NCBI GenBank assembly: GCA_949297665.1
Contig: CASFTO010000026.1
Coordinates: 1-46,124 of the forward strand
DNA: 46,124 nt
Direction of reading: 5' to 3'
Source: an uncultured Alphaproteobacteria bacterium
GTDB taxonomy: Bacteria; Pseudomonadota; Alphaproteobacteria; RF32; CAG-239
Of the stretch, positions 1 to 46,124 are shown in pieces (position 1 is the stretch's first letter; each line of letters opens with the position of its first letter). The notes beneath the pieces were generated by a model. The model was given only the letters and a program-made list of their open reading frames with translations. It made no database searches and had not been told where the DNA came from. The position numbers and the translations under genes were made by a program.

Positions 1-371
1 AAGATAAGAGCAATAACCCCCACACGAATTCCGGCAAACGCATGAGCAACAATTTGGTTATCGGCAAGAGTATTCAAGATACCGGCAAGAGCCATAATAA
101 TCAAGAGTGACGGCAAAACAATCGCCAAAGTTGCCACCGCAGCACCCAAGACTTTTTGAATTTTATATCCCGTAAAAGTCGCCACGTTAACGGCAATAAC
201 CCCCGGAGTACATTGTCCGATTGAATAATAGTCAATAAGTTCATCTTCTGTAATATACTTTCTCTTCTCAATAAGCTCTTGTCGAAATAGCGGCATCATG
301 GCATAACCGCCCCCAAAAGTAAATAGACCTATTTTAAAGAACGAAACAAAAATTTTTCCGAGTTCTACCAT
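1..371 (-). CDS. Chromate transporter family protein, N-terminal part (cut by window edge)
   Basis: About 123 codons are visible, from an ATG at 371 with AGAAG a few bases upstream; the rest lies outside the window. Near residue 15 the protein reads FGGGYAMMPLF and near residue 48 QCTPGVIAVNVATFTGY, both hallmarks of the CHR domain, followed by hydrophobic helices. Family members are inner-membrane proteins that export chromate or exchange anions; half-size members work in pairs, and a partner cannot be seen here. Transcribed divergently from the transhydrogenase operon. Family assignment is firm; substrate is not. Confidence 0.85.
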   Translation of the reverse strand, partial: MVELGKIFVSFFKIGLFTFGGGYAMMPLFRQELIEKRKYITEDELIDYYSIGQCTPGVIAVNVATFTGYKIQKVLGAAVATLAIVLPSLLIIMALAGILNTLADNQIVAHAFAGIRVGVIALI

Positions 372-441
372 TGATATTCTTCTAACATTGTTTATATACC
401 GAACAGATAATACAAAAAATTCTTAAAATAAAGGTTTTTTT

Positions 442-1428
442 ATGATAATAAGTTCAATAAGAGAAAAAGACAACCACGAAACCCGTATATCTTTAACCCC
501 TTCAATTGTAAATAAATTAAAAAATGAAGGCCACACCATCATATTAGAAAAGAATTATGGACAAAGAGCCGGATACAAAGATGATGAATATCTTCAAGTT
601 GGAGCCATTATATCCAGATCGGTTGAAGAAATTTGCACCCAAAGCGACATACTGACACAAATCGCGCCGCCGGATTCACAACTACTAAGTCTACGCAATA
701 AGGAACAACTGATAATAGCAGATTTCAAAAAAGACTTAAGCTATAAACACTTACCAAACATAAGATACTTACATTTAGAAAAAATCCCACGTTCATCAGT
801 TGCACAAAGTATAGACATACAAAGCACTCAAGCCTCAATTCGGGGGTATGCCGGAGCTCTTCACTCCCTAGCAGCATCTTCGCGCATAGCCCCACAACTA
901 ATGACTGGTGCCGCCACCACAAAAGCCTGCACGGCGCTAATAATCGGAGCCAGTATAACAGGACTGCAAGCCGCAACAGTATTTAAGCGACAAGGATGTT
1001 TAGTAACCATATCAGACATCAATGAACAAGCCGAAGAGTTAGCAAAATCAATAGGTGTCAATTTCATAAAAACAGAGAAATCGGAAGAAATACGAAAAAC
1101 ATTAACTGACAAAAATTTTATACTAACTGCGGCATCATCTCCCACCGGAAACGCCCCTCAAATCATCGGACAAGAAGATTTAAGACATATCAGTTCGGGC
1201 ACAATTATTTACGACACAACCGAAAACAACATAGACATTAGCGAAAACAGTAAAAAAACAAAGGACTACAAATTTTACCGCAATTCAACAGCAGAACGTC
1301 TATTCTCCACAACAGCATCAATTTTATGGGCGAACAGTATCTATAATTTAATTAAACTCATCATCACTGAAGAAGATGAATATGACTTAAGCCTTCCATA
1401 TATTGCCCCGACAATAACCACCGCCTAA
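442..1428 (+). CDS. pntA: NAD(P) transhydrogenase subunit alpha part 1 (PntAA, NAD-binding domain I)
   Basis: Soluble NAD(H)-binding subunit of the proton-translocating transhydrogenase, which uses the proton gradient to reduce NADP+ with NADH. The 328-residue protein has the AlaDH/PNT fold: the N-terminal half opens with REKDNHETRISLTP, the PRSSVAQSIDIQSTQA stretch (about 112-127) replaces the family's PRxxRAQxMDxLSSQA, and the Rossmann loop GASITGLQAA lies near 173. AAGG precedes the ATG by 7 bases. It is shorter than the usual 370-380 residues and rather diverged, for example at the first PNT motif. First gene of a three-gene operon (20-bp gap to pntAB). The split alpha subunit is usual in Alphaproteobacteria. 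Confidence 0.88.
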   Translation: MIISSIREKDNHETRISLTPSIVNKLKNEGHTIILEKNYGQRAGYKDDEYLQVGAIISRSVEEICTQSDILTQIAPPDSQLLSLRNKEQLIIADFKKDLSYKHLPNIRYLHLEKIPRSSVAQSIDIQSTQASIRGYAGALHSLAASSRIAPQLMTGAATTKACTALIIGASITGLQAATVFKRQGCLVTISDINEQAEELAKSIGVNFIKTEKSEEIRKTLTDKNFILTAASSPTGNAPQIIGQEDLRHISSGTIIYDTTENNIDISENSKKTKDYKFYRNSTAERLFSTTASILWANSIYNLIKLIITEEDEYDLSLPYIAPTITTA

Positions 1429-1447
1429 TAAAAAGCAAGGAACAAAC

Positions 1448-1732
1448 ATGGAAATTTACTTAATAGACATATTAATACTATCAGGTTTTATTGGTTATTT
1501 TGCCATTTGGAACGTAACTCCCTTACTTCACTCGCCGCTTATGAGTGTAACCAACGCCATTTCTGGTATTGTTATTTTAGGAGCTTTACAAAGTCTAAAT
1601 CTGTCGAATAACCTTTTTACAACCATGTTACTGTTAACTGCCATATTTTTTGCCTCAATAAACATATTTGGCGGATTCCACATATCTGCAAGAATGTTAA
1701 AGATGTTTAAAAACAAGGACAAAAAACAATGA
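1448..1732 (+). CDS. pntAB: NAD(P) transhydrogenase subunit alpha part 2 (PntAB, membrane segment)
   Basis: A 94-residue membrane protein carrying the first part of the proton channel domain (dII). The motif NVTPLLHSPLMSVTNAISG (about residues 22-40) is nearly invariant in the family. Three to four hydrophobic helices fill the chain, which ends in a lysine-rich tail. AGCAAGGAAC upstream gives a clear ribosome site. Its TGA overlaps the ATG of pntB by four bases (ATGA), so the two are translationally coupled. Confidence 0.93.
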   Translation: MEIYLIDILILSGFIGYFAIWNVTPLLHSPLMSVTNAISGIVILGALQSLNLSNNLFTTMLLLTAIFFASINIFGGFHISARMLKMFKNKDKKQ

Positions 1733-3072
1733 TTAGCATCACAAACATTTTAATTTACAGTTTATTTATTTTATCCATCAGCAAAATGTCCGCAACACGC
1801 ACCGCTTATAAAGGCAATATATTAGCGATAATCGGAATGAGTGTAGCTTTAATTTTCGGATTAATAAGTATAAAACCTGAATACCAAATTTACGCTATAA
1901 CAACCATATTATTCGGCGGAATAACAGGAATAATCGGCTCGCAAAAAACCTCCATATCTCAATTACCGCAAATGGTTGCCTTATTAAACGGCTTTGGAGG
2001 TTTAGCATCTGGATTAATTGGAATAAGCGAATCCATAAACCTCACCCAACCAAATTTTTTACAAATATTTATCATTTTTACAGGTTGTTTAACTTTCAGC
2101 GGTTCAATTGCCGGTTTCTTTAAATTATCGGGTTTAATAAAAATAAGTGATACGGAAACTCTACATTCAACCAGCATCATCTTATTAATTTTAAGTATAA
2201 TTGGTAGTTTTTATGCTTATAACGGAGAAATTGAATATATTATAAGTTTCGCGCTACTATCCTCTTTACTTGGCTTCTGTTTTATTTTACCGATAGGCGG
2301 AGCGGATATGCCGATTATTATTTCCATCTTAAACGGCCTATCGGGATGGTGTACAACTTTAGTTGGTTTTAGCATAGAAAACAGTTTATTAATCATAATC
2401 GGCACACTAATAGGTACCAGCGGGAGCATTTTAACATATATAATGACCAAAGCCATGAATCGCCATTTATTAAAAGTCATTTTTGCCCCCCTAAATCAGC
2501 ACAAAGAAGATACATCGCAACATACCGAGCAAGACATTCATAAAGGCACGCCTCAAGATGCGGCATTTTTAATGGAAAATGCACATAAGGTAATTATCGT
2601 TCCCGGATTCGGTATGGCGGCTTCAGGTGCCCAACACGAACTTGGCAATATGGCAAACCTACTGATACAAAAATACAAAGTCGACGTAAAATTCGGCATA
2701 CATCCTGTTGCCGGAAGGATGCCCGGCCACATGAACGTATTACTGGCGGAAGCGGACATTCCCCCGGAAATAATCTATGGAATAAACGAAATCAACCCGG
2801 AATTCAAAACTGCGGATATTGTTTACATTATCGGCGCAAATGACACCACAAATCCACTGGCAAAAACAAAAAAAGACAGTACCATATATCAAATGCCGAT
2901 ACTGGAAGTAGAACAAGCGAAACGAATTTTATTTGTAAAACGTTCGCTTGCGCCCGGATATGCCGGATTAGACAATCCTTTATTTTACGAAGATAAGACA
3001 TTAATGCTATTAGGCGATGGTAAAGAAATCACCAAAGAAATCGTAACAAATTTAGAAAACGACAGCAAATAA
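1729..3072 (+). CDS. pntB: NAD(P) transhydrogenase subunit beta (PntB)
   Basis: 447 residues: about nine membrane helices (1-240) completing the proton channel, then the NADP(H)-binding domain III (about 265-447). Domain III shows VPGFGMAASGAQHE (the NADP dinucleotide loop), HPVAGRMPGHMNVLLAEA, IGANDTTNPLA and VKRSLAPGYAGLDNPLF, all family signatures. Start overlaps the pntAB stop. The complex supplies NADPH for biosynthesis and redox defence. Stop is followed after 1 bp by the convergent TetR gene. Confidence 0.95.
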   Translation: MISITNILIYSLFILSISKMSATRTAYKGNILAIIGMSVALIFGLISIKPEYQIYAITTILFGGITGIIGSQKTSISQLPQMVALLNGFGGLASGLIGISESINLTQPNFLQIFIIFTGCLTFSGSIAGFFKLSGLIKISDTETLHSTSIILLILSIIGSFYAYNGEIEYIISFALLSSLLGFCFILPIGGADMPIIISILNGLSGWCTTLVGFSIENSLLIIIGTLIGTSGSILTYIMTKAMNRHLLKVIFAPLNQHKEDTSQHTEQDIHKGTPQDAAFLMENAHKVIIVPGFGMAASGAQHELGNMANLLIQKYKVDVKFGIHPVAGRMPGHMNVLLAEADIPPEIIYGINEINPEFKTADIVYIIGANDTTNPLAKTKKDSTIYQMPILEVEQAKRILFVKRSLAPGYAGLDNPLFYEDKTLMLLGDGKEITKEIVTNLENDSK

Positions 3073-3073
3073 A

Positions 3074-3667
3074 CTATTTTTTAGCCAAATAGGACATTCC
3101 TGCCAAATATGTATTAAACAAGATTCGAACAACATATTTCTTTTCAAGAGCAACAAATTCTTTTTCAGACGTCAACAGTGAACTTAGTGCAAATAGTGTA
3201 ATAAACAAGACCTGAGAAGAAACAACTCTTTCTTTATACGGGATTTTAAGAAACAATTTTTTTAGATTTCGCTCTAAAAGTTGCACAATTTTAGCAACAC
3301 GCCGTAAATAAAACACATCAAACCCATCCAAAGAATTTTGAAAATGAGTATTATAAAGCGCAAACCAAAGATTTTTATTTTCCAAAACAAACTGCACAAA
3401 TTTATTCAGCAACTTATTAAGATTAAGATAAACATCGGAGCTCATCTCAGCAGAAATCAAAACCTGATACAACTCATCCAATGTCAGAGCATTCTCTTCC
3501 AAAAAGAGATTATCCATACTTTTAAACTGATTATAAATCGTCCCGACCGAATAGCCGGAATAATCTGCAAGTTTTCTGGCCGTTAAGAATTCAAATCCTT
3601 TATCAACCAAAAGTTCTCTGGCTTTTAAGATTAAATCGGCTCTGATTTCTTCTTTTGTTTTAGTCAT
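3074..3667 (-). CDS. TetR/AcrR family transcriptional regulator
   Basis: 197 residues with a TetR-type DNA-binding head: residues 5-50 hold ILKARELLVDKGFEFLTARKLADYSGYSVGTIYNQFKSMDN, where SVGTIYNQFKS is the recognition helix and the following conserved turn. The C-terminal ligand-binding half is all helical and matches no ligand class that I recognise. Convergent with pntB and divergent from mpl (143-bp gap), so control of mpl-ldcA or of itself is possible. No clear operator palindrome was seen in the gap. Confidence 0.85.
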   Translation of the reverse strand: MTKTKEEIRADLILKARELLVDKGFEFLTARKLADYSGYSVGTIYNQFKSMDNLFLEENALTLDELYQVLISAEMSSDVYLNLNKLLNKFVQFVLENKNLWFALYNTHFQNSLDGFDVFYLRRVAKIVQLLERNLKKLFLKIPYKERVVSSQVLFITLFALSSLLTSEKEFVALEKKYVVRILFNTYLAGMSYLAKK

Positions 3668-3810
3668 ATTACCAATCCGAATGAATTCTGTTTACTCAAA
3701 ACAAAGATAAAATATTTTATAACACTGTTCAAGTATTTTTTTATAAAAAAGTTAACCATTAAGAAGTAAGATACACATCACAAAAAAACAACAATATAAG
3801 GAAGCAAAAA

Positions 3811-5175
3811 ATGGCAAAAATAGGATTCTGTGCAATTTCGGGCAGTGGCATGAGCGCATTAGCTCAAATTTCCAAATATCAAGGAAACGACGTATACGGC
3901 TCTGACCGTAGCTTTGACCAAGGCAAAGATCAAAAGAACAAACAAGCCTTAGCAGAACTTGGTATAAAAATATATCCGCAAGACGGTTCAATGTTAGACA
4001 AAGACTTTTCCGTATTATATGCCTCAACTGCAGTAGAAGACACGATTCCCGATATAAAAAGAGCACATGAATTAAATATTCCGATAAAAAGGCGCTCGGA
4101 TTTATTGGCTGACATTTTTGCTTCTTACAAAAAAAGAATAGCCGTGGGCGGGACAAGCGGAAAATCAACCGTAACCGCAATGATAGGCTACATTTTAGAT
4201 AAAGTCGGCTTAAAACCGCTTGTTATAAACGGAGCTTTGTTGAAAAATTATGAAAATCAAAAAGGTATTCCGAATGTTATATTAAACCACGGTGATTACT
4301 GTGTTATAGAAGCAGACGAAAGCGATGGCTCCATAGAAAAATATACCCCGAGTGTATCTGTTATCAATAACATAACTCTAGACCACAAATCCATTGAAGA
4401 ATTACAAACCATTTTCAAAAATTTTGCCTCCAAAGCCGAACTCGGCGCTATAATAAATAAAGATTGCAACAACAGCAAAATCTTAGAAAAGGCCAATTCT
4501 AACATTTTAACTTTTAGCATCAAAGATTCGACAGCCGATTTCTACGCATCAAACATTACCCCGATAGCAGATGGCACAACTTACACTTATCAAAACCAAA
4601 CCTATAAATTAAATCTAATCGGAGCTTTCAACATTGCTAATGCGATGTGTGCCGCCGCATGCTGTTCTTTACTCGGCATTGACGGAAAAACTTCTTGTGA
4701 AATTTTACAAACATTTTTAGGCACCAAACGTCGTCTGGAAGTTCTTGGACAAGCCCGTCAAATAACCGTAATAGATGATTTCGCGCACAATCCGGACAAA
4801 GTAAATGCGTCAATATCCGCCTTAAAAAGTTACCCAGGTCGTTTAATTATCATGTTCCAGCCCCACGGTTTCTCTCCAATGCGTCTAATGGGAAAAGAGA
4901 TTATGGACAATTTTGCAAAACACCTGGATAAAGAAGACATACTGCTGATACCGGAAATTTTCTTTGCCGGAGGAACCGTAAAGAAAGACATTTCCTCCAA
5001 AGACTTGGTTGAACACGCCAAATCACAAAGTTTAAACGCCCTATATTTTGCAACCCGAGATGAACTAAAAGAACACATTCTGAAAATTGCCGAACCTAAC
5101 GACAGAATAGTTTTAATGGGAGCAAGAGATAATTCAATTACCACCATGGGTTATGAACTCTTGGAGAGATTATAA
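3811..5175 (+). CDS. mpl: Mur ligase family protein, likely UDP-MurNAc:tripeptide ligase Mpl
   Basis: 454-residue Mur ligase (MurC/Mpl branch). The N-terminal Rossmann domain begins GFCAISGSGMSALAQ; the ATP loop GTSGKST (114-120) is a variant of the usual GTHGKTT; EADESDGS (about 169) and DDFAHNPDKV (about 312) are the central and C-terminal ligase motifs. Mpl joins recycled L-Ala-D-Glu-meso-DAP to UDP-MurNAc. The case for Mpl over MurC is the next gene: an LD-carboxypeptidase overlapping by one base (TAATG), which makes the tripeptide substrate, and no dcw cluster around it. AAGGA precedes the ATG. The recycling role is inferred from context. Confidence 0.75.
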   Translation: MAKIGFCAISGSGMSALAQISKYQGNDVYGSDRSFDQGKDQKNKQALAELGIKIYPQDGSMLDKDFSVLYASTAVEDTIPDIKRAHELNIPIKRRSDLLADIFASYKKRIAVGGTSGKSTVTAMIGYILDKVGLKPLVINGALLKNYENQKGIPNVILNHGDYCVIEADESDGSIEKYTPSVSVINNITLDHKSIEELQTIFKNFASKAELGAIINKDCNNSKILEKANSNILTFSIKDSTADFYASNITPIADGTTYTYQNQTYKLNLIGAFNIANAMCAAACCSLLGIDGKTSCEILQTFLGTKRRLEVLGQARQITVIDDFAHNPDKVNASISALKSYPGRLIIMFQPHGFSPMRLMGKEIMDNFAKHLDKEDILLIPEIFFAGGTVKKDISSKDLVEHAKSQSLNALYFATRDELKEHILKIAEPNDRIVLMGARDNSITTMGYELLERL

Positions 5176-6065
5176 TGAGCATACTGCAAGAAGGAGACGT
5201 TGTTGGATTTGCAGCCACCTCATCAGGATTAGAAGGGCGCGATCCGACACCTGCAATCAATTACTTTGAAAAAGTATTGAATTTAAGAGTAAAATTGGCT
5301 CCCAATCTAAACAAAGCCTACCGCTACATGGCCGGCACGGATGAAGAACGTGCACAAGCACTCACACGGATGTACGAAGATAAAGAAATCAAAGCGATTT
5401 TCACCATACGCGGCGCCGGAGGTTCTTTTCGAATGCTTTCATTACTGGACTACAACATTATCAAGAAAAATTCCAAACCTCTTTTTGGTTTAAGTGATGT
5501 CAGCAGCGTCCAAAATGCCATACTGGCAAAAACAAACAACTCGTGCTATACCGGTTTTCTTCCATTATATAACATAAATCAAGACGGTATAAATAAAGAA
5601 ATGGCAGAGCATCTGAAAAAGACATTATTTTCGGACACTAATCATTTACAATCAGGAACATCTGTTATAGAAGGAGAAACCAAAGGAAAAATAATCGGAG
5701 GTTGTTTAAGTTCATTTTTATATTTAGCCGGAACACAATATCTCCCTGATTTTAAAGACAAAATACTCTTACTGGAAGACAAAGGCGAAAAAACATTTAA
5801 TGTGGATTTAAAATTCAGCCAAATAAAACAGTTAAAGAACTTCGATAAACTCAAAGGAATCATTCTGGGACAATTTACAAACTGCCCGGTTATCGATGAC
5901 TTTGACGGCACCATAGATGATTGTATAGATGATTTTGTAAAAGAGCTAAAAATACCGGTCATCAAAAATTTCGACTACGGACACATTCAAAACAGTCATC
6001 TTATCCCCTTAGGAATACCTATAAAAATGCGAGCCACCCAAAAAGAATGTACTCTTATATGGTAA
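5175..6065 (+). CDS. ldcA: LD-carboxypeptidase, peptidase family S66
   Basis: 296 residues of the S66 family, which trims the terminal D-Ala from murein tetrapeptides in the cytoplasm. The nucleophile motif GLSD lies at 105-108 (Ser107; family GxSD), the TIRGAGGS loop near 77, EDKGE near 200 (catalytic Glu) and YGHIQNSHLIPLG near 273 (catalytic His). It overlaps the mpl stop by one base, so the two form a coupled recycling unit: LdcA makes the tripeptide and Mpl reuses it. Its 3' end overlaps the convergent M50-like gene by 11 bp. Confidence 0.88.
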   Translation: MSILQEGDVVGFAATSSGLEGRDPTPAINYFEKVLNLRVKLAPNLNKAYRYMAGTDEERAQALTRMYEDKEIKAIFTIRGAGGSFRMLSLLDYNIIKKNSKPLFGLSDVSSVQNAILAKTNNSCYTGFLPLYNINQDGINKEMAEHLKKTLFSDTNHLQSGTSVIEGETKGKIIGGCLSSFLYLAGTQYLPDFKDKILLLEDKGEKTFNVDLKFSQIKQLKNFDKLKGIILGQFTNCPVIDDFDGTIDDCIDDFVKELKIPVIKNFDYGHIQNSHLIPLGIPIKMRATQKECTLIW

Positions 6066-6732
6066 AATAAGCCAAATACTCAGCAACATAATGAGTACTT
6101 AATTTATAAACCACCCAAAAATATCTTTGCACATTAAGCCATCCCCCATTATTAAACGCAAGAACAACTGAGCACATAAATAAATTAGCCCCGGGCAAAA
6201 ACAGCCAACAAAAGGGAAAACCGACTTCATGAAAATCCGGTTGTTCGCCATGTATTTGAACCAAAATACTTTCAACATGATATGCAAAGAAATAACCCAA
6301 AACACCATTAACCATTAACCCGTCCGGAATTTTTTCAGAAAAAAACGTAATTCCCAACATCATAAAGAATAAAAACAACGGAAAGAAATAAGGTGAAATA
6401 GTAATCAACCAATTTCCTTTACCTTTAAACCCCATCGCACCTCCGGACTCATCCATATTCAGATGAATATGTACCACTTTATGAAAGGTCAATAAAGCAA
6501 AAAACGTATGTGTCAACTCATGAGCCAAAATTTGCATAGAAACATTAGAACGAGCGGAAGCAACAATTTTAAGAGCCAAATATAAAAAAGCCCCTCCTAA
6601 AAAAGCAAAAAAGCGTAAATTTCCAAATTGTAAATAATCCAATGCCCGCACCAACGCCGGCAAAGAAGCAAACATAAAAAGAGCCACAGGCCATTTTAAC
6701 AATCCCAAAATAAAATCAAGCCATTTTGCCAT
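6055..6732 (-). CDS. M50-like integral membrane metallopeptidase
   Basis: 225 residues with several membrane helices and a zinc-protease motif HELTH at 71-75 inside a hydrophobic region, as in M50/M50B intramembrane proteases. A second clear metal-ligand motif (NPxG/DG type) was not recognised, so activity is uncertain. An alternative GTG start at 6747 would add five residues, but GGTGA sits 4 bases before the ATG at 6732, which I prefer. It is convergent with ldcA (11-bp overlap). Confidence 0.6.
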   Translation of the reverse strand: MAKWLDFILGLLKWPVALFMFASLPALVRALDYLQFGNLRFFAFLGGAFLYLALKIVASARSNVSMQILAHELTHTFFALLTFHKVVHIHLNMDESGGAMGFKGKGNWLITISPYFFPLFLFFMMLGITFFSEKIPDGLMVNGVLGYFFAYHVESILVQIHGEQPDFHEVGFPFCWLFLPGANLFMCSVVLAFNNGGWLNVQRYFWVVYKLSTHYVAEYLAYFTI

Positions 6733-6892
6733 AATTTCACCACTCACTTAAATCTGTCATAAACTAAAGATTTATACATATTTTTGCAACTTAAATTTAA
6801 CTACTCTGGAAATCCTCTCAAAAGATATTATATCAAGACAAAAATAAAAAGAAAAGCTCTCATTTATATTAACCTAAACGAAAGGAAAAGCT

Positions 6893-7249
6893 ATGGCTGA
6901 AACCAAAGAAAAGATAGAAGTTAAAGAATATTCCAACCACTGTTGCTGTGAATGTTGTCCTTGCAAAAAAATATTCATGCATATTGTAATGCTGCTATTG
7001 GCGTTCATCGCAGGAATAATGGTCGGAAACTGCCGTCCGTGCTATTATCCAAACAATACATACTATGCAATGCCCGCTCCCAAACATTTAAATAAAATAA
7101 AGAAACACAAATTGCACCGCGGGATGCACCAAGTGGAAGCCACCCCATCAGCAACACCCACTCAGCCCATGCAACAAGCCCCTTCTGTAGATTTTTATCC
7201 GGATTCTCAAATAGGCGGATTTCTTATTGAAGTTGACCAAAGCTATTAA
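6893..7249 (+). CDS. Small membrane protein with Cys-rich cytoplasmic head
   Basis: 118 residues, family not recognised. Residues 17-25 read HCCCECCPC, seven Cys in nine residues, followed by a KK pair, one membrane helix (about 29-45), then a second Cys pair in CRPCYYPN and a low-complexity Pro/Thr/Gln tail. The Cys clusters on both sides of the helix could bind metal, carry acyl groups or form disulfides; the sequence does not decide. AACGAAAGGAAAAG gives a good ribosome site and a strong terminator follows, so it is a single-gene unit. Confidence 0.65.
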   Translation: MAETKEKIEVKEYSNHCCCECCPCKKIFMHIVMLLLAFIAGIMVGNCRPCYYPNNTYYAMPAPKHLNKIKKHKLHRGMHQVEATPSATPTQPMQQAPSVDFYPDSQIGGFLIEVDQSY

Positions 7250-7253
7250 CCAC

Positions 7254-7277
7254 AAAAGGCAGGAAAACCTGCCTTTT
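7254..7277 (+). terminator. Rho-independent terminator after the Cys-rich gene
   Basis: Perfect stem AAAAGGCAGG / CCTGCCTTTT with an AAAA loop, beginning 5 bp after the stop codon at 7249. It ends the single-gene transcript before coaD. Confidence 0.85.
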
Positions 7278-7354
7278 AACTTGCTAAAACTAAAAAACGA
7301 TGCTATACGTCACATGCAAAAAAATTATTATCCACCTATAAAAAATCAATTATT

Positions 7355-8485
7355 ATGAAAAGAGCAATTTTTAGCGGGTCCTTTGATCCTTTCACACTGG
7401 GACACCTAAGTATCGTAGAAAAGGCTTTACTGAGCTTTGACGAGCTAATCATCAATGTTGGAAACAATCCAGAAAAGAAGACTCTCTTTGATACAAACAC
7501 ACGCTTAGAGATGATTCGCCAAACACTCCGCGAATACGGTATAGAACAGCGCGTTAAACTTATAGCGGACAACTGCCTCACAGCTGATTTAGCCCTAAAG
7601 GAAAACGTAAACACCCTAATTCGAGGAATACGTTTAGGTACCAACGATCCGGAAGCCGAACAAAATCTGGCCACCTTTAATCAATACTTAGGCACGATTC
7701 GTGGGCTTAACTTACAAACACACTTTTTTATGGAAGAAGATTCGTTTTTACGGACTATCTCTTCAACAAACGTAAAAAATCTATGTAAGTTACAGCAATA
7801 TATTGCCGTAGCAAAATGTGTTTCTCCTTATGTACATAAAAAGTTGATGGTAAAATACCTAGAGTCGCAATTTGCACATCTGGCAAAATATCAACATTTA
7901 ATGAACATAACGCGGACATACAAAAAACTTGCAAAAACTTACAATGCAAGAGCCTACCACAATCTTTCCCATATTGGTTACATGCTAAACATGTTGCAAA
8001 TATATATGAATTGCACGGAAGCAAGTTGGGATACCAATAAATATTCCGCCTTAATTCTAGCCATTTTTGCGCACGACTATATATGCAATCCGTTAGCAGA
8101 GAACAACAAGGAACAATCCGTAAAAACAATCTTGCAAGAAGGACAATACGATTTTGCCGTTCCACTGAACGTCGTCAAAAATTTAATTTTGGCCACCAAA
8201 CACGATTGCCCCGCAAGAAATGATGAAGAAGCATTAATCGCCGACTTAGACTTAAGTATTTTAGGAACATATGAAGAAGACACATGGCAACAATACAACC
8301 AAAATATCCGCAAGGAATACGGTCCTGTTTCCGAAGAAGACTATCTAAAAGAAAGAATAAAAACTTTAGAAAGTTTCATAACGCGTCCTCAAATATTTCA
8401 AACCGACTTTTTCCACAACATGTTTGAACAACAAGCACGAAAAAATCTCGGTCAAGAAAATGCCCGCCTAAAATCTTATCTCTAA
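7355..8485 (+). CDS. coaD: Phosphopantetheine adenylyltransferase fused to an HD-superfamily phosphohydrolase domain
   Basis: 376 residues, more than twice the usual 160 of CoaD. Residues 1-160 are CoaD-like: GSFDPFTLGH (8-17, with the T-x-G-H nucleotidyl-transfer motif), LIRGIRLG (88-95) and ISSTNVKNL (135-143). CoaD makes dephospho-CoA from ATP and phosphopantetheine. Residues about 168-376 match the predicted HD phosphohydrolase family COG4339: YHNLSHI (201-207), FAHDYI (238-243), DLDLSILG (297-304) and a distal Arg/Glu-rich helix. The tail domain's substrate is unknown; trimming of a nucleotide or CoA-type phosphoester would fit its place. No strong ribosome site precedes the ATG. Nothing interrupts the frame, so this is a true fusion in the sequence. 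Confidence 0.85.
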   Translation: MKRAIFSGSFDPFTLGHLSIVEKALLSFDELIINVGNNPEKKTLFDTNTRLEMIRQTLREYGIEQRVKLIADNCLTADLALKENVNTLIRGIRLGTNDPEAEQNLATFNQYLGTIRGLNLQTHFFMEEDSFLRTISSTNVKNLCKLQQYIAVAKCVSPYVHKKLMVKYLESQFAHLAKYQHLMNITRTYKKLAKTYNARAYHNLSHIGYMLNMLQIYMNCTEASWDTNKYSALILAIFAHDYICNPLAENNKEQSVKTILQEGQYDFAVPLNVVKNLILATKHDCPARNDEEALIADLDLSILGTYEEDTWQQYNQNIRKEYGPVSEEDYLKERIKTLESFITRPQIFQTDFFHNMFEQQARKNLGQENARLKSYL

Positions 8486-8494
8486 GCCATAAAA

Positions 8495-8530
8495 AAATAA
8501 AGTTACCATAATCGGTAACTTTATTTTTTT
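8495..8530 (+). terminator. Rho-independent terminator after coaD fusion
   Basis: Thirteen-bp stem AAATAAAGTTACC / GGTAACTTTATTT with a six-base loop, followed by a T run. Starts 10 bp after the coaD stop. Confidence 0.9.
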
Positions 8531-8569
8531 GCATAAGGAAATAAAATAAAACCATCTCGCAAAAAAACA

Positions 8570-8598
8570 TTGACAAAAACAAAGTTTTTTGCCATAGT
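8570..8598 (+). promoter_or_regulatory. Sigma70-type promoter for the GNAT leader RNA
   Basis: TTGACA at 8570-8575, a 17-bp spacer and CATAGT at 8593-8598. It lies about 180 bp before the GNAT start, so the transcript should carry a leader of about 170 nt. Confidence 0.65.
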
Positions 8599-8604
8599 AG
8601 CACG

Positions 8605-8745
8605 GAAAGTTAAATGCACATAAAGAAAAGATGAAAAGTTTAAAGAATATATCTCTGCGTCTGCGCAGATTAACATTGCGACGATGACTTATCAACGCCG
8701 AGATAAGTTAGTCGCAAGATTTGAGTTCTCTCAAATCTTTTTTTA
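8605..8745 (+). ncRNA. Candidate structured leader or small RNA with intrinsic terminator upstream of the GNAT gene
   Basis: Three hairpins in series. Hairpin 1: TCTGCG 8654-8659 with CGCAGA 8664-8669. Hairpin 2: TTGCGAC 8676-8682 with GTCGCAA 8711-8717, and inside it ACTTATC 8687-8693 with GATAAGT 8702-8708. Hairpin 3, a terminator: AAGATTTGAG 8716-8725 with CTCAAATCTT 8730-8739, then a T run. Hairpins 2 and 3 share the bases 8716-8717. The segment 8652-8660 can also pair over 9 bp (one G-U) with 8765-8773, which contains the AGAGG ribosome site of the GNAT gene. It matches no riboswitch class I can recall; either an attenuated leader or an sRNA is possible. Confidence 0.6.
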
Positions 8746-8778
8746 TCGCAGATTTCACCAATAAACGCAGAGGATACA

Positions 8779-9552
8779 ATGAATAAAAAACATTTAATCG
8801 TAAAAAAACTTGATATAAACAATTTGCCGGATGTCATGAAACTACAAGAAAAAATCATACAAGGTCTACATCCTGATGAGCAACATTTCATTTTACATAG
8901 GACCGAAGCCGATTACATAAAATCGCTCAATGGCAAAAGCTCTAATATATTAGGTGTTTTTGACGAAGACACTCTAATCGCTCAAACAGTATATTGCATG
9001 CCGCAAAATGATGAAATAAGAGATATGCCGGAGTTCAAACCGGAAATTGAAAACAAAGATTTAGTATTATATGAAGCAATTTTAGTAGATCCCGCGTACA
9101 GAGGGTCCAGTTTAATGAAAAAGATGTTGGAATACATAGAAAATCATGCCATAGATAACGGGCGGACCCATTCTATCATTCAAATCGCCGTAGACAATCC
9201 GGCAAGTTGGATAAACGCGTTACATCATGGTATGTCAATCACCAAAGTAGATACGGACCCAAACGACGGAGTCAAAGTTATTTATCTGGAAAAGAAAATC
9301 AATCACAAACCGGAAACTAAAAAACCGCTTCCGCAAACTTTTCAGAATTACAGCATGTATCTTGGTGATAACATTCATACCAAAATACCGACATTGTTTA
9401 ACAAAATGCAATATTTAATCCAAAAAGGCTATCACGGAGTGAGTTTGGATAAAGAAACAAAAAGTTTAATATGGGAAAAGAAATCAAACACAAGAACCAA
9501 CGTACTTGATTTCAATTTATTCTGGAACAGCAAGAAAGTCAGCTCTTTATAA
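8779..9552 (+). CDS. GNAT family N-acetyltransferase
   Basis: 257 residues. Residues about 95-120 hold EAILVDPAYRGSSLMKKMLE, the acetyl-CoA binding motif A (V-x-P-x-x-R-G-x-x-L), followed by SIIQIAVDNPASWINALHHG, typical of motif B. The last 90 residues are not part of the GNAT core and are not recognised. The acceptor is unknown. The ribosome site AGAGG lies within a segment that can pair with the 5' leader, so translation may be controlled by RNA folding. An intrinsic terminator overlaps its last codons. Confidence 0.8.
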   Translation: MNKKHLIVKKLDINNLPDVMKLQEKIIQGLHPDEQHFILHRTEADYIKSLNGKSSNILGVFDEDTLIAQTVYCMPQNDEIRDMPEFKPEIENKDLVLYEAILVDPAYRGSSLMKKMLEYIENHAIDNGRTHSIIQIAVDNPASWINALHHGMSITKVDTDPNDGVKVIYLEKKINHKPETKKPLPQTFQNYSMYLGDNIHTKIPTLFNKMQYLIQKGYHGVSLDKETKSLIWEKKSNTRTNVLDFNLFWNSKKVSSL

Positions 9553-9569
9553 TAAAGAGCTATTTTTTT
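9541..9569 (+). terminator. Terminator overlapping the end of the GNAT gene
   Basis: AGCTCTTTA / TAAAGAGCT stem with a TAA loop, then A and seven Ts. The left arm is the last coding bases of the acetyltransferase and the loop includes its stop codon; the T run reaches into the 3' end of the convergent AstE-like gene. Confidence 0.8.
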
Positions 9570-10411
9570 GCCCGTCCCAAATAATACCATTCCGTATTCA
9601 CCGGCGCTTGAAGATTCGGCAACAAGATAAATCCATCATACGGTGCATACAGACTATCACCATCATTATAACGAGCAATTTCTTCACCTTGCGATACAAA
9701 ATCGAGATGTTTATAATCACGACAAAGTTGCCCCTCTTTTACTTTCAGAATATAACTATCCATCTGAATATGCTTTTTAGGATGAACGGACGGATGAGGC
9801 ATATCAATCATCTCAAACGTCACCAAAGTATTAATAATCGCCTGATAAGCCAACAGAACAGCTTCTGGAGCTTTATGATAACCACATTCAAGCGTCGTTG
9901 CCGTATGACCATACATATGGGCACAATGCTCCGTAGAAAAATCTTGAATAGCATCTTGCTTACTATAAATATCGGGCCATCCCTCCAAAACAAAATCAAC
10001 TGGCAGAGCATCTATCAATTTTTGATTATACACATCAGGATAATCACAAAAAGCAAAAGGCACATCTCCGACACAATGTGTTGAGTGCAAATCCAAGGTA
10101 ACACGATGACTTTGAATAAGCGGACAAATTTCATTAGCCAATTTTTGCTCATATGTCTGCGGATTGTCGTGCATAACCATAACTCTATTCAAGTTTTCAT
10201 CAATAGAGCGAACATCTTTTTGATATGCTTCTGGATTACAAATCGGAACAAGCGTCAACTTTCCCTTCATCAATTTAATCATACCGCGATTTAATTTTTC
10301 GATTAATTTATAACAAGCATTTGTGCCGGCGGTTTCGTTTCCATGTACGGCGGCCAAAACTAACAAATCAAATCCGTCTTGACCGGAATCAAATTCATAT
10401 TTGGCAATCAT
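9560..10411 (-). CDS. Succinylglutamate desuccinylase/aspartoacylase-type zinc hydrolase (M14 superfamily)
   Basis: 283 residues. HGNETAGTNA (about 20-29) supplies zinc ligands His and Glu, NLNRVM (about 74) a substrate-binding Asn-Arg, and DLHSTH (about 107) the third zinc ligand, as in AstE/AspA. The C-terminal part has a beta barrel-like segment ending near PVNTEWYYLG. The family removes acyl groups from amino acids; the true substrate is unclear, and no arginine-succinyltransferase operon is nearby. Its ATG overlaps the stop of the upstream gene (ATGA), so the pair is coupled. Confidence 0.8.
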   Translation of the reverse strand: MIAKYEFDSGQDGFDLLVLAAVHGNETAGTNACYKLIEKLNRGMIKLMKGKLTLVPICNPEAYQKDVRSIDENLNRVMVMHDNPQTYEQKLANEICPLIQSHRVTLDLHSTHCVGDVPFAFCDYPDVYNQKLIDALPVDFVLEGWPDIYSKQDAIQDFSTEHCAHMYGHTATTLECGYHKAPEAVLLAYQAIINTLVTFEMIDMPHPSVHPKKHIQMDSYILKVKEGQLCRDYKHLDFVSQGEEIARYNDGDSLYAPYDGFILLPNLQAPVNTEWYYLGRAKK

Positions 10412-10767
10412 GCAATTTTCTCCTCTCCCAAAACCTCTATAAATTTTTTATATCTTTCCGCAAATTTATTTTCGTATTTTCCTGCAATTTCAACCAAAGA
10501 TTTTTGCTCTTTAAAACGATTAATCAACACATCATCCGTTTTAACCGAAAGAATTTCAGAAGTTTCATCATAATCAAGATACAAGCGAATAAGCTGAGCG
10601 TGAAGATAATAGCCCATAATTTCGTCATAATAAACCTTCGGCAATTTAAAGCGGACGACAAGTTGAGTTGTTTCATTATTCAAGCACCGTGCCACCGTAG
10701 ATTGACGAATAAATTCCATAATTAAAATCGGAGAAAAGGGAACATCCGCATCTTCAGTATCAGCCAT
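10408..10767 (-). CDS. Conserved-looking hypothetical protein coupled to AstE-like hydrolase
   Basis: 119 residues, not recognised. Acidic N-terminus (MADTEDADVPF), mixed alpha/beta pattern, no membrane helix or signal peptide, Lys/Glu-rich C-terminus. AGGATG lies a few bases before the ATG. It overlaps the following hydrolase gene by four bases, which suggests a shared pathway or complex, though neither product reveals which. Confidence 0.65.
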   Translation of the reverse strand: MADTEDADVPFSPILIMEFIRQSTVARCLNNETTQLVVRFKLPKVYYDEIMGYYLHAQLIRLYLDYDETSEILSVKTDDVLINRFKEQKSLVEIAGKYENKFAERYKKFIEVLGEEKIA

Positions 10768-10891
10768 AGTATCATCCTAAAAAACATTATACCCAATAAG
10801 CGCATAATAATACACCCTCACCGGTTTACAAGCAAAAAAAGATAGCATTTTACATCTTTTGAGATACAATATCATCAACAAGGAGGAAAAC

Positions 10892-11221
10892 ATGACATTA
10901 AAATTAAAAGAAAACCCGACTTTGCAAGATTTTCAAAACTACATTCTACAAATGAAACAAGAGCGAGGATTCAATACCACTGATAAATTTTATGAATGTT
11001 GCCTATTAGCCGAAGAATGTGGTGAATTAATTTCAGCCATCCGCAAAAATAGCAAAAAAGGCTCTATCGGAAGTGGTTCGACCGCCGGCAACATTGCCGA
11101 GGAACTGGTAGACGTTTTTATCTACATATGCTCTTTAGCCAATATGCACAATATAGACCTAGAACAAGCCTTCAGAGATAAAGAAGAGAAAAACAAGCTT
11201 CGCACATGGAAAAGACTATAA
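10892..11221 (+). CDS. MazG-like nucleotide pyrophosphohydrolase
   Basis: 110 residues from the ATG at 10892, chosen because AGGAGG lies 7 bases upstream; a more upstream start at 10859 lacks a site. The all-alpha NTP-PPase fold is indicated by LAEECGELISAIRK (about 39-52, the E-x-x-E metal motif) and EELVDVFIYICSLA (about 70-83, the E-x-x-D motif). Such enzymes hydrolyse (d)NTPs to monophosphates and remove aberrant nucleotides. The helix order and the Mg-binding acidic residues are all present. Confidence 0.8.
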   Translation: MTLKLKENPTLQDFQNYILQMKQERGFNTTDKFYECCLLAEECGELISAIRKNSKKGSIGSGSTAGNIAEELVDVFIYICSLANMHNIDLEQAFRDKEEKNKLRTWKRL

Positions 11222-11228
11222 AATCCTT

Positions 11229-11840
11229 TTACCGAGAATTAGACATTGGATGCAATTTTCCATGTTGTTCAGCCGTAACCCATACAAGATTCGTAACACT
11301 ATTGTTATACGAATTATTGTCAATATGGTGTACACCCCACGCCCCTAAAGGTTTTTTAAGGAAATTTTCAGCAACTAACCGATGAATATCCCACTTACTA
11401 TTTTGTGTTTCTGCAAGAACATTTAAACAAACATAACACCTCGTTTCCCTATTTTCGGGAATAATAATCCTATCCTTCAGTTTTTGCTTATTTTTATCAA
11501 CTAGAAGTATTCCGTCATTATTTTTGAAAACTTCCTTTTCCTCTTCTTTAGAAAAAACGGCCACATATCCCAAATTGCTAACATAAATATAAGCAATTTT
11601 GTCACTCATACTGTCATAAACGCCGACACGTTCCCAAATCTTTTTAGAATACTTACTCTTAAAATAACCTGCTAATTTCCAAACTTCTCGAATTTGCATC
11701 CGCCCCATATATCCCATCTGTTGGATTTCACAGCCTTCTCGAACAGCATTTCCCCATTCTCTACAAGAAACATTTATTTCTTTGATTCCATTGTACAAAG
11801 TCAAAGGAGGTATAAATTCTTGCTTAATCACTGTATCCAT
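11229..11840 (-). CDS. Stand-alone HNH endonuclease (NUMOD4/HNH_3 type, phage or homing-like)
   Basis: 203 residues. The C-terminal HNH motif reads IHRLVAENF ... GVHHIDNNSYNNSVTNLVWVT (about 150-190): the HH pair, the Asn and the NL-x-W-V-T ending are typical of HNH_3 nucleases in phages and free-standing homing endonucleases. The N-terminal half resembles modules that carry copied host or phage sequence. GAGGAGGAAAAT gives a strong ribosome site. It sits 27 bp after trpS and 7 bp from the convergent mazG-like gene, so it looks inserted between housekeeping genes. Confidence 0.8.
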   Translation of the reverse strand: MDTVIKQEFIPPLTLYNGIKEINVSCREWGNAVREGCEIQQMGYMGRMQIREVWKLAGYFKSKYSKKIWERVGVYDSMSDKIAYIYVSNLGYVAVFSKEEEKEVFKNNDGILLVDKNKQKLKDRIIIPENRETRCYVCLNVLAETQNSKWDIHRLVAENFLKKPLGAWGVHHIDNNSYNNSVTNLVWVTAEQHGKLHPMSNSR

Positions 11841-11867
11841 ATTTTCCTCCTCGCAAAATTAAAGAAT

Positions 11868-12926
11868 TTATTTATTAAACAGACTATCTTTGAAGTAATT
11901 AATTCCCATTGCGGTTTTAACCTCACTTAAAGTCTGCGCAGCAACTTCTCTAGCTTTAATACTTCCCTGATGTAACATATCAAAAATCTGCGGTAAATCT
12001 TGAGCCAAGAGTTCTCTTTTCTCCCGAAGAGGCTTCAATTCTGTTTGCAAAATTTCATTCAAAAATTTCTTAACCACACCATCACCCAAACCACCGCGAC
12101 GATAGTGTTCTTTCATCTCGTCTAAATTCTGATAAACCGGTAAAAATTCCTTAAAATACTCATCTTTACAAAAAGCATCCAAATAAATAAATACGGGATT
12201 ATTCTCGGTATGTCCCGGATCTTCCACCCGAAGATGCGTCGGATCGGTAAACATACTCTGCACTTTTTTCTTAATATCATTAGAAGAATCAGAAAGATAT
12301 ATACAATTACCGATAGACTTGCTCATTTTAGCCGCACCATCTGTCCCCGGCAAACGTGAACATACAGAATTTTCCGGTAATACGGCAGTCGGTTCAATCA
12401 AAACAGGCTTATATTGCGAATTAAAAGAGCGTACAATCTCGCGTGTTTGCTCAATCATCGGCAATTGATCTTCGCCAACTGGTACAATATTTGCTTTAAA
12501 AGCTGTAATATCCGCAGCCTGACTGATTGGATATGTAAAGAACCCCGTAGGAATACTCTGTTTAAAGCCTCTTAATTGAATTTCATTTTTAACAGTCGGA
12601 TTTCTCTGTAATCTGGAAACTGTAACCAAATTCATATAATAGAAAGACAATTCACAAAGTTCAGGAATCTGAGATTGAATAAATATAGTGGACTTCTGAG
12701 GATCCAATCCGCAAGCCAAATAATCCAAAGCCACTTCAGAAATATTATTTCTGACCTTATTGATATTATCGGCATTATCAGTAAGAGCCTGCGCATCGGC
12801 AATCATAATATAGATACTATGATATTTACCGCTATTTTGCAATTCAACGCGACGTTTTAAAGATCCAACATAATGCCCCAAATGCAATTTACCGGTCGGG
12901 CGATCCCCTGTTAAAATAACATCCAT
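11868..12926 (-). CDS. trpS: Tryptophanyl-tRNA synthetase
   Basis: 352 residues, class I aminoacyl-tRNA synthetase. [12 protein letters not shown] (about 10-21) is the HIGH motif and KMSKSIGN (about 201) the KMSKS loop; [14 protein letters not shown] (about 151) is the tryptophan-binding helix typical of TrpRS. Length is usual (330-350). It charges tRNA-Trp. AAAGGA precedes the start, and a promoter (TTGACA-N17-TAGCGT) lies just upstream. Confidence 0.96.
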
Positions 12927-12951
12927 TTTAAAATCCTTTCATTTTGGCGCA

Positions 12952-12980
12952 ACGCTAGCACAGAGAAGCAACATTGTCAA
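12952..12980 (-). promoter_or_regulatory. Promoter of trpS
   Basis: On the minus strand: TTGACA at 12980-12975, 17-bp spacer, TAGCGT at 12957-12952, about 25 bp before the trpS ATG. Transcripts would have a very short leader, leaving no room for trp attenuation. Confidence 0.65.
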
Positions 12981-13088
12981 TACCGATAAACCTTTACACA
13001 GCCTTGATTTTTAACAAAATGCACCATTAATCTAAATTTAATACATACACATTTTCCGTTCCGATATAATGTAAATAAACTCATTAAA

Positions 13089-14027
13089 CTATTTCATAGA
13101 TGAGTTATAAGCATCAGCATCTTCAATTGCATGAACCATATTAACGACACACTCATTATAAGGAACAGAAATATGATGTTTTTCAGCCAATTTAACCACC
13201 GCGCCGTTAATCCAATCAATTTCCGTTTTAACACCTCTCTTGCGGTCTTGTGACATTGATGAATAGCCATTCAAATGCGTTTCAGACACATAATTCACAA
13301 ACTTCACCACTTCATCAACGTCAAAATTTTGCCCTTCCGCACGAGCAACCTCCACCGCTTCAGATAAAATCTTCCGAGCAAACACCCTCGCATACTGATT
13401 TTGCGAAACAAAACCAAGCGGTGTTAAAGTAATATAAGTAAATGAGTTAAGCGTTAAATTTACAAACAATTTCCGCCACAACAAATATCCGATATTCTCA
13501 GAAACAGCCACCTCAAAACCGGATTGTTCGAAAAGCCCCTTAACCTTTTGAAGATTATCTGCCGAAACTTTATCATTACCGATTGTTGTAATGCCACTGC
13601 CACTATGAAAAACATTTCCTTCGCTTAACCATACAGAATTATGGTTTGTTGTCCCCAAAATAAGTTTCTTTTCATCCACATATTTAGAAATAGCCTCAAA
13701 GTTCCCCAAACCATTTTGAAGAGTTAAAACTAAAGTATCTTTTCCAATAAGTTTTAAATTTTGTTGCAAAGCATTTTCTGTTTGCAAAGTTTTGACCAAT
13801 ATAACAACCACATCAACCGATTGTTCATAAGTACCGGTAACACACGCGCTCACATGTTCATTAAAACGCTCAACCGAACCATCTTCCTCTTTAACACTCA
13901 AACCATTTTTATTAATAATATCTGCCTCTTTCTGGGCATACGTTAATAAAACAACATCATGTTTTTTACTAAACTTTGCACCAAACAAACAGCCCAACGC
14001 ACCGGAACCTATAACTGCAATTTTCAT
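13089..14027 (-). CDS. panE: 2-dehydropantoate 2-reductase
   Basis: 312 residues. The NADPH loop GSGALGCLFG (7-16), VKTLQTENAL with Lys in the first domain, LQNGLGN (about 103) and the ApbA C-terminal domain with WRKLFVNLTLN (about 184, catalytic Lys and Asn) and the SSMSQD stretch (about 256) identify PanE. It reduces ketopantoate to pantoate in CoA synthesis. This is the same pathway as coaD at 7355, though not the same operon. CAGGGGTG precedes the start. Confidence 0.88.
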   Translation of the reverse strand: MKIAVIGSGALGCLFGAKFSKKHDVVLLTYAQKEADIINKNGLSVKEEDGSVERFNEHVSACVTGTYEQSVDVVVILVKTLQTENALQQNLKLIGKDTLVLTLQNGLGNFEAISKYVDEKKLILGTTNHNSVWLSEGNVFHSGSGITTIGNDKVSADNLQKVKGLFEQSGFEVAVSENIGYLLWRKLFVNLTLNSFTYITLTPLGFVSQNQYARVFARKILSEAVEVARAEGQNFDVDEVVKFVNYVSETHLNGYSSMSQDRKRGVKTEIDWINGAVVKLAEKHHISVPYNECVVNMVHAIEDADAYNSSMK

Positions 14028-14217
14028 TTCAACACCCCTGCATTAATCCTTTCATACAAAATATGGTAATTAAAAATCCACCTACGTCAAGAATTTTCAC
14101 AAGAAATATATAAATATTTCGCACAACAACACTTATTTTTATTGATTTTGCAAAAAAAATATCCTATAAAAAAATTCTAAAATTAACAATTATGTCCAAC
14201 AATTAAATTTAACTATT

Positions 14218-14511
14218 ATGGAACAGTGGCAAAACATAATCTGCATCTATTTCGGCATAGCAATACTTCTATGCATTTACACACTCATCAAGTATAGCAA
14301 ATTGCAGAAAACATGTAAAAAGAACCAGGACTTCTCGCCCTTAAAAAAAGTATTTTTTCAATTTATTCTATTATTCCTCCTGATATTAGCAGCCTTAGTA
14401 CTGCATCTCAGTTATTTAATGGGATCCATCACATCTTCGTGGCCCATCTTAGTTGTTTTAGGGTTAATGATAACCAGCATTTTAACAATAAGAACCACCA
14501 AGAAACAGTAA
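14218..14511 (+). CDS. Small two-to-three-helix membrane protein
   Basis: 97 residues, not recognised. Three hydrophobic stretches (about 8-25, 46-66, 72-90) separated by a basic loop, and a basic C-terminus; no Cys or acidic pair that would suggest a catalytic role. Ribosome site is weak (AT-only leader). Followed by a strong terminator. Accepted as coding because of its amphipathic organisation and clean terminator spacing. Confidence 0.5.
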   Translation: MEQWQNIICIYFGIAILLCIYTLIKYSKLQKTCKKNQDFSPLKKVFFQFILLFLLILAALVLHLSYLMGSITSSWPILVVLGLMITSILTIRTTKKQ

Positions 14512-14522
14512 ATACCAATACA

Positions 14523-14556
14523 AAAAAGCTCAACCTCAAAAGAGATTGAGCTTTTT
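14523..14556 (+). terminator. Rho-independent terminator
   Basis: AAAAAGCTCAA / TTGAGCTTTTT stem with a small inner CTC/GAG extension. It lies between two convergent genes and can work in both directions (A run on the left, T run on the right). Confidence 0.85.
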
Positions 14557-14574
14557 GCTTCTTATATGTTAATC

Positions 14575-14760
14575 TTACGATTTTTCCACCATATCGTAGG
14601 CTGTATAAATCGCCGACAATCCGACGACAATATAAACTATCTTTTCTAACATTGGCGCAAAACCTAAAAGCATATTAACTAAATTAAAATCAGCAATTCC
14701 AATCAATCCCCAGTTAATACCCCCGACTATTGTTAAAATAAGCGCTATTTTACCTAACAT
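14575..14760 (-). CDS. DUF378 family membrane protein
   Basis: 61 residues. GGINWGLIGIADFNLVNMLL (14-33) and KIVYIVVGLSAIYTAYD (about 40-56) match the two-helix DUF378 (YuzA-like) pattern. Function of the family is unknown. TTAGGAGAGG lies upstream of the ATG. Length is normal for the family. Confidence 0.85.
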   Translation of the reverse strand: MLGKIALILTIVGGINWGLIGIADFNLVNMLLGFAPMLEKIVYIVVGLSAIYTAYDMVEKS

Positions 14761-14858
14761 ATTACCTCTCCTAAAATATCATAACATGCTTTATGTATTG
14801 GCGATAAAGAAATTTTCAAGATACGTCTTTTGAGTTTTATAAAAAAACATTCATTTTC

Positions 14859-14970
14859 TTTGAAACAGTGGCATTAGCAATATTTGCTTTTACCATATTT
14901 TTTATTTGTATACCCAATATTACAAAATCACAAAAACAGAAGCCTTAAAACAGCTTCTGTTTTTTTTATA
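14859..14970. repeat. Repeat module A, copy 1 (truncated small-membrane-protein tail plus terminator)
   Basis: About 112 bp nearly identical to 17564-17674. It can be read in frame as a tail ETVALAIFAFTIFFICIPN ... KQKP-stop, but no start codon lies upstream in that frame (a stop occurs about 27 codons before), so this copy is a remnant. Its end forms a good terminator (ACAGAAGC 14936-14943 / GCTTCTGT 14953-14960, T8). Apart from this the gene-free stretch 14761-15124 shows only AT-rich sequence. Confidence 0.75.
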
Positions 14971-15124
14971 GAAATTTACAGACTATCGCTTGAATGAGTA
15001 ATACTTAGCCTATAATCTATAGACAAAAAAATCTTGTTTTTTTTAATTTATGTTTTATACTAAATTTAGACAAATAATATTATTAACTTAAATCCTACTG
15101 AAAAGGCAGTAGTTATATTTGTGT

Positions 15125-15712
15125 ATGAATAATATAGAAAAAAAAGTAAAACAATTTCAAAAGGACCATTTTACTTCCTTTAGAGAACTTTCTCCTGTTA
15201 TGAAACAACACTATCTGGCACTTGGCAGAATGCTGGTCGAAAAGGAGGAAATGCCGGTAGAACAGCTTATTCAACTAGCACACCGCATTAAACCTTTAAT
15301 GCGCCCCAAAGAGGGGAGTTCATTAAAAGAAGGACTATATTGGACTAAGCCTGTGCCACTCACTCAAAGTTTCTACTTCAATTTCGAGGATGACTCGATT
15401 CTCAAAAAAGCAGACGGAGAAATCCTCCCCGTTGAATCAATAGAAAAAGTATGTGAGTTTGTGTGTTTCCATCGTTACGGCGGATATTATGGTTGTTTAC
15501 GTCCTGGCTTGGATGAGATAATACAGCAATTCCCAGCATATCTATTAGCGGATGAACAAGCTGAATATGCCGTAGAATTGGTTTTCCCATCGTTAAACTT
15601 ATATGACGTTTATGATAGTGTTCTTGATAGACATGTTTCAACTGCAGTCGTCTACCGTCTAAAAAATGGACTACCACCTGAAGTTAAAGAACAAGAAGTC
15701 ATCTACAAGTAA
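15125..15712 (+). CDS. Hypothetical protein
   Basis: 195 residues from the ATG at 15125; a TTG two codons earlier is also in frame. Soluble, no signal peptide, rich in aromatic residues; central part has two Cys in CEFVCFHRYGGYYGC. I do not recognise the family. It is followed by a long terminator and lies inside a patch where flanking modules A and B are duplicated near tRNA-Glu, so it may be an acquired gene. Confidence 0.6.
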   Translation: MNNIEKKVKQFQKDHFTSFRELSPVMKQHYLALGRMLVEKEEMPVEQLIQLAHRIKPLMRPKEGSSLKEGLYWTKPVPLTQSFYFNFEDDSILKKADGEILPVESIEKVCEFVCFHRYGGYYGCLRPGLDEIIQQFPAYLLADEQAEYAVELVFPSLNLYDVYDSVLDRHVSTAVVYRLKNGLPPEVKEQEVIYK

Positions 15713-15727
15713 CACTTAGTGTTTCTT

Positions 15728-15770
15728 AAAAAAGTTCCTCAAAAGTATCATCTTTTGAAGAACTTTTTTT
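15728..15770 (+). terminator. Rho-independent terminator after the 195-residue gene
   Basis: Long stem AAAAAAGTTC-c-TCAAAAG / CTTTTGA-a-GAACTTTTTTT with a six-base loop and terminal T run, 15 bp after the stop codon. Confidence 0.85.
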
Positions 15771-15850
15771 ATAAAAAAAATTCGGACAAATTGAAAAAAT
15801 GACTATTTTTGAAAATGAAACATCCGAACTTACTGAAAGCCTTGGAAACA

Positions 15851-15892
15851 AAAGAAACAGCAGCCATTTTCATGACTGCCGTTTGAATTGGT
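15851..15892. repeat. Repeat module B, copy 1 (tRNA-Glu 3' flank and terminator)
   Basis: Positions 15859-15892 match 17705-17738 with one mismatch. In copy 2 this sequence is the last four bases of tRNA-Glu (ACCA) and its terminator; here the same hairpin (minus strand: GCAGTCAT-GAAA-ATGGCTGC) follows a different upstream sequence. Identity begins at the ACCA end. Confidence 0.75.
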
Positions 15893-16012
15893 ATCTTGCT
15901 TCGTAAGACTCACCTGACAGCTTGCCAACAGTGCTTCGGGCACTTGACTAGTAACACCGCACTCGAAAAGCTATCGCATTCCTTGGTGCTTAACAAATCG
16001 GCGAATCACCAC
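15890..16012 (-). ncRNA. Unexplained GC-richer structured block, candidate non-coding RNA
   Basis: About 120 bp, visibly richer in G and C than the surrounding intergenic DNA, with no long open frame. It contains AGTGC-TTCGG-GCACT, TCTT-GCTTCGT-AAGA flanked by GGT/ACC, and a GGTG/CACC pairing. On the minus strand it would end in a GAAA-loop terminator copied from tRNA-Glu. It is not a tRNA (no T-loop GTTCGAA), not RNase P and not tmRNA as far as I can tell. Strand is inferred only from the terminator. Confidence 0.4.
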
Positions 16013-16013
16013 T

Positions 16014-16039
16014 AAAAAAAGCGCCTTAATGGCGCTTTT
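16014..16039 (-). terminator. Terminator of the repeat-containing membrane protein gene
   Basis: Minus-strand stem AGCGCC-ATTAA-GGCGCT followed by a T run, 12 bp after the stop of the gene at 16052-16429. Confidence 0.85.
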
Positions 16040-16051
16040 CTAAGAACTACA

Positions 16052-16429
16052 TCAATTACTCCAATAATATTGCATTTTCCAGGTTTGCCTCCTATCATAT
16101 TCTTTTTTTATTATATACATATCTAGTTCTATGTTGTATTTATCTTTTTTAGATAAATTTTCTTTAGATAACTCTTTCTTTAATTCTTCATAACGCGTGC
16201 TAAGTTTTTCCGACGACATTTTGGAAATCTCATACATTGATATTGGTATATATTTCTCTGAAGAAGCCGCGACCAAATACAAAACAATGACTCCCCAAAC
16301 AATAAATACAAGGAATATTGCTATTGGTATATATTTCTCTGAAGAACAAGCTACCAAAAACAATACAATGCATCCCAAAAAAATAAATACAAAGAATAAG
16401 GCACTAATAATTTTAAGTATTTTAATCAT
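16052..16429 (-). CDS. Small membrane protein with a 27-residue tandem repeat
   Basis: 125 residues from the ATG at 16429; a longer frame upstream overlaps the methyltransferase gene and has poor coding character. Residues 10-36 and 37-63 are tandem copies, each a hydrophobic helix followed by SSEKYIPI. A charged Lys/Glu-rich helix (about 70-110) follows. Ribosome site is weak. Family not recognised. The first copy ends in LVAC, so lipid modification cannot be ruled out, but repetition of the helix argues for two membrane spans. Confidence 0.55.
   Translation of the reverse strand: MIKILKIISALFFVFIFLGCIVLFLVACSSEKYIPIAIFLVFIVWGVIVLYLVAASSEKYIPISMYEISKMSSEKLSTRYEELKKELSKENLSKKDKYNIELDMYIIKKEYDRRQTWKMQYYWSN
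16242..16403 (-). repeat. In-frame tandem duplication, 2 x 81 bp
   Basis: Unit 1 is 16242-16322 and unit 2 is 16323-16403, each beginning ATTGGTATATATTTCTCTGA on the plus strand. The period of 81 bp keeps the frame and duplicates 27 residues. The copies have diverged more at the helix than at the SSEKYIPI part. Confidence 0.85.
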
Positions 16430-16517
16430 AATTGTAAAATTTAATTTAACAAAAAAATAAAAAAAATCTGGAAACGTATAATAGAGATAAAGAATATTGT
16501 CAATAGAAAATTGGCCT

Positions 16518-17309
16518 TTATTTCTTTTTACATATATAGAGCAGATGAGCACTATATCCTTGTTGGTCAGCCCTTTCGCAAGTCAAAAAATGCCATTTTA
16601 AGAACGTTTGATACCCTTCATCGGATAATTGCTCAAGTTGCTCTTTCATAGCATAAGCTATCCCATCCGTTGCAACATTGGTAATATACTCCGTATTTAA
16701 ATTGTTAAATAATTTTTTAAAATCATCAATATTAAAACAATTAAATATCTCTTCAGGAACATCCTTAAATCGACCAACATCATCCATTAAATCTCTTAAG
16801 TTTTCCGCCTTCAGGTGGCACAATCCATAACCTAACATAATTGCTGCACAAGGAATATATGCAAACATGCATATTCCCTCTTTGTTAGTCACGCGAATTG
16901 TTTCCCTAACAGCTTTTTCCTTATCTTCTTGATTAAATAGATGATACATAGGTCCCAAATTTAGAACCACGTCAAAGGACTCATCTTCAAACATACTTAA
17001 ATCCAGAGCATCAGCAACCATACATCTAAAGTTGTTCATTCCCTGAGATTTAGATTTCATTATTTCAACATGCTTAGGAGTTAAATCAACAGCCGTAACA
17101 TCATATCCCATTTTTGCTAAAGCAATAGAATAACGACCTGTAGCAGCTCCAATTTCTAAAATTTTAGCTCCCGACTTTAAGAATTTTTGAATATAACGCA
17201 TGGTGGTTAAATATTCAACATTATGCCCTCTATCACTTACTAAGCGAGCATCTTCATCATATTCTGTATATTTATTTATGATGATGTCTTTATGCTTATT
17301 TACAACCAT
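16518..17309 (-). CDS. Class I SAM-dependent methyltransferase
   Basis: 263 residues from the ATG at 17309, preceded by GAAAGGAACG; a longer frame to 17390 lacks a ribosome site. ILEIGAATGRYSIALAKMG (motif I, about 50-68), VTAVDLTPKH (motif II), VADALDLSMF and FDVVLNLGPMYHL (motif IV/V region) are all present. The substrate is unknown; GPMYHLF is common in small-molecule methyltransferases of the Methyltransf_11/25 kind. It may be part of the accessory patch beside tRNA-Glu. Confidence 0.8.
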   Translation of the reverse strand: MVVNKHKDIIINKYTEYDEDARLVSDRGHNVEYLTTMRYIQKFLKSGAKILEIGAATGRYSIALAKMGYDVTAVDLTPKHVEIMKSKSQGMNNFRCMVADALDLSMFEDESFDVVLNLGPMYHLFNQEDKEKAVRETIRVTNKEGICMFAYIPCAAIMLGYGLCHLKAENLRDLMDDVGRFKDVPEEIFNCFNIDDFKKLFNNLNTEYITNVATDGIAYAMKEQLEQLSDEGYQTFLKWHFLTCERADQQGYSAHLLYICKKK

Positions 17310-17485
17310 GTTTTGCGTTCCTTTCAAAACTTCTCTTTGAATAATTAGATTGTTTTGTTTCATAAAATAATAATTTAAAAGGTTAGACAATAATAATTAA
17401 AATTCCTCATTATTATAAGGAAATAATTGAAAAAGTAAAGAAAAAGAAATGAAGCATTATTTACTTTTCAAAATGAAGACTTAAA

Positions 17486-17653
17486 ATGCGGGGAGAATGT
17501 TTTTTTCGGGGTACTTTTACTCTTTTAACAACAGAGGAACTACCGAATGTTTATACTAAATTATTTGAAACAGTAGCATTAGCAATATTTGTTTTTACCA
17601 TATTTTTGATTTGTATACCTAATATTACAAAATCACAAAAACAAAAGCCTTAA
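17486..17653 (+). CDS. Small putative single-helix membrane protein (module A, intact copy)
   Basis: 55 residues from ATG 17486: MRGECFFRG, a polar middle (TTEELPNVYTKLF), one membrane helix VALAIFVFTIFLICIP (about 30-45) and a basic tail ending KQKP. No clear ribosome site. The last 30 codons and the overlapping terminator are repeated at 14859-14970. It is the only protein-coding candidate in the gene-free stretch 17310-17734. Moderate confidence that it is translated. Confidence 0.4.
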   Translation: MRGECFFRGTFTLLTTEELPNVYTKLFETVALAIFVFTIFLICIPNITKSQKQKP

Positions 17654-17674
17654 AACAGCTTCTATTTTTTTAGA
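17564..17674. repeat. Repeat module A, copy 2
   Basis: Counterpart of 14859-14970 with scattered substitutions, most of them silent or conservative in the shared reading frame (AFTIFF versus VFTIFL). The terminator stem is weaker here (ACAAAAGC / GCTTCTAT). Confidence 0.75.
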
Positions 17675-17696
17675 ATATAAACAACTAAGATAAATA

Positions 17697-17738
17697 AAAG
17701 AAAAAGCAGCCATTTTCATGACTGCTGTTTGAATTGGT
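17697..17738. repeat. Repeat module B, copy 2, including the tRNA-Glu terminator
   Basis: Minus-strand stem AGCAGTCAT-GAAA-ATGGCTGCT with a following T run, directly downstream of tRNA-Glu. Positions 17705-17738 match 15859-15892 with one mismatch, starting at the ACCA end of the tRNA. Confidence 0.8.
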
Positions 17739-17810
17739 GATCCCAACGGGATTCGAACCCGTGTTGCAGCCTTGAGAGGGCCGCGTCCTAGGCCTCTAGA
17801 CGATGGGACC
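17735..17810 (-). tRNA. tRNA-Glu (anticodon CTC)
   Basis: 76 nt with encoded CCA. Acceptor stem GGTCCCA / TGGGATC, D arm with CTAGAGGCCTAGGA, anticodon arm CGGCC-CTCTCAA-GGCTG giving anticodon CTC, T arm CGGGTTCGAATCCCG. It reads GAG codons. A GAAA-loop terminator follows. Confidence 0.95.
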
Positions 17811-17895
17811 ATTAAAAACAGTTCTTTGATAATACAAATAAATTCAGATTGCAAGCATTTTCTACCTTATCAAAAAAATATCTGCAAACTCTAAA

Positions 17896-18546
17896 TCATT
17901 TATAATCCCCCCCGGGGTTGAGCATAAAATCACATGAAAGCTCCTCATAAAAGGAATAAACATTCCGTCCCAGTCGTTTATCAAAATAATCTTTAAGCTG
18001 ACATGCTCCTTTTAACATATAATCAGGCACAGGCATTTTATACCTTTGAGCAAACTCCTCTCCCCTCTGCTCCAATGTAACATAACCACTACAATTCGCC
18101 AAACTATCACACATTTGTATTATCTTGTCATATTCGTTAGCTGGATGTTGCTCTAAAAAATCTTTAACAAACTCATAGTCATCTTTTTTACCAAAAAACA
18201 TCCTCTCCACTTTGTCATATGATGGAATATGATTAAAGTGAAACGAGTGAGTTAAAGAGATACGTGCTATGTCAAAATCTCTATCCTTAAAAAAATCATA
18301 TCCGATGAGCCCATGAAATCTCTGTTCCAATCGTTCATGAATTTTCCCTGCATCATGCATAACACCTAAAATCCACACTTTTTCGGAATCAACATTTCCC
18401 AGAACATTGGCAATTTTCTCTGCCAAATATCCCACACCATAAACATGATTATGGTATTTATACCATGTACCAGCCTCTCTTCCATGTGCCAGATCAAACT
18501 GCAACAAACCGCTAATATATTCATAAACATCAGACCTAGAAAACAT
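17896..18546 (-). CDS. HD-domain phosphohydrolase
   Basis: 216 residues from the ATG at 18546, with GGGAG 8 bases upstream; TTG/GTG codons further up are less likely. YHNHVYGVGYLAEKI (about 33-47) and ILGVMHDAGKIHERL (about 62-76) provide the H...HD metal ligands; HSFHFNHIP (about 101) and MCDSLAN (about 144) give the distal His and Asp. Members cleave phosphate from nucleotides or second messengers; the substrate is not evident. Lies between tRNA-Glu and the RND operon. Confidence 0.75.
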   Translation of the reverse strand: MFSRSDVYEYISGLLQFDLAHGREAGTWYKYHNHVYGVGYLAEKIANVLGNVDSEKVWILGVMHDAGKIHERLEQRFHGLIGYDFFKDRDFDIARISLTHSFHFNHIPSYDKVERMFFGKKDDYEFVKDFLEQHPANEYDKIIQMCDSLANCSGYVTLEQRGEEFAQRYKMPVPDYMLKGACQLKDYFDKRLGRNVYSFYEELSCDFMLNPGGDYK

Positions 18547-18602
18547 ACGACACACTCCCAAAGAAAAAGGAGCAATACAAAAGTATCACTCCTTTAATGA
18601 CA

Positions 18603-21600
18603 TTAGTTAGCCTTCTTCCGATACTCCACAACAGATTGAATCATGATGTAAAGTAAAGGAATAACCACCAAACCAAAGATTGTACCAACCAACATTCCTG
18701 AGAATACCGGTACGCCAACGGCTACACGCGAACCGGAGCAAGCACCGGTCGCCCAAACCATCGGAGCCACACCAAGAATAAAGGTCAAAGCTGTCATCAA
18801 CACGGCACGAAATCTTTCTTTAGTACCGACAACTGCCGCATCAATAATAGAAGCGCCTCTTTCATGTTCTTCTTTTGCGAACTCAACAATCAAAATCGCA
18901 TTCTTTGCAGCCAAACCAACCAAAAGCACCAAACCTAACTGAGCATAAATACTTAAGGATAATCCGGTTACAAACATCCCGACAAAAGCGCCCAACATAG
19001 CGGTCATAACCGAAAGAATAACCGACAAAGGAATAGTCCAACTTTCATATTGAGCAACCAAGAAAAGATAAGCAAACAAGATAGCCAACGCAACCAAATA
19101 ACCGATTTGACCTTGGTTACGTCTTTCCTGCAAGCTCATTCCAGACCATTCGTATGCATACTTATTAGAAAGAACTTCATCTGCTAATTTTTCAACTGCC
19201 TGCATAGCTGCACCGGAACTGGAATTTTCCGAAGCCATAATATTAATGGTAGCTGCTGCATATTGGTTGTATCTATCAACAGAACGTGGCAAAGTAACAC
19301 GACGAATATCAATCAAACTTCCCAAAGGAACCATCTGACCGGAATTACTTTGAACATACAAATTCTTAATACTGTCAAGATTTTTACGATACTTCCAATC
19401 AGCCATAACCATGACTTTATTAGCTTGCGTACCGATATTAATATCATTAACATATAAAGAACCTAAATATGTTTGCAACGTTGTATAAATATTTCCGATA
19501 GAAACATCCATCAATTCTGCCTTTTCACGGTTAATATCCAAATAAGCGTGAGGTGTCTGAGAAGTAAATGTAGAATAAGCCATAGCCACTTCTGGAAGTT
19601 GGTTTAACTTAATCAAGAAATCATTTAAGGTCTTCTCTAATTGGTTCATGTCTGAATTTTCAATTGACTGCAATCTCAAATCCATACTGTTACTGTTACC
19701 CAAACCAGGAATAGCTGGCATCTCAAACAACATAATATTTGCTTCTGTAATACCTTGTAATTCTTGAGTTAAACGCATTCTAATATTAGAAGACTTATCC
19801 AAAATATCTTCACGCTCGGACCAAGGTTTCAAAGCAATAACATTAAATCCGACATTTTCACCTTGCCCAGCCATAATACTAAAACCACGCAAATTCATCA
19901 CCGATTTAATTTTATCTTCAGTTTTCATAACATCTCTTGTTTTATCAATAACATCAAGAGTACGACGACCGGAAGCCCCTTCTGGTAATTGAATATTCGC
20001 CATAATCATACCTTGGTCTTCATCAGGCAAGAATGATGATTTAATATTCAATACAGAAAAGATATTAAGAGCAACCAACATCAATACAATCAAAATGATA
20101 ATAGCCATTTTACGTCCAAGCCAAGCAACAGCCTGTGTATACTTATTCTTGGTGGAATTAATCATTTGCTCAAATCTGAACAAAAATCCAGATGTTCTCG
20201 GCTTAATAGGTCTTAACAAAGTCGCACTCAATGCCGGACTAAGCGTCAAAGCATTAACACCGGAGAAGAGTACCGCAAATGAAATAGCAATAGCAAATTG
20301 CTGATAAATTCTACCGGTAACACCGCCCATAAATGCAATCGGCACAAAAATTGCCAACAACACCAAAGTTGTAGCAACAACAGCGGAAGATACCTGTTCC
20401 ATCGCTTTAACAGCGGCTTCTTTCGGAGATAGATTTTCGGTCTGCATCAAATACAAAACACGTTCCACAACCACAATAGCATCATCCACCACCAAACCAA
20501 TGGCCAGAATCAAACCAAACAATGTCAAAATATTAAGATTATACCCCAACGCCAACATAACAGCAAACGTTGCTAAAATAGACACAGGAATAGCAATAGA
20601 CGGAATGAGGGTTGCGCGCCAATCTTGCAAAAAGATATAACAAACCAAAACAACCAACAAGAAAGTCAAGACCAATGTAAACACAACTTCTTCGATAGAC
20701 ACCCGAATAAACTCAGTTGCATCAAAGAACACTTGCACATCAAAGTCTTCTGGATAATACTTAGACAAGCGCTCCAATTCAGCATTAACAGCATCCATAG
20801 CCTGCAAAGCGTTTGCTCCGGAAAGTTTATTCAACATCAATGCAACGTTTGGTTGACCATCCACATCGGAAACCGTCAAATAACTTTCGGAACCGATTTC
20901 GACCTTAGCAATATCTTTCAAACGAACCAAACCACCCTCGGCCTCAGTTCTGACAATAATATTTTCAAAATCTTTAGCTTCGTTCAAACGACCTTTAGTT
21001 TCCAAAGAAAATACGATTTCACTTGTACCATCATTTGGTTCCGCACCAACAGAGCCTAAAGAAGGTTGGTAGTTCTGACTGGTAATAGCTTGTTGCACTG
21101 TACTAATAGGAAGATTCAAAGCAGCCATTTTGTCAGCATCTAACCAGACACGCATGCTCAAATCCGATCCCATAACACGGACATCACCGACACCATACTG
21201 ACGCGCCAAGTTATTTTTAATATTATTGGTAACATAGTTATTTAAGAAATTACGATCATGAGTACCATTAGGAGAAACAGCTTGTAAGAAAGCCAATATT
21301 TCGGAAGAACGTTTAATAACATTAACACCACGAGTTTGAACTTCGTCCGGCAAGCTGTTAATTGCTCTTTGCACACGATTCTGCACTTTTACTTGCGCCA
21401 AATCCGGATCAGTACCGATTTCAAAGCTAATATCCAAATGATAGTTACCGGAGTTATATGATGAAGAGCTCATATAAAGCATATTATCAACACCATTAAC
21501 TTCTTTTTCAATAGGGATAGCGACAGTATTAGCCACAGTTTCGGCACTAGCGCCGGTATAATCGGCAGAAACGGTCACAGTTGGCGGGGTTATTTCCGGA

Positions 21601-21707
21601 TACATTGCAATAGGCAATGAAAAAATAGCAATTAAACCGGCCAAGCTCATCACAATAGCAATAACCACCGCAAAACGCGGTCTTTCAATAAAGAACTTAG
21701 AAAACAT
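18603..21707 (-). CDS. RND multidrug efflux transporter, inner-membrane pump (AcrB/MexB type)
   Basis: 1034 residues from ATG 21707 (GAGGAG 8 bases upstream). N-terminus [18 protein letters not shown] is typical of HAE1 pumps. [14 protein letters not shown] carries the paired Asp of the proton relay and [16 protein letters not shown] the matching Lys. Two large periplasmic loops and 12 membrane helices are present. The pump exchanges protons for drugs or other amphiphiles. It lies 17 bp after the adaptor gene and forms an operon with it and the AcrR-type regulator. No outer-membrane factor is encoded in the window. Confidence 0.93.
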
Positions 21708-21724
21708 ACCCCTCACTCCTCAAA

Positions 21725-22840
21725 TTAGTTTGCACTTACAATGTTAACTGTAGCACCTGGGCGCATCATTCTGTTTTGCATACCACTGGCAATAACTTTA
21801 TCACCGGCTTTTAAACCACTGACAATAATTTGTTTACCATCAAAAGCATCACCTAATTCCACTTTTCTGAGATTTGCAACATTATCAGCACCAACCACAT
21901 AAACTTGAGAAGTTTCTTCGTTTTGAATAATAGCCGTTTCAGGAATTGTTAAAGCCTTTTTCGGATTAGCAGAAGTAATAAACATCTTAACATAAGCACC
22001 AGGTCTCAACAAACCTTTATCATTTTTAATATCCGCATAAACAGCGATTGTTGCCGTACCTTGATTAATTTCATTATTGGCAAAAACTCTCTCTAATTTT
22101 TCGCTGAAGATTTCACCACTTGCCAATTCAATATTCATCACAAAATTTTCTAAAGGCTTATCAGAACCGGCATTCAATTCCAAGAATTCTTTATCTGTAA
22201 GAGAAAAAGCTACTCTAATTGGGTTAATCTGAACCACTCTAGCCAAAGGTTCTGCCGAAGCGTTAACATAATTTCCCTCGGTAACCTGAGTTTTCCCGAT
22301 ATACCCATCAATATACGCCTTAACTTCAGTATTATCTAAATCAATTTTAGCCAATTGAAGTTGAGCTTCTGCCTGAGAAACAGCAGCTTTAGCCTGCAGA
22401 TAAGCACTTTCCGCACTATCATATGTAGCCTTAGAAGCAATATTTTTAGCACTCAACTGCTTCTGACGATTATAATCACGTTCCGTTTTAGTTAAATTAG
22501 CCTTAGCACTTTCCAATTGAGCCTGTGCTAAATTATAATTAGCCTTATAAGTATCCTTATCAATAATAAAGAGAGGATCATCTTTTTTCACAAAGCTACC
22601 TTCTACAAAATTAACTTTATCCAAACTACCGCTAACCTTAGCCACAACATCAACACTGTTAATAGCTTCAATTAACGCAACATAAGTTTTAGGATTATTG
22701 ATTTCTTCCTCTTTAACCTCTGAAACAGTCACATTAACAGCAGGCATGCCAGCCATTTCCGATTTTTGCCTATAAAAATGGCAACCCGCAATAACCGCCA
22801 ACAAAGCAACCGTACCGGCAAACAGATAACTTTTCTTCAT
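21725..22840 (-). CDS. RND efflux periplasmic adaptor lipoprotein (AcrA/MexA type)
   Basis: 371 residues from the ATG at 22840, chosen for the GGGGGTG site just upstream and for the lipoprotein signal that follows (MKKSYLFAG ... VIAGC; Cys about residue 19). Barrel-sandwich halves VDVVAKVSGSLDKVNFVEG and VKAYIDGYIGKTQVTEGNYV flank a long coiled-coil hairpin (about 80-150, rich in Ala, Gln, Lys). RPGAYVKMFI and IPETAIIQNEE belong to the beta-barrel domain. It links the pump to an outer-membrane channel encoded elsewhere. Confidence 0.92.
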   Translation of the reverse strand: MKKSYLFAGTVALLAVIAGCHFYRQKSEMAGMPAVNVTVSEVKEEEINNPKTYVALIEAINSVDVVAKVSGSLDKVNFVEGSFVKKDDPLFIIDKDTYKANYNLAQAQLESAKANLTKTERDYNRQKQLSAKNIASKATYDSAESAYLQAKAAVSQAEAQLQLAKIDLDNTEVKAYIDGYIGKTQVTEGNYVNASAEPLARVVQINPIRVAFSLTDKEFLELNAGSDKPLENFVMNIELASGEIFSEKLERVFANNEINQGTATIAVYADIKNDKGLLRPGAYVKMFITSANPKKALTIPETAIIQNEETSQVYVVGADNVANLRKVELGDAFDGKQIIVSGLKAGDKVIASGMQNRMMRPGATVNIVSAN

Positions 22841-22892
22841 AATTTTCACCCCCTCTTTTTTATTGACTTTAAGAACATCTTTAATATCCACC

Positions 22893-23522
22893 TTACGCAT
22901 TTTTTTCACCTTCTATTTTTATTCCTTCCAACAAAGCCTTCAATCCTGAATGAACCATTTCCACCATACTAAAGTTAACTCTTTTACTTAAAACAGAAAA
23001 AATAATCCCCATATATGTGGACATTATCACATGAGACATAATTTCAATATCCACATCATCACGCAGTTCGCCTTTATTTTTAGATTCTACCAAAACTGCA
23101 TTAATTTTTTCTAAATGATGATTTTTAGTTAAAGCTCTGGCTTTATCAACCCTATCAATAACAGCCTCAGACCATTCCATTTGGCAAGCCATAAAACGAT
23201 TAAAGCGAGAAAAGCGCTGATCACGCTCACTTGCCCCAGCCCACAAAACAAAATAGTTAAGCAAATCATCCAATGAATTCCCATCAGGAACCACAGGAGC
23301 CAACTCTGCTCTTTTACGCTCAACATATTCATTAATCAAAGCAGCAACCAAATCTGCCTTATTTCTAAAATACCAATACACAGCCCCTTTAGTAAAGCCG
23401 GCACGAGCAGCAATTTCATCAAATGTTGCCTTAGCAAATCCCTTCTCAGAAAAAACATCCAAAGCAGATTCCAACACTGCCTGCCTTGTTTTTTCAGCGT
23501 CTTCCTTGCATTTTCTAGCCAT
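22893..23522 (-). CDS. TetR/AcrR family repressor of the RND operon
   Basis: 209 residues. The DNA-binding head ALDVFSEKGFAKATFDEIAARAGFTKGAVYWYFRNKADL (about 19-57) is the AcrR/TtgR/MtrR subtype, with GAVYWYFRNK as its signature. The C-terminal helical half binds inducers in relatives. First gene of the pump operon (52 bp before the adaptor). An inverted repeat resembling the AcrR box overlaps its promoter, which implies autorepression relieved by toxic compounds. Confidence 0.88.
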   Translation of the reverse strand: MARKCKEDAEKTRQAVLESALDVFSEKGFAKATFDEIAARAGFTKGAVYWYFRNKADLVAALINEYVERKRAELAPVVPDGNSLDDLLNYFVLWAGASERDQRFSRFNRFMACQMEWSEAVIDRVDKARALTKNHHLEKINAVLVESKNKGELRDDVDIEIMSHVIMSTYMGIIFSVLSKRVNFSMVEMVHSGLKALLEGIKIEGEKNA

Positions 23523-23535
23523 CTAGCCTCCTAAA

Positions 23536-23562
23536 ATTATAGATACATACTAAAATGTATGT
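23536..23562 (-). promoter_or_regulatory. AcrR-type operator overlapping a -10 element
   Basis: ACATAC-TAAAAT-GTATGT at 23545-23562 is a perfect 6-bp inverted repeat and resembles the known E. coli AcrR box (TACATACATT...AATGTATGTA). On the minus strand TATAAT lies at 23541-23536, next to the palindrome, so a bound repressor would block RNA polymerase. Confidence 0.7.
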
Positions 23563-23675
23563 TACAAACACGATAAAAAGACAACAAATTTCACCACTTG
23601 TCAAGAAAAAAATTTTCCATATAGAGAGAAAGATTTTTACATTCTATTAAGAAGCAGATTCCCGCATAAACAACC

Positions 23676-24239
23676 TTACAAACCTATTTTCAAGTTAGAA
23701 AGTTCCGCTGAAAAATTATCACAATTCGGGCTGGCAATATAAGCACCGACTTTAACTTCCTCATAGCTTTGCATATAAAACATCCGAATTTTAATAAATT
23801 GAATACCGTCCAACGAATACGCCAAGATATAATCATCTCCAACCCTATTCAACCGAAACCAAATTTCATGAACATTTTGCGACAAGTTAAAGCCCGCCCA
23901 ATCAGAATGTCCTGCGGCAGTCAAAGAAGTCGCCATCACATTTTGGGAAGCATTTTCGTTCATCAAAGAGGCTTTAAACCAATTACGTTCATCGATTCTC
24001 AGCATAATTCCACATTGAGAAAATTTCTCCAACACCTCAAATTTCCATTTAAGCGTCAAGAAAAAATCACCATTCTGACGGCAAAAGAAAAAATGCCCGT
24101 CATCTTTTTTAAAGCCACGGTGAATACTCTGCCAAAAATCCGTATCGGAGCGAGCATAAATAATCATCGCATCATCTTCAAAACGAACATTTTCAGGGTC
24201 ATTATACCATTCAAAATTCTCTAAGGCTTCAAAATGCAT
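23676..24239 (-). CDS. DUF1349 family beta-sandwich protein
   Basis: 187 residues. DTDFWQSIHRGFKKDDGHFF (about 34-53), GIMLRIDERNWFKASL (about 77-92) and EIWFRLNRVGDDYILAYSLDG (about 125) follow the DUF1349 (YesU-like, concanavalin-type sandwich) pattern. Molecular role unknown; relatives are sometimes named enolase-regulation proteins without firm evidence. Its start codon overlaps the stop of the CbpA-like gene by one base (TAATG), so the two are coupled. No signal peptide. Confidence 0.8.
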   Translation of the reverse strand: MHFEALENFEWYNDPENVRFEDDAMIIYARSDTDFWQSIHRGFKKDDGHFFFCRQNGDFFLTLKWKFEVLEKFSQCGIMLRIDERNWFKASLMNENASQNVMATSLTAAGHSDWAGFNLSQNVHEIWFRLNRVGDDYILAYSLDGIQFIKIRMFYMQSYEEVKVGAYIASPNCDNFSAELSNLKIGL

Positions 24240-25183
24240 TAAAAATTCCTCACCTGTTCATCAGGCAAACCACCGAGTGCCATTTCCAAATTGCTACTTT
24301 TAGTTTTAGGCGCCATAATAACCAAATTAACAATTTCATCCCCCAAACCATCATTAGTTTTAATACCTTTTCCTTTCAAGCGCAATTTTTCACCACTTGA
24401 AGAATAAGGCGGAATTTTAACATTAACCTTACCGCTGATAGTTGGGACAATAACTTTAGCTCCCAAAACAGCCTCTTTCATTGAAATAGGTAAATCCACA
24501 AGAACATCATTCCCGTCAGCTTTAAAATACGGATGAGAATTAACGTTTAAGGTAATCAAAGCATCTCCGGCGTTTCCACCGTTAATTCCTGGCATTCCCT
24601 GTCCTTTAAGACGCAATGTTTGACCAGAGGAAGTTCCGGCCGGTATTTTAACACTAAGTTTTTTCCCGTTAATTGAGATATATTTCTCAGCTCCTTTAGC
24701 TGCATCCAAAAAATCGACATCAAGAGAATAAGCCACATCTTGCCCCTTTTGAGCTCTTCTCGTATTAAAACCAGCAGTAGAACCAAACCCTGCACCACCA
24801 GCATTGCTAAATTGACTAAATATATCTTCACCGAAAAGAGACGAAAAATCAAAACCGCCGGCACCGCCAAATCCCTGTGCACCATTAAAACCACCGGCAG
24901 AATAAGTTTTATATGTTCCCCCGCCGGAATTAAATCCTCCGGCGCCATAACCGGTAGGTTTTCCATCAGCATCTATTTCATTATTATCATATTTACGTCG
25001 CTTTTCTTTATCGCCCAAAATATCATAAGCCGCGGAGATTTCTTTAAATTTCTCCGCTGCACTTTTATCATCTTTATTCAAATCCGGATGATATTTTCGA
25101 GCTAATTTACGATACTGAGACTTAATTTCAGCCTCGGAAGCCGTTTTAGCGACACCTAACACATCATAAAGATTTTTTACCAT
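24239..25183 (-). CDS. cbpA: CbpA/DnaJ-type class II co-chaperone
   Basis: 314 residues. J domain 1-70 with [15 protein letters not shown] (HPD near 32), Gly/Phe-rich linker about 80-150, then the substrate-binding CTD repeats ([20 protein letters not shown] and [20 protein letters not shown]). The zinc-finger domain of true DnaJ is missing, hence class II. It would stimulate DnaK. AAAGGGG lies upstream of the start. The linked DUF1349 gene is an unusual neighbour. Confidence 0.88.
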
Positions 25184-25224
25184 AACATCATATCCCCTTT
25201 AGCTATTATATAGGGAATAAGATT

Positions 25225-25599
25225 CTAGATTGCAAGACTAACACAATCAAAGGTAGCACGCATAAATCCGTTGTGATACATAGTGACTTCGCGTAAATAA
25301 GAAGAACCGCCATAAGCAATATCTGCGCAATACATCGAAGCCAAAGGAGATATTTCATCCACACGAACATTTTTATATTGATAAGTAACAAAATCACTTC
25401 CCTCCCCTACAACAAAAACATCGTTTGCTGTAAGATTACGTTGCGAAGTCATTAAAATATCACCCTCAACCAAGGAATCACCTTGATTCATTTGAGTATA
25501 ATATCCCTCAGGTACAGGATTGGAATTTTCATCCATTAAAATATATTCTGTTGTGCAAGCACTCAAGCATAAAACTAAAACACTCAAAATTTTTTTCAT
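25225..25599 (-). CDS. Small lipoprotein, unknown family
   Basis: 124 residues from ATG 25599 with AAAGGTG upstream. MKKILSVLVLCLSAC is a lipoprotein signal (lipobox LSAC, Cys15). Mature part is polar, with two further Cys, and ends DCVSLAI. I do not recognise it. Gap to the preceding secreted-protein gene is 18 bp; probably one operon. Confidence 0.7.
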   Translation of the reverse strand: MKKILSVLVLCLSACTTEYILMDENSNPVPEGYYTQMNQGDSLVEGDILMTSQRNLTANDVFVVGEGSDFVTYQYKNVRVDEISPLASMYCADIAYGGSSYLREVTMYHNGFMRATFDCVSLAI

Positions 25600-25617
25600 A
25601 ACATTACACCTTTCCAA

Positions 25618-25923
25618 TCATTTAAGTTCATTATATATTTCCTTACCGGCCTTTTCCAAAATCCGTTTAATTTTCAAATTTTTAGCACTATTAGGTCTGT
25701 CATTATCCAACTTTGCAACCATTTTTTTTAAATCTCTCAGAAAGTTCTCATTATGCCGCAATTTGTCAATATCCGACACTAAATCAGCATCTTTCATTTT
25801 ATGATCGGCAATAACCTTCAATGTTGTAATATACTTAGCTTCATTAAGAGCTGCCACCTGAGCTTGCGCTGCATAAGAAAAAGCCACTGAACAAAAACCT
25901 ATTAACAACAAATTTTTCAACAT
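25618..25923 (-). CDS. Small secreted protein, unknown family
   Basis: 101 residues. Sec signal peptide MLKNLLLIGFCSVAFSYAAQA (1-21) followed by a short, strongly helical, Lys/Asp-rich mature chain. No recognised domain. Precedes the lipoprotein gene by 18 bp on the same strand, so both may serve the same envelope process. Confidence 0.65.
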   Translation of the reverse strand: MLKNLLLIGFCSVAFSYAAQAQVAALNEAKYITTLKVIADHKMKDADLVSDIDKLRHNENFLRDLKKMVAKLDNDRPNSAKNLKIKRILEKAGKEIYNELK

Positions 25924-26021
25924 ATTAAACCACTCTTAAAAATCCCTTGCAAATATATCCATATCATATATAACTTAATAAAAGTTAAAAAAACGATTTT
26001 GTTTTACAAAAAGTTACGCTC

Positions 26022-26993
26022 ATGAAGAACATCTGGATTTTAGTGGACAATCGCATCGGCAGCCGCCATCAAGCGGAAGGAATTGCCAACTATTTAAATA
26101 ACAAAGAAATAAATATAATATACAAAGAACTTGAATATACAAAACTTGCGGGACTGCCGAATTTTATACGCGGAAAAACATTATTGGGATTAACTGAAAG
26201 ATCAAAATCTGAAATAATAGCCCCATATCCTGATATTATTTTATCCTCCACGCGAAGAACAGCCCCTATAGCCCGTTACATAAAAAAACAAAAGCCGGAT
26301 ATAAAACTCATACAACTGGGGCACATAGGGCATACGGGAATAAAAGAGTTTGATTTAGTATTCACCCCCGAGCATGATAAGAATAAATTACAGACACCCA
26401 ATATCCGTTACACCATCGGCTGCCCACACTTTATAACCAAAGAAAAGCTAGAAACCGCCTATACGGAATGGCATGACAAATTTTCAAATTTACCTCATCC
26501 GATAACAGCAGTTATTATCGGAGGCGCAATAAAAGGACATCCATTTTCTCTAGAAAATGCAGAAAAACTAGCCCAATCTGTTGCAAATTTAAAAGAAACA
26601 GAAGGAGGTGCTTTACTGATTACCACGTCTCGACGCACCGGAATAGAAGCAGAAAAGAAAATAATGTCTTATCTAGGAAAATACCCTAACTATGCATATT
26701 TATGGGGATCAAAAGACAAAAATCCATATTTAGGCTTTTTAGCCTGCGCTGACAATCTCATTGTAACCGGAGATTCTGTATCAATGTGCAGTGAAGCCAC
26801 TGCCACAGAAAAAGAGCTAAGAATTTTTACCGGTAAGAATTGGCTAACCTCTAAACATTTACGTTTCGTGCAAACATTATGCGAAAAAGGCTACGCTACG
26901 GATCTGGAAGAAAAAATGAGCACAAAAAGATTTTCGCCCCATACACCGCTAAACACCGCCAAAGAAATAGCGGAAACCATCGCCCGTTTATAA
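26022..26993 (+). CDS. ELM1/GtrOC1-like putative glycosyltransferase family protein
   Basis: 323 residues of the mitochondrial-fission ELM1 family, which in bacteria is almost confined to Alphaproteobacteria and relatives. WILVDNRIGSRHQAEGIA (5-22), SSTRRTAPIARYIKK (about 75), LIQLGHIGH (about 94), LITTSRRTG (about 198) and VTGDSVSMCSEA (about 248) are the conserved blocks. The fold resembles GT-B glycosyltransferases; a role in envelope sugars is plausible but not shown. Ribosome site weak. Confidence 0.85.
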   Translation: MKNIWILVDNRIGSRHQAEGIANYLNNKEINIIYKELEYTKLAGLPNFIRGKTLLGLTERSKSEIIAPYPDIILSSTRRTAPIARYIKKQKPDIKLIQLGHIGHTGIKEFDLVFTPEHDKNKLQTPNIRYTIGCPHFITKEKLETAYTEWHDKFSNLPHPITAVIIGGAIKGHPFSLENAEKLAQSVANLKETEGGALLITTSRRTGIEAEKKIMSYLGKYPNYAYLWGSKDKNPYLGFLACADNLIVTGDSVSMCSEATATEKELRIFTGKNWLTSKHLRFVQTLCEKGYATDLEEKMSTKRFSPHTPLNTAKEIAETIARL

Positions 26994-27013
26994 TTAGCCC
27001 CCTACGCAGAGCT

Positions 27014-27445
27014 TCAAACTCTGTCAAGATATAAAAACTCTTCTATTTTTTCTTTTACTTTCAAAGCTGACTTTTCTGTATCAAGTATATACAAAATAGT
27101 CTTAAACACATACAAATCCGATAACTTACTCTTTTTCATTTTCTCAAGGCAATTTTTTCTATTAACAAGATTAAGATCTTCTGCCTCTAAAAAACCTTCC
27201 CCATATATCCAATGACCATTATAGGTATAATTTACAACTTCATCCAAACGAGTATACTTGACAGAACTAGCAATTTCCTTCTTTTCACAAATAAAAAGAA
27301 ATTTCCAATAGCACCACCTACAAATATCTTCAAAGACATAAGCGCAAGGCTGATTTAAATCTGCGCCATAACTCTGAATACATTTATAGCAAATTTCATC
27401 TACCAATTTCTTCAAAACTAAAACATTATGCTTATAAATCATCAT
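27014..27445 (-). CDS. Hypothetical Cys-containing protein
   Basis: About 143 residues from ATG 27445 (GGGGA upstream; a GTG at 27463 is an alternative). N-terminal part has Cys pairs in ICYKCIQ and ICRWCYW plus two more Cys, a pattern that could hold zinc, then a Lys/Glu-rich helical tail. Not recognised. It converges on the ELM1 gene. Confidence 0.5.
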   Translation of the reverse strand: MMIYKHNVLVLKKLVDEICYKCIQSYGADLNQPCAYVFEDICRWCYWKFLFICEKKEIASSVKYTRLDEVVNYTYNGHWIYGEGFLEAEDLNLVNRKNCLEKMKKSKLSDLYVFKTILYILDTEKSALKVKEKIEEFLYLDRV

Positions 27446-27594
27446 CAATTTCCCCAAACACACTCTCTGGATTTTAGCTTATATTTCATAAAAATCAATC
27501 ACTATATAGAGAAAATAAAAAATAATACAAATTATGGTTGCATAATTACAAACAAGCATATAAACTAGCCCTATAAATATCAAAAGGAGGAACC

Positions 27595-27882
27595 ATGGCA
27601 TCATTATCCAATCGAGTTGTTTCTATTTATAATCGCAAAACAAGCATGCGTTTAGCACCGGCGGAATGGAAAGCAATCGACACCATTTGCAAACGAGAAA
27701 ACATAAAACGAAAAAATCTATTTGAATTAATTGACGCCAACAAAGATACAAAATTAGGGCTAACATCATCGGTACGATTATTTTCCATAATTTATTACCG
27801 TAAGGCTCTACAATATCAACTAGAAAACAAACAAAACAATCATACTTCACCGATAAGTGACGCAATAAAAGGAATTATCTGA
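27595..27882 (+). CDS. Ribbon-helix-helix (RHH_4) DNA-binding protein, copy 1
   Basis: 95 residues. NRKTSMRLAPAEWKAID (13-29) is the beta strand and first helix of the RHH_4 fold, CKRENIKRKNLFELID the second helix, and SSVRLFSIIYYR the conserved tail. These small alphaproteobacterial proteins bind DNA as dimers. AAAAGGAGGAACC is a very strong ribosome site. A paralogue lies at 29536, and the two bracket the serpin gene. Confidence 0.82.
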   Translation: MASLSNRVVSIYNRKTSMRLAPAEWKAIDTICKRENIKRKNLFELIDANKDTKLGLTSSVRLFSIIYYRKALQYQLENKQNNHTSPISDAIKGII

Positions 27883-27909
27883 TAAAAGAACCGCAAAATC
27901 AAAGAGCAT

Positions 27910-29376
27910 TTATTCGGAAAACGTTTTACTTTTTAATTCATCTTTCAAATAAAAATCAGCTTGTTCATTTTTATTTTCATACCACGCCGGATTACCATTT
28001 TTGCGCTCTTTAACATCAACTTCACCAACATCAATTTGTTGATTAGCTTTAACTTCCTCAACAGATAATTTATTACCTTTTACAATCGCCCCGATAATAT
28101 CCCCCTGATTAATCATAAATATAAAAGGTCTGTTTGCATTAAAAACTGCCTTCACCGAATGTGTATTTTCTTCTTTATCATCTAAATCATTTTTTGATTC
28201 CGAAATACCACCTTCATCAATACGCAATCTAACATTCATTAAGATATCGGAAACTTGTGCCTGTGTATCAAAATTAATCATCTTTGCAAAATTATAAATC
28301 GGATTAAAAATTTCTGTAACATCAAGAACTGCAAACAAAGCACGAGCATTCTCTAAATTATACGAAAGCTGAAATTTAGGGATAAACAAATCAACATTCA
28401 TCTTTTGAAAATCGGGCATCATTTTATAATCTTCGAAATTAGCCACAAATTTACTAAAATCAGAATTTTCACAAGGAAGATAAAAAACAATAAAATCTCC
28501 CGTATCAAAAAACAATCGTACCGCCTGCATAAACTCATTTTCAAAATAATCTACTTCACCATTTAGATACATCATATTAACAGAAGTCTGTTCTCCGCTA
28601 ACCGTATAAAAAATTTTCTTTTTCGTCATACTTTGGTTAAAAGGAATTTCCCAATTAGGATAAACCCCCAAAGAAGCCAGAACAAAAAGTTCATCATCAT
28701 TAACCGGCCGCACCTCAATAATTTTATCCACAACACCTTGAGTTTTTTCGCTCATCCAAGCATTCAGTGTATCTGTACCATCTTGAACACTCCACGTTTC
28801 AGCCTTAACAACATCACCGATTAAAGTACGATATCGTTGACTAAAAACATTTCCCCATAAAGAAATTCCCCACTCATAAGTTTTCCTTTTAGACTGCAGA
28901 TATTGTTTGATTTTATCATTCACATCAGCCAAACGAAAAATAGAAAAAATCTTAGAAAATTGATGCAAACTGGAATCAACAACTCCATTTGCCAACAAAA
29001 CTGAAACAGCATAAAAGGATAAAGGAGAAACAAGAAAATTTTTCCCTGCACTGTTTTTATATTCATTTTTAAGCAAAATTGATGCTAATTTTAATTCTCT
29101 ATCACTCAACGAAAAACTGCTATTAGGCACACGTCGAACAGCTTTAGAAGACTTATCATCAATCGCATATTGTGGCAGTTGACGCACACCTGATTGTTTT
29201 TTTACATTATTCTTTTCAACTCTGAACTTGCCATACTGATTTTCTGGTAACCTATCCTCCATAGAAGGTGTCATCTTTTCCTCGGCAACAAACCACCCCG
29301 GTCTCATATATTGAGCATAACAGAAACCAACATTAAAATAAATAACACCCAAAGCAACGATAGTTTTAAAAAACAT
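27910..29376 (-). CDS. Secreted serpin-family protein with an atypical reactive-loop hinge
   Basis: 488 residues from ATG 29376, chosen for GAGG six bases upstream and the signal peptide MFFKTIVALGVIYFNVGFCYA. After a polar linker of about 80 residues comes the serpin fold: NFLVSPLSFYAVSVLLANG (helix B), MMYLNGEVDYFEN, VDLFIPKFQLSYNLE, VRLRIDEGGISES (strand 5A and hinge) and NRPFIFMI ... GAIVKG (strands 4B/5B). Loop length is normal, but hinge positions P12-P9 are E-S-K-N rather than small Ala-like residues, and the loop is acidic, so loop insertion (inhibition) is doubtful. About 50 polar residues extend past the fold. Confidence 0.85.
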   Translation of the reverse strand: MFFKTIVALGVIYFNVGFCYAQYMRPGWFVAEEKMTPSMEDRLPENQYGKFRVEKNNVKKQSGVRQLPQYAIDDKSSKAVRRVPNSSFSLSDRELKLASILLKNEYKNSAGKNFLVSPLSFYAVSVLLANGVVDSSLHQFSKIFSIFRLADVNDKIKQYLQSKRKTYEWGISLWGNVFSQRYRTLIGDVVKAETWSVQDGTDTLNAWMSEKTQGVVDKIIEVRPVNDDELFVLASLGVYPNWEIPFNQSMTKKKIFYTVSGEQTSVNMMYLNGEVDYFENEFMQAVRLFFDTGDFIVFYLPCENSDFSKFVANFEDYKMMPDFQKMNVDLFIPKFQLSYNLENARALFAVLDVTEIFNPIYNFAKMINFDTQAQVSDILMNVRLRIDEGGISESKNDLDDKEENTHSVKAVFNANRPFIFMINQGDIIGAIVKGNKLSVEEVKANQQIDVGEVDVKERKNGNPAWYENKNEQADFYLKDELKSKTFSE

Positions 29377-29535
29377 CACCAACCTCATAATAAATTACAC
29401 ATCTATAATGATAAAAAAAAATTAATTTTATATTAGCAAAAAGAAATTGTGCATATAAACAAAATACAAATATTAATTGAAAATTTATACAAATATACTA
29501 TAAAATAGATTTAAGTAGCAAGATAGGAGAAACCG

Positions 29536-29829
29536 ATGACCGAATTATCAAATAAAGTTATATTTATAAACAATCACAAAACAAGTATGCGACTGGCAAA
29601 TGCAGAATGGGAAGCCATAGATTATATCTGCAAACGAGAAAACATTAAACGCAATACGTTAATAGAAATGATAAACGCGCGCAAAAACACCCAACTAGGA
29701 TTAACATGCTCTGTACGTTTATTCTCATTAATTTATTACTACCAACTGCTTTTAAAATACCATATAAAAAGCAAAAAAGAAAATAACAATACTTCACCGA
29801 TTTTTGATGCCATAAGAGGAATAATATAA
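29536..29829 (+). CDS. Ribbon-helix-helix (RHH_4) DNA-binding protein, copy 2
   Basis: 97 residues, closely similar to the protein at 27595: shared blocks KTSMRLANAEWEAIDYIC, CKRENIKR, LGLTCSVRLFSLIYY and NTSPIFDAIRGII. GATAGGAGAAACC precedes the start. Same strand and similar distance from the serpin as copy 1; a pair of local regulators, or a duplication product. Confidence 0.82.
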   Translation: MTELSNKVIFINNHKTSMRLANAEWEAIDYICKRENIKRNTLIEMINARKNTQLGLTCSVRLFSLIYYYQLLLKYHIKSKKENNNTSPIFDAIRGII

Positions 29830-29841
29830 CAAAATATTCCG

Positions 29842-30273
29842 TTATTTATGCCCAAAAAGCCGCTCTCTTTCATTAGCCAACCATTTATTACGAATATAAA
29901 TATCGTCCGTACCATGCTTCACGGCATCACCATAATAGGCAATTTTAAAATCAATTTTCTCCATATATTGCTTCAAGGTATTCATCTGTCTTTCTATTTC
30001 TACTTTTTGTTTTTTAAACATTTCAAATCTTTTTTGCAAAGTAGCATCACCTTGTTGACACAACTGAATATAAGTTCGAATTTCCTTCAAAGGCATTCCA
30101 GTCCCTTTAAGACACTCTACTATAATCAACCAATCAACATCATCTTCTTCAAAAACTCTTGCTCCAGAAGAACCTTTTCTCACAAAAGGCAACAACCCCT
30201 CCTTATCGTAATACCGAATAGTGTGAGTTGTGAGGCCCAATTTTTTAGCAACTTGCCCAATTGAATATCGCAT
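29842..30273 (-). CDS. MerR family regulator, NmlR/AdhR-like (Cys54)
   Basis: 143 residues from ATG 30273 (AAGGAG upstream). Winged helix-turn-helix: YSIGQVAKKLGLTTHTIRYY (3-22), GLLPFVRKGSSGARVFEEDD (26-45), then CLKGTGMPLKEIRTY with Cys at residue 54. A Cys at this place is the aldehyde/thiol sensor of NmlR and AdhR. A coiled-coil dimerisation helix follows (about 80-118). It is divergent from the metallophosphoesterase operon; one operator dyad lies upstream of its own promoter and one inside the divergent promoter. It probably twists those promoters into activity on electrophile or thiol stress. Confidence 0.85.
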   Translation of the reverse strand: MRYSIGQVAKKLGLTTHTIRYYDKEGLLPFVRKGSSGARVFEEDDVDWLIIVECLKGTGMPLKEIRTYIQLCQQGDATLQKRFEMFKKQKVEIERQMNTLKQYMEKIDFKIAYYGDAVKHGTDDIYIRNKWLANERERLFGHK

Positions 30274-30337
30274 AACATACTCCTTTTCTATAATTGTAAA
30301 ATACAATAAACAAAAACAATGTCAACTTGAAGAAAAC

Positions 30338-30355
30338 CTTAGAGTAGGCTCTAAG
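30338..30355. promoter_or_regulatory. MerR-type operator dyad 1
   Basis: CTTAGAGTAGGCTCTAAG. Arms CTTAGAG / CTCTAAG around TAGG are the same as the other two sites. It lies between merR and the divergent operon, near a minus-strand TTGACA (30325-30320) that likely belongs to merR itself. Confidence 0.8.
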
Positions 30356-30386
30356 TGTATAAAATTTCAATCTCTAAAAAAAGGGC

Positions 30387-30417
30387 TTGACTTAGAGTAA
30401 GCTCTAACAATTAATCT
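30387..30417 (+). promoter_or_regulatory. MerR-activated promoter of the metallophosphoesterase-cupin-reductase operon
   Basis: TTGACT (30387-30392), 19-bp spacer, TAATCT (30412-30417). The dyad TTAGAGTAAGCTCTAA (30392-30407) fills the spacer. A spacer two bases longer than optimal, with a dyad inside it, is the classic architecture of MerR-activated promoters. Confidence 0.8.
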
Positions 30418-30460
30418 AATATAAAATCGAGTCGAACATATTTTTATAGGAGAACAATTA

Positions 30461-31585
30461 ATGACCTGTGCCATAACCACTTCATTTTTAGGATGTCTTG
30501 TAACACTATCTCTTTACTTTCGTTACATATACTTTATCAACACCTCTGCAACTTGCAAACTTATATCTTTAATCATTGCTATCATATTCGGTTGCATTCC
30601 CCTTTTAATCAGTTACAAATATGAAGATTTATTTGGCAATTTTTATCCTATATACAGATACAGTTTATACTACATTTATGTTGGCTGCATTATCTTATTT
30701 ACACTATCTATTTTCAGAGATATTATCTGGATAATAGCGCATAAAATTTCACCACAACATATTACATCACCATTTACTCTAAAAACTCATTTAATCAATA
30801 ACATCATAAGTATCGGATTAACGATAATCTTAACCACATACGCACTACTAGAAGGCATAACCACACCCGAGATAAAAACATCAACACTATACAGTGACAA
30901 AATCACAACCCCATTCAAAATTGCCGTTTTGAGTGATTTACACATCCACCGTACCATAAATCCTCAAAAAATAGAGAATATCATAAACAAGACCAACCAA
31001 GAAAACGCAGATATAATTCTTCTCGCTGGAGATATCATTGATGACGAAGTAAATAAAATCCAAGCAATCTCTCAACTTTTAACTAACCTAAAAGCCAAAC
31101 AAGGCATTTATTTTGTAACCGGTAATCACGAATTTTACACTGGCTACAAAGAAACAACAAATGAATTAAAAAAACTAGGATTTACCTTTTTAGAGAATAG
31201 CGGCACAAGCATAACTCCAAATATATACTTAGCTGGTATTCCGGACTGGTTTTCAGCTAACCACCACCAAATACCAATATCTTTGCCAACTGCACTAAAA
31301 AACAGCACAAACTCACAATATAAAATACTAATGTCACATACACCGGTAGATTTCGGTAAACAAAATAATTTTGACCTAGAAATTTCCGGTCACACACACG
31401 GAGGACAAATTTTCCCATTTCATATATTTGTAAAGTTAGCGAACAAATATTTATCTGGACTGTATCCAATGAATAATAACGCACAAATTTATATATCAAA
31501 CGGAGCTGGACAATGGGGACCGCAAATGCGTTTCTTAGCCCCCAGCGAAATAAGCATTATAACCATACACCCCAAATCAAAATAG
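30461..31585 (+). CDS. Membrane-anchored metallophosphoesterase (YaeI/YkuE type)
   Basis: 374 residues. Four membrane helices occupy 1-140, then the calcineurin-like domain: VLSDLHIH, AGDIIDD, TGNHEFY, MSHTP and SGHTHGGQ give all metal ligands (Asp/His, Asp, Asn-His, His, His-x-His). Relatives hydrolyse UDP-sugars or phospholipid-linked phosphoesters at the membrane. First gene after the MerR-type promoter; TATAGGAG precedes its start. The cupin gene begins 14 bp after it. Confidence 0.88.
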   Translation: MTCAITTSFLGCLVTLSLYFRYIYFINTSATCKLISLIIAIIFGCIPLLISYKYEDLFGNFYPIYRYSLYYIYVGCIILFTLSIFRDIIWIIAHKISPQHITSPFTLKTHLINNIISIGLTIILTTYALLEGITTPEIKTSTLYSDKITTPFKIAVLSDLHIHRTINPQKIENIINKTNQENADIILLAGDIIDDEVNKIQAISQLLTNLKAKQGIYFVTGNHEFYTGYKETTNELKKLGFTFLENSGTSITPNIYLAGIPDWFSANHHQIPISLPTALKNSTNSQYKILMSHTPVDFGKQNNFDLEISGHTHGGQIFPFHIFVKLANKYLSGLYPMNNNAQIYISNGAGQWGPQMRFLAPSEISIITIHPKSK

Positions 31586-31599
31586 CAAGGAGAAAAAAC

Positions 31600-32079
31600 A
31601 TGAATTCAAAAAAATTGATTTTATATCTAAGCGCAATTATTTTAACCGTATCAACATCACCCATAGGTGCCACAGAAATGACAAAAGCACCAATAGACAC
31701 GATTTTTTCACAAGGAGAAAAAAATCCTTATGGACAATTTTTCACCGGACAGACTTATTTGAATATGCTAAGTGCAAAGGATGATATTTTTAATGCCCCC
31801 ATTGGCAATGTTACTTTTGAACCCGGAGCCAGAACAAATTGGCACAAACATAGTGGCGGACAGATTTTATTAATTTTAAATGGCGAAGGACGCTATCAAG
31901 AAAAAAATGGGGAAATACGAATTTTACATAAAGGCGATATAGTTCGCATAGCCCCCGATGTTGAACATTGGCACGGAGCTGCACCAGATTCTTGGTTTAC
32001 ACATATTTCGCTTGAAACCAATGTTCCTAACAACACTACCACATGGTTAGAACCTGTAACAAATGAGGAGTATAAATAA
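31600..32079 (+). CDS. Exported cupin-domain protein
   Basis: 159 residues from ATG 31600 with AAGGAG upstream (a longer frame overlaps the previous gene and is unlikely). Sec signal peptide MNSKKLILYL ... SPIGA (1-24). Cupin motif 1 is GARTNWHKHSGGQILLILNG (His-x-His and Gln in the metal site) and motif 2 is HKGDIVRIAPDVEHWHGA. The enzyme class is open: such small exported cupins occur with flavodoxins and carboxymuconolactone-like proteins. It overlaps the next gene by one base (TAATG). Confidence 0.85.
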   Translation: MNSKKLILYLSAIILTVSTSPIGATEMTKAPIDTIFSQGEKNPYGQFFTGQTYLNMLSAKDDIFNAPIGNVTFEPGARTNWHKHSGGQILLILNGEGRYQEKNGEIRILHKGDIVRIAPDVEHWHGAAPDSWFTHISLETNVPNNTTTWLEPVTNEEYK

Positions 32080-32618
32080 TGAGCAAAAACGTTCTTGTAT
32101 TATCTGCAAGTTTTCGTAAAGGCGGAAATTCCGATGTTCTTTGCGACGAATTCATAAAAGGTGCCAAAGAAGCTGGAAACAACACAGAAAAAATATATTT
32201 AAATGATTATAAAATAAACTTTTGCCGAGGATGTGGTGTATGTAATAACACCCATAAATGTGTACAAAAGGATGACATGGTAAAAATTCTAGATAAAATG
32301 GTAAATGCCGATGTAATTGTAATGGGCACACCTGTTTACTTCTACAACATGAACGGACAAATGAAAACCCTAATTGATAGAACCGTTCCAAGATATGAAG
32401 AAATTAGCAATAAAGATTTTTACTTTATTCTAGCCGCTGCCGATAGCAGTCGTGCTAATATGGAACGTGTATTAGAAAGTTTCCGTGGTTTTACAGAAGA
32501 CTGTCTAAACAACGCTCATGAAAAAGGTATCGTTTATGGAACCGGCGCATGGCAAATTGGGGATATAAAAGGAAGTCCTGCATTAAAAGAAGCCTACGAA
32601 ATGGGCAAAAACGTATAA
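32079..32618 (+). CDS. NADPH-dependent FMN reductase / iron-sulfur flavoprotein-like
   Basis: 179 residues, cytoplasmic. LVLSASFRKGGNSDVLCDEF (6-25) is the FMN phosphate loop, GTPVYFYNMNGQMKTLIDR (about 84-102) the isoalloxazine-side loop. CRGCGVCNNTHKC (about 49-61) is a compact Cys motif as in iron-sulfur flavoproteins. It likely reduces quinones or supplies electrons. Coupled to the cupin gene and last gene of this unit, being followed by a strong terminator. Confidence 0.85.
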   Translation: MSKNVLVLSASFRKGGNSDVLCDEFIKGAKEAGNNTEKIYLNDYKINFCRGCGVCNNTHKCVQKDDMVKILDKMVNADVIVMGTPVYFYNMNGQMKTLIDRTVPRYEEISNKDFYFILAAADSSRANMERVLESFRGFTEDCLNNAHEKGIVYGTGAWQIGDIKGSPALKEAYEMGKNV

Positions 32619-32630
32619 TGTAAACAAGTA

Positions 32631-32658
32631 AAAGAGCAGGTACCCCACCTGCTCTTTT
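32631..32658 (+). terminator. Rho-independent terminator after the FMN reductase gene
   Basis: Perfect 11-bp stem AAAGAGCAGGT / ACCTGCTCTTT with an ACCCC loop and T run. It separates the MerR-driven operon from the polyferredoxin-tatAC genes. Confidence 0.9.
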
Positions 32659-32690
32659 GTGAAATAAAAGCTAATAACCGTGAAAAAATC

Positions 32691-32719
32691 TTGATAAAAA
32701 ACATCTATCCGAGTACTCT
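32691..32719 (+). promoter_or_regulatory. Possible promoter of the polyferredoxin-tatAC operon
   Basis: TTGATA (32691-32696), 17-bp spacer, TACTCT (32714-32719). It has a normal spacer and no full TTAGAG/CTCTAA dyad, so it seems not to be under MerR control, unlike its neighbours. Confidence 0.45.
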
Positions 32720-32747
32720 CACAATAACGATAGAAGAGGAAAATGAG

Positions 32748-34043
32748 ATGCTAAAAGCCAAAACACTTCAAAAAGCAAGAATAATTCTTGCTCTCCTAAT
32801 AGCCACCCTATGCATCGGCGGACTATTAGGTCTATTTTATCCCCTCAAAATATTTAATATAAATATAGCGCCTTTAATACAGAGTACCATAACCTCTTTT
32901 ACTATATCGTCAGGAATACTAATTATTCTTCTGTTCATTATAACTTTTCTTTTTGGAAGAATATACTGCTCCACAATATGTCCTCTTGGTCTATTGCAAG
33001 AATTATACTTACTCATCTTCCATCGCAAAAAGCACCCTACACAAAAGAATTCGCCTTTAAAATATTTCATAGCAGCATTAACTTTAGGTACTTTATTAGG
33101 AGGAACCGCATACCTAATGCGCCTAATAAATCCTTATTCTATTTTTGGATCAGCCGTCAGTGGAGCCACATACGGATTAACCCTGATAGCCGTCATTGCG
33201 CTTTTAACATGGTTTAAGGGCAGATATTTCTGCACAAACATTTGTCCGGTTGGCACCATTTTAGGAATAATCGCCCGTCATTCATTATATAAAATTAACA
33301 TAAACAAAGACGCCTGCGTCGCTTGCGGATTATGCGCACAAAAATGCCCTGCGGATTGCATAGATTACAAAAACAAAAGTGTTGATAATGAAACATGCAT
33401 AAAATGCTTTCGTTGCTTAAGTCTCTGCCACAATAGCGGAATTTCTTTTGAAAAAGAAAAGAAACAAAGAACCACGACACCAATTAACACAGGTCGCCGT
33501 CGATTTCTCATCTGTACCGGAGCTCTAGCTGTTTTAGCAATTGCTTACAAAGGTGGTATAGAACTAGGAAAGAAAGTTGTCGAAAAACTAAAAACCACAC
33601 TCCTTCCGCCGGGAGCCGGAGATACAAAAACATTTGCAAACAAATGTTTAAATTGTAACCTATGCGTTGCTAATTGCCCCATGAAAATAATCCAAAAAGC
33701 CAACGAAGAATTTCCGGTTGTACACCTAAAATATCAAAAAAGTTTTTGCGATTACAACTGTCACAAATGTTCAGAAGTATGTCCGAGCGGCGCCATAAAA
33801 AAACTAACCTTAAAAGAAAAACAACATACACAAATAGGTCTAGCTTCTATCAATATCGATTCGTGCATACAATGTGGATTATGCGTAATGGAGTGTCCTC
33901 GCTCAGCTATAACCAAGGCGCAAGGAGATTTTCCTCAAATTGATGCTGAAAAATGTATCGGTTGCGGTGCCTGCCAAGCAGTATGTCCTGTATCAGCAAT
34001 AAAAGTAAATGCAACTGAATTTCAAAAAACACTTAAACAATAA
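32748..34043 (+). CDS. NapH-NapG-like fusion polyferredoxin with internal twin-arginine motif
   Basis: 431 residues from ATG 32748 (GAAGAGGAAA upstream). Residues 1-235 are NapH/YccM-like: four helices, C-x3-CP motifs at 74/78 and 162/166, then two [4Fe-4S] motifs (Cys 190-200 and 217-227). Residues 249-266 read GRRRFLICTGALAVLAIA, a twin-arginine motif plus hydrophobic stretch in mid-protein. Residues 290-431 are NapG/MauM-like with four more clusters (Cys 300-310, 334-345, 373-383, 403-413). Two plus four clusters equals NapH plus NapG. It should carry quinol electrons across the membrane to a periplasmic acceptor. tatA follows after 12 bp. Confidence 0.85.
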   Translation: MLKAKTLQKARIILALLIATLCIGGLLGLFYPLKIFNINIAPLIQSTITSFTISSGILIILLFIITFLFGRIYCSTICPLGLLQELYLLIFHRKKHPTQKNSPLKYFIAALTLGTLLGGTAYLMRLINPYSIFGSAVSGATYGLTLIAVIALLTWFKGRYFCTNICPVGTILGIIARHSLYKININKDACVACGLCAQKCPADCIDYKNKSVDNETCIKCFRCLSLCHNSGISFEKEKKQRTTTPINTGRRRFLICTGALAVLAIAYKGGIELGKKVVEKLKTTLLPPGAGDTKTFANKCLNCNLCVANCPMKIIQKANEEFPVVHLKYQKSFCDYNCHKCSEVCPSGAIKKLTLKEKQHTQIGLASINIDSCIQCGLCVMECPRSAITKAQGDFPQIDAEKCIGCGACQAVCPVSAIKVNATEFQKTLKQ

Positions 34044-34055
34044 AAGGAGCAAAAT

Positions 34056-34271
34056 ATGTCAATCGGATTAAGCGAACTCATACTGATATTAGTTGTCGTA
34101 TTATTACTATTCGGAGGAAAAAGGATTCCAGAATTAGCCAAAGCATTTGGAAAAGCCTCTTATGAATATAAAAAGGCCAAAGAAGCCCTTCAAAACGAAG
34201 CTGATAACTTAAAAGAAACAATTGAAAAAGTCGCACAACAAGAAGAAGAAAAAGATAACAAAAAAGAATAA
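34056..34271 (+). CDS. tatA: Twin-arginine translocase subunit TatA
   Basis: 71 residues. One N-terminal helix (LILILVVVLLLFGG), the FGGKRIPELAKAFG hinge and amphipathic helix of TatA, and a Lys/Glu-rich tail. TAAAAGGAGC gives a strong ribosome site. tatC starts at the base after its stop codon. No tatB is present, as in minimal TatAC systems where TatA does both jobs. Confidence 0.93.
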   Translation: MSIGLSELILILVVVLLLFGGKRIPELAKAFGKASYEYKKAKEALQNEADNLKETIEKVAQQEEEKDNKKE

Positions 34272-34994
34272 ATGCAAAAAAACGAACAAAGCAGAGATGA
34301 AGAAAGCCTAATTTCGCACTTAAACGCTCTGCGAAACACATTATTACATTGTCTGTTTGCACTTGGGATAGCTCTTCCGATAACCCTATTTGCATCCCCG
34401 TATTTTCTGAATTGGCTCATAAAAAGATTGATTCAAGATACCCCTATAACATTAAATTTTTTCTCTCCGGCAGAAGTTTTCATCTTACAAATAAAAATAG
34501 CCCTTGTGCTCGACCTGCTAATATGTTTCCCGTATATAGCCAAAAAATTATGGAACTTCATTCTTCCTGCGTTGTATGAAAATGAAAAACGTTTTATAAA
34601 AAAAATAGTTCTAAGCTCAAGCTCTCTCTTCATTCTGGGGGTTGGCTTTTGTATCAGTTTCATACTCCCATTAATTATCAAATTCGGAGCCAGTTTTGCA
34701 ACAGATGAATTGAAAGCGACCATTGGAATATCAAATGTTATCGGCTTAAGTCTATGGCTTTCCGTAATCTTCGGCTTAATGTTTCAATTTCCGCTAATTA
34801 CCTATTCTCTGATAAAATCTGGAATATGCACTTATGAATCCGTCAAGACCAAACGTCCTTATATATTCACATTTATACTGATTATAGCTGCCATTCTCAC
34901 TCCACCTGATGTAGTTAGCCAACTAATGTTAACCATCCCAACGTATGCATTATTTGAAATAGGGCTATATTTTTCAAAAAAAATTAATCAATAA
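34272..34994 (+). CDS. tatC: Sec-independent translocase TatC
   Basis: 240 residues, six helices. The N-terminal SLISHLNALRNTLLHCL (about 12-28) is the conserved signal-recognition segment, and AEVFILQIKIALVLDLLICFPYIAKKLWNFILPALYENEKRF is followed by the standard TatC loops; TPPDVVSQL (about 217) is the family's C-terminal signature. Start codon directly abuts the tatA stop. Its place behind a protein with a mid-chain RR motif suggests a dedicated or co-regulated export path. Confidence 0.94.
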   Translation: MQKNEQSRDEESLISHLNALRNTLLHCLFALGIALPITLFASPYFLNWLIKRLIQDTPITLNFFSPAEVFILQIKIALVLDLLICFPYIAKKLWNFILPALYENEKRFIKKIVLSSSSLFILGVGFCISFILPLIIKFGASFATDELKATIGISNVIGLSLWLSVIFGLMFQFPLITYSLIKSGICTYESVKTKRPYIFTFILIIAAILTPPDVVSQLMLTIPTYALFEIGLYFSKKINQ

Positions 34995-35023
34995 ATTTAT
35001 ACGCAACTTAAATAAAAAAGCGC

Positions 35024-35054
35024 TTGACTTAGAGTATACTCTAAAAATTATACT
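35024..35054 (+). promoter_or_regulatory. MerR-activated promoter of the exported flavodoxin gene
   Basis: TTGACT (35024-35029), 19-bp spacer, TATACT (35049-35054), with the dyad TTAGAGTATACTCTAA (35029-35044) in the spacer. Same -35, dyad arms and spacing as the promoter at 30387. This places the gene in the regulon of the MerR protein at 29842. Confidence 0.85.
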
Positions 35055-35084
35055 GACAGCACAAAAAAGCTGAAAGGAGAGATT

Positions 35085-35669
35085 ATGAGAAATAAAATAC
35101 TGAATATATTAAAAAAATCACTTTACGTACTAAGTACTATCATTTTAACTGTAACCAATAGTAATGCTGAGCCAAACAAGGATATCAACATGACCACAAA
35201 TAAAAAAATCCTCATTGCCTACTATTCATGGTCAGGTAACACAAAAGAAGTTGCCGAAGCTATTCATGAAAAGATTGGTGGCGACCTTTATCGTATAGAA
35301 ACCGAACAGACCTATCCGGAAGAATATCGAGCCACAACAGCTCAAGCTAAACGAGAAATCAATGAAGGTTTTCGTCCTAGCTTAAAAGGCAAAGTAGAAA
35401 ATATCGCCCAATATGACATAATTTTTATCGGTTCGCCAAACTGGTGGGGAACAATAGCGCCGGCTGTAAGCAGTTTTCTTGCAGACAATAACCTAAAAGG
35501 CAAAACCGTAATACCATTCATAACCCATGGAGGAGGCGGAGCTCAAAACACCATCACAGATTTAACCAAACAATGCGCTGGATGCGCTGTAAACAAAGAT
35601 GGTTGGGTTGGATATGGAAGTCGCACTTTTGGTATATCTGGCTGGCTTGATGACCTAAAAATCAACTAA
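35085..35669 (+). CDS. Exported flavodoxin-like protein
   Basis: 194 residues. Signal peptide to about residue 28 (MRNKILNILKKSLYVLST ... NSNA), without a twin-arginine motif. The mature part is a flavodoxin: IAYYSWSGNTKEVAEAI (about 44-60, FMN phosphate loop), FIGSPNWWGTIAPAV (about 112, aromatic FMN loop) and the ITHGGGGAQNT segment. A second Met at residue 36 would give a cytoplasmic form, but only the first ATG has a ribosome site (GAAAGGAGAG). Driven by a MerR-type promoter 30 bp upstream; a strong terminator follows. Confidence 0.85.
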   Translation: MRNKILNILKKSLYVLSTIILTVTNSNAEPNKDINMTTNKKILIAYYSWSGNTKEVAEAIHEKIGGDLYRIETEQTYPEEYRATTAQAKREINEGFRPSLKGKVENIAQYDIIFIGSPNWWGTIAPAVSSFLADNNLKGKTVIPFITHGGGGAQNTITDLTKQCAGCAVNKDGWVGYGSRTFGISGWLDDLKIN

Positions 35670-35691
35670 ACGATTTTTTTCTAAAACACAA

Positions 35692-35721
35692 AAAAACTTT
35701 ACTCATTGGAGTAAAGTTTTT
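35692..35721 (+). terminator. Rho-independent terminator after the flavodoxin gene
   Basis: Thirteen-bp stem AAAAACTTTACTC / GAGTAAAGTTTTT with an ATTG loop. Confidence 0.9.
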
Positions 35722-35789
35722 CTTGTATCTCAAAAAATTTGAAACTAGGATAAAACATAAATAAAACCATTTAAGCAGAGGAGAGGATG

Positions 35790-36506
35790 ATGAAAAAAAT
35801 TATCGCATCAATATTTCTGGCAACAGGATTAATACTAGGAGGTTTCTTCCCCGGTTATTACTATTACAAAGCAAAATTAGATAATAACTCTGTCACCGTC
35901 AAAGGGTTATCGGAAATGAATGTTAAAGCCGATTTAGCGATTTGGAAATTAAAATTTGTTATAACCGGCAACGAATTGTTGAGTGCACAAAAAAAGATAA
36001 CATTACAAGCATCAACAATCACAGAATTCTTAAAAGAACAAGGATTTAACGATGACGAAATCAAATCCGAGCGTATCATCACCACAGATTTAATGGCCAA
36101 CCCATACCGCAATAATGATAACAACAACATGCGATTTATTCTATCCCAAACTATAACGGTAAGAAGTACAAACGTAGAGTTAGTCGAAAAATCTCTTCCC
36201 CAAACTGATAACTTAATCGCAAAAGGGATCATCTTTGACGGTTCATCATACGACTATCCGGTATCATACATTTTCACCAAACTTAACGAGATAAAACCGC
36301 AAATGTTAGAAGAAGCGACAAAAAATGCCAAAGAAGCCGCTTTTGAATTTGCCAAGAGTTCTGGCAGTAAAGTAGGCAAAATACGTCATGCAAATCAAGG
36401 AGTCTTCTCGATTCTCCCACGGGAGCAAATCTCAGGAAGTTTTGAATCTCAACAAGTAGAAAAAACTGTTCGAGTTGTATCCACAATAGAATACTGGCTG
36501 GAATAA
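35790..36506 (+). CDS. SIMPL domain (DUF541) envelope protein
   Basis: 238 residues; two ATGs in a row, the second preferred because AGGAG lies 6 bases before it. N-terminal signal anchor (KKIIASIFLATGLILGGFFPG). Mature part begins VTVKGLSEMNVKADLAIWKLKF, the classic SIMPL/DUF541 opening, with YIFTKLNEIKPQMLEEATKNA near the end of the domain. Family members sit in the periplasm or membrane and affect stress tolerance; mechanism unknown. Confidence 0.85.
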   Translation: MKKIIASIFLATGLILGGFFPGYYYYKAKLDNNSVTVKGLSEMNVKADLAIWKLKFVITGNELLSAQKKITLQASTITEFLKEQGFNDDEIKSERIITTDLMANPYRNNDNNNMRFILSQTITVRSTNVELVEKSLPQTDNLIAKGIIFDGSSYDYPVSYIFTKLNEIKPQMLEEATKNAKEAAFEFAKSSGSKVGKIRHANQGVFSILPREQISGSFESQQVEKTVRVVSTIEYWLE

Positions 36507-36553
36507 AATAACCTAAGCCACATTATGTGGCTTTTATAGATATAAGGAACAAT

Positions 36554-36973
36554 ATGGAAAAGCAAATTAAAGTAGGAGTTGGTCTATATATATTCAATCC
36601 AAAGAATCAACTTCTTTTAGGATTAAGAAAGAGTGAACACGGAAAAGGCACATGGTGTCCCCCGGGAGGACATATGGAATATGGTGAAAGCAATGAACAA
36701 GCCGCCATTAGAGAGGCACTGGAGGAAACCGGATTAAAAATAAAAGAGCAAACTGTTTCTCTGCAAGGTGTGACCAACGATTTTTATCCGGAAAGCGGAA
36801 AACACTATATAACTTTACATTTGTCATGTCATAAATATAGTGGAACACCTCAAATTATGGAACCGAACAAATGCGCTGAATGGCGATGGTTTGATTTAGA
36901 CAATCTTCCCGAAAATTTGATGTTATCAAACAAAAATTTCATAAATAAATACAAGCTATCTCAAATTATGTAA
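36554..36973 (+). CDS. Nudix hydrolase
   Basis: 139 residues from ATG 36554 (ATAAGGAAC upstream). The Nudix box GGHMEYGESNEQAAIREALEETG (about 39-61) is complete. WCPPGGHMEYGES and the C-terminal EWRWFDLDNLPENL are typical of MutT/NudG-like enzymes acting on (deoxy)nucleoside triphosphates. The exact substrate cannot be read from sequence. Confidence 0.88.
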   Translation: MEKQIKVGVGLYIFNPKNQLLLGLRKSEHGKGTWCPPGGHMEYGESNEQAAIREALEETGLKIKEQTVSLQGVTNDFYPESGKHYITLHLSCHKYSGTPQIMEPNKCAEWRWFDLDNLPENLMLSNKNFINKYKLSQIM

Positions 36974-37022
36974 CAAGCCGACAAGCGAAATAAAATCCTT
37001 TCAACCATCGCCAAACAGCCAT

Positions 37023-37044
37023 AAAAAAGCCTGCGCAAAGCAGG
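37023..37044 (-). terminator. Terminator of tRNA-Pro
   Basis: Minus-strand stem CCTGC-TTTGC-GCAGG followed by C and six Ts, 13 bp after the tRNA 3' end. Confidence 0.85.
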
Positions 37045-37056
37045 TATTTTTCTATC

Positions 37057-37133
37057 TGGTCGGGACGAGAGGATTCGAACCTCCGACTTCTTGCACCCCA
37101 TGCAAGCGCTCTACCAGGCTGAACTACGTCCCG
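37057..37133 (-). tRNA. tRNA-Pro (anticodon GGG)
   Basis: 77 nt with encoded CCA. Acceptor CGGGACG / CGTCCCG, D arm with AGTTCAGCCTGGTAGAGC, anticodon stem CTTGC / GCAAG enclosing ATGGGGT (anticodon GGG), T arm GGAGGTTCGAATCCTCT. The C1-G72 pair is diagnostic of tRNA-Pro. Confidence 0.96.
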
Positions 37134-37222
37134 ACAACTTTGTTGTTTATATATCGCTCCACACTAAAATGCAAGTAAAATTTATTTTTAACGTCACAAC
37201 TTATCCATCCACAGCAAAAGAC

Positions 37223-37251
37223 AAAAATAAAAAGGCCACCGAAGCAGCCCT
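37223..37251 (-). terminator. Probable terminator of rpmB
   Basis: Minus-strand imperfect stem AGGGCTGC-TTCG-GTGGCCT with a UUCG loop and following T-rich tract, 25 bp after the rpmB stop. Confidence 0.55.
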
Positions 37252-37275
37252 TACAAACATTAAAAGCAGAAATAA

Positions 37276-37560
37276 CTATGCTGAAACTTTATCAGCCACA
37301 ACTTTTTTAATTTTCTTAGCTTCTGCTGTGAGCTTACCATCAGGAGTAGCCATCAAATAAGCATCAAGACCACCTTTATGTTCAATAGAACGAAGTGTCT
37401 TCGTACAAATTTTCAATTTATAAACTTTACCAAGAGCTTCACTCAAAAGAGAAACAACTTGCAGATTCGGCAAAAAGCGACGGCGAGTTCTATTGTTAGC
37501 GTGACTTACATTATTACCGCTCATAACGCCAGTGCCGGAAATTTCACATTTCTTAGCCAT
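37276..37560 (-). CDS. rpmB: 50S ribosomal protein L28
   Basis: 94 residues. MAKKCEISGTGVMSGNNVSH (1-20) and the NRTRRRFLPNLQ block (about 23-34) are L28 signatures; the C-terminal KTLRSIEHKGGLDAYLM completes it. Basic, single gene, lies between two tRNA genes. Length is in the alphaproteobacterial range. Confidence 0.95.
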   Translation of the reverse strand: MAKKCEISGTGVMSGNNVSHANNRTRRRFLPNLQVVSLLSEALGKVYKLKICTKTLRSIEHKGGLDAYLMATPDGKLTAEAKKIKKVVADKVSA

Positions 37561-37704
37561 TTTAATATCCTTTACTCAAAAAACTTTTGCTCATACATAC
37601 AAAGATAATCGCTAGAAGTCAAGTAAAATCTTCGCAAAAGAATCAAAAAAAGCTGGAATAATAAAAAAATAGGATATATAAAGCAGAGATATCAAATAAA
37701 ACAA

Positions 37705-37781
37705 GTACCCGTAGCTCAATTGGATAGAGTGTTGGCCTCCGACGCCAAAGGTTGCGAGTTCGAACCTCGCCGGGTGCACCA
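37705..37781 (+). tRNA. tRNA-Arg (anticodon CCG)
   Basis: 77 nt with encoded CCA. Acceptor GTACCCG / CGGGTGC, D arm TAGCTCAATTGGATAGAGT, anticodon stem TTGGC / GCCAA enclosing CTCCGAC (anticodon CCG), T arm GCGAGTTCGAACCTCGC. Reads CGG. Confidence 0.96.
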
Positions 37782-37940
37782 TTTCCCCCATCAATAAGGA
37801 TTAGCCAATATCGGTATATTTTTCAAAAGCAAGAGTTCCTTTAACAGATACCACTACATCCTCCATATTTAATTTTATGCAAAGCCTAAAAAAATACCTA
37901 ATATGGAGTTAACAATCAATTAAAACACTCACATATGGCA

Positions 37941-37965
37941 AAAGCCGCACAAAGGCGGCTTTTTT
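37941..37965. terminator. Bidirectional terminator between tRNA-Arg and the histidine phosphatase gene
   Basis: AAAGCCGC-ACAAAG-GCGGCTTTTT: GCCGC/GCGGC stem with A run on the left and T run on the right. The right arm touches the stop codon of the minus-strand gene at 37964. The stretch 37782-37940 holds nothing else that I can identify. Confidence 0.75.
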
Positions 37966-38560
37966 AATCATTAATCTGCTCAAATATATGCGTTTCCATA
38001 TCGTATTGCAAATGCAATATCGAGCAATTCGGATTAGGTGTTGCCACCAGACCAAGTCCACACTTTAATGCACTTAATACTCCCGCATGACAAACAACAC
38101 CAACATTAACGTCCTCAGAGCTATAAATAATATAGTTCAAACACCCTAACACTCTATTAAAAATATTGTGTTTAGTTTCGCCTTCAGGAAAAGCATTATC
38201 CCAATTTTGAACTGTTGGCCAACAAATTGCATCAACAAACTCTTTACCAAATTGCTGATAAGCCTCATCAAAAGTCACCCCTTCAACTATGCCAAAATTA
38301 CCTTCTCGTAAATTTTGAAGAATCACGATTGGAATATCCATTCCTATTCTCTGAACAATCACATTTGCCGTTTGCACCGCTCGAATTAAAGGAGAACTAT
38401 AGAGCAACGTTATATTCAAACCTACAACTTTTTCAGCCAAAGCCTTTGCTTGCTCAACTCCATTATCATTCAAAGCAGTATCAATACTGCAACCATACCA
38501 ACGGTTTTCCAAATTATAATTTGTTTCACCATGACGAAAAATATAAACATTTCTTTTCAT
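37964..38560 (-). CDS. Histidine phosphatase (phosphoglycerate-mutase-like) family protein
   Basis: 198 residues from ATG 38560, where the family's normal N-terminus begins; a longer frame to 38587 has no better ribosome site. IFRHGETNYN (6-15) contains the phospho-accepting His, LREGNFGIVEGVTFDEA (about 77) the acid region, CHAGVL (about 152) the second catalytic His. Cofactor-dependent PGM-like phosphatases act on sugar phosphates or nucleotides such as alpha-ribazole phosphate; which one is not clear. Confidence 0.85.
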   Translation of the reverse strand: MKRNVYIFRHGETNYNLENRWYGCSIDTALNDNGVEQAKALAEKVVGLNITLLYSSPLIRAVQTANVIVQRIGMDIPIVILQNLREGNFGIVEGVTFDEAYQQFGKEFVDAICWPTVQNWDNAFPEGETKHNIFNRVLGCLNYIIYSSEDVNVGVVCHAGVLSALKCGLGLVATPNPNCSILHLQYDMETHIFEQIND

Positions 38561-38653
38561 AAAAATAAATTTTAAACAATAATACAATAACTACCAAGGA
38601 AGATACTCATAAATTTAATTTTTGCAAGCAAAATCACACCCAGCGCATATAAC

Positions 38654-38691
38654 AAAAAAGCGACCCGTCAACACCGAGTCGCTTTATTTTT
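38654..38691 (-). terminator. Terminator of the flavodiiron protein gene
   Basis: Stem AAAGCGAC / GTCGCTTT with inner pairing; the minus-strand transcript ends in a T run. Lies 18 bp after the stop at 38709. Confidence 0.85.
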
Positions 38692-38708
38692 GCATTCAAA
38701 ACAAAATA

Positions 38709-39878
38709 CTATTTATTCAGCAATTCATCTGCCAAAGATTCCAATTGTTTAACGTCTGCATCTTTCATAGCTGATTTAATAGAAACAACCGTATCCATGA
38801 AAGTCAAATTCTTAAGGTTTTCCATTTCTGCCTTCATTTTTTTAGCAGCCATTGGAGCCCAAGAACCATTTTCAATAAATGCCACTTTACGATTCTGATA
38901 ATTCTTGCTCTTAAGGTGAGCAATAAAACTTTCCATACAAGGGAAAAGTCCACCATCATATGTAACAGAAGCTAAAACTAATCGATCATAACGAAAAGCA
39001 TCTTCTACAGCCTCTGCCATATCATCACGAGCCAAATCAGCAATTGCAACTTTAGGAGCCCCTTTTGCCTCTAAAATTTCTTTTAATTTCTCTGCGACTT
39101 TTTTAGTATTTCCATAAACAGAAGCATAAGCAATAAAGATTCCCTCATCTTCAGGACGATAGCTACTCCAGATATCATATTTATTAATATAATACCCCAA
39201 ATTTTCGGTCAACATTGGACCATGTAAAGCAAAAATCTTTTGAATATCCAAAGTTGCAGCTTTTTTCAGTAAAGTCTGAACTTGCGCACCATATTTACCA
39301 ACAATATTGATATAATAACGGCGAGCTTCACAATCCCATTCATCATCAACATCTAAAGCTCCAAATTTACCAAAAGCATCGGCCGAGAACAAAATCTTCT
39401 CTTTCTTTTCATAAGCAACCATAACTTCTGGCCAGTGAACCATTGGAGCCATAACAAACGTTAAAACATGCTCACCCAAAACCAACTCATCGCCTTCATT
39501 AACAACAATTTTACGACCTTCTAAATCAAGATGTTCAAAAAACTGCGGTATCATATTAAATGTTTTCGGATTCGTTACAACCTTAGCATTTTTATATTTA
39601 TTCAAAAACTGTTCAATATTTGCAGCATGATCGGGTTCCATATGCAAAACGACTAAATAATCCGGTTCTCTGGCACCCAAAACCTCTTCCAGATTTTTGA
39701 ACCATTCATCAGTTGCTCTCTTATCAACCGTATCCATAACAGCAATTTTCTCATCCATAATAACATATGAATTATAAGAAATTCCATCAGGAACAACATA
39801 TTGACCTTCAAACAAGTCTAATGTTTTATCATCAGCACCCACATAATAAACCGCATCAGTTAATTTTTTATTTTGCAT
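38709..39878 (-). CDS. A-type flavodiiron protein (oxygen/nitric oxide reductase)
   Basis: 389 residues. Metallo-beta-lactamase-like diiron domain 1-245 with HMEPDH (79-84: His79, Glu81, Asp83, His84), APMVHWPEVM (His about 147), SADAFGKFG (Asp about 166) and LHGPML (His about 228). Flavodoxin domain 255-389 with AYASVYGNTKKVAEKL (FMN loop). It reduces O2 to water or NO to N2O and protects anaerobes. No rubredoxin gene is adjacent; the reductant may be one of the flavin or iron-sulfur proteins elsewhere in this window. Single-gene unit. Confidence 0.95.
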   Translation of the reverse strand: MQNKKLTDAVYYVGADDKTLDLFEGQYVVPDGISYNSYVIMDEKIAVMDTVDKRATDEWFKNLEEVLGAREPDYLVVLHMEPDHAANIEQFLNKYKNAKVVTNPKTFNMIPQFFEHLDLEGRKIVVNEGDELVLGEHVLTFVMAPMVHWPEVMVAYEKKEKILFSADAFGKFGALDVDDEWDCEARRYYINIVGKYGAQVQTLLKKAATLDIQKIFALHGPMLTENLGYYINKYDIWSSYRPEDEGIFIAYASVYGNTKKVAEKLKEILEAKGAPKVAIADLARDDMAEAVEDAFRYDRLVLASVTYDGGLFPCMESFIAHLKSKNYQNRKVAFIENGSWAPMAAKKMKAEMENLKNLTFMDTVVSIKSAMKDADVKQLESLADELLNK

Positions 39879-39916
39879 AATTTAACTCCTTTTTTTATAG
39901 AAAACACATTTTTAGA

Positions 39917-40576
39917 CTATTTAAGTCTTTCCTCAATAAATGCAACAGCTTTTTGAAACACTTCATCAATATTCAAATCCGATGTATCCAAAATAATAGC
40001 ATCTTCAGCAGGTTTCATCGGAGCATCTTTCCGATTAGCATCCCGTTCATCACGCGCTTTAACATCTCTTAAAACATCATCAAACAGAACATTCATACCT
40101 TTTTGCAGAAATTCATCATACCGTCTTTTAGCCCGCACCTCGGAAGACGCCGTAATAAAAAATTTAACATCCGCATGAGGACAAATAACCGTACCGGTAT
40201 CACGCCCATCATAAATAACCCCATTAGCAGGAGAACCGTCGGCAAATGTCGGATTTTTTGCAAAATTACGCTGCATATCCAACAGCTGAGCACGCACTCC
40301 GGAATAACTGGAAACAATAGACGCCGCCTGCCCCCCGATAGATGAACGAAAATCTTTATCTCGAGATAACTCCATCATAGTAGCAAAAGTCAACTCTCCC
40401 GCCATTTTTTGAGCAGCACAAGCATCACTTAACTCTAATGTTTGTTTTAACATCATCAAGCCCACCGCTCTATAAACCATACCGGTATCAAAGTAAGCCA
40501 ACCCATATTTATCCGCCAATTTTTGAGAAAGCGTTCCTTTACCTGCGGCAGCCGGGCCATCTACTGTAATAATCAT
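39917..40576 (-). CDS. cmk: Cytidylate kinase
   Basis: 219 residues from ATG 40576, which gives the standard start MIITVDGPAAAGKGT (P-loop 7-15); a Met four codons upstream at 40588, closer to AAGGG, is an alternative. YFDTGMVYRAVG (about 33) and the GRDTGTVICPHADVKFFITAS block (about 127) are CMP-kinase signatures, as is DERDANRKDAPMKPAEDAI. It phosphorylates CMP and dCMP. A normal-length single gene. Confidence 0.93.
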   Translation of the reverse strand: MIITVDGPAAAGKGTLSQKLADKYGLAYFDTGMVYRAVGLMMLKQTLELSDACAAQKMAGELTFATMMELSRDKDFRSSIGGQAASIVSSYSGVRAQLLDMQRNFAKNPTFADGSPANGVIYDGRDTGTVICPHADVKFFITASSEVRAKRRYDEFLQKGMNVLFDDVLRDVKARDERDANRKDAPMKPAEDAIILDTSDLNIDEVFQKAVAFIEERLK

Positions 40577-40674
40577 TTCAAAGTACATCCCTTAAAGTTA
40601 GAAATTTTATCTATTCTTTAACACATATTTACTAATATCATAGTACAAAATAACTTTATACAAAGAATAAGAAG

Positions 40675-41406
40675 ATGCCGCAAACGATTCGTTTATACAT
40701 AAAAGAAACAATCTCTCCTGAAAAAATCATCACTTTAAGTGAAGAACAAACCCATTACCTAAAAAACGTCGTAAAGGTAAATAAAACAACTCCTATTTTA
40801 TGTTTTGATAACCAAAGTGGAGAATTCTCGGCAGAACTCATGTCATTAGAAAAAAAGCACGGACTTTTGAAAATTCACAACCAAACAAAAGAATATCAAC
40901 AATGTCCGGATATTTGGTTATTATTTGCCCCGTTAAAAAAAGACAAGACCGATTTTGTAATAGAAAAAGCAACCGAACTAGGTTGTCGAAAAATACAACC
41001 AGTTATAACCCAATACACCATAACAAAAAACATCCGATTAGATCGCTATATAGCGCAAAGCGTTGAAGCGGCAGAACAATGTCGTCGTACAGATTTACCG
41101 GAAATAGGAAGTCCCCAAACACTATCTGAAATTTTATCTTTATGGGATAATAAAAGAATTTTATATTTCATGGACGAGAGTTTAGAAAGTAAAAATTTCC
41201 TAACCGTACTGCAAGAAAATTCAACAACAAAAGCCGCCATTTTAATTGGCCCTGAGGGAGGTTTTTCAAAAACCGAACAACAGCTATTAAAAAGTCAAAA
41301 ATACATCAAAGGTGCAACACTGGGTCCCCGCATTCTAAGAGCAGAAACCGCCGTAACGGCAGCTTTATCATGTTGGCAACTTATATCTGGAGATTGGAGT
41401 AAATAA
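40675..41406 (+). CDS. rsmE: 16S rRNA (uracil-1498-N3)-methyltransferase
   Basis: 243 residues of the SPOUT family. N-terminal PUA-like domain, then the knot region: FAPLKKDKTDFVIEKATELG (about 83-102), LIGPEGGFSKTE (about 190-201) and LGPRILRAETAVTAAL (about 217-232). These are RsmE signatures. First gene of a run with the response regulator (start directly after its stop) and rquA. Confidence 0.93.
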   Translation: MPQTIRLYIKETISPEKIITLSEEQTHYLKNVVKVNKTTPILCFDNQSGEFSAELMSLEKKHGLLKIHNQTKEYQQCPDIWLLFAPLKKDKTDFVIEKATELGCRKIQPVITQYTITKNIRLDRYIAQSVEAAEQCRRTDLPEIGSPQTLSEILSLWDNKRILYFMDESLESKNFLTVLQENSTTKAAILIGPEGGFSKTEQQLLKSQKYIKGATLGPRILRAETAVTAALSCWQLISGDWSK

Positions 41407-42117
41407 ATGAAAATACTAATAGCCGATGACCACGAATTATTTTTAAAAGGTTTGGAATTCATTTTAAAAGAAAATCTTCCCAATCCTATAATTACCACAG
41501 CCCAAAACTATAGCGACATCTTCCACATACTGGAAGACAAACAAGGATTTGACTTAATTATAACTGATTTAGCAATGCCCGGAGCCAATTGGCTGCAAGC
41601 ATTAAACAAGATTCATTCCCTAGAGCAGGAAACCCCAATTATAGTCATATCAGCCGTTTTTGACAAAGAAATCCTTCAACAAACATTAGACATCGGTGTA
41701 GCAGGCTATATTCCCAAAACTTCTTCCAACAATTTAATCATCAGTGCAATCAATTTAGTTTTAGCCGGAGGTGTTTATATTCCGCATGAATTACTCTACA
41801 CGCCGCCCTCCACCCCAAACAACAAGAATACATCAAAAGAATATATTGCGCCATTAAAAGCCCTAGAAAAATTTGCCGACAATACCACCGAAAGCTCACA
41901 AAAGAGCCTAACCGAAAGACAAATTGAAATTGTAAAATGTATTGCCGAAGGTTTATCCAACAAACAAATTGCCTACAAACTAAACCTAACCGAAGGTACG
42001 GTAAAAGTTCACATCACCGTCATATTAAAAGTACTAAATGTCAAAAACCGAACATCAGCAGTGATTGAAGCCGCCAAAAGAGGATACATTGCCGACAATA
42101 ATACCGATAATCAATAA
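41407..42117 (+). CDS. NarL/FixJ-type response regulator
   Basis: 236 residues. Receiver 1-120 with IADDHE (acidic pair 7-8), phospho-acceptor Asp54 in TDLAMPG, and IPKTSS carrying the conserved Lys. LuxR-type helix-turn-helix near 168-225: LTERQIEIVKCIAEGLSNKQIAYKL, TEGTVKVHI. No histidine kinase is adjacent, so it is an orphan here. It is squeezed between rsmE (0 bp) and rquA (11 bp). Confidence 0.92.
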   Translation: MKILIADDHELFLKGLEFILKENLPNPIITTAQNYSDIFHILEDKQGFDLIITDLAMPGANWLQALNKIHSLEQETPIIVISAVFDKEILQQTLDIGVAGYIPKTSSNNLIISAINLVLAGGVYIPHELLYTPPSTPNNKNTSKEYIAPLKALEKFADNTTESSQKSLTERQIEIVKCIAEGLSNKQIAYKLNLTEGTVKVHITVILKVLNVKNRTSAVIEAAKRGYIADNNTDNQ

Positions 42118-42128
42118 AAGGAAAAACA

Positions 42129-42803
42129 ATGCCCAAAACAGAAAAAAAACAACTTCCGCCATACATTACAGACATATACGAATGGCTTTATTTAAATCCG
42201 AAACTATATAATTTTCTGGATAATGCGTTTATTTTAAACATCCTAACTTTAGGATATCATCATATATTAACCGAAGAAGTAAAAAAAGAACTTTCACCAC
42301 ATTCGCACATTTTGCAAATAGGAGCAACACTAGGAGGACAAATTGAAAAGACCTATTCGGGATTAGGGATGCTGGGTTCATATTCAATAGTCGATATTAA
42401 CCCTCAAATTTTGGAAAACTGCCGAGAAAAACACCTTGAACAAAGAATAGAATACATCCATGCAGACGCAGCCAAAAGCATCAAAGGAGAATACGATATA
42501 ATTATAAGCTACATGTTATTACATGAACTCCCTCCCTACACGCGCACCAAAGTAATTGACAACATTTTAAAAGCACTAAAACCAGAGGGAAAAGCCATTT
42601 TCATAGACTATCATCAACCGTCTTCCTATCATCCTTTAAAATACATAATTCGTGCGATAAATAGATTACATCAACCATTTGCCGAAAGTTTATGGAAAAA
42701 TTCCATCAAAGGAATGACCACCCAAGCCGAAACATGTCGATGGTCACAACAAACCTATTTCGGAGGAGTATATCAGAAAGTCGTTGCCACAAAAAACAAC
42801 TAA
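42129..42803 (+). CDS. rquA: Probable rhodoquinone biosynthesis protein RquA
   Basis: 224 residues of a methyltransferase-like fold. Features shared, as I recall, with Rhodospirillum RquA: YEWLYLNPKLYNFLDN at the N-terminus, a motif I without the usual Asp/Glu (LQIGATLGG), YMLLHELPPYTR, FIDYHQPSSYHPLKYIIR and the ending TYFGGVYQKVVA. RquA swaps a methoxy group of ubiquinone for an amino group, making rhodoquinone for anaerobic fumarate reduction. AAAAGGAAA precedes the ATG; a terminator follows. A plain quinone methyltransferase is the alternative. Confidence 0.78.
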   Translation: MPKTEKKQLPPYITDIYEWLYLNPKLYNFLDNAFILNILTLGYHHILTEEVKKELSPHSHILQIGATLGGQIEKTYSGLGMLGSYSIVDINPQILENCREKHLEQRIEYIHADAAKSIKGEYDIIISYMLLHELPPYTRTKVIDNILKALKPEGKAIFIDYHQPSSYHPLKYIIRAINRLHQPFAESLWKNSIKGMTTQAETCRWSQQTYFGGVYQKVVATKNN

Positions 42804-42808
42804 CAAGT

Positions 42809-42837
42809 AAAAAAAGAGGGATTTCTCCCTCTTTTTT
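42809..42837. terminator. Bidirectional terminator between rquA and the S8 pseudogene
   Basis: AAAAAAAGAGGGA-TTTC-TCCCTCTTTTTT. A and T runs on both sides let it serve both convergent units. Confidence 0.85.
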
Positions 42838-44224
42838 ATTTTGATAATTCTGCAATCAATTTTCTTGGATTAACAATAACACCGATTCCTTTGCGATAGT
42901 CTCCGGTACCAAAAGCCGTTTTAAAGAATTCCTCAGAAGTCAGATTTTCTTTAACACACTTACCAAGCACATACAAACCTGCCCCCCAAAAAGTTCTCAA
43001 CATCGAAGTCGCATTAAACAAATAAGAACCTATCGTATACTCGCAAGAAACTGTCTGCCCATACCCAGGCACACACAACGAATTTTCCTCAGATACTCGA
43101 TTATTATGAACCACATAATCATCAGGATTGTCAACATCGCCATACATACGACACTCCACATCAATTTGATTCACTGTATGAGGAAATTCAAACAACATAT
43201 TTGTTTTATGCTTGAGACATTGAGCTCGTTGTTCTTCAGAATATGCATAACTGAGCATACACACAAAAATTCCTAACTTTCTGGCACGTTGCAATGCTCC
43301 CGCTAAATCTCCTTCACCATACAAATTATGAAGCACCACAACATCAATACCATTTTGCCCCAAAGATTTAAGTTTTTGGTGTAAATCACAAACTTTATCA
43401 AGAGCACTCACATATTGAGAATAATCATTGTCAACAAAATCAACGGCAAAATAGTATAGCTTAGCTTTAGGAGCGACTCCACACGTTTTCCCAACCATAA
43501 CAGAAACACCCCATCCACCGTTAGCGTACGCCCTCGATAAATCTCCTTCTTTCAAATTAATATAATCAGCCAAACTATCTCAATATTCCAAATGAAGTCT
43601 TAACACACCTGCATCAATAACAGCGACATTTCGCCCTTTACCGTCAATACCTTGTTTATGAAGTTGTCGAATTCCTAATCCAGGATTTTTTCGTATTTCC
43701 ATAAATTCTTGCGAATTAAAGTCTTTTGGCGTCTTACTTTTATCTTGAGGCCAAATTGTAAAATCATCAAATGTCGCCTTAGAAACATCCAAACCGGATA
43801 AATCAGCAGCAGAAACGTCACAATTATTAATATGGATATAAGAAGAAACACCGTAAGAATGAACTTCTGTATAATGAACTAAATCTAAATCTTTCCTAAC
43901 GGCAGGACCTTTAATACCAAATCTCTCGGGAGTACTGTAATTATATTCATCACTGCCATACCATATTTTCAAAGGAGAAGTTAGACGTGTATTTTGCTTT
44001 GCATTCAACGCCCCTGCCAAATCCCATTTTTCAGCAGAAATCAAATCATCCCAACTGTTAAAACCATATTCTTTTGCAATAATATGCTGAGCTTGCATAA
44101 GAGACAAATCAGACTTACCACTAAAATATTTAGCAGCCAAATCCACCTCTTTCGGATACTTTTTACGAAAATCTTTTAAGAAACACTTTGCTTCTAATTT
44201 AAAAACATCAATATAATCAAACAT
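42836..44224 (-). pseudogene. Subtilisin-like (S8) protease gene broken by an in-frame TGA
   Basis: One frame of 463 codons interrupted by TGA at 43582-43580; both halves stay in the same frame. The N-terminal part (residues 1-215) has an ankyrin-like/FSWDDL stretch (QAQHIIAKEYGFNSWDDL), then GKGRNVAVIDAGV with the catalytic Asp. After the stop come GKTCGVAPKAKLYYFAV and NATSMLRTFWGAG with the catalytic-type Ser. The expected His motif (HG-x-x-VA) reads NGGWGVSV, so His is replaced by Asn. The gene thus shows two independent signs of lost protease activity. The first half could still be translated, from ATG 44224 with GGAAAGGA upstream. Confidence 0.75.
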
Positions 44225-44304
44225 TTAAAATTCCTTTCCTGACAACTTACCATCCTAGCCTGCCCGATAAGCATAAATAAGTCATCATAAAAGAAATCTA
44301 TATC

Positions 44305-44364
44305 AAAAAAAACAACGGCAATGTATCACTTTAGCGGACATACCCGGCGCTTGCCCCACCTAGC
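44305..44364 (-). ncRNA. Candidate short structured RNA with U8 tail
   Basis: A GC-richer island behind a good promoter. Starting near 44362 the minus strand reads TAGGTGGGGCAAGCGCCGGG and ends in eight Ts (44312-44305). GGCAA (44355-44351) can pair with TTGCC (44321-44317), with GTAT/ATAC extending inward. About 58 nt. It could be an sRNA or an attenuator in the leader of the S8 gene. The gene-free stretch 44225-44465 holds nothing else I can identify. Confidence 0.4.
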
Positions 44365-44368
44365 AAGT

Positions 44369-44397
44369 GATATATCGCACCAAAACAATTTCGTCAA
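44369..44397 (-). promoter_or_regulatory. Sigma70-type promoter upstream of the candidate RNA and S8 gene
   Basis: Minus strand: TTGACG (44397-44392), 17-bp spacer, TATATC (44374-44369). Close to consensus. Confidence 0.6.
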
Positions 44398-44465
44398 GTT
44401 TTTATTCAAAGATTAAATCATAGATTCGCTCCGATTTATCGTCCCCTATATTTGGCACAATAAAG

Positions 44466-44500
44466 AAAAAAGCCGACCATCTCCAAAGAGAACAGTCGGC
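44466..44500 (-). terminator. Terminator of hsp20
   Basis: Minus-strand stem GCCGAC / GTCGGC with inner CTC/GAG pairing and a following T run, 25 bp after the hsp20 stop. Confidence 0.85.
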
Positions 44501-44525
44501 ACCACCCAAACCAAAAGTTTAAACT

Positions 44526-44996
44526 TTAAGATTTAGCCACACTAATCTTTTTAAACTTTTGTTTTTCATTTTGAGATTTCGGAATAGAAACCGTCAACAC
44601 ACCATTATTATACTTAGCAGTCGTTGCCTCATAATCCAAATCCCAAGGAAGCTGTATAGTACGTTTAAATGTACCATACGAGATTTCAGAAAAATAATTA
44701 TCTTTGATACTTTCTTCAGATTTATTCTTTTTCTCACCCCCGATACTAAGCATACCGTCAGCAGAAATTTTCAAATCGATATCTTTTTCATCAATACCGG
44801 GAATTTCCGCCGTAACTTTAACAGCATCTTTATCTTCAGTAACCTGAATTTTGGGTGACAACTCCAAAAAATCGGAATTAGAACTATCAATAAAATTCCA
44901 AAAATAATTCATCAGGCTTCTGAAATCAGTAGGATTGTGAGAAACGGACAAATCATGATTATTTTGATTAACATTTGTAACCGCATTTCTCATCAT
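44526..44996 (-). CDS. Hsp20/alpha-crystallin small heat-shock protein
   Basis: 156 residues (ATG ATG start; GGGAG just upstream suits either). The alpha-crystallin domain spans about 48-150: VTAEIPGIDEKDIDLKI, LSIGGEKKNKSEE, FKRTIQLPWDLDY and the NGVLTVSIPK motif. It holds unfolding proteins for the DnaK system. The preceding small Ser/Cys-rich gene ends 11 bp upstream, so both share a transcript. Confidence 0.92.
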   Translation of the reverse strand: MMRNAVTNVNQNNHDLSVSHNPTDFRSLMNYFWNFIDSSNSDFLELSPKIQVTEDKDAVKVTAEIPGIDEKDIDLKISADGMLSIGGEKKNKSEESIKDNYFSEISYGTFKRTIQLPWDLDYEATTAKYNNGVLTVSIPKSQNEKQKFKKISVAKS

Positions 44997-45007
44997 AATT
45001 CTCCCAA

Positions 45008-45163
45008 CTATTTTTCTTCCATTTCAATAATATCCATTTCTTCAACTTCGCCACCGGCCTGTTTAGAACCGCAATGACAACCGGATTTAGTCGAAGAATT
45101 TGAAGAAGATTTAGAACAAGAACCGGACTTTGATTTATTATCAGAAAATTTAGAATCTCTCAT
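45008..45163 (-). CDS. Small Ser/Lys/Cys-rich protein preceding hsp20
   Basis: 51 residues from ATG 45163 (TTGGAGGTAA upstream; a longer frame lacks a site). Low-complexity Ser/Lys run, three Cys including CHCG, and an acidic tail EVEEMDIIEMEEK. No known family. Co-transcribed with hsp20 by position, hence possibly stress-induced. Confidence 0.55.
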   Translation of the reverse strand: MRDSKFSDNKSKSGSCSKSSSNSSTKSGCHCGSKQAGGEVEEMDIIEMEEK

Positions 45164-45310
45164 ATTTACCTCCAAAATTAAACAATCAATTCCATAATGC
45201 ATACTTTCAAAACCTTTTTGAATCACTCTGACAAATCCGAAAGTTTTCTGAACTATAACATCATGGATACAAGAGAAAATAATAACCTAAAAAGAAATTT
45301 AAAGCTAAAC

Positions 45311-45335
45311 AAAAGGGCAGGAAATCCTGCCCTTA
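45311..45335 (-). terminator. Terminator of accA
   Basis: AAGGGCAGG / CCTGCCCTT stem with a four-base loop; the minus-strand transcript ends TTTT. Lies 5 bp after the accA stop. Confidence 0.8.
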
Positions 45336-45339
45336 ATAT

Positions 45340-46124
45340 CTAAAATTCTGCTGTAATATGCCTACCCATATTCAAAAATTTCTCCGTACGTTGTTTTTTC
45401 AACTCGTCTGAAGAAAGATTTTCCAGCTCTCGTAAATGTTTCAAAACAACTTCTTTCACCGTAGACATAGCTTGTTGAGGATTACGATGAGCACCGCCCA
45501 TTGGTTCCTTAATAACTTCGTCGATAATACCCAAAGCCTTCAAATCCTGAGCAGTCAAACGCAAAGCCTCAGTAGCATCTTTCGTTTTATCACCGGAGCG
45601 CCACAAAATAGAAGCACACCCTTCTGGAGAAATAACGGAATAGATAGAATGTTCAAGCATTAACACCCGATTCGCCGTAGCAATAGCGATAGCACCGCCG
45701 GATCCTCCTTCACCAATAATAACAGAAATAATTGGCGTTTTAACCTGCAAACACTTTTCAATAGAAGAAGCAATCGCCTCAGCCTGACCACGAGCTTCAG
45801 CATCAACTCCGGGATAAGCACCGGCTGTATCAACAAAACTAACAACCGGCAAATGAAATTTATCGGCCAAATCAAGCATTCTTTGTGCTTTACGATACCC
45901 TTCCGGTTTAGCCATACCAAAATTATATTTAATTCTGGTTTCCAAATCATTACCTTTTTCCTGTCCCATAACAACAACGGCACGCCCATCAATTTTACCG
46001 ATACCACACACCATCGCTTCATCATCAGCAAAACATCTATCGCCGGCCAAAAGAGTAAAATCATCAACAAAGGCTTTAATATAATCCAAACAATGCGGTC
46101 TTTCGGGATGACGAGCAATTTGAG
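45340..46124 (-). CDS. accA: Acetyl-CoA carboxylase carboxyltransferase subunit alpha (C-terminal 260 residues, cut by window edge)
   Basis: The frame runs off the window end. The TTG at 46089 is an internal Leu, since upstream codons read [15 protein letters not shown], the normal AccA sequence. [73 protein letters not shown] and [14 protein letters not shown] are crotonase-fold carboxyltransferase signatures. With AccD it moves the carboxyl group from biotin to acetyl-CoA, starting fatty acid synthesis. About 55 residues are missing at the N-terminus. Confidence 0.96.

What the first reader, a model, noticed from the sequence alone, without database searches (positions are those of the whole stretch)
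29842..35669. A MerR regulon with three near-identical dyads that ties together an exported cupin, an FMN reductase, a membrane phosphoesterase and an exported flavodoxin
Seen: dyads TTAGAG-N4-CTCTAA at 30339, 30392 and 35029; the last two lie in promoters TTGACT-N19-TAATCT and TTGACT-N19-TATACT. Known: a 19-bp spacer with an internal dyad is the mark of MerR activation. Inferred: the regulator at 29842 controls both the operon at 30461 and the flavodoxin 4.6 kb away. The exported cupin and flavodoxin, the electron-carrying polyferredoxin and TatAC between them look like one inducible redox module of the envelope. I know of no named system with this gene set.
Basis: partly seen in the sequence, partly recalled or inferred. 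Interest (0 to 1): 0.75.

Follow-up and report, generated by a model that had tools for sequence, protein, structure and literature searches.

The report
MerR switch for exported redox proteins
In an uncultured relative of gut Alphaproteobacteria, a MerR-type regulator gene lies near two promoters that carry a near-identical dyad inside an unusual 19-base gap, and comparison with relatives indicates that the regulator likely switches on a set of redox proteins, most of them predicted to be exported, which would protect the cell envelope from reactive chemicals.

Summary
In detail: exact dyads at 30339, 30392 and 35029, the last two inside TTGACT-N19-TAnnnT promoters. The own genome has one more such promoter, upstream of a leader-bearing carboxymuconolactone decarboxylase (CMD). 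Among 33 family genomes, operator and regulator co-occur almost perfectly (17 both, 1 operator only, 15 neither). The -10 element was not part of the search, yet 71 of 72 distinct sites have it at exactly 19 bp. The regulator's best solved relatives are Haemophilus NmlR chains, and Cys54 is kept in 18 of 18 family genes. All 19 aligned polyferredoxins carry an internal twin arginine, and each of the 17 TatCs found in the family is next to one, so Tat looks dedicated to exported redox proteins. Binding, inducer and function (likely envelope defence against electrophiles) are inferred. New variant of a known kind.

The parts
29842..30273 (-). merR, 143 aa, NmlR/AdhR-like regulator with Cys54
   Evidence: Pfam MerR_1 72 bits; best solved matches HI_0186 and two sister chains, 100 bits, with Cys54 aligned (that these are NmlR is recalled); NCBIfam NmlR best of 17 but 94 against cut-off 175
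30298..30325 (-). promoter-like element of merR, TTGACA-N16-TATTTT
   Evidence: consensus match only; such matches are no commoner here than in shuffles
30339..30354 (.). dyad 1, outside any 19-bp spacer, upstream of merR's -35; possibly an autoregulatory or auxiliary site (inferred)
   Evidence: exact dyad; conserved in 6 of 6 close genomes, 52-54 bp from dyad 2
30387..30417 (+). operator-promoter P1, TTGACT-N19-TAATCT with dyad 2 (30392-30407)
   Evidence: conserved in 6 of 6 close genomes
30461..31585 (+). membrane metallophosphoesterase (YaeI/LpxG-like), 374 aa
   Evidence: Pfam Metallophos 65 bits; YaeI 93 bits, below cut-off 188
31600..32079 (+). cupin with signal-peptide-like leader, 159 aa
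   Evidence: Cupin_2; (R)-mandelonitrile lyase model 129 bits, cut-off 140; solved relatives TM1010 and 4bif; leader by eye
32079..32618 (+). NADPH-dependent FMN reductase-like flavoprotein, no leader seen
   Evidence: FMN_red 81 bits
32630..32658 (.). hairpin between FMN reductase and polyferredoxin, terminator-like
   Evidence: 13-pair stem listed on the minus strand; palindromic, kept in 6 of 6 close genomes
32691..32719 (+). conserved promoter-like TTGATA-N17-TACTCT ahead of polyferredoxin
   Evidence: both boxes identical in 6 of 6 close genomes; not listed by the consensus scan; function inferred
32748..34043 (+). NapH-NapG-type fusion polyferredoxin, 431 aa, internal twin arginine at residues 250-251
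   Evidence: Fer4 families, NapH 100 bits, below cut-off 234; RR invariant in 19 of 19 aligned homologues
34056..34271 (+). TatA
   Evidence: TatA_B_E 53 bits
34272..34994 (+). TatC, the one match found in the genome
   Evidence: TIGR00945 162 bits over cut-off; one match in G000
35024..35054 (+). operator-promoter P2, TTGACT-N19-TATACT with dyad 3 (35029-35044)
35085..35669 (+). flavodoxin with signal-peptide-like leader, 194 aa
   Evidence: Flavodoxin_4 95 bits; solved relatives 4ici, 3klb; leader by eye

Best explanation
A MerR regulator of the NmlR/AdhR type that carries the Cys54 residue is predicted to bind near-identical dyads set in 19-bp promoter spacers and to switch on a scattered set of redox proteins, most of them predicted to be exported, likely as an envelope defence against electrophiles such as aldehydes or quinones. 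Shown here: the dyads, their exact place in the promoters, their conservation, and the near one-to-one co-occurrence with the regulator. Inferred: binding, activation by distortion of the spacer as in other MerR proteins, sensing through Cys54, and the substrates. In this genome the predicted direct targets are the phosphoesterase-cupin-FMN reductase operon, the flavodoxin, and on another contig a small membrane protein with a leader-bearing CMD. The polyferredoxin-TatA-TatC unit between them is likely a partner: its internal twin arginine is predicted to make the C-terminal Fe-S half a Tat passenger, and it would feed quinol electrons to flavodoxin and other exported reductases. Here it has its own promoter-like element; in other loci it is under the operator.
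For: Co-occurrence in 33 family genomes: operator and MerR 17, operator alone 1, MerR alone 0, neither 15 (Fisher p 1.5e-8, relatedness not corrected; in the 26 genomes at least 90% complete 14, 1, 0, 11). -10 element at exactly 19 bp in 71 of 72 distinct sites although it was not searched for; 0 of 72 at 14-18 or 20 bp, 4 at 21, 12 at 24. 70 of 75 sites lie 26-126 bp upstream of a reading frame on the same strand. The same families recur as first gene: DXS-like 12, phosphoesterase 11, small membrane protein 10, flavodoxin 9, aldo-keto reductase 8. Best solved relatives are HI_0186 and sister chains. Cys54 in 18 of 18 family genes (19 of 20 rows, G025's gene twice; the exception is the 33% homologue of G047). 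The C-terminal part of the window's MerR has no cysteine, unlike the pair in metal sensors (sequence; PMC9909328, passages). TatC in 17 of 33 family genomes, each beside polyferredoxin. Operator in the polyferredoxin operon in 22 of 52 loci titled proteobacterial, directly before it in 7. In 7 of 7 other Pseudomonadota with the exact promoter, a CMD gene and a MerR lie beside it.
Against: No binding or expression data. The family genomes are related, so counts are not independent, and some loci are the same records as G genomes. In this genome polyferredoxin-TatAC has its own conserved promoter-like element behind a hairpin. 4 of 19 polyferredoxin-positive family genomes lack the operator and 3 of 18 operator-positive genomes lack polyferredoxin. 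Most polyferredoxin operons show no operator upstream (30 of 52, 20 of 24 and 3 of 4; 12 of the 80 are cut by a contig start). G021 has operators with one mismatch but no MerR at 1e-15. G001 has a polyferredoxin with RR but no TatC match. NCBIfam's NmlR cut-off is not reached, and no alcohol dehydrogenase is among the window's targets. MerRs next to the same promoter in 7 other genomes have Arg at position 54, so the operator does not imply thiol sensing.
Confidence: 0.72

Rival explanations
1. The MerR regulon is real, but its signal is not an electrophile: it is a metal, a small hydrophobic molecule or an oxidised flavin or quinone, and the targets are a respiratory or catabolic set for gut compounds rather than a defence.
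For: The targets in relatives include aldo-keto reductase, DXS-like enzyme, alpha/beta hydrolase, CMD and genes for the lactate-racemase nickel cofactor, which could serve catabolism. MerRs on the same promoter elsewhere have Arg in place of Cys54.
Against: Cys54 is kept in 18 of 18 family genes; the window's MerR has no cysteine in its C-terminal part, where metal sensors have two (sequence; PMC9909328, passages); AdhR with a CMD target answers to aldehydes in B. subtilis (PMC4776306, passages).
Confidence: 0.25
2. Polyferredoxin-TatAC is a constitutive unit that merely sits between two operator-driven genes; it is not functionally tied to the regulon.
For: Conserved hairpin and own promoter-like element in 6 of 6 close genomes; present without operator in 4 of 19 polyferredoxin-positive family genomes; no operator found upstream in 30 of 52 loci titled proteobacterial.
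Against: Directly behind the operator in 7 of 52 and inside an operator-headed operon in 22 of 52 such loci; no TatC match in 16 of 33 family genomes, 10 of 26 among those at least 90% complete, so it is not housekeeping here; aldo-keto reductases behind the operator have Tat leaders.
Confidence: 0.2
3. The dyads are hairpins of RNA or chance repeats, not protein operators.
For: The dyad at 30339 was flagged as terminator-like on the minus strand; the dyad alone with mismatches is hardly commoner than its controls.
Against: The searched pattern includes a -35 box, and a -10 box stands at 19 bp in 71 of 72 sites; the pattern follows the regulator gene across genomes.
Confidence: 0.03

Closest known systems
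NmlR of Haemophilus influenzae and Neisseria; AdhR (YraB) of Bacillus subtilis
   Same: MerR-family DNA-binding fold, best solved match, Cys54 (Cys52 in AdhR), dyad in a 19-bp spacer as described for MerR activators; AdhR also controls a CMD (yraC) (PMC4776306, PMC9909328, PMC5045206, passages).
   Different: Below the NmlR equivalog cut-off; several scattered targets, mostly leader-bearing redox proteins; no adhC or estD among the window's genes named.
NapH-NapG fusion polyferredoxin (PFD) of Tooke et al. 2017
   Same: NapH-like membrane half, twin arginine just before the last membrane segment, four Cys motifs in the half behind it; reporter fusions of the MLMS-1 protein were Tat-dependent in E. 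coli (PMC5449189, passages).
   Different: Here the gene sits with its own tatA-tatC, and in many loci in a MerR regulon; the passages seen do not mention such an operon. Tat dependence not tested.
NapGH quinol dehydrogenase
   Same: Fe-S motifs before and behind the last membrane segment; NapH 100 bits, NapG 54 bits, both below cut-offs.
   Different: One polypeptide; no nitrate reductase among the neighbours named; partner likely flavodoxin or exported reductases (inferred).
Polytopic YkuE-type metallophosphoesterases (PMC5449189, passages)
   Same: Membrane segments followed by a metallophosphoesterase domain.
   Different: No twin arginine before the phosphoesterase domain in the 6 rows where the place could be found (window, four close relatives, L103); not located in the other rows.

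Membership tests
NmlR/AdhR clade of MerR regulators | MerR-type winged HTH and coiled-coil homology | tested here: met
   Pfam MerR_1, MerR, MerR-DNA-bind over cut-offs
NmlR/AdhR clade of MerR regulators | Closest solved or curated family is NmlR | tested here: met
   HI_0186 and two sister chains 100 bits (NmlR by recall), 3gpv 96 (called NmlR in PMC5045206), a Listeria MerR protein 3gp4 81, next 43; NmlR first of 17 NCBIfam models. No tree was built.
NmlR/AdhR clade of MerR regulators | Conserved Cys54 | tested here: met
   18 of 18 family genes; 19 of 20 rows, G025's gene being fetched twice and G047 having Lys
NmlR equivalog (NCBIfam NF041849) | Score over 175 bits | tested here: not met
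   94.4 bits; so not filed as NmlR itself
NmlR/AdhR clade of MerR regulators | Operator in a 19-bp spacer | tested here: met
   71 of 72 distinct sites
NmlR/AdhR clade of MerR regulators | Control of an adhC/adhA alcohol dehydrogenase | tested here: not met
   no alcohol dehydrogenase among the window's and C76's targets; an iron alcohol dehydrogenase behind the operator in 2 relatives; adhC elsewhere in the genome not searched
NmlR/AdhR clade of MerR regulators | Response to aldehydes or other electrophiles | not testable with these tools
   needs induction assays
Dual Sec/Tat polyferredoxin (PFD) | Twin arginine directly before the last membrane segment | tested here: met
   R250-R251 invariant in 19 of 19; hydrophobic segment 253-271 by a simple hydropathy count
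Dual Sec/Tat polyferredoxin (PFD) | Four cluster motifs in the exported half | tested here: met
   Cys at 300-310, 334-345, 373-383, 403-413
Dual Sec/Tat polyferredoxin (PFD) | Three clusters on the cytoplasmic side, as given for MLMS-1 | tested here: inconclusive
   two full motifs (190-200, 217-227) and two further Cys pairs (74/78, 162/166)
Dual Sec/Tat polyferredoxin (PFD) | Tat-dependent translocation | not testable with these tools
   needs reporter fusions

The most novel reading that the evidence does not exclude
A Cys54-sensing MerR switch builds a reductive chain outside the inner membrane that needs no NAD(P)H: quinol electrons pass through a Tat-inserted NapH-NapG fusion to exported flavodoxin and, in relatives, to a Tat-exported aldo-keto reductase-ferredoxin, which may carry a nickel-pincer nucleotide made by larBCE in the absence of LarA. 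In this family the Tat translocase itself has become part of that inducible chain.
Probability: 0.15. Interest if true: 0.8.

Novelty: new variant of a known kind. Interest (0 to 1): 0.52.

Why it matters
It turns three dyads in one contig into a MerR regulon with many predicted targets across a family of Alphaproteobacteria whose named records are mostly gut and rumen metagenome bins. It also suggests that Tat, usually thought of as general machinery, is here kept for a set of exported redox proteins. Both claims are cheap to test in E. coli. The leader-bearing flavodoxin and the ferredoxin-tailed aldo-keto reductase raise a concrete question: what reduces them outside the inner membrane, where NADPH should be absent.

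Tried and rejected
Chance repeats or RNA hairpins: rejected by the -10 element at 19 bp in 71 of 72 sites.

Tat as housekeeping: rejected for this family (no TatC match in 16 of 33 genomes, 10 of 26 among those at least 90% complete).

Phosphoesterase as a further Tat protein of the YkuE type: no twin arginine in the 6 rows where its place could be found; the test failed to locate it in the other rows.

Tat signals by model TIGR01409: none in G000, but it also reported none in G003, G006, G009 and G014, whose aldo-keto reductases have clear RREFL leaders, so it says little. Other Tat passengers of G000 were therefore not excluded.

Aldo-keto reductase as an obligatory nickel-pincer enzyme: 8 of 12 reductase-positive family genomes have no LarC match.

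Structure of polyferredoxin: model mean pLDDT 55.7, not used. Small membrane protein: model 79, no solved match at E up to 0.001.

Papers: no paper holds MerR, flavodoxin, cupin and carboxymuconolactone decarboxylase together; the operator string gave two siRNA papers. The listings showed no such regulon in titles or starts of abstracts (one search listed 15 of 197 papers); one search listed one genome paper, PMC3306737, not opened.

Rows to know about: G002 has 6% contamination, and its contigs C33 and C112 look nearly identical to G025 contigs around the operator; its second MerR and one DXS-like row likely come from there and were kept in the counts. One search merged 75 sites to 72 by identical 80-base windows; near-identical sites of sister species stay apart. 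One search used sites with at most one mismatch, plus two loci with two.
Full report
What is there. The three dyads are exact, and two of them fill TTGACT-N19-TAnnnT promoters. The first, at 30339, is in no such promoter; it lies upstream of merR's own promoter-like element, 53 bp from the second. In 6 of 6 close genomes (this one, G003, G006, G008, G009, G016) the pair is kept at 52-54 bp. The own genome (1.91 Mb in 109 contigs) has one more full site, on contig C76, in front of a 160-residue membrane protein and a leader-bearing carboxymuconolactone decarboxylase, CMD.

Is it a regulon. I searched TTGACTTAGAG-N4-CTCTAA with up to one mismatch in 57 genomes: 18 have it, 75 sites in all; the pattern read backwards occurs once each in 2 genomes. 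MerR homologues at E up to 1e-15 are in 18 of 57. In the 33 genomes of the family the table is 17 both, 1 operator only (G021), 0 MerR only, 15 neither; p is 1.5e-8 without correction for relatedness. The one MerR match outside the family (G047, 33% identity) has no operator. The -10 element was not in the search, yet TANNNT stands at exactly 19 bp in 71 of 72 distinct sites; at 14-18 and 20 bp in none, at 21 bp in 4 and at 24 bp in 12. 70 of 75 sites lie 26-126 bp before a reading frame of the same strand; the other five lie at -34, -34, -16, 390 and 843.

Targets. As first gene behind the operator (names): DXS-like enzyme 12, membrane phosphoesterase 11, small membrane protein 10, flavodoxin 9, ferredoxin-tailed aldo-keto reductase 8, then dienelactone hydrolase-like 4, DUF362 4, cupin 4, polyferredoxin 3, MerR itself 2, iron alcohol dehydrogenase 2, and some single cases. 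Gene starts are mechanical. Cupins, flavodoxins and CMDs have leaders that look like signal peptides (by eye). Of 62 distinct aldo-keto reductase rows 58 have a twin-arginine leader, as have 6 of 16 DUF362 and 3 of 19 FMN reductase rows; none among cupins (21), flavodoxins (61) or CMDs (19). The window's own FMN reductase has none, and this genome has no match to that aldo-keto reductase at 1e-30.

Regulator. Best solved relatives are HI_0186 of Haemophilus and two sister chains at 100 bits (NmlR by recall), then 3gpv, called NmlR of B. thuringiensis in PMC5045206, at 96, a Listeria MerR protein at 81, then 43 and less. Cys54, needed for the formaldehyde response in NmlR and AdhR (PMC4776306, passages), is kept in 18 of 18 family genes; G047 has Lys. 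The NmlR equivalog cut-off is not reached (94 against 175). Outside the family, 7 of 397 further Pseudomonadota have the exact promoter, one site each. In all 7 a CMD and a MerR (33-36% identity) lie beside it, with Arg at position 54. AdhR of B. subtilis also controls a CMD, yraC (PMC4776306). So the operator class and its CMD target are likely old, and the larger redox set looks like an expansion in this family (inference).

Polyferredoxin and Tat. TatC is found in 17 of 33 family genomes, each time one match beside a polyferredoxin; 2 further genomes have polyferredoxin without TatC, of which G013's contig ends at TatA and G001's does not. R250-R251 is invariant in 19 of 19 aligned polyferredoxins, just before a hydrophobic segment. 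This is the plan of the NapH-NapG fusion whose reporter fusions were Tat-dependent (PMC5449189, passages). Among 80 named loci (the best 80 of 427; 52 titled Alphaproteobacteria, Rhodospirillaceae, Azospirillum or proteobacterium, 24 Gastranaerophilales, 4 unnamed) TatA or TatC is within the next three genes in 75. An operator, with up to two mismatches or three plus the -10 element, lies in the operon upstream in 22 of 52, 4 of 24 and 1 of 4; directly before polyferredoxin in 7, 0 and 0. With up to two mismatches anywhere in these loci there are 64 sites in 38 of 80, and none for the pattern read backwards. In the window and its five close relatives, however, a hairpin and a conserved TTGATA-N17-TACTCT separate the FMN reductase from the polyferredoxin.

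How it likely works. Resting MerR would hold the 19-bp promoters idle; modified at Cys54 it would distort the spacer, as described for MerR proteins (PMC9909328, passages). The products would reduce or remove electrophiles, mostly outside the inner membrane. Electrons for an exported flavodoxin should not come from NADPH there and likely come from quinol through the polyferredoxin. Each of these steps is inferred.

Verdict. A well supported new regulon of a known regulator type, with an unusual gene set. What is not known is the signal and the chemistry.

Noticed in passing
L072:3175-6989, L145:1610-10208, L163:5372-12639: Genes larB, larC, larE and, in some, a transporter-like gene share a cluster with a Tat-leader aldo-keto reductase-ferredoxin, flavodoxin, polyferredoxin and tatAC in loci titled Alphaproteobacteria and Gastranaerophilales. 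Lar genes are in 38 of 80 loci, 35 of them with the reductase, and all 48 reductases have RRxF; no LarA over cut-off in 57 genomes. PMC11796402 (passages) says that about 15% of the genomes analysed hold larB, larE and larC but no larA, pointing to an unknown user of the cofactor; the reductase is a candidate, though 8 of 12 reductase-positive family genomes have no LarC match.
   Followed up: partly
L198-L204: In 7 of 7 distant Pseudomonadota genomes the exact operator-promoter lies between or beside a MerR with Arg54 and a CMD gene: the same operator with another residue at the sensor position.
   Followed up: partly
L048, L049, L052, L055, L060, L069, L079, L086, L092, L096, L099, L105: A DXS-like enzyme is the most frequent first gene behind the operator (12 rows). 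The one scanned fits PRK12315 best and is also just over the dxs cut-off, so it may be a true DXS; whether these genomes have another was not tested.
   Followed up: no
L065:1475-3928, L085:3015-5489: The membrane phosphoesterase is joined to DUF362 and TM1506 (DUF1893) domains in one 817-residue protein (L065); L085 has a similar 824-residue frame.
   Followed up: no
window 27910-29388: A serpin-like protein (Serpin 140 bits) stands near the merR gene and is kept there in L118-L120. Two small proteins that look like paralogues (27595-27882 and 29536-29829, by eye) flank it.
   Followed up: no
window 38709-39878: A flavo-diiron-type protein (NorV model 179 bits, far below its cut-off of 635) lies 3 kb downstream of the flavodoxin: an oxygen or nitric oxide reductase candidate.
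   Followed up: no
L001:2561-3043: A 160-residue protein with two hydrophobic segments, without a Pfam match or a solved fold match at E up to 0.001, heads the CMD operon behind the operator and is first gene at 10 operator sites.
   Followed up: partly
window 35692-35721 and 35787-36506: A terminator-like hairpin separates the flavodoxin from a SIMPL/DUF541 protein; the two genes stay neighbours in close relatives.
   Followed up: no
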